DNA of 20,519 nt, taken from IMG/VR virus record IMGVR_UViG_3300007734_000442, positions 1 to 20,519 of that record; one strand, written 5' to 3'. The notes below the pieces were generated by a model. The model did no database searches, was not told the DNA's origin, and was given only the letters and a program-made list of their open reading frames with translations. Positions 1-20,519 of the stretch are shown here, piece by piece. The position numbers were made by a program, and so were the translations under genes. The DNA comes from a virus. Positions within the stretch are counted from its first letter, which is position 1. Each line of letters begins with the position of its first letter.

Positions 1-63
1 TCGTTAATTTTGTATGACCGTAGTTATGACCGTAAAGAAAGTATAAGCCAAAGCCAAAGCTGA
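1..63 (+). CDS. 3' end of an upstream gene (partial, unknown)
   Basis: Reading frame 1 is open from the window edge to a TGA at 61-63 and encodes a 20-residue hydrophilic tail containing a short YDRSYDRK repeat. The other two frames close within 15 bases. The case rests partly on context: a 30-bp palindromic element starts 7 bases after this stop, just as identical-architecture elements follow the stops at 6380 and 8651 within 2-3 bases. There are too few residues to name a function, and it could be a chance open frame. Confidence 0.4.
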   Translation, partial: SLILYDRSYDRKESISQSQS

Positions 64-70
64 AGCCTAC

Positions 71-100
71 GAACAAAGTTAACGCCTGTTAAAAAGGTTC
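71..100. repeat. 30-bp palindromic element, copy 1
   Basis: Arms of 13 bases (71-83 and 88-100) flank a 4-base centre. The outer GAAC/GTTC and inner TTAAC/GTTAA pair, while the middle four positions do not. It shares the architecture GAAC-N4-TTAAC-N4-GTTAA-N4-GTTC with copies at 809, 6384 and 8654. Unlike those, no ribosome-binding site or gene follows closely. It lies 7 bases after the stop of the presumed upstream gene. Confidence 0.7.
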
Positions 101-162
101 ACAATGTAAACTAGTTGACTTTGTATATTATAACACGCACATGGTGTATTATAACAAGCCCT

Positions 163-603
163 GTATTATTACTGGAAAATCAATGACTTACGATTGCCTA
201 TTTTTTAAGCTGTGTATTATTACTGAAAAATCAATGACTTACGATTGTCAACTTTGCAAACGCTAAAAATAAAATATATATATAAATCAATAACTTAATA
301 TAAAAATACAAAAATACACAGAAATTCAAAAATTGTTTCGGCTGGAAAATTTGTTTTTACTTTTTTAACTTTGTGGCTAGGCAATTTTTATTTTTTTACT
401 GCCTTTTCCTCCAGACCACGCAATGCCGTTTTTCGTGTTATATTGTATTATTACTGAATAATCAATGACTTAGCGTGTTATAATACCAACCACAAAGTTA
501 ACACTTATGTATTTTTATATATAAATCAAGGACTTAGCGTGTTATAAAACAGTCCACTCTACAACAAAGTTAACAGCGTTTATTCAATCAAATCAAGCAC
601 TTA
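163..603 (+). repeat. Iteron-like AATCAANNACTTA repeats
   Basis: Six copies of a 13-base core lie in the same orientation at 178-190, 229-241, 285-297, 460-472, 524-536 and 591-603. The first two sit inside 34-base near-identical repeats (163-196 and 214-247, one mismatch). Copies 4 and 5 (by position) are each followed by GCGTGTTATAA. Same-strand directly repeated cores in AT-rich DNA are what initiator-binding iterons look like. No replication initiator gene is recognised in this window, so an origin remains an inference. Confidence 0.55.
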
Positions 604-726
604 ATAAAATTACACAACGCACCACAACAAAGTTAACTTAACTACAAAGTCAACCACCCAATCCAAACACCAAAAAACAAACACCTATCAACGTATTTAT
701 AGGTGATTAAAAACAGCACTAAAAAC

Positions 727-754
727 TTGACAAAGTCAACCATTATGCTATAAT
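727..754 (+). promoter_or_regulatory. Sigma70-type promoter with extended -10
   Basis: A consensus -35 TTGACA (727-732) and consensus -10 TATAAT (749-754) are separated by 16 bases, with a TG at 746-747 giving an extended -10. The -35 lies in the perfect palindrome TTGACAAAGTCAA (727-739), which also contains an ACAAAGTCAAC motif, so operator control is likely. It would drive the gene at 862 and the following run of small genes. Confidence 0.85.
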
Positions 755-808
755 AATAGAATGGAATTGTAATTTAGTTGCCTTCCATGTTTTGCACTTT
801 TCAACCCC

Positions 809-838
809 GAACATTATTAACAATCGTTAACTTTGTTC
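809..838. repeat. 30-bp palindromic element, copy 2
   Basis: Arms at 809-821 and 826-838 surround a 4-base centre. GAAC/GTTC and TTAAC/GTTAA pair. It sits in the 5' untranslated region downstream of the promoter at 727 and 13 bases before the GGAGAGAG ribosome-binding site of the gene at 862. As RNA it can form a hairpin, but no U-tract follows, so it does not look like a terminator. Confidence 0.75.
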
Positions 839-861
839 ACTTATTTACAATGGAGAGAGAT

Positions 862-1185
862 ATGAATGTGTTAAATGCAAGTAATACTTTACGCTTTAAC
901 TTTCAATATGAAGACTTTGTTGACTATGTCTTCTTTTTCTACCGAGACTTTCCTAATTATTGCAGTCAGAATAAATCGTATCGGTTATGGGAAGTTGAAC
1001 GGGCAGTCAAGCGATACTATAAAAACATACAATCGTTTGACAGTATTGACCGAGAAAATGTCAAGGCAGTCATTGAAGCATATCGCAAACAAAAGCCCGA
1101 ACATTTTAAACACTCGTTAAATTTGTTCAGAGCCACTTATCAATCCATGCAACATCAACAATCAATCAGAAAGGAAACAAAATGA
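862..1185 (+). CDS. Small early protein, unknown (107 aa)
   Basis: First complete gene after the promoter at 727. The start at ATG 862 is chosen because a strong GGAGAGAG (852-859) sits just upstream. An in-frame start further up at 778 would have no such site. The product is hydrophilic, with an aromatic N-terminal third (VFFFYRDF) and a basic C-terminus, and has no recognisable domain, membrane segment or signal peptide. Its stop overlaps the next start as ATGA, so the two are probably translationally coupled. Function not recognised. Confidence 0.75.
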   Translation: MNVLNASNTLRFNFQYEDFVDYVFFFYRDFPNYCSQNKSYRLWEVERAVKRYYKNIQSFDSIDRENVKAVIEAYRKQKPEHFKHSLNLFRATYQSMQHQQSIRKETK

Positions 1186-1337
1186 AAACGAAACCAATAT
1201 TTAAAGATTATGAGAGAGAAGTTTATTTGAGTGAGTATGTCACCATACCAAAAGCAAGGTATCGCCGACTTATATTAACCGAAGTTATCTCATGGGGCAT
1301 TTCAGTATTCTTACTTCTTGTCATGGTGTTACGATGA
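1182..1337 (+). CDS. Small single-pass membrane protein (51 aa)
   Basis: A 51-residue frame begins with ATG inside the ATGA overlap with the preceding gene, after an AAGGAAAC ribosome-binding site, and ends in another ATGA overlap with the next gene. The first 30 residues are charged. Residues about 37-50 (ISWGISVFLLLVMVL) form one hydrophobic helix at the C-terminus, so it may be a tail-anchored inner-membrane protein. The neat coupling on both sides supports it being real. Function unknown. Confidence 0.6.
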   Translation: MKTKPIFKDYEREVYLSEYVTIPKARYRRLILTEVISWGISVFLLLVMVLR

Positions 1338-1648
1338 GCCTAGACCAAGTTAAAGAAGTTGTAAGGGTTCAAGTTAAGAACTATCGTGTTGCCGATATAC
1401 TTGACAAGTTTGACGATAGCGAATGGCTAACCCTTTACGAACAAGTCATGCGATATAAACCTTATGAAACAGAACGAAGGCTTATTGATTGGGCAAGACA
1501 TGAGTTAGACTTTTTCAGACGAGTGTTATATACTGAACGACACTATATAGATATGTTGATTGACAAAGCATGCATTGAATGTTTGATGTGTGAAGACAGA
1601 GCAACCGATGAGAGACGACATCATGGCAAGCGACCTAAAAATACTTAA
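1334..1648 (+). CDS. Small phage protein, unknown (104 aa)
   Basis: Start ATG 1334 is chosen because it overlaps the preceding stop as ATGA. A longer in-frame start at 1292 would lie deep in the preceding gene. The product is charged and helical, rich in Arg, Glu and Asp, with two Cys near the end (CIECLMCE, residues about 80-87) that are too few to call a zinc site. The last 26 bases overlap the next gene. Function not recognised. Confidence 0.65.
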   Translation: MSLDQVKEVVRVQVKNYRVADILDKFDDSEWLTLYEQVMRYKPYETERRLIDWARHELDFFRRVLYTERHYIDMLIDKACIECLMCEDRATDERRHHGKRPKNT

Positions 1649-1880
1649 AGTTAGTGAACTCAACAAAACCACAATGGTTAAAGACTTTCTCATAGAGTTG
1701 ATGTTGACTAAACAATGGGATAGTTTTGTAAATGTGTTGATTGAATATGACGACGAGCGTTCATCAAATCACATCTCGGACTATGTATACGGGTTAGGTC
1801 TGTTGAAGTGGTCTGACACTAATGATTATAAGTATGAGGTATCAGTAAGGGGAAGGAAGTATCTTGAACAACGAAGTTAA
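1623..1880 (+). CDS. Winged-helix-like protein, tandem paralogue A (85 aa)
   Basis: First of three adjacent related genes. Shared features are an N-terminal KTTMVKDFLIELMLT helix, a central helix containing DYVYGLGLLKW, and a C-terminal YKYEVSVRGRKYLE. The last matches the beta-wing of winged-helix DNA-binding proteins, where a phrase like 'T..GR.YL' is common. Start ATG 1623 follows GAGAG at 1610-1614; ATG 1608 is an alternative. The 3' end overlaps the next gene by 17 bases. A small transcription regulator or an anti-host protein are both possible. Paralogy is clear, function is inferred. Confidence 0.65.
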   Translation: MASDLKILKVSELNKTTMVKDFLIELMLTKQWDSFVNVLIEYDDERSSNHISDYVYGLGLLKWSDTNDYKYEVSVRGRKYLEQRS

Positions 1881-2082
1881 CAAAGAAAAACTAAAACGCT
1901 TTCTCACAGAGTTATTACTAACACATAGTTGGTCTGATGAGTTTGATGAATTACAACCTAATGGGTTACGATATTGGACTCATATGTTACATTTAGGTTT
2001 GATTTATCATTCTCGTGACAATGAAATGCCATTTAAAATAACTACGGCAGGGAGGGCTTGGTTAGATGAGCAACGAAGTTAA
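1864..2082 (+). CDS. Winged-helix-like protein, tandem paralogue B (72 aa)
   Basis: Second member of the tandem family and the shortest. It keeps LKRFLTELLLTHSW, a middle helix (LHLGLIYHS) and the wing-like FKITTAGRAWLDE ending in EQRS, the same last four residues as paralogue A. It starts with TTG at 1864 behind GGAAGGAAG (1851-1859), inside the 3' end of paralogue A. It overlaps paralogue C by 17 bases in the same way. A small nucleic-acid-binding regulator is plausible but unproven. Confidence 0.6.
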   Translation: MNNEVNKEKLKRFLTELLLTHSWSDEFDELQPNGLRYWTHMLHLGLIYHSRDNEMPFKITTAGRAWLDEQRS

Positions 2083-2374
2083 CTTAATTACAGAGAGTGA
2101 ACTTACTAAAACCACAATGATTAGAGATTTTCTAATTGAGATGTTGCTAACACATGAATGGAGTGTTAAGTTTCAGAATGTGTTAATACAAACTAAATGG
2201 AATACAGATATGAAAGGGTATTCAATTGATTTTAGCCAAGTTAAAATTGCTGATTATATGTGGGTTAAAGGTTATCTAAAGTATTCTAAAGATATTGATT
2301 ACAAGTATGATATATCAGCTAAAGGTAGAAAGTATTTAGAAAAATTACAACAAGGAGGAAACAATGAGCAATAA
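2066..2374 (+). CDS. Winged-helix-like protein, tandem paralogue C (102 aa)
   Basis: Third tandem family member, closest to paralogue A: SELTKTTMIRDFLIEMLLT near the start, IADYMWVKGYLKYSKD in the middle, and YKYDISAKGRKYLEK near the end. It has about 15 extra residues between helices, around MKGYSIDFSQVK. ATG 2066 follows GGAGGG (2051-2056). The first residues (MSNEVN) mirror paralogue B (MNNEVN) because the overlapping junction has been duplicated with the gene. Likely a winged-helix DNA-binding fold by inference. Confidence 0.65.
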   Translation: MSNEVNLITESELTKTTMIRDFLIEMLLTHEWSVKFQNVLIQTKWNTDMKGYSIDFSQVKIADYMWVKGYLKYSKDIDYKYDISAKGRKYLEKLQQGGNNEQ

Positions 2375-2609
2375 AATAACAATGGTAATTAGTATCAATT
2401 CTGATACTGTGTCTCGGTTTTTGTTTGATGAGTATATAAATGCTTGTGCTGACGCAGGTTTAGTGGTAAGGTATGAGCCGTATACTAGAGATATGTATGC
2501 AGAACTCAATGCCAAAGCGTTAGACATTGAGAAACAAGATGCTCTCGCATCATTGGAAGAAGAAATCTTAAACAACAAAGCCTGTATCAACGGCAGTTGT
2601 GAAGACTAA
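2364..2609 (+). CDS. Small phage protein, unknown (81 aa)
   Basis: It overlaps the end of the preceding gene by 11 bases and has a very good AAGGAGG ribosome-binding site before ATG 2364. The product begins with a beta-like stretch (KITMVISINSD) and continues in acidic helices. There is no membrane segment, signal peptide or recognised motif. An antisense open frame over the same bases is a shadow. Function not recognised. Confidence 0.65.
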   Translation: MSNKITMVISINSDTVSRFLFDEYINACADAGLVVRYEPYTRDMYAELNAKALDIEKQDALASLEEEILNNKACINGSCED

Positions 2610-2621
2610 TCAAAAGGAGAA

Positions 2622-2666
2622 ATGCTTATGAAAACATCTATCATCGTGGACTTTGCCACATTCTAA
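2622..2666 (+). CDS. Possible 14-residue mini-ORF or gene remnant
   Basis: AAAAGGAGA (2612-2620) is correctly placed for ATG 2622 or the in-frame ATG 2628, giving MLMKTSIIVDFATF before a stop at 2664-2666. A strong ribosome-binding site in front of so short a frame suggests a leader peptide or the decayed start of a lost gene. The 53 bases before the next gene hold nothing else. Low confidence that a functional peptide is made. Confidence 0.25.
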   Translation: MLMKTSIIVDFATF

Positions 2667-2719
2667 TAACCATCTCGGTTATAACTAAACTCGTATAAAC
2701 ATATTTAAAGGAGGTCAGT

Positions 2720-3106
2720 ATGATTGACCAAGCTTTACTTTGTCTCGCCACGACCATATACATGGAGTCTGCTCACGAACCCCGTGAAGCACAGATAGCC
2801 GTAGGATATGTGTTGATGAGGCGTGCTGAATTTAATCACAAGAATGTGTGTAGTGAAATGAAACGACCATATCAATTTAGTTGGTATGGGTTTGTGCAAC
2901 CACCATCGGTAATAAGGCAAGAGTATTTTAATATTGCTTACAAGGTATTACACCGATTGGAAGTTGATTATAGTTATGGTGCAACCAATTTCCATGACAC
3001 CACCATAAAGAAACCGAAGTCATGGTATAGATTAGAACCCGTAGTCAAGTGGTCTAATCTTATTTTTTATAAACAAAAAGGAGAGAAATATGCAAGTGCA
3101 AATTGA
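2720..3106 (+). CDS. SleB/CwlJ-type cell-wall hydrolase
   Basis: It resembles the Hydrolase_2 (SleB/CwlJ) family, which cleaves peptidoglycan glycan strands. The family pattern is visible in order: LATTIYMESAHEPREAQIAVGYVLMRR (residues about 8-34, with the likely catalytic Glu16), PYQFSW (about 50-55), YGATNFHD (about 86-93), then a conserved Trp and FY near the end. At 128 residues it is little more than the catalytic core. No signal peptide is seen, so release would need a holin or another route. ATG 2720 follows AAAGGAGG. It probably acts as endolysin or virion lysin. Its place among early genes is unusual. It overlaps the next gene by 17 bases. Confidence 0.8.
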   Translation: MIDQALLCLATTIYMESAHEPREAQIAVGYVLMRRAEFNHKNVCSEMKRPYQFSWYGFVQPPSVIRQEYFNIAYKVLHRLEVDYSYGATNFHDTTIKKPKSWYRLEPVVKWSNLIFYKQKGEKYASAN

Positions 3107-3365
3107 ACTAGACCCAGACCAAGTAGAGATTGTATTGATTGAAGGATTAAAACAAGCCTATACAGTCAATCTAACATTTCCCGAAGAACCCGATTATGAA
3201 AAGCTAAACAAAGCGTTTCATGTATTACTTCCATACTTCATGGGTGAAGATGCCTATCTAAAGTTTGTAGTCCAAGCTAAAAAAGAAAGTGATGCAATAT
3301 TAGCTGAAGACAAAAAGCTAAAGAAGTTTGGTCAAGCACTATCTGAAGCATACAGGGGGTTATGA
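3090..3365 (+). CDS. Small acidic protein, unknown (91 aa)
   Basis: ATG 3090 follows AAAGGAGAG and lies inside the 3' end of the hydrolase gene, so translation is probably coupled. The product starts with a beta-like MQVQIELDPDQVEIVLI and ends in a charged helix (KKESDAILAEDKKLKKF). Its stop overlaps the next start as ATGA. No domain recognised. Nothing in the sequence ties it to lysis beyond position. Confidence 0.7.
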   Translation: MQVQIELDPDQVEIVLIEGLKQAYTVNLTFPEEPDYEKLNKAFHVLLPYFMGEDAYLKFVVQAKKESDAILAEDKKLKKFGQALSEAYRGL

Positions 3366-3571
3366 TGGATAATAAATATGAAGGCACAGGGTTTGTAGTA
3401 GTGGGCTTTATCATAGGTTGTTGTTTAACTTGGGCAGTCATGCAATATTCTCATACACAAAAGAAATACAGCATGAACTTAAAATGTATACAAGGTGAAC
3501 TCTATGAAGAAATACGACCTAACTTCTATGTGAAGTCGCACCTTGAATGCTTTGAACAAAGGACATTTTAG
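3362..3571 (+). CDS. Small membrane protein with N-terminal helix (69 aa)
   Basis: It starts at ATG 3362 in an ATGA overlap; a second ATG follows directly. Residues about 9-28 (TGFVVVGFIIGCCLTWAVM) form one hydrophobic segment. The rest is polar and includes two Cys. The IIGC inside the segment resembles a lipobox, so a lipoprotein is possible, but there is no basic N-terminus. Lying two genes after a cell-wall hydrolase, it could be a holin- or spanin-like lysis partner. That is only a positional suggestion. Confidence 0.6.
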   Translation: MMDNKYEGTGFVVVGFIIGCCLTWAVMQYSHTQKKYSMNLKCIQGELYEEIRPNFYVKSHLECFEQRTF

Positions 3572-3572
3572 T

Positions 3573-3692
3573 ATGGATACAATCGCATGGCTTACGACTA
3601 TTTATGTGGCAGTATATCTAGGTGTAATCATAAATGAGAATGCATCAAAAGAACCACCTAAAGAACCACCAAAGGTTGAGCAATCAAAATGA
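3573..3692 (+). CDS. Tiny membrane protein with Pro-rich tail (39 aa)
   Basis: ATG 3573 is followed by 39 codons. Residues about 5-20 (AWLTTIYVAVYLGVII) are hydrophobic, then comes a polar tail with KEPPKEPPK. A modest AAGGAC ribosome-binding site precedes it, and the stop overlaps the next start as ATGA. The membrane helix and tight packing support it as a real gene. Function unknown. Confidence 0.55.
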   Translation: MDTIAWLTTIYVAVYLGVIINENASKEPPKEPPKVEQSK

Positions 3693-3865
3693 TACCTTTC
3701 ACATATGCAATCGTTGATGATGACGGCGAAGTCTTACGCAAGTATAGATGGAGTGCGAAAGAGGCGAAGTGGCATAAAGAACAAGGCAACAATGTCATCA
3801 AGCTAGAAGTAGTTAAAGAAGTTAAAGAAGACTTGTCTGCGTTAGTGGGGGAGTGTTTATTTTAA
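3689..3865 (+). CDS. Small phage protein, unknown (58 aa)
   Basis: It begins in an ATGA overlap at 3689 and ends in a TAATG overlap with the next gene. The product MIPFTYAIVDDDGEVLRKYRWSAKEA... has a short beta-hairpin-like start (YAIVDDDGEVLRKY), a helix and a Lys/Glu-rich repeat (VVKEVKED). I have an impression of similar short proteins in other phages, but they are of unknown function. Confidence 0.6.
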   Translation: MIPFTYAIVDDDGEVLRKYRWSAKEAKWHKEQGNNVIKLEVVKEVKEDLSALVGECLF

Positions 3866-4065
3866 TGTATACCAAGTTAGATGATTGGCGACATGCCCAC
3901 AGAGTTAACGAGATACTACGGAGTAATCCGTCTATCACACAGAAAGACCTGTGTAAGAAAATTATAACTAATTGGCACAGACTAAAGTATTTGCAAGAAC
4001 AAGGTTTAATAACTTTAAGGAGGAAACATGAACAAAGAACAAAAGAAAATCATACGCAAATTTGA
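3865..4065 (+). CDS. Small helix-turn-helix protein (66 aa)
   Basis: ATG 3865 is chosen for its TAATG overlap with the preceding stop; an in-frame GTG at 3853 is possible. Residues about 14-50 read RVNEILRSNPSITQKDLCKKIITNWHR-LKYLQEQGLITL. This is a typical helix, turn, recognition helix and wing-leading 'L..QGLI' arrangement of winged-helix regulators. The C-terminus is basic. It probably binds DNA. Which operator it reads is unknown, but the operator-like palindromes at 727 and 4499 are nearby candidates. Confidence 0.6.
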   Translation: MYTKLDDWRHAHRVNEILRSNPSITQKDLCKKIITNWHRLKYLQEQGLITLRRKHEQRTKENHTQI

Positions 4066-4285
4066 ACGATGGCAAGAAAGAAAGTTTGCGTCAAACGCAA
4101 AAAAGGGGTGGCGTTTCTTTCAACCCGATAGCGTGCCGTTACCTACACCACGAAGTTCACGAGAGGCTTGGGGTGGAACATACACAAACGAAGACGATGA
4201 CTGTAGACAAGAAAAGTATATGACAATAACTATTTATGCGTTTGCGTTTATTTATATTGCGTTTTTACTTTGGAAGGATTTTTAA
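4028..4285 (+). CDS. Basic protein with C-terminal membrane helix (85 aa)
   Basis: ATG 4028 follows AAGGAGG and lies 38 bases inside the preceding gene. The N-terminal half is strongly basic (KKIIRKFERWQERKF). Residues about 66-82 (TITIYAFAFIYIAFLLW) form one hydrophobic helix right at the end, so it looks tail-anchored with a cytoplasmic basic domain. The stop overlaps the next start as TAATG. Function unknown. Confidence 0.6.
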   Translation: MNKEQKKIIRKFERWQERKFASNAKKGWRFFQPDSVPLPTPRSSREAWGGTYTNEDDDCRQEKYMTITIYAFAFIYIAFLLWKDF

Positions 4286-4479
4286 TGAATTGCATTGATT
4301 GTGGTGATGATATAGCTGACGCTAGGTATAAGTTGGGATACAAAACTTGCTTGGCTTGTGGTGAGAAACACGCACAACAATATAAACATTGTATTGTGCC
4401 GATGCCGAAGTCAAACTATATCGTTGTGACTGATTTAGAATTGTTAAAAGGTCTTAATTCGTCACACAAAAGTAAGTGA
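4285..4479 (+). CDS. C4 zinc-finger protein, DksA/TraR-like (64 aa)
   Basis: ATG 4285 is chosen over an in-frame TTG at 4270 because it has GGAAGGA (4272-4278) upstream and a TAATG overlap. Cys3, Cys6, Cys22 and Cys25 form a CxxC-x15-CxxC pattern beginning CIDCGDDIADAR. This resembles the C4 zinc finger of DksA/TraR-type proteins, although the coiled-coil arm is absent. Phages often encode such short forms, possibly to modify RNA polymerase behaviour. The metal site is visible; the role is inferred. It is the last gene before the promoter at 4499. Confidence 0.6.
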   Translation: MNCIDCGDDIADARYKLGYKTCLACGEKHAQQYKHCIVPMPKSNYIVVTDLELLKGLNSSHKSK

Positions 4480-4498
4480 TTTTTTTTCGGACATAAAC

Positions 4499-4527
4499 TT
4501 GACATTGTCAAGTGGTTGTAGTATAAT
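4499..4527 (+). promoter_or_regulatory. Consensus sigma70 promoter with palindromic -35
   Basis: TTGACA (4499-4504) and TATAAT (4522-4527) match the sigma70 consensus perfectly with a 17-base spacer. The -35 is embedded in the perfect 15-base palindrome CTTGACATTGTCAAG (4498-4512), which should act as an operator. It opens the unit beginning at 4622. Confidence 0.9.
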
Positions 4528-4567
4528 AGTAATTGTAAGAGTAGTAAAAGTAAGTTCTATAAACAGG

Positions 4568-4595
4568 GACAAAGTATCATTTTTGATACGATGTC
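4568..4595 (+). promoter_or_regulatory. Leader hairpin in the 5' UTR of the 4622 unit
   Basis: About 35 bases downstream of the promoter, GACA-AA-GTATCA-TTTT-TGATAC-GA-TGTC folds as a 6-bp stem with a U4 loop, a symmetric 2x2 internal loop and a further 4 bp. It is followed by TTATTTTTATTT and then the ribosome-binding site. It could be a weak attenuator or an mRNA-stabilising 5' hairpin. The stem is low in G+C, so strong termination is unlikely. Confidence 0.5.
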
Positions 4596-4621
4596 TTATT
4601 TTTATTTAAGGAGAGAGCATC

Positions 4622-4858
4622 ATGAATCAAAACGAGTATTACAAACAGCAAGCCGAAACACTCGGCGAATTCTTTAAGCACTACGGGATTAAAAATGTAA
4701 CCCCTGTGCCTTCCAAAACAAACTACGATTTAGTAGTTTCAATCATGAAACAACGAGGAGAGAAAAATGCAAAACATCTTTCCAAATCAGCAAGAAAAAG
4801 AAACACTACTGACGCAGTTAAATCTGCTCGGTGCGAAGTATGTAATTGTAGATTTTAG
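4622..4858 (+). CDS. Small basic protein, unknown (78 aa)
   Basis: First gene after the promoter at 4499, with an ideal AAGGAGAGAG before ATG 4622. The N-terminal 45 residues look like a folded helical domain (YYKQQAETLGEFFKHYG). The tail is Lys/Arg-rich and ends CEVCNCRF, with three Cys. The last 92 bases overlap the next gene in another frame, an unusually long overlap for this genome. Function not recognised. Confidence 0.6.
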   Translation: MNQNEYYKQQAETLGEFFKHYGIKNVTPVPSKTNYDLVVSIMKQRGEKNAKHLSKSARKRNTTDAVKSARCEVCNCRF

Positions 4859-5195
4859 AGGTGGTGGTGATAGTGGTCAAGTAGAAGAAATATTTTACCG
4901 AGATAAGAATGATGTAGACCAAGGCATACCCGATGACATGCTAGCATGGACTAAACAAACATATGGTAATCAAGAACCGAAAACAGAGAGAACATCACTC
5001 AATGATGTGTTAGAGGATTTATGTTATAGAGCATTAGATGAAACAGGATTAGATTGGTATAACAACGAAGGTGGTCAAGGTCAATTACGAATTGATTTTA
5101 CAGAGAGTCCACCAAATATAACTTTAAATGTGGGTGTGAATACCATGACCACAGAAGACCATCACTTTGATATGAATGACGAGGAGGAAGAATAA
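4767..5195 (+). CDS. DUF6878-like protein (142 aa)
   Basis: ATG 4767 has GAGGAGAG upstream. The product begins with a helix, then YVIVDFRGGGDSGQVEEI, a central LNDVLEDLCYRALDETGLDWYNNEGGQG, and an acidic tail ending in five Glu. From memory this layout matches the uncharacterised DUF6878 family, found in phages and plasmids. I could not check it. No catalytic motif is evident. It overlaps the next gene as TAATG and belongs to the block with the DUF6915-like and MoxR genes. Confidence 0.7.
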   Translation: MQNIFPNQQEKETLLTQLNLLGAKYVIVDFRGGGDSGQVEEIFYRDKNDVDQGIPDDMLAWTKQTYGNQEPKTERTSLNDVLEDLCYRALDETGLDWYNNEGGQGQLRIDFTESPPNITLNVGVNTMTTEDHHFDMNDEEEE

Positions 5196-5536
5196 TGAAT
5201 ACTCATTATCATTCTAAAACATCTGTAAAGAAGTGGGGAGGTGTTGAAGCTGACTACCAACCTATCCATGATTGGTTTGATGCAACCAAAGAATGTTTTG
5301 CAGATGCAAGACACAGGGCTATTCGTCATCACTCACAAGGCATATTTGAATGTGAAAGACAATTCGGGTTATTCATTGTGAATAGTGATGGCAGAGAAGT
5401 TCCTACAAGACTTATCGGTGAACAACATGTGAAAGAAGATTGTGGTGGGTGGATACCTAGCCTACAAGATTGGTTAGAAAACATGAAGTTCGTTAGTTGG
5501 ATGAACAGAGGTTATGACTTAAAGGAAGGGGAATAA
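5195..5536 (+). CDS. DUF6915-like protein (113 aa)
   Basis: It starts in a TAATG overlap after GAGGAGGAAG. The product is rich in His and Trp and matches my memory of the DUF6915 family in order: KKWGGVEADYQPIHDWFDATK (residues about 12-32), DARHRAIRHHSQGIFECE (about 37-54), RLIGEQHVKEDCGGWIPSLQDWL (about 72-94). The clustered His/Asp/Glu suggest a metal-dependent site, but the family's activity is not known to me. It is 1 base from the next gene in the same operon. Confidence 0.75.
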   Translation: MNTHYHSKTSVKKWGGVEADYQPIHDWFDATKECFADARHRAIRHHSQGIFECERQFGLFIVNSDGREVPTRLIGEQHVKEDCGGWIPSLQDWLENMKFVSWMNRGYDLKEGE

Positions 5537-5537
5537 C

Positions 5538-6380
5538 ATGGGTTTTCATATCAATGTTTATAACATGCCTCGCATAGACAATTATGCTGAAGCAAAGAAA
5601 GAGTTTGATAGTAGAACAGTAATTCGTGGTGGCAACCAATCAGTTCGTAGAATTGGTGATAGGTATGAAAAAGAAAAGTGGCTACGCAAAGATATGCTAG
5701 ATGGTATAGAAGTTTATACGGCAGGATATTATGACACCGACTTGGTGAGATTTTATCCAACACACAAAGAGATAACGCTAGGTAATTATCCGTCAACAAG
5801 CACACAGTATTTTGTAAATTGGATTGGTAATGTGCATATAAGTGAGTTTGAACATAAGCGTTATGTGCCTGCACCCTTTACGAGAAGTCCAATGGTTAAG
5901 AATCATCAGATTGAATGTTATGTTAATGGTGGTCATTGTATGAACGCTACTGATTGGTATAAGTTTGACTATACAAACACGCCATTAAACATAGAACAAT
6001 TTGAAACACCTGTAAAGTATAGGTTTGATGCAAGTCAGATGCGTGAGTTACGCTTGCCATACAAAAAGTTATTGAAGTATGCAGACACCATATTGAAAAT
6101 AACTAATGGTGAAGGTTTAGATAAAGACAAAGAATTAGATGAGCAACTAAGTAATTACAGTTTGGGTTATAACGAAAATGTATTACAACTTTGTGCTGAC
6201 GAAGATAAAACAAATCTAGCGTATTACTATATGTTAAGACAATGTCAGCATAGTGTATGGCAAGGATATAACGGAAGTAGTAGTAACTATAAATATAAAT
6301 GCAACATAGGTATATTCAAAAGATATTTAGATAAGATGATTAAGTTAGAGAACCCACAAGTTTTAGTAGAAGTAAATTAA
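5538..6380 (+). CDS. Conserved phage protein of unknown function (280 aa)
   Basis: ATG 5538 follows AAGGAAGGGG. Residues about 20-95 (GGNQSVRRIGD..., then YTAGYYDTDLVRFYPTHKEITLGNYPSTSTQYFVNW) resemble the N-terminal part of a widespread uncharacterised phage protein type. Its hallmark is a 'T-D-[ILV]-V-x-[FY]...-ITL-x-x-x-x-x-ST' beta-rich stretch. The C-terminal half is helical with an acidic segment. No signal peptide or membrane helix. A 30-bp palindromic element follows the stop after 3 bases, which may separate it from the MoxR gene. Confidence 0.7.
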   Translation: MGFHINVYNMPRIDNYAEAKKEFDSRTVIRGGNQSVRRIGDRYEKEKWLRKDMLDGIEVYTAGYYDTDLVRFYPTHKEITLGNYPSTSTQYFVNWIGNVHISEFEHKRYVPAPFTRSPMVKNHQIECYVNGGHCMNATDWYKFDYTNTPLNIEQFETPVKYRFDASQMRELRLPYKKLLKYADTILKITNGEGLDKDKELDEQLSNYSLGYNENVLQLCADEDKTNLAYYYMLRQCQHSVWQGYNGSSSNYKYKCNIGIFKRYLDKMIKLENPQVLVEVN

Positions 6381-6383
6381 CCC

Positions 6384-6413
6384 GAACAAAGTTAACATTC
6401 GTTAATAATGTTC
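6384..6413. repeat. 30-bp palindromic element, copy 3
   Basis: Arms 6384-6396 and 6401-6413 with a 4-base centre. Its left arm is identical to that of copy 1. It starts 3 bases after a stop codon and ends 10 bases before the GGAGAGAG site of the MoxR gene, joined by ATAACATAAA. Almost the same linker follows copy 4. Possible RNA-processing hairpin or protein-binding site. Confidence 0.8.
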
Positions 6414-6435
6414 ATAACATAAAGGAGAGAGCAAC

Positions 6436-7482
6436 ATGCAACAAGAAATCAGTTTGAAACAAGCCGAAGAGTTAATTGCGTCAGTCGGCAAACAAGTAAC
6501 AGTTCACCTCAAAGGTCAACCTGGCATCGGCAAGTCATCAATACTTAAAACATTGGCGACAAGATTTCCCGACCACACACCTGTGTATATTGATTGTGCA
6601 GACTTAGACTTGGGCGACCTAGCTATGCCTGCCATGAACCATGAGAGCAAGACAACAACATTCTATCCGAATGAACGCTTTGCTATTCATGATAACAAAC
6701 CTGTCATCATCATGCTTGACGAGATTACTAAAGCATCAGAACCTGTCAAGAACATGCTACTACCTGTCATGCTAGAACGCAGACTTGGTGCAGTTAAGTT
6801 TCACCCCGACTCTATCGTGTATTCCACAGGTAATCTAACAACAGATGGTGTAGGCGATACTATGAAAGCACATGCCAAGAACAGACTGACAGCAGTTACG
6901 GTTCGCAATCCTAACGATGATGAATGGATTAATTGGGCTATTGATAATCAAGTAGCACCCGAAGTTGTAGCTTGGGTAAAACAATTTCCCCATGCACTAG
7001 CCTGTTATACAGATGAAGCACAGAAAGAGAACATGTATATATACAATCCTCGTAAACAACAAGAGGCGTTTGTATCACCTCGTTCACTAGAGAAAGCATC
7101 GTTCATTGTTAAACAGCGTCACACACTTGGTGAAGATACCACAATGGTAGCACTCACAGGCACTATCGGTGAGTCTGCGGCAAGAGATATGTCTGCATAC
7201 TTCAGTCTTGCAGATGGACTACCAACGAAAGAAAGTATCTATCAAGAACCCGAGAAAGCACAAATACCAAGCGACCCTGCGGCTCGTGTAATTCTAGTCA
7301 TGCGAGAACTTATGTCTATCACAGATAAACATATGGATGCGTGGTTGACTTACTTACAACGACTACCTATGGAAATACAAGCCCTGTTCGCAGTCAACAT
7401 CATGGCATCATCACGCAAACAAGTTGCGGCTCAGAACAAATCGTTTGTTGATTGGGCAGTTAAGAATAACCAATACTTCTAG
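6436..7482 (+). CDS. MoxR-type AAA+ ATPase
   Basis: A single AAA+ domain ATPase that should use ATP hydrolysis to remodel a partner, typically a VWA protein encoded next to it. Visible motifs are Walker A GQPGIGKS (residues 27-34), Walker B VIIMLDEI (90-97, with Asp95-Glu96), arginine-finger candidates in MLERRLGA (Arg115/Arg116), and sensor-1 Asn133 in YSTGNLTTDG. Length (348) suits the family. ATG 6436 follows GGAGAGAG. The metallopeptidase/VWA gene begins 8 bases later, the classical MoxR-VWA pairing. Its actual target in the phage cycle is unknown. Confidence 0.9.
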   Translation: MQQEISLKQAEELIASVGKQVTVHLKGQPGIGKSSILKTLATRFPDHTPVYIDCADLDLGDLAMPAMNHESKTTTFYPNERFAIHDNKPVIIMLDEITKASEPVKNMLLPVMLERRLGAVKFHPDSIVYSTGNLTTDGVGDTMKAHAKNRLTAVTVRNPNDDEWINWAIDNQVAPEVVAWVKQFPHALACYTDEAQKENMYIYNPRKQQEAFVSPRSLEKASFIVKQRHTLGEDTTMVALTGTIGESAARDMSAYFSLADGLPTKESIYQEPEKAQIPSDPAARVILVMRELMSITDKHMDAWLTYLQRLPMEIQALFAVNIMASSRKQVAAQNKSFVDWAVKNNQYF

Positions 7483-7490
7483 GAGGATAT

Positions 7491-8651
7491 ATGGCACTAA
7501 CAAGTGAACAAAGAGTCACGAAGTCCCACATAGCGATAATGCGTAGCAAACAATTCTGTATGTTTGCAGGTGTGTTGTCGGTGGGCAAGGTTAAGTTTAC
7601 AGACGAACTACCCACTGCGGCAACCAATGGTCGTGATGTCATGTATAACCCGAAGTTCATTGATACATTGAATGACAAAGAACTAAACTTTGTCGTGTTA
7701 CATGAAGCACTACACAAAGCATACCAACACATGCACTTGTGGAAAAAGCTATGGAAACAAAACCCCATGCTAGCAAACATGGCGGCTGACTATGTAGTTA
7801 ACTATTCTATCTATGAAGCTGATGATAGGAATGAGATAACCATGATGCCATCGTCTGCTTTGTTTGATAAGAAGTATGCAGGCATGACCACCAAACAAGT
7901 CTTTGACTTACTCAAGAAAGATGCCGAAAGTAATGGTGGGGGTGGTGGTAAAGATGGGCATGACACACATGATTGGGAAGGTTCTGAAAGTATGTCTGAT
8001 GAAGAAGTTAAAGAGACAGCTAAGCAGATAGACCAAGCGTTGCGTCAAGGTGAAATTATTCGTGGCAAGATGCAAGGTAATAAGAACAGAAGTATTAACG
8101 AGATACTTGAACCTAAAGTAAATTGGCGTGAACAGTTGCGTGAGTTTGTAAACAGCACATGCAAAAACAAAGATAGGACATCATGGAAACGACCACACAA
8201 GCGTTTCATTGGACATGATATATACATGCCTAGCATGATAGGTGAAGCCATAGGTCAAGTAGTTATTGGTATTGACACATCGGGTTCTATTGGTGACAAG
8301 GAACTTAATGAGTTCTTAACAGAAGTTGTAGCTATATGTGATGATGTATCCCCATCAAGTATAGAGTTGTTGTATTGGGATACGGTTGTTGCAGGACATG
8401 AGACATATCATCAAGGTGATTACAAATCATTGGTGCAGTCAACTAAACCTGCAGGTGGGGGTGGCACTCATGTTGGGTGTGTTAATCAGTATATCAAAGA
8501 TAAACGCATACAACCCGAGGCTATCATTATTCTAACAGACGGTTATGTGGAAGATGACTTTGGTGGTAATTGGGAATACCCAACACTATGGGCGATTACT
8601 AGCAAACATATCACATCACCACATGGTAAAACAATTCACATTGAAGACTAA
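7491..8651 (+). CDS. Metallopeptidase-like/VWA domain protein (DUF2201 type)
   Basis: A two-domain partner of the MoxR ATPase. The N-terminal region has VVLHEALHKAYQH with His71-Glu72 and His75, an HExxH zinc-peptidase motif, within a DUF2201 N-terminal type region. A Gly-rich linker (about 146-151) follows. The C-terminal VWA-like domain has IGIDTSGSIG with Asp262 starting the MIDAS motif, a Gly-rich THVG segment, and IIILTDGY near the end. Both the peptidase and MIDAS residues look intact. ATG 7491 follows AGGAGG. Substrate unknown. The pair resembles MoxR-VWA modules of bacteria and plasmids thought to remodel or activate protein complexes. Confidence 0.88.
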   Translation: MALTSEQRVTKSHIAIMRSKQFCMFAGVLSVGKVKFTDELPTAATNGRDVMYNPKFIDTLNDKELNFVVLHEALHKAYQHMHLWKKLWKQNPMLANMAADYVVNYSIYEADDRNEITMMPSSALFDKKYAGMTTKQVFDLLKKDAESNGGGGGKDGHDTHDWEGSESMSDEEVKETAKQIDQALRQGEIIRGKMQGNKNRSINEILEPKVNWREQLREFVNSTCKNKDRTSWKRPHKRFIGHDIYMPSMIGEAIGQVVIGIDTSGSIGDKELNEFLTEVVAICDDVSPSSIELLYWDTVVAGHETYHQGDYKSLVQSTKPAGGGGTHVGCVNQYIKDKRIQPEAIIILTDGYVEDDFGGNWEYPTLWAITSKHITSPHGKTIHIED

Positions 8652-8653
8652 CC

Positions 8654-8683
8654 GAACATTCTTAACACTTGTTAAAAATGTTC
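8654..8683. repeat. 30-bp palindromic element, copy 4
   Basis: The most perfect copy: GAACATT-C-TTAAC pairs with GTTAA-A-AATGTTC around a 4-base loop, with one mismatch in 13. It lies 2 bases after a stop codon and 9 bases before GGAGAGAG of the next gene, with the linker ATAACTAAA. There is no T-run after the stem on the + strand. Confidence 0.8.
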
Positions 8684-8702
8684 ATAACTAAAGGAGAGAG
8701 AA

Positions 8703-9233
8703 ATGTCTTTGAATATTTCAAATGAACTAACGCAGTATGCAGAAACTATCGTAATGAATATTGACTTCAATAAATTTACAGATAGGCAAATTAAAAATGT
8801 AGTTAAGCAGTTAAGAACAGGGTGTATATCTAGGGGTAACTCTATGACTGCACACTTGGCTAGGTGGATTAGAAAAGGGCATGACTTTCCACATTTTGTT
8901 TATGATAACTATGAATTTAAATGGAGAAATCTTCCCAACGGTCATCCTTTCTTTCAAGCATTAAAAGAAACAGCATCTATGGCTAAACTATCGGAAGAAA
9001 AAAGTAGTTGGTGGATAGAGTCTCTAGATGAAGCTATCAAAAACGCAGAAGAACAACACACAAATGGCTCTATATCATCATATAGATTAGGGGAATTTAA
9101 AAAGGTACTCAAAAAAGCTATGAAAGTAGACCAAGAGTTGCCTAAAGAAGTAGAAGACTTTTTAACAGGATTACAAAATAAAACGCTAGGTGTATTGCCT
9201 GTAAAAGTTTATGACATTATGGGATATAACTAA
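8703..9233 (+). CDS. Tandem duplicated unknown protein, copy 1 (176 aa)
   Basis: ATG 8703 follows GGAGAGAG (8693-8700). It aligns with the next gene over its first ~100 residues: a helix with MNIDFNKFTDRQIKNVVKQL, then a Gly-rich turn, then DFPHFVYDN, WRNLPNGHPFFQAL and MAKLSEE. The C-terminal half is helical and diverged. No known domain is recognised. It follows the MoxR/VWA pair directly, so it may be a component or target of that system. Confidence 0.7.
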   Translation: MSLNISNELTQYAETIVMNIDFNKFTDRQIKNVVKQLRTGCISRGNSMTAHLARWIRKGHDFPHFVYDNYEFKWRNLPNGHPFFQALKETASMAKLSEEKSSWWIESLDEAIKNAEEQHTNGSISSYRLGEFKKVLKKAMKVDQELPKEVEDFLTGLQNKTLGVLPVKVYDIMGYN

Positions 9234-9243
9234 GGAGAATAAT

Positions 9244-9846
9244 ATGCAAGAAATTCAAATACATTATAACTTATTAAGAATTGCAAAAGACATAGAAGTA
9301 AATATTGATATAGGAAACCTTACTAAAAATCAATTAAAACGAGTAGTAAAACAAGTGGAGAATGGTTATGCCACAAGTGGTGATGCTACTACTTCATACA
9401 TATCTAGAAGTATATTGCGTGAATATGATATACCACATTTTATTGTAGGTAATGAAAGTAATAGTTATCTTGCATGGAAAGGTATACCTACTGACCACCC
9501 CATCTTTAATGAAATAGAAGGGGCATTAGCTATTACAAAACTATCTCCTCCCGAAGGCGGTGGTCACTACCGAGATACATGGGACTTAAATATACGACGA
9601 CTAGAAAGAGTTATATTAGAGCGACCCACCATAGGTAATGCTGATTTGCAATATATTGATTATATAGTAAGAAATAAAATTCACGCTGTGGGCAGAATTA
9701 AGCTAGCTAAAGACCACAAAGTTAACGGATTGCTAGAGAAACTACCCGATATGACTGAGTTCCCTATCGTATTAGGTCGGGAAGAATATTCATATGCGTT
9801 GCCATATGAACAAACAGACCGTGATGAGGATGAATATTATGCCTAA
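9244..9846 (+). CDS. Tandem duplicated unknown protein, copy 2 (200 aa)
   Basis: Start ATG 9244 is chosen for its AAGGAGA site; an in-frame start at 9211 would overlap the previous gene. It is paralogous to the preceding gene: VNIDIGNLTKNQLKRVVKQV, DIPHFIVGN, WKGIPTDHPIFNEI and AITKLSP line up in order. The C-terminus is acidic (DRDEDEYYA). Together the pair marks a local gene duplication next to the MoxR/VWA genes. Function not recognised. Confidence 0.7.
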   Translation: MQEIQIHYNLLRIAKDIEVNIDIGNLTKNQLKRVVKQVENGYATSGDATTSYISRSILREYDIPHFIVGNESNSYLAWKGIPTDHPIFNEIEGALAITKLSPPEGGGHYRDTWDLNIRRLERVILERPTIGNADLQYIDYIVRNKIHAVGRIKLAKDHKVNGLLEKLPDMTEFPIVLGREEYSYALPYEQTDRDEDEYYA

Positions 9847-10099
9847 ACCTAAAAGCGTAAACTTGTTAACTTGCAAATGGGGAACAGTTATATCTGTGAG
9901 AGACCACAACGATGAAGAGTATCGTATGGACTATTGGGCTTTGCATCATGTATTGATGCAGTTAGTAGATACAGATTGGTTCAAAGATAAAAAACCAAAA
10001 TGGAAATACAAAAGATTAGATTTTGAAGAAACATACAAACATCTATTGTATCACCCTGCATTACATAAAATTATTAACATAGAGGAGGAAATAAAATGA
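9839..10099 (+). CDS. Small phage protein, unknown (86 aa)
   Basis: ATG 9839 is placed 8 bases after GAGGA. In-frame ATGs at 9830 and 9794 are alternatives with poorer spacing. The start lies within the last codons of the previous gene. The product is basic and aromatic (DYWALHHVLMQLVDTDWF, KPKWKYKRLDFEETYKHLLYH). Its stop overlaps the next start as ATGA. No recognised domain. Confidence 0.6.
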   Translation: MPKPKSVNLLTCKWGTVISVRDHNDEEYRMDYWALHHVLMQLVDTDWFKDKKPKWKYKRLDFEETYKHLLYHPALHKIINIEEEIK

Positions 10100-10938
10100 G
10101 TATCAGTATAGCAAGCAGTGCAGTTTTAATTGACTTAAACATATCAGTATGGACAGCTAGGAAACTAGATAAGAATGTGTCTAAAGAAATTGATATTAAC
10201 AAAAACACAACCATCAAGGCAGGTAATTATAACAAACATATCCTTGCAGGTTCAGACCAACTAGATGCTATCACAAAGTTAGCAAATGAAATTCGTGATT
10301 GGCATGGTAGGCAAACTCTGCCTTGGTCAGATACAGGCACACGATTGTTACCTATGACTAACTTCTTTGATTACAAACATCAGCTAGGAGTGTATGAGGC
10401 TGAGTTTAAATCTCGTATAAATACATTTATACAACAATATCCTAACATCATACAAGGTATGGCTTTTAAATTAGGTAAGTTGTTTGACAGAGCAGAATAC
10501 CCCGATGCAGATAAGATTGCAAATAAGTTTAACTTAAGATATACTATTATGCCTGTGCCTGAAACAAATGACTTCCGTGTTGACATCGCAGATGATATTC
10601 GTGATGAAATGCAAAAAGAATATCAGAAGGCATACGAAGGTAGAGTTGAAGCCGCCATGAGTGATGCATGGTCAAGACTACACACCACACTAGAACATAT
10701 GATAGATAGATTAAGTGGTGAAGATAAAAAGATATTTAGAAATAGTTTGGTAGATAATGCATTAGAGTTGACAAATCTGTTAACAAGGCTTAATGTAACA
10801 AACGACCCTAAATTAGAGAAAGCAAGACAAGCTTTAGAACAATCTCTAGTGGGTGTCACAGCAGATGAGTTACGAGATAGCATAGGTGCAAGACAAGAAA
10901 TACTTGCTCGAGTCAATGAAATTATGGAGACCATATGA
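10096..10938 (+). CDS. DUF3150-type protein (280 aa)
   Basis: It resembles DUF3150 proteins, which in phages and plasmids tend to occur beside MoxR/CobS-like ATPases and VWA/CobT-like proteins, as here. Visible family features are an N-terminal LNISVWTARK, a central TLPWSDTGTRLLPM (residues about 74-87), then FKSRINTFIQQYP and GKLFDRAEYPDADKIANKF, PVPETNDFRVDI, and a long helical C-terminus. ATG 10096 follows AGGAGG in an ATGA overlap. The function of the family is unknown to me. Co-occurrence suggests it works with the ATPase. Confidence 0.75.
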   Translation: MSISIASSAVLIDLNISVWTARKLDKNVSKEIDINKNTTIKAGNYNKHILAGSDQLDAITKLANEIRDWHGRQTLPWSDTGTRLLPMTNFFDYKHQLGVYEAEFKSRINTFIQQYPNIIQGMAFKLGKLFDRAEYPDADKIANKFNLRYTIMPVPETNDFRVDIADDIRDEMQKEYQKAYEGRVEAAMSDAWSRLHTTLEHMIDRLSGEDKKIFRNSLVDNALELTNLLTRLNVTNDPKLEKARQALEQSLVGVTADELRDSIGARQEILARVNEIMETI

Positions 10939-11243
10939 AAATATACCACGTTATAGATGAGAACTCATCTATCGTGCCACAAGAAGATAAAGAAAAGATT
11001 GCTATATTAAAACTAGCAGAGCCTAGTAGGTATATAGAACATGTAGGTGTAAGAGATGGACAATTTTTTATCATTCCCGAAAATAAATCTGATGAAATAT
11101 ATTTAGATTACAAAGCGGCGATGCTAAGAATAGATGAAGCCTTTAAGAAACAAATAGACACAAGGTTACTTGACCAAAAATCTATGGAGTTTCATAACAA
11201 GAAAGCAGAAGTAGTAAGACGTATTATGGAATTGCCAAAATGA
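10935..11243 (+). CDS. Small phage protein, unknown (102 aa)
   Basis: It begins in an ATGA overlap after GGAGACC and ends in another ATGA overlap with the VRR-NUC gene. The product has a beta-rich first half (MKIYHVIDENSSIV, GQFFIIPENKSDEIYLDY) and a charged helical end (MEFHNKKAEVVRRIMEL). No motif recognised. It is probably a helper of the flanking genes, but nothing shows how. Confidence 0.65.
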   Translation: MKIYHVIDENSSIVPQEDKEKIAILKLAEPSRYIEHVGVRDGQFFIIPENKSDEIYLDYKAAMLRIDEAFKKQIDTRLLDQKSMEFHNKKAEVVRRIMELPK

Positions 11244-11539
11244 AAGAAGTTAAGGTAAAAGAAAAATGGGTTAAGCAACAGGTAGTTAAGATGCTTAAAG
11301 CTAGGCATCTGTATTACTTCTTTCCTGTTGCAGGTCCGTATCAGAGTTTAGGTGTGCCTGATATTGTTGCGTGTGTAAGAGGTAGATTTGTAGGTATAGA
11401 ATGTAAGGCAGGCAAGAACCGTCCTACAGAAATACAGTTACGAAACCTTGAAGCTATACGAGACAATGATGGTATTGCATTAGTAGTAAATGAAAATGAT
11501 TTAGAGGCATTAGAACAACGATTGGAGACACTTACATGA
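11240..11539 (+). CDS. VRR-NUC domain nuclease
   Basis: A single-domain VRR-NUC protein of the PD-(D/E)XK nuclease superfamily. The active-site signature is clear: GVPDIVACVRGRFVGIECKAG, with Pro40-Asp41 and Glu54-Cys55-Lys56, then RPTEIQLRNL with Gln66. At 99 residues it is the usual phage stand-alone size. Members may cut branched DNA; the exact substrate here is not shown. The start is in an ATGA overlap with a weak ribosome-binding site, so it is likely coupled to the upstream gene. Confidence 0.88.
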   Translation: MKEVKVKEKWVKQQVVKMLKARHLYYFFPVAGPYQSLGVPDIVACVRGRFVGIECKAGKNRPTEIQLRNLEAIRDNDGIALVVNENDLEALEQRLETLT

Positions 11540-11907
11540 CAATGTTAAAAAAGATATTAAATAAATATAAGGAGACAAGAATGGCAAGACCTAAACATAG
11601 ATTAGATATAGCTACAGATAATTTATATCAAATGATGCAACGAGTAAGTATGGGACAAGCAAACAGAATAAAAGAAGATATGGTTAATCAGCCACCACAC
11701 TACACACATGGTGGTATTGAAACCATAGACTATATGGAAGCTAAGTCAACACCCGAAGAATTTTCGGGACACTTACGTTTAACTGCAATTAAATATTTGT
11801 CAAGGGCTGGGTTAAAAGAATCAACGCTTATGGACTTGAAGAAAGCACAATGGTATGTTAATGAATTAGTAACATTTGTTGAGAAACAGACTGTGAATTC
11901 TAAATAA
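11536..11907 (+). CDS. DUF3310 family protein
   Basis: Residues about 50-118 match the DUF3310 pattern: VNQPPHYTHGGIETIDYMEAK, EEFSGHLRLTAIKYLSRAGLK, DLKKAQWYVNELV. This family is common in phages and sometimes annotated as a nucleotide kinase-like protein, without firm biochemical support that I know of. Two starts are credible: ATG 11536 (GGAGA at 11524-11528 and ATGA overlap, chosen) and ATG 11581 (TAAGGAGA, giving 108 aa). The C-terminus overlaps the next small gene as TAATG. Confidence 0.85.
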   Translation: MTMLKKILNKYKETRMARPKHRLDIATDNLYQMMQRVSMGQANRIKEDMVNQPPHYTHGGIETIDYMEAKSTPEEFSGHLRLTAIKYLSRAGLKESTLMDLKKAQWYVNELVTFVEKQTVNSK

Positions 11908-12056
11908 TGTGGGTATTTCAGCTTGCGTTAATATCAGGAGTTATGGTAGGCTTAGAAATTAGATACCTAGAGGAAGAAATGCCTTATAAAGTTTCTATAG
12001 TTATTGACCTATTTATAATTAGATTGATATTACAAAAGCTTAAACATGTCAGATGA
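11907..12056 (+). CDS. Tiny membrane-associated protein (49 aa)
   Basis: ATG 11907 lies in a TAATG overlap with the DUF3310 gene. The 49-residue product has two hydrophobic stretches, about 2-17 (WVFQLALISGVMVGL) and about 29-42 (VSIVIDLFIIRLIL), separated by an acidic loop, so a small hairpin membrane protein is possible. The ribosome-binding site is poor. The next gene starts inside its last codons. Function unknown. Confidence 0.5.
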   Translation: MWVFQLALISGVMVGLEIRYLEEEMPYKVSIVIDLFIIRLILQKLKHVR

Positions 12057-12243
12057 TGCAGATAAAACGCAAGATAGATTAGAAAAAGAAGATGCTATTC
12101 GCCGAAAGGAAATGGATAGCATTAAATATATTCAAGGGACAGGTCACTGTTTAAATTGTGGCACGAAACTTAATGACTCAAGACGTTGGTGTGATAAAGA
12201 TTGCGCTGACGATTGGGACTACCACGTCAATAGACGCAAATAA
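12046..12243 (+). CDS. Small zinc-ribbon protein (65 aa)
   Basis: A hydrophilic N-terminus rich in Asp, Glu and Lys precedes a putative zinc site: CLNCG (residues 35-38) and WCDKDCADDW (48-53) give a CxxC...CxxxC pattern like short zinc ribbons found in phage proteins. ATG 12046 overlaps the previous gene by 11 bases. No DNA-binding or enzymatic motif beyond the Cys pattern. Possibly protein- or nucleic-acid-binding. Confidence 0.6.
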   Translation: MSDDADKTQDRLEKEDAIRRKEMDSIKYIQGTGHCLNCGTKLNDSRRWCDKDCADDWDYHVNRRK

Positions 12244-12255
12244 AAGGAGAGAGTT

Positions 12256-12450
12256 ATGGCAACAAAGTCAACGAAGCCTACCATTAGGGAGACTTCTGCT
12301 ACGACATTCGATCGTGGCGAACGTAACCTTATCGTAACCATACATCATGGTGTTATCAAAATTAGACCTAAAGGATTAAAGTCAGAAGAAATTATTGACA
12401 TCGCTGCAATCTATGAGCATGCAGTCAAGGCTCGAGTTAGGGGGAAATAA
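12256..12450 (+). CDS. Small phage protein, unknown (64 aa)
   Basis: ATG 12256 follows AAAAGGAGAGAG (GGAGAGAG at 12246-12253), one of the strongest sites here, so it is probably well translated. The product has a basic N-terminus, a beta-like NLIVTIHHGVIKIRPKG and a C-terminal helix ending RVRGK. The stop overlaps the next start as TAATG. Not recognised. Confidence 0.65.
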   Translation: MATKSTKPTIRETSATTFDRGERNLIVTIHHGVIKIRPKGLKSEEIIDIAAIYEHAVKARVRGK

Positions 12451-12569
12451 TGAATTGTTATGAACAAATAATGTTACCTATTGTTCTATGGTTAGGGCTT
12501 ATTAGTATAGGGATTGTTTTATATCAAATAGGAAAAGCTAACGGAATTAAACAAAGGAAGAAAAAATAA
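12450..12569 (+). CDS. Tiny single-pass membrane protein (39 aa)
   Basis: ATG 12450 lies in a TAATG overlap after a GGGGA site, and the stop forms another TAATG with the next gene. Residues about 7-26 (IMLPIVLWLGLISIGIVLYQI) form one membrane helix, followed by a basic tail (KQRKKK). By the positive-inside rule the C-terminus faces the cytoplasm. Function unknown. Confidence 0.55.
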   Translation: MNCYEQIMLPIVLWLGLISIGIVLYQIGKANGIKQRKKK

Positions 12570-12772
12570 TGGCTAAACCATACATCAAAGTAGTTAGTAT
12601 TAAAGATACAAAACAAGGTGATTGCAAGTTAACGCTAGATATGAACCAAGCAGGCAGAGAAGTTATATTGCAGGCAGGCATACAAAAAGCATTAGCAGAT
12701 TACATGGTAGCAAACACAGGCAAGTTATCGTTTTGGGATAAGTTAAAAATTTGTTGGAGCATACTGAAATGA
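12569..12772 (+). CDS. Small phage protein, unknown (67 aa)
   Basis: It starts in a TAATG overlap after AAGGAAG. The product PYIKVVSIKDTKQGDCKLTLDM is beta-rich, then comes an alpha-helical segment (GREVILQAGIQKALADYM) and a basic/aromatic C-terminus. The stop overlaps the next start as ATGA. No motif recognised. Confidence 0.6.
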   Translation: MAKPYIKVVSIKDTKQGDCKLTLDMNQAGREVILQAGIQKALADYMVANTGKLSFWDKLKICWSILK

Positions 12773-13041
12773 GTGAAGAACTCACCACAAAGTTACACAA
12801 AGAGAAACCTTCCGAAGAGTTTAAGTTATGGTATGAAAGATTTTATTTACAAAGCCCTTCATTATGTGCATTAAAGTATGACGATGAAAAGATGTGGGAG
12901 GCATGGAAAGCGGGATATAAATTAGGTCGTGATAATGCTTATAAAAGAAAAGACATACCGCTTGAAACATTTACTATACCAAAAGAAAAACATATTCATA
13001 CAATGAATAAGGATACAGATGCCAAAACTAATAACGATTGA
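12769..13041 (+). CDS. Small phage protein, unknown (90 aa)
   Basis: ATG 12769 is chosen for the ATGA overlap; the longer TTG 12751 frame lacks a good site. The product is charged, with EFKLWYERFYLQSPSL and MWEAWKAGYKLGRDNA. The second phrase resembles a 'W-x-AW-x-AG' motif seen in many short uncharacterised phage proteins. Its last 23 bases overlap the DNA polymerase gene. Function unknown. Confidence 0.6.
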   Translation: MSEELTTKLHKEKPSEEFKLWYERFYLQSPSLCALKYDDEKMWEAWKAGYKLGRDNAYKRKDIPLETFTIPKEKHIHTMNKDTDAKTNND

Positions 13042-14845
13042 CTTCGAAACCTATTATGATAAAGAATATGGGTTAAAAAAGTTTACTACCGAAGAGTATA
13101 TACGTGATGATCGCTTTGAAACCATAGGAGTTGCAGTTAAATCTGATGGTGTAACCAAGTGGTGCACAGGCACACACGAAGAAATAAAAGCTTTTTTAGA
13201 CATGTTTGAAATGCATAAACATTTTGTGTTAGGACATAACATGAGATTTGATGCAGCCATTCTTTCATGGAAGTATGACATACACCCACTAGGTTTATTT
13301 GATACGATGAGTATGGCTCAAATCCTACATGGTTTAACTGAGTCAGTATCTTTAGCTAATCTATCTAAGTTATACAACTTAGGAGAGAAAGGCACAGAAG
13401 TATTAGATGCTTTAGGTAAAAGACGTGCAGATTTTACAGCAAGCGAAATGGGTGCATACGCTAAATATTGTATCAATGACGTAGAACTAACCTACGAATT
13501 ATTCACAGAGTTAAAAGATAAGTTTACTGCACCTGAAATGAAGCTTATTGATTTAACTATCCGTATGTTTACAGAACCTAAGTTAGAACTTAACAAAGGT
13601 TTATTAATTAAACATCTCCACGAAGTTAAAGACGCTAAAGAAAAACTACTAGCGTCAGTAGCCGTAGATAAAGAACTACTTATGAGTAACCCTAAGTTTG
13701 CTGAGTTACTTATTGAACAAGGTATCACACCCCCAACAAAAATTAGTGCAACCACAGGAAAGGAAACATATGCTTTTGCAAAGACTGATGAAGGATTTAA
13801 AGATTTATTGGATCATGAGAACCCATTTGTGCAAGCACTTGCTGCGGCGCGTATTGGCAATAAATCTACGCTCGAAGAAACCAGAACAGAAAACTTTATT
13901 TTAATAGCTAACAGGGGTAAGTTACCTGTTCCACTCAAGTATTCAGGGGCAGTCGTATCCCATCGATGGTCAGGCGTTGATGGGATTAACTTGCAAAACT
14001 TACCAAGAACCTCTGAGTTACGTCGTGCTATTTGTGCACCAAAAGGATATAAGTTAGTAGCATCAGACTTAAGTAATATTGAGTTAAGACTAGCCTATTG
14101 GTTTGCACAATCATATGGAAAGATACAGCAGATTAAAGATGGTATTGATTTATATAAACAATCAGCCGCCGATATTACAGGCACACCATATGATGAAGTA
14201 TCTAAAGACTTACGCTTTATATTTAAGGTAGTAAACTTATCAGGTATTTATGGTGTAGGTGCTAATAAGATGCACTCTATCTTAAAACAAGGTGGTGTTG
14301 AAAAAGACATACAAGAAGTTAAGAACATTGTGTATGCGTATCGTCGTGCTAATCCTGAATTGGTTGAAGCGTGGCAGGATGCAGGCACAATGTTGGAAAG
14401 TGTTCGTGCAGGACAAGTATATAAAATGGGTAATGGTGGCATCATCACAAGTGTTCCGCATGAAGGTATGATGAAACCTAATGGTATGATGTTAGGATTA
14501 CCTAACCTTCGTAAATTAAAAACAGAAACAGGTGAGTCTTGGGCATATGATAAGTTAATGGGAAGAACTATTATTCCTGAATATATTCACCCCTCTAAAA
14601 CATTTCAACGTTGCATACAGTCATTGGCTCGTGATATAATTGCAGAACAATTAATACAAGTATCGAAAAGGTATCCTGTCGTTATGACTGTGCATGATGA
14701 ACTTGTGATGTTGTGTAAAGAGGAAGAAGTAAATGAATGTAAATATTACGTTCAACAATGTATGACTACTGCTCCACATTGGTGTAGTGATTTACCACTA
14801 GGTTGTGAAATAGGTGTTGGCGATAATTACATGGATGCTAAGTAA
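13019..14845 (+). CDS. DNA polymerase family A with 3'-5' exonuclease
   Basis: Replicative phage DNA polymerase I-type enzyme, 608 residues. The N-terminal DEDD exonuclease shows IDFET (Asp8, Glu10), HNMRFDA (Asp78) and YCIND (Tyr150...Asp154). The polymerase has motif A VASDLSNIELR (catalytic Asp350), motif B RFIFKVVNLSGIYG (Arg399, Lys403, Tyr411) and motif C TVHDELV (His559-Asp560-Glu561). All catalytic residues are present, so it should proofread and synthesise DNA. The position equivalent to E. coli Phe762 is Leu407. No 5'-nuclease domain, as is usual for phage forms. ATG 13019 follows AAGGA within the previous gene. Confidence 0.95.
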   Translation: MPKLITIDFETYYDKEYGLKKFTTEEYIRDDRFETIGVAVKSDGVTKWCTGTHEEIKAFLDMFEMHKHFVLGHNMRFDAAILSWKYDIHPLGLFDTMSMAQILHGLTESVSLANLSKLYNLGEKGTEVLDALGKRRADFTASEMGAYAKYCINDVELTYELFTELKDKFTAPEMKLIDLTIRMFTEPKLELNKGLLIKHLHEVKDAKEKLLASVAVDKELLMSNPKFAELLIEQGITPPTKISATTGKETYAFAKTDEGFKDLLDHENPFVQALAAARIGNKSTLEETRTENFILIANRGKLPVPLKYSGAVVSHRWSGVDGINLQNLPRTSELRRAICAPKGYKLVASDLSNIELRLAYWFAQSYGKIQQIKDGIDLYKQSAADITGTPYDEVSKDLRFIFKVVNLSGIYGVGANKMHSILKQGGVEKDIQEVKNIVYAYRRANPELVEAWQDAGTMLESVRAGQVYKMGNGGIITSVPHEGMMKPNGMMLGLPNLRKLKTETGESWAYDKLMGRTIIPEYIHPSKTFQRCIQSLARDIIAEQLIQVSKRYPVVMTVHDELVMLCKEEEVNECKYYVQQCMTTAPHWCSDLPLGCEIGVGDNYMDAK

Positions 14846-15399
14846 TGTTTGAGTTGTTACCCTATAAACATACACTACATACAAAAAATGAAAGCGAAAT
14901 TCTTGTTAGATATGGTGTAACTATAGGTGGGCGGTTTTATGGATATACCACATACAAAATAGATAAACAAACAAGTGATAAGCTTTTAGAAATAATACCT
15001 AAAGATTATAGAAAAGATTTTGAACCCGCTCTTATATTTATAAATATAGAGAATGTAATTCCACATACTGATACAAAGATTAAAGCAGTCATTAATTTTT
15101 ATGTTGATACGGCAGAAGGTGTAACAAGTTTTCATAAAGTTAAAGAAGGTGTTGCCCCATATATTGAGAAACTACCTAATCAAACAGATGGTGCGTTATA
15201 TCAAGAAAAAGATTTAGATGTTATAGGTAAATTTAAAGCAGCATATGGTGACATATATGTATTAGACGTAAAGCAAATACATAGTGTAAAATGTAAACCT
15301 AATGCTATAAGAACTGCATATTGCTTAAAATCATATATACATAGTTATGATGATGTTTTAAAGATAGTAAAGGGAACATATGAAAAAGACTGCACGTAA
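14845..15399 (+). CDS. Probable 2-oxoglutarate/Fe(II) oxygenase (184 aa)
   Basis: It starts in a TAATG overlap with DNA polymerase. The spacing of conserved residues fits a 2OG-Fe(II) dioxygenase: HTD (His74, Asp76) as proximal iron ligands, a core INFYVDTAEGVTSFH, then DIYVLDVKQIHSV with distal His146, and Arg156 ten residues on as the 2-oxoglutarate anchor. Length suits a minimal double-stranded beta-helix domain. Such phage enzymes may hydroxylate proteins or nucleic-acid bases. Position next to the polymerase makes DNA or nucleotide modification worth considering, but this is inference. Not confirmed by any search. Confidence 0.6.
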   Translation: MFELLPYKHTLHTKNESEILVRYGVTIGGRFYGYTTYKIDKQTSDKLLEIIPKDYRKDFEPALIFINIENVIPHTDTKIKAVINFYVDTAEGVTSFHKVKEGVAPYIEKLPNQTDGALYQEKDLDVIGKFKAAYGDIYVLDVKQIHSVKCKPNAIRTAYCLKSYIHSYDDVLKIVKGTYEKDCT

Positions 15400-15565
15400 T
15401 GATGTAACAGGAGATTGGTTACAATCTAAACCTAATAATGAACAGTTTGAAAAAAACTTTGATTTAATTTTTAGAAAGAAAAAACCAAGCGATGATGTAT
15501 CTCCACACTTATATGAATATGAACTTAATAAATCAACAGGCGAAGTCCAAAAGAAAGAAGACTAA
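15380..15565 (+). CDS. Small hydrophilic protein, unknown (61 aa)
   Basis: ATG 15380 follows AAGGGAAC and overlaps the previous gene by 20 bases. The stop overlaps the nuclease start as TAATG. The product is very polar and probably extended (NNEQFEKNFDLIFRKKKPSDD, VQKKED). It may be an accessory protein to the following nuclease, but there is no direct evidence. Confidence 0.6.
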   Translation: MKKTARNDVTGDWLQSKPNNEQFEKNFDLIFRKKKPSDDVSPHLYEYELNKSTGEVQKKED

Positions 15566-16239
15566 TGGCTGAATTTAAAACGTGGTCTTATTCAAGTGCT
15601 ACCACATTTGAAAAATGTCCCAAACAATACTATCATCTGTATGTAGCAAAAGATATTAAGCAAGACCCGAATACAGAACATTTTCTTTATGGTAACGAAG
15701 TTCACAAAGCTTGTGAGTTATATGTTAAGAACGCAACTCCTTTGCCTGATAAGTTTAATATGTTTCAACCTACACTTGACAAATTAATTTCTATTCCAGG
15801 TGATAAATATTGCGAATATAAATTAGGATTGACAAAAGATTTAGAACCATGTGATTTTTTTGCATCTAATGTTTGGTGGCGTGGGGTAATAGATTTACTT
15901 GTTGTCAATCCCGAAACTAAATTAGCTACCTTGATTGATTATAAGACAGGCAAGTCAAGTCAATATGCCGATACTAGACAGTTATCTTTATTTAGTGTAG
16001 CTATATTTAAACACTTTCCTGATATGCAAAAAGTCAAGTCTGGTTTAGTATTTTTAGTAAGTAAAGAAATATTAAAAGAGGACTACACAGTTGACAAAGT
16101 AGATGAAATGTTTGAAGAATGGGGTAAAATAACATATAGGATAGATGCCGCTCATAAGTCAGGAACTTTTAATGCAGTCCCTAATTTTGCATGTAGGAAG
16201 TTCTGTCCCGTTCAATCATGTTCACATTGGGGAAAATAA
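15565..16239 (+). CDS. Cas4/RecB-like PD-(D/E)XK nuclease with Fe-S Cys
   Basis: A 224-residue PD-(D/E)XK exonuclease-like protein. Motifs in order: SATTFEKCPKQYY with Cys18, GNEVHKACE (His47), WWRGVIDLL (Asp110), TLIDYKTGK (Asp125, Lys127), and RQLSLFS (Gln139). The C-terminal CRKFCPVQSC (Cys210, Cys214, Cys219) with Cys18 gives the four-cysteine arrangement of Fe-S-containing Cas4/AddB-type nucleases. It probably resects DNA in phage recombination or replication, together with the helicase and polymerase encoded alongside. It starts in a TAATG overlap. There is no CRISPR array in the window, so a CRISPR role is not suggested. Confidence 0.85.
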   Translation: MAEFKTWSYSSATTFEKCPKQYYHLYVAKDIKQDPNTEHFLYGNEVHKACELYVKNATPLPDKFNMFQPTLDKLISIPGDKYCEYKLGLTKDLEPCDFFASNVWWRGVIDLLVVNPETKLATLIDYKTGKSSQYADTRQLSLFSVAIFKHFPDMQKVKSGLVFLVSKEILKEDYTVDKVDEMFEEWGKITYRIDAAHKSGTFNAVPNFACRKFCPVQSCSHWGK

Positions 16240-16508
16240 TGGCAAGAGATTATCAAAAAGAAAACGAATACAAAGCACAACCTGATCAAATTAAAAAACG
16301 TGTTGCTAGAAATAAAGCTAGACGAATGATGATGAAAGCTGGTAAAGTGCATAAGGGTGATGGTAAAGATGTAGACCATATCATTCCTCTTAGTAAAGGT
16401 GGGGCTAATACACCAAGCAATATGAGAATTAAAAGTAAGAGTGCGAACAGTTCGTTCCCACGAAATAGTGATGGTTCATTAAAGAAAAACGTAACTAAGA
16501 AAAAATAA
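16239..16508 (+). CDS. Small HNH endonuclease-like protein (89 aa)
   Basis: ATG 16239 (TAATG overlap with the nuclease stop) is preferred to the in-frame ATG 16218. The N-terminal half is strongly basic. The core is DVDHIIPLSKGGANTPSNMRIKSKSANSSF (residues about 45-74), the His-Me finger HNH pattern: Asp-His, then GG-x-N and N-x-R. Very similar short HNH proteins occur in marine phages next to replication nucleases. It likely nicks or cuts DNA, as a free-standing homing-type nuclease or a replication/packaging factor. A structured intergenic stretch follows. Confidence 0.8.
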   Translation: MARDYQKENEYKAQPDQIKKRVARNKARRMMMKAGKVHKGDGKDVDHIIPLSKGGANTPSNMRIKSKSANSSFPRNSDGSLKKNVTKKK

Positions 16509-16661
16509 GTTTCGCAACGCAAGGCGTGAGTGCGTAAAAACCACGTCAGTTAACAATAGAAGCTTTCAGTAAAGCCTTTCGATCTATGTGTTAACACTGC
16601 AGTGTGTAGACGTGTCACTACCTCTCTCGGTGGCACGTCTATTTTTATCTAGGAGATTGCA
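16509..16661 (+). ncRNA. Candidate structured RNA between HNH and helicase genes
   Basis: This 153-base gap can fold almost throughout. CGCA-ACGC/GCGT-TGCG form a bulged stem (16513-16534). GTTAACA-ATAGA (16549-16560) pairs with TCTAT-TGTTAAC (16583-16595, one bulged G) and encloses a small GCTTT/AAAGC hairpin (16562-16575). ACACTGCAGTGT is a perfect palindrome (16594-16605). A 12-bp terminator-type stem closes the region. No clear promoter is seen inside. It could be a processed small RNA, a 5' regulatory leader for the helicase, or just a terminator region. I recognise no known riboswitch or tRNA. Confidence 0.45.
16607..16646 (+). terminator. Intrinsic terminator or attenuator before the helicase gene
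   Basis: TAGACGTGTCAC (16607-16618) pairs with GTGGCACGTCTA (16630-16641), 12 bp with one G-U pair, with an 11-base loop and a following TTTTT run. This is a strong rho-independent terminator by appearance. It lies just 4 bases before the AGGAG site of the downstream TTG-started gene, with no promoter seen between, which suggests conditional read-through. Confidence 0.75.
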
Positions 16662-18224
16662 TTGGAAGTGTATAAAGATAAGGCGTTGATTGTTAATACA
16701 AAACGTCCAGAAATTATTTTAAATAAGATACCTAAAAGTAAAATCATAAAAACTTATGATAATGGTGTCACACAAGTAGCTGTTAATTGGGGCTTAGATG
16801 AAGTCTTAACACTATCTGATATGAAGGTTAAAAATCCACCTTCTCCCATAACACGTGACTACGACTTCCCAGGTATACATAAACCTTTTGATCATCAAAA
16901 AACCACTGCTGAATTTTTATCAGCACACAAACGTGCATATTGTTTGAGTGAAGCAGGCACAGGGAAAACATCAGCAGTTATATGGGCTGCCGATTATCTT
17001 ATGAAAGTAGGTAAGATAAGACGTATGTTAGTAGTGTGCCCACTATCTATTATGCAAGCAGCATGGCAATCAGATTTTTTTAAAACAGCTATGCATAGAT
17101 CAGTAGGTATTGCTCATGGTAATGCTGAAAAGCGCAAGAAAGTATTTGCAGAAAATACAGACGTAGTTATAATTAACTATGACGGTATAGAAATAGTAGA
17201 GAAAGAAATTAAATCTGGCGGTTTTGATTTAATAGTTGTCGATGAGGCTAACTATGTCAAGACTGTCACAACACGTCGCTGGAAGTCACTAAACCGTGTT
17301 CTAACTCCTAACACATGGTTATGGCTTATGACAGGAACACCCGCTGCTCAATCACCAGCTGACGCATATGGACTGGCTAGACTTGTGAACCCCGCATCCG
17401 TTCCAAAATATGCAGGAACTTTTAAGGATATGGTAATGCAGAAAGTCAGCCAGTTCACCTGGGTGCCTAGATTTAACGCACAAGATATAGTATTTAAAAC
17501 ATTACAACCCGCCATTCGTTATACCAAAGACGAATGTTTAGATTTACCTGATGTGCTATACACAACTCGTGAAGTTCCTCTTACTCCTCAACAAGATAAA
17601 TATTATAAGAAGTTTAAAAAAGATAGATTTATGCAAGCTGGAGGAGAAGATATTACAGCGGTTACTGCAGGTGTAGTCTTAACAAAACTCTTACAAGTAA
17701 GTGCAGGGGCAGTATATTCAGATACAGGCGAAGTTATTGAGTTTGATATATCTAATCGCATGACTGCTCTCAAAGAAATTATAGATGAAGCAAGTCATAA
17801 AGTTATTGTGTTTTGTCCTTTCCGTCACAGTATAGAAAAAATACTTACAGAGTTACACAAAGATAAAATTACATGTGCTGCCATACATGGTGATGTATCT
17901 ATGAATGTTCGCACAGATATATTTAAAAACTTCCAAGAAAAGAAAGACCCACAAGTATTGGTAATACAACCTCAAGCTGCATCACATGGAGTTACACTCC
18001 ACGCAGCTAACGTAGTTGTGTTTTGGTCACCTGTTATGTCAGTTGAAACATACATACAGTGTTGTGCACGTATGGATAGAGCAGGACAAAAAAATAAAAT
18101 GACTGTGGTTCATCTACAAGGTAGTCCTGTTGAAAAAAGAATCTATTCAATGCTTCAAAATAAAATTGATAATCATGTTAAATTAGTTGATCTTTATAAA
18201 GAGGAGTTTGAAGATGGCGCATAA
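16662..18224 (+). CDS. SNF2-type DEAD-like helicase
   Basis: Superfamily 2 helicase/translocase of 520 residues. Visible motifs: Q motif FDHQKTTAEFL (Gln79), Walker A EAGTGKTS (Gly99-Thr103), Ia VVCPLSIMQAAW, Walker B VVDEAN (Asp194-Glu195), III LMTGTPAAQSPAD, IV IVFCPFRHS, and V/VI QAASHGVTLHAANVVVFW then QCCARMDRAGQ. DEAN replaces the more usual DEAH. It probably remodels DNA-protein complexes or forks during phage replication. The start is TTG 16662 because AGGAG (16651-16655) is well placed and the next in-frame ATG would remove about 53 residues. Expression may depend on read-through of the terminator just upstream. Confidence 0.92.
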   Translation: MEVYKDKALIVNTKRPEIILNKIPKSKIIKTYDNGVTQVAVNWGLDEVLTLSDMKVKNPPSPITRDYDFPGIHKPFDHQKTTAEFLSAHKRAYCLSEAGTGKTSAVIWAADYLMKVGKIRRMLVVCPLSIMQAAWQSDFFKTAMHRSVGIAHGNAEKRKKVFAENTDVVIINYDGIEIVEKEIKSGGFDLIVVDEANYVKTVTTRRWKSLNRVLTPNTWLWLMTGTPAAQSPADAYGLARLVNPASVPKYAGTFKDMVMQKVSQFTWVPRFNAQDIVFKTLQPAIRYTKDECLDLPDVLYTTREVPLTPQQDKYYKKFKKDRFMQAGGEDITAVTAGVVLTKLLQVSAGAVYSDTGEVIEFDISNRMTALKEIIDEASHKVIVFCPFRHSIEKILTELHKDKITCAAIHGDVSMNVRTDIFKNFQEKKDPQVLVIQPQAASHGVTLHAANVVVFWSPVMSVETYIQCCARMDRAGQKNKMTVVHLQGSPVEKRIYSMLQNKIDNHVKLVDLYKEEFEDGA

Positions 18225-18759
18225 AGACCCTGAAAAAGCAAAACAATATCAAAAAGAATGGTATCAAAAAAATAAAGACTTAGTAAAAGCACAGCACAAA
18301 CAATATTATGAAGAAAATAAAGATCAAGTATTAACAAGACTTAGAAAATATAGAAAAAGTTTAGGTGATGCATATAAAGAATATCAAAAAGAAAGAACTA
18401 CTGTTTATAGACAAAAAAACCCTATAAGAAGTATGTATGTGTTAATAAAATCCCGTGCTAAAAAACATAATATTGAGTTTAATTTAGATATAGAAGACTT
18501 AATCATTCCTGATAAATGCCCCGTATTAAATATCCCAATTTTTAGAGAGGCTATAAAAGGAGGTAAAAGAGGCCCTAAAACTAATTCCCCATCACTTGAT
18601 AGGATAAATAATAATAGAGGCTATGTTAAAGGAAACATACAAGTTATAAGTCATAGGGCTAATACAATGAAAGGTAATGCCACACCTGAAGAATTATTAC
18701 AATTTGCCTTTTGGGTAATACTTACTTATGGATATTTAATTGATCAAAAATATAGTTGA
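18214..18759 (+). CDS. HNH-type endonuclease, free-standing (181 aa)
   Basis: ATG 18214 follows GAGGAG (18201-18206), and the start overlaps the end of the helicase gene. The N-terminal ~80 residues are Lys/Tyr/Gln-rich with repeated 'YQKEWYQKNKD / QYYEENKDQV / EYQKERTT' units, a putative DNA-binding arm. The C-terminal part has KCPVLNIPIF, then SLDRINNNRGYVKGNIQVISHRANTMKGNATPEEL, the pattern of a common phage His-Me finger endonuclease. It is very AT-rich, as expected of mobile homing-type genes. Its stop codon overlaps the -35 box of the next promoter. Confidence 0.82.
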   Translation: MAHKDPEKAKQYQKEWYQKNKDLVKAQHKQYYEENKDQVLTRLRKYRKSLGDAYKEYQKERTTVYRQKNPIRSMYVLIKSRAKKHNIEFNLDIEDLIIPDKCPVLNIPIFREAIKGGKRGPKTNSPSLDRINNNRGYVKGNIQVISHRANTMKGNATPEELLQFAFWVILTYGYLIDQKYS

Positions 18760-18783
18760 CATTGTAAATAAGTGTGCTATACT
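18756..18783 (+). promoter_or_regulatory. Sigma70-type promoter with extended -10
   Basis: TTGACA (18756-18761) and TATACT (18778-18783) are 16 bases apart, with TG at 18775-18776 before the -10. TTGACATTGTAAA shares its first ten bases with the operator-bearing promoter at 4499 but lacks the second palindrome half. It reads into the gene at 18813. Confidence 0.82.
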
Positions 18784-18812
18784 GTTATCCTTAGTTATTG
18801 AAAGGAGTAAAT

Positions 18813-19220
18813 GTGGAATTAGATGATAATAAGATTGAGAAGCTAATGCAGGCTTCTGTCAATATGCGAGAAAAAATTGATGAGTTAGAAAAACAAATCT
18901 CTGAAATTAAAGTGCAAAGAGATAAAGTTGATATGGCTCTTAATGAAGCATGCAGAACTTTAAATGTAACTAGTTTAAAAACTAAAGTAGGAACATTATC
19001 AAGAACACTTAAAACTAGATATTGGTCAAGCGATTGGCCTAGTATGTATGAGTTTATATTAGAAAATAAGTTACCAGAATTCTTTGAAAAAAGATTGGTG
19101 CAGTCAGCAGTAAAAGAATATTTAGAATTAAATCCAGACAAAGCACCGCCAGGATTACAAGCAACAAGTGAATACACAGTAAGAATAACTAAAAGTAGAG
19201 AAAATAAGGAGAATGTATGA
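18813..19220 (+). CDS. Coiled-coil protein, unknown (135 aa)
   Basis: First gene after the promoter at 18756. GTG 18813 is chosen because AAGGAG (18802-18807) is 5 bases upstream. An in-frame TTG at 18798 precedes that site, and the overlapping ATG 18811 is out of frame. Residues about 5-50 (MQASVNMREKIDELEKQISEIKVQRDKVD) have heptad spacing and should form a coiled coil. The middle has WSSDWPSMYEFILENKLPEFFEK, and the end PPGLQATSEYTVRITKS. It overlaps the SSB-like gene by 4 bases (ATGA), implying a joint role in DNA metabolism. Not recognised. Confidence 0.7.
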   Translation: MELDDNKIEKLMQASVNMREKIDELEKQISEIKVQRDKVDMALNEACRTLNVTSLKTKVGTLSRTLKTRYWSSDWPSMYEFILENKLPEFFEKRLVQSAVKEYLELNPDKAPPGLQATSEYTVRITKSRENKENV

Positions 19221-20128
19221 GCACAGATTTAGATGTATTTGGTAGCACCGCAGTAGCAACACACACTCGTCGTGATGATGGCTTCACTGCAAATATAACA
19301 GGCAGTTCAGTTACTGCTAAACGTATTTCTATACGAGGTGGTAAGTTTAGATTAATGGTTAATGGTAAAGAAGTTGAGAAGTCTAATCAAGACGCACTTG
19401 ACGTAGTTATTGTTAATGCATCACCACATGTGCACAGAATGTATTTCTCTAAAGCATATGTGCCAGGTGAGAAGATGCCTCCACCAACATGTTGGACATC
19501 TGATAGTCAAAAACCTGATGAGGCAGTAGTAGAGAAACAAGCTGAAACATGTTTGGCATGTCCACAAAATATCAAGGGTTCAGGCGCTAACGGAACAAAA
19601 GCATGTCGATTTAGTAGACGTATTGCTGTAGTTCGTGCTGATGATATGAATGGTGATGTTTATCAAATGACTTTACCTGCACAATCTATCTTTGGTAATG
19701 GAACAAAAGACTGCAAGCCTTTACATGAATATACAGATTATGTTCGTGCTAATGGTGAAAACTTAATGTCTGTAGTATCAAGAGTTTCTTTTGATGAAGA
19801 CTCATCAAGCACTAAGATTGGTTTTAAAGCTATTAAACGTTTGTCAGATGAAGAGTATGCAGTATGTTCAGCTAAATCAACTTCAGAAGAAGCTAAACGT
19901 GCAATCACTTTGACAGTTAATGTTAATAAAGAAGATGATGGTGAAGAGTTTGAAACAAAAAAACAACAACCTATCTCTAGACCTGTAGAACCTCCTACTC
20001 CTAAAGTAGAAGATGATATTCCAGAGCCTACAGTTCGGGTAGCAGAAAAACCTGCACCTGCACCTACAACACCAAAGATTGATCAAGGTGATGTTAGTTT
20101 AGACGACTTAGTATCAGATTGGACATAA
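19217..20128 (+). CDS. Probable ssDNA-binding protein-like (303 aa)
   Basis: ATG 19217 follows AAGGAG. The likely folded domain spans residues 20-210: RISIRGGKFRLMVNGKEV, DVVIVNASPHVHRMYF, then a Cys cluster PTCWTSD, ETCLACPQN and KACRFSRR resembling a zinc site, then VYQMTLPAQSIFG. A Pro-rich low-complexity linker follows, and an acidic C-terminal tip DVSLDDLVSDWT with an aromatic near the end, like SSB and T7 gp2.5-type tails. Similar phage proteins are seen beside polymerases. ssDNA binding is inferred from the tail, layout and neighbours, not from a recognised OB fold. Confidence 0.6.
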   Translation: MSTDLDVFGSTAVATHTRRDDGFTANITGSSVTAKRISIRGGKFRLMVNGKEVEKSNQDALDVVIVNASPHVHRMYFSKAYVPGEKMPPPTCWTSDSQKPDEAVVEKQAETCLACPQNIKGSGANGTKACRFSRRIAVVRADDMNGDVYQMTLPAQSIFGNGTKDCKPLHEYTDYVRANGENLMSVVSRVSFDEDSSSTKIGFKAIKRLSDEEYAVCSAKSTSEEAKRAITLTVNVNKEDDGEEFETKKQQPISRPVEPPTPKVEDDIPEPTVRVAEKPAPAPTTPKIDQGDVSLDDLVSDWT

Positions 20129-20129
20129 C

Positions 20130-20360
20130 ATGCGGGGTTACTCACAAAACATAATTGAGATTAATAAAAAAGCCAAAGAGTCAACAGGCACATTATTGGG
20201 GCAATTATGCATATCATTAAAATACCCCGTGAGTCAAGTAGCGAAAGAACTTAACGTATCAAGGCAAACAGTGTATGATTGGTTCTCTGGTATTACAAAA
20301 CCATCAAAACATATTGAGCCAAAAATAGTAGAGTTAATTGCTAAAATAAAACTCAATTAA
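20130..20360 (+). CDS. Small HTH (XRE/Cro-like) DNA-binding protein (76 aa)
   Basis: ATG 20130 lies 1 base after the previous stop without a strong ribosome-binding site, suggesting coupled translation. Residues about 33-62 (YPVSQVAKELNVSRQTVYDWFSG) are a clear helix-turn-helix, with basic surroundings and a helical C-terminus (EPKIVELIAKI). Cro/CI-type regulators of this size bind palindromic operators, so it is a candidate for the TTGACA-associated palindromes at 727 and 4498. The link is inference. A terminator follows. Confidence 0.75.
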   Translation: MRGYSQNIIEINKKAKESTGTLLGQLCISLKYPVSQVAKELNVSRQTVYDWFSGITKPSKHIEPKIVELIAKIKLN

Positions 20361-20366
20361 GTATAT

Positions 20367-20395
20367 TGGGGCTGTAACAAGCCCCACCCTATTTT
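20367..20395 (+). terminator. Probable intrinsic terminator after the HTH gene
   Basis: TGGGGCT (20367-20373) and AGCCCCA (20380-20386) form a perfect 7-bp GC-rich stem with a 6-base loop, followed by CCCTATTTT. The T-run is short and broken by three C, so it may be a leaky terminator closing the 18756 unit. Confidence 0.6.
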
Positions 20396-20422
20396 AGTAG
20401 CACAACATATTTCGAGAGAATA

Positions 20423-20519
20423 ATGCAAACAAAAGAATTTTTACAAAGTGTATGGCCTGACGATGGATACTATTGTATCTGTGGTAAAGACCAAAAAAAT
20501 ATAGTTACACCTAAATTTG
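20423..20519 (+). CDS. 5' part of a probable primase/replication protein (partial)
   Basis: ATG 20423 after a GAGAGAA site opens a frame that runs off the window. The 32 residues read MQTKEFLQSVWPDDGYYCICGKD... The phrase 'EFLQ-x-VWP-x-x-GYYCI' matches my memory of the start of phage primase or primase-polymerase proteins that open the replication module in some tailed phages. The fragment is too short to be sure. Confidence 0.4.
   Translation, partial: MQTKEFLQSVWPDDGYYCICGKDQKNIVTPKF

Follow-up and report, generated by a model that had tools for sequence, protein, structure and literature searches.

A conserved pseudoknotted RNA found beside different genes in many bacterial viruses

A conserved, structured RNA some 130 bases long lies in the 153-base gap that separates a small HNH ORF (ending at 16508) from a TTG-start helicase ORF (beginning at 16662) in the window, a 20.5-kb virus record from IMG/VR analysed over its full length of 20,519 nucleotides. 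The RNA (16515-16646, + strand) consists of an H-type pseudoknot, a 7-bp stem with an inner hairpin (P3) and an intrinsic terminator with its U run, as delimited by a match to model R1, alignment A2 and pair counts. It is a member of an RNA family that spans many different bacterial viruses and lies beside different genes. We infer its expression and function from sequence: the observations are best accounted for by a discrete RNA that forms the 3′ end of the upstream transcript, and we give about even chances to a trans-acting phage small RNA that would be the tail of that transcript, freed by processing and ended by the terminator.

All parts of the RNA lie on the + strand. Model R1, which has the window sequence itself among those behind it, matched 16515-16556. 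In the pseudoknot, stem S1 pairs ACGC (16517-16520) with GCGT (16532-16535), and double changes were found in 4 of its 4 pairs both in alignment A1 and in alignment A3. Stem S2 pairs GGCGTG (16523-16528), preceded by an unpaired AA, with CACGTC (16542-16547), followed by an A; the 5′ strand is supported by pair variation in A3 and the 3′ strand by A1, A2 and A3. The invariant AGT junction (16529-16531), in which RNAalifold paired GT with AC and bulged the A, was fixed by the search patterns and hence is not independent evidence. P3 is composed of an outer stem GTTAACA/TGTTAAC (16549-16555/16589-16595) and an inner stem ATAGA/TCTAT (16556-16560/16583-16587), with double changes in 9 of these 12 pairs in A2, and its loop contains the pyrimidine-rich CCTTTC (16575-16580). 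The earlier note had described nested stems followed by a 12-bp terminator stem before the helicase gene. The stems are real, though the description was incomplete in that the 5′ part is a pseudoknot, and the terminator was confirmed (16607-16646): it has stem strands at 16607-16618 and 16630-16641, the loop TACCTCTCTCG and a U run at 16642-16646, and is thus a GC-containing stem followed by a U run, as expected of intrinsic terminators. Four of its 12 pairs are doubly changed in A2, and the predicted fold extends the stem by one pair at either end. A simple terminator scan did not list it, presumably owing to the loop limit of 8 in that scan.

The gene upstream of the RNA (16218-16508, +) encodes a small HNH protein of 96 aa (Pfam HNH, 24.4 bits against a cut-off of 21.4; phrog_4590), and the gene downstream (16662-18224, +) an SNF2-type helicase that starts with TTG in the window and with ATG in some relatives. 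The helicase ribosome-binding site, read from the sequence as AGGAGA (16651-16656, +), is kept in near relatives by eye. Behind the helicase lies an Endonuclease VII-like gene (18187-18759, +; phrog_3322, phrog_1035), a second nuclease gene nearby. In line with the earlier claim of no promoter in the gap, none of the matches listed by the promoter scan is a + strand sigma-70-like site within it. The top three sigma-70 sites of that scan, at 727-754, 4499-4527 and 18756-18783 (+), are near-perfect (12, 12 and 11 of 12 matches) and may delimit operons of the window phage.

The folding energy of the whole gap was -45.0 kcal/mol (z -2.38; 5 of 200 shuffles equally good), which bears out the structured gap reported from the sequence, and that of the conserved part (16515-16645) was -42.7 kcal/mol (z -4.10; 0 of 200 shuffles as good). 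The further claim that this is the most structured gap holds by energy, the conserved part being the lowest among 511 segments of 131 nt, and not uniquely by z, by which the segments at 16521 and 16515 ranked third and thirteenth (40 shuffles each, noisy); the ranking compared 131-nt segments and not gaps as such.

All four helices show compensated changes in relatives (A2). The earlier note had held that a lack of covariation in relatives would speak against its reading; covariation was looked for in A1, A2 and A3 and was found. In A2, which comprises 28 near relatives, the 34 pairs were 99.1% paired and 16 of them were doubly changed, compared to 7.5 in shuffles (0 of 500 as high), a signal that disappeared on sliding the partners. 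The 54 diverse cores of A1 were 94.6% paired with a covariation score of 0.423 versus 0.217, and the 75 cores of A3 were 95.5% paired with a score of 0.513 versus 0.212. For both A1 and A3, the percentage paired, the double-change cells and the covariation score were each matched by 0 of 500 shuffles; two other measures, the count of pairs showing a double change at all and the further types of pair, were not above shuffles.

Counts of individual helices agree with the alignments. S1 was paired in 54 of 57 sequences (permuted mean 27.7, maximum 35) and P3 was present in 66 of 71 (swapped mean 23.9, maximum 32), both counted after removal of loci by eye; with no removal by eye, the counts were 40 of 43 for S1 (permuted mean 16.1, maximum 23) and 39 of 43 for P3 (swapped mean 16.0, maximum 20). 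The second pair of S2 occurs in A3 as CG, GU, GC or AU and the fourth as GC or AU, while a separate scan recovered the third pair as U-A; since the patterns or filters demanded a paired S2, the evidence lies solely in which pairs occur. Likewise, the invariance of the AGU and AAC linkers and of much of S2 is partly imposed, search patterns or filters having fixed them. The patterns left the S1 partner strands and all of P3 free, save for a GCG in the 3′ strand of S1 in one scan pattern and a single base in its 5′ strand in another.

Family members share an S1 of at least 3 bp, an L1 that is usually AA, an S2 of the form GRCRUG, GCCRUG or GCURUG with its complement, and AGU and AAC linkers; on the 3′ side of the pseudoknot P3 directly adjoins, usually with 6-7 bp, and a terminator comes next in most contexts tested. 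Motif scans of IMG/VR returned 69, 83, 22, 59, 87 and 22 stretches, which overlap and include chance matches; duplicates were removed throughout. The GRCRUG form of S2 yielded 74 distinct members after 22 loci were removed as chance, the GCCRUG form 43 distinct cores with none removed by eye, and the GCURUG form 14 loci. Of 96 distinct motif matches with a paired S2, 66 had S1 in strict register and the other 30 were judged singly, 10 being retained because a slight shift brings S1 into register and 20 discarded by eye as chance; the drop list for the GRCRUG set names 22 loci, and the 54 of 57 and 66 of 71 above are accordingly selected counts. The scan for the U-A third pair gave 22 stretches, among which 14 passed the S1 and P3 thresholds, seven passed one and a single locus (L360) passed neither. 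Two matches to a GGG form of S2 were judged to be chance, both resembling one coding sequence by eye; one of them (L363) is nonetheless above the S1 and P3 thresholds. The motif occurred once per record in 61 of 61 records searched whole (31/31 and 30/30), and a reversed-pattern control gave 0 in all; these records were chosen for matching the motif, many are fragments, and the motifs miss variants.

The genes beside the RNA change with the clade. PHROG searches of 30 neighbouring proteins identified a Gp2.5-like ssDNA-binding protein, major head protein, terminase small and large subunits, portal, tape measure, head decoration, primase/helicase and a late transcriptional activator, among others; no match was obtained for 11 of the 30, and some of the rest fell into families of unknown function. 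One carrier, L098, also encodes an excision factor, and temperate phages are therefore probably included in the family. An ORF upstream of its RNA (10390-10821, +) is by eye what we take to resemble a Q-type antiterminator; the counterpart in L112 had no PHROG match. Promoter-like sites upstream of the RNA were near expectation at 9 of 12 matches (6 of 79 regions versus 4.2 expected), in keeping with an RNA transcribed from the upstream gene; at 10 of 12 they numbered 2 of 79 versus 0.2, which counts against this.

Carriers outside IMG/VR include a few Methylophilaceae genomes. Among GenBank phages, the RNA was found in Acinetobacter phage 4316 alone, between DUF2815 and the next gene. A blast search of GenBank phages with the RNA region of L252 returned nine records, of which this phage aligned over the full length and the other eight over about an eighth of the query. 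Its copy, seen by eye, has a changed base after S2 and was missed by the motif scan, which shows that the motif under-counts. Blast searches of GenBank phages with the window and with the RNA regions of L098, L121, L167 and L269 gave no match, nor did the motif on three further GenBank phage records that included Acinetobacter phage 4316, and R1 gave no acceptable match on 18 such records (best W11, E 0.41).

Scanned for the GRC form of S2, a genome-contig collection of 84,980 species held no strict motif; the looser version of this form gave 16 matches, two of them structured (L194, L196). A model search of 187 genomes of the G053 family (L196 is titled Methylophilaceae) gave eight matches, four judged real; three of the others overlap ORFs (L238-L240) and one is a weak alignment only (L241). 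Three carriers including the seed genome were found among 399 genomes of the order, the seed genome alone among 398 genomes of the phylum and 369 of the class, and G471 alone among 43 genomes of its family; the large searches ran with stricter filters that lose weak matches. By eye, three copies of the G053 family share neighbours that look chromosomal and the G471 copy is surrounded by phage-like genes. In two genomes of the family, L242 (9178-9801, -) and L249 (3221-3844, +), the RNA is followed by what by eye is a YqaJ-like nuclease gene; a third with similar neighbours, L248, is without one. Two bacterial-genome copies (L236 1501-1564 and L237 1501-1561) have an insertion in pseudoknot loop 3, by eye an extra hairpin.

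The loop of P3 offers a possible means of action. Among 67 non-redundant loops, restricted to those with P3 above threshold and with named loci dropped, the top 6-mer was CCTTTC (13 versus 1.4 expected), and 5-mers of the 16S tail occurred in 47 (24.6 expected, maximum 33). The reversed tail was likewise enriched (41 of 67 versus 25.0, maximum 33), and anti-Shine-Dalgarno pairing is therefore only a lead; the signal may reflect mere pyrimidine runs. The sole candidate target examined, the ribosome-binding site GAAAGGAG (18800-18807, +) before the gene behind the 18756 promoter, is constant in the near clade whatever the P3 loop, with no co-evolution.

We propose that the RNA would be transcribed as the tail of the mRNA of the upstream gene, nuclease/HNH in the window, that the transcript would end at the intrinsic terminator, and that processing in front of the pseudoknot would free an RNA whose 5′ end the pseudoknot may protect. 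The freed RNA would then act in trans as a small RNA, perhaps through pairing of the pyrimidine-rich P3 loop with ribosome-binding sites or, alternatively, with the pseudoknot displayed to a host factor; partial read-through would carry transcription into the helicase gene that follows. A single copy per record and the lack of a fixed neighbour favour action in trans over regulation of the helicase in cis. Release of a small RNA from the 3′ end of the nuclease/HNH transcript was one of two readings in the earlier note; it agrees with the conservation, covariation, terminator and single copy, while the release itself is presumed. In the window and in the A2 rows, the RNA stands behind a coding gene and has an intrinsic terminator at its 3′ end. 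The terminators and upstream ORF ends counted below also favour this reading, whereas the terminase group, with no terminator found after the RNA, speaks against it.

An element acting in cis at the end of the upstream mRNA, stabilising or punctuating it with no role in trans, has a small but appreciable probability. It would account for the same-strand ORF that ends at most 100 nt upstream in 17 of 28 representatives (simple caller, at least 50 aa), for the terminator 3′ of the RNA in 51 of 79 regions versus 5.0 expected, and for the T run that by eye directly follows P3 itself in L189. Such an element should, however, recur within a genome, and the 61 records hold one copy each; some copies also precede genes, and no terminator was found behind these copies. 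This is the arrangement of the terminase group (L098, L100, L112, L121, L167, L170, L183), where a gene start comes next. Three other loci (L034, L038, L040) were scored as terminator-less, presumably through a rule that allowed no mismatch.

Slightly lower is the probability of an anti-defence or host-takeover decoy, in which the pseudoknot would bind and titrate a host protein or ribonucleoprotein. This reading overlaps the host-factor branch of our preferred explanation, and the probabilities behind our wording do not sum to one. One copy per record beside no fixed neighbour would suit a decoy, as would the strong conservation of bases outside the helices, but the search patterns themselves demanded much of this conservation, and the few copies in settings that look chromosomal by eye speak against it.

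The other reading of the earlier note, control of the helicase gene by attenuation or read-through, is disfavoured and we consider it improbable. Helicase relatives were drawn from the best 80 of 146 IMG/VR loci encoding one, with the helicase start readable in 77. By eye, the RNA lies directly 5′ of the helicase in 58 of the 77 (L015 is cut inside the RNA), and in the near clade the terminator stands just before the helicase ribosome-binding site, as attenuation would have it. In L046, L050 and L051, however, the RNA is displaced one gene further upstream; among the 77 loci it is missing by eye in several more distant relatives, and several records that hold helicase relatives, and may be fragments, gave no R1 match. 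The same RNA is also found beside many unrelated genes and not in a fixed position before one gene class; some copies stand at 3′ ends followed by an ORF in the opposite orientation (L090, L144 and, by eye, L102). No clear antiterminator pairing was seen, with a mean duplex energy of -11.3 versus -10.0 kcal/mol for shuffled sequences (28 A2 sequences, a weak comparison with no spread computed). In L078 (~3950-4138), a hairpin and terminator are retained behind the upstream gene and the pseudoknot and P3 are gone; from this locus the RNA looks modular.

It is just as improbable that the RNA, while still nascent, signals to RNA polymerase in the manner of HK022 put, as an antiterminator made of RNA only or otherwise. 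Its conserved structured core and its place at gene borders, before packaging genes in the terminase group, are what such a signal might show. Yet put is made of two stem-loops, a boxA-like motif was not enriched in P3 loops (14 of 67 versus 17.6), and in several phages of the terminase group (L100, L112, L167, L170, L183) the sequence just 5′ of the RNA forms, by eye, a terminator-like hairpin followed by a T run, beyond the reach of the RNA. A self-cleaving ribozyme, which a compact pseudoknot with conserved unpaired bases might suggest, is very improbable given no match to any Rfam family, ribozymes included.

At the gathering threshold, Rfam 15 gave 0 matches in the window, one tRNA on 15 loci and two tRNAs plus an RT-15 RNA on 12 loci, none of them on the RNA; a search of 16480-16700 at E≤10 gave five matches, all under gathering scores. 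The RT-15 match (L283 99-281, -; 162.7 bits) is on the same phage contig as a copy of the RNA. To our knowledge, few structured RNAs recur across different phages. Small pseudoknotted RNAs near a terminator are known from type III toxin-antitoxin systems (ToxI-like), but the present RNA has one copy and no tandem repeats, and the annotated downstream genes are not toxins; with one motif copy per record, a helicase (window) or terminase downstream and many neighbours of unknown function, we did not assign it to that class. Like HEARO and OMEGA RNAs, it adjoins an HNH protein gene in the window; unlike them, that protein has only 96 aa and many copies are without an HNH neighbour, and with no Rfam match this assignment was rejected as well. 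The cuckoo RNA family comprises small RNAs with anti-Shine-Dalgarno loops, and the pyrimidine-rich loop resembling the 16S rRNA 3′ end is shared, but here there is one loop, on a stem behind a pseudoknot, and the enrichment is not specific relative to the reversed control. The fold also differs from that of HK022 put, and terminator-like hairpins precede the RNA in several phages. What it has in common with put, a phage-encoded RNA element described as acting without protein (PMC9378689), is its phage origin; any transcriptional effect of the present RNA would be hypothetical. Like 3′-UTR-derived bacterial small RNAs, of which MalH is described as an example (PMC8081044), it lies 3′ of a gene and its release by processing is presumed; unlike them, it has an H-type pseudoknot core and a different neighbour each time, and is known from sequence alone. 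No such motif was found in the open literature searched, which included PMC8040213, PMC11109978, PMC8632094 and PMC12802169. We therefore file the RNA as an uncatalogued family of a known kind, the phage-encoded structured small RNA.

More tentatively, tailed phages and prophages that otherwise differ may share a mobile regulatory RNA, one to a genome, that would redirect the infected cell by docking its pseudoknot on a conserved host factor or by pairing with ribosome-binding sites; such RNAs would form a separate class for host takeover or counter-defence, which host chromosomes would have captured on occasion. The defined fold, the three compensated forms of S2, the single copy per record and a carrier named in GenBank, Acinetobacter phage 4316, make the function of the RNA directly testable. 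If it acts in trans, it would be a phage regulator overlooked by gene-based annotation, and the motif allows others to find it.
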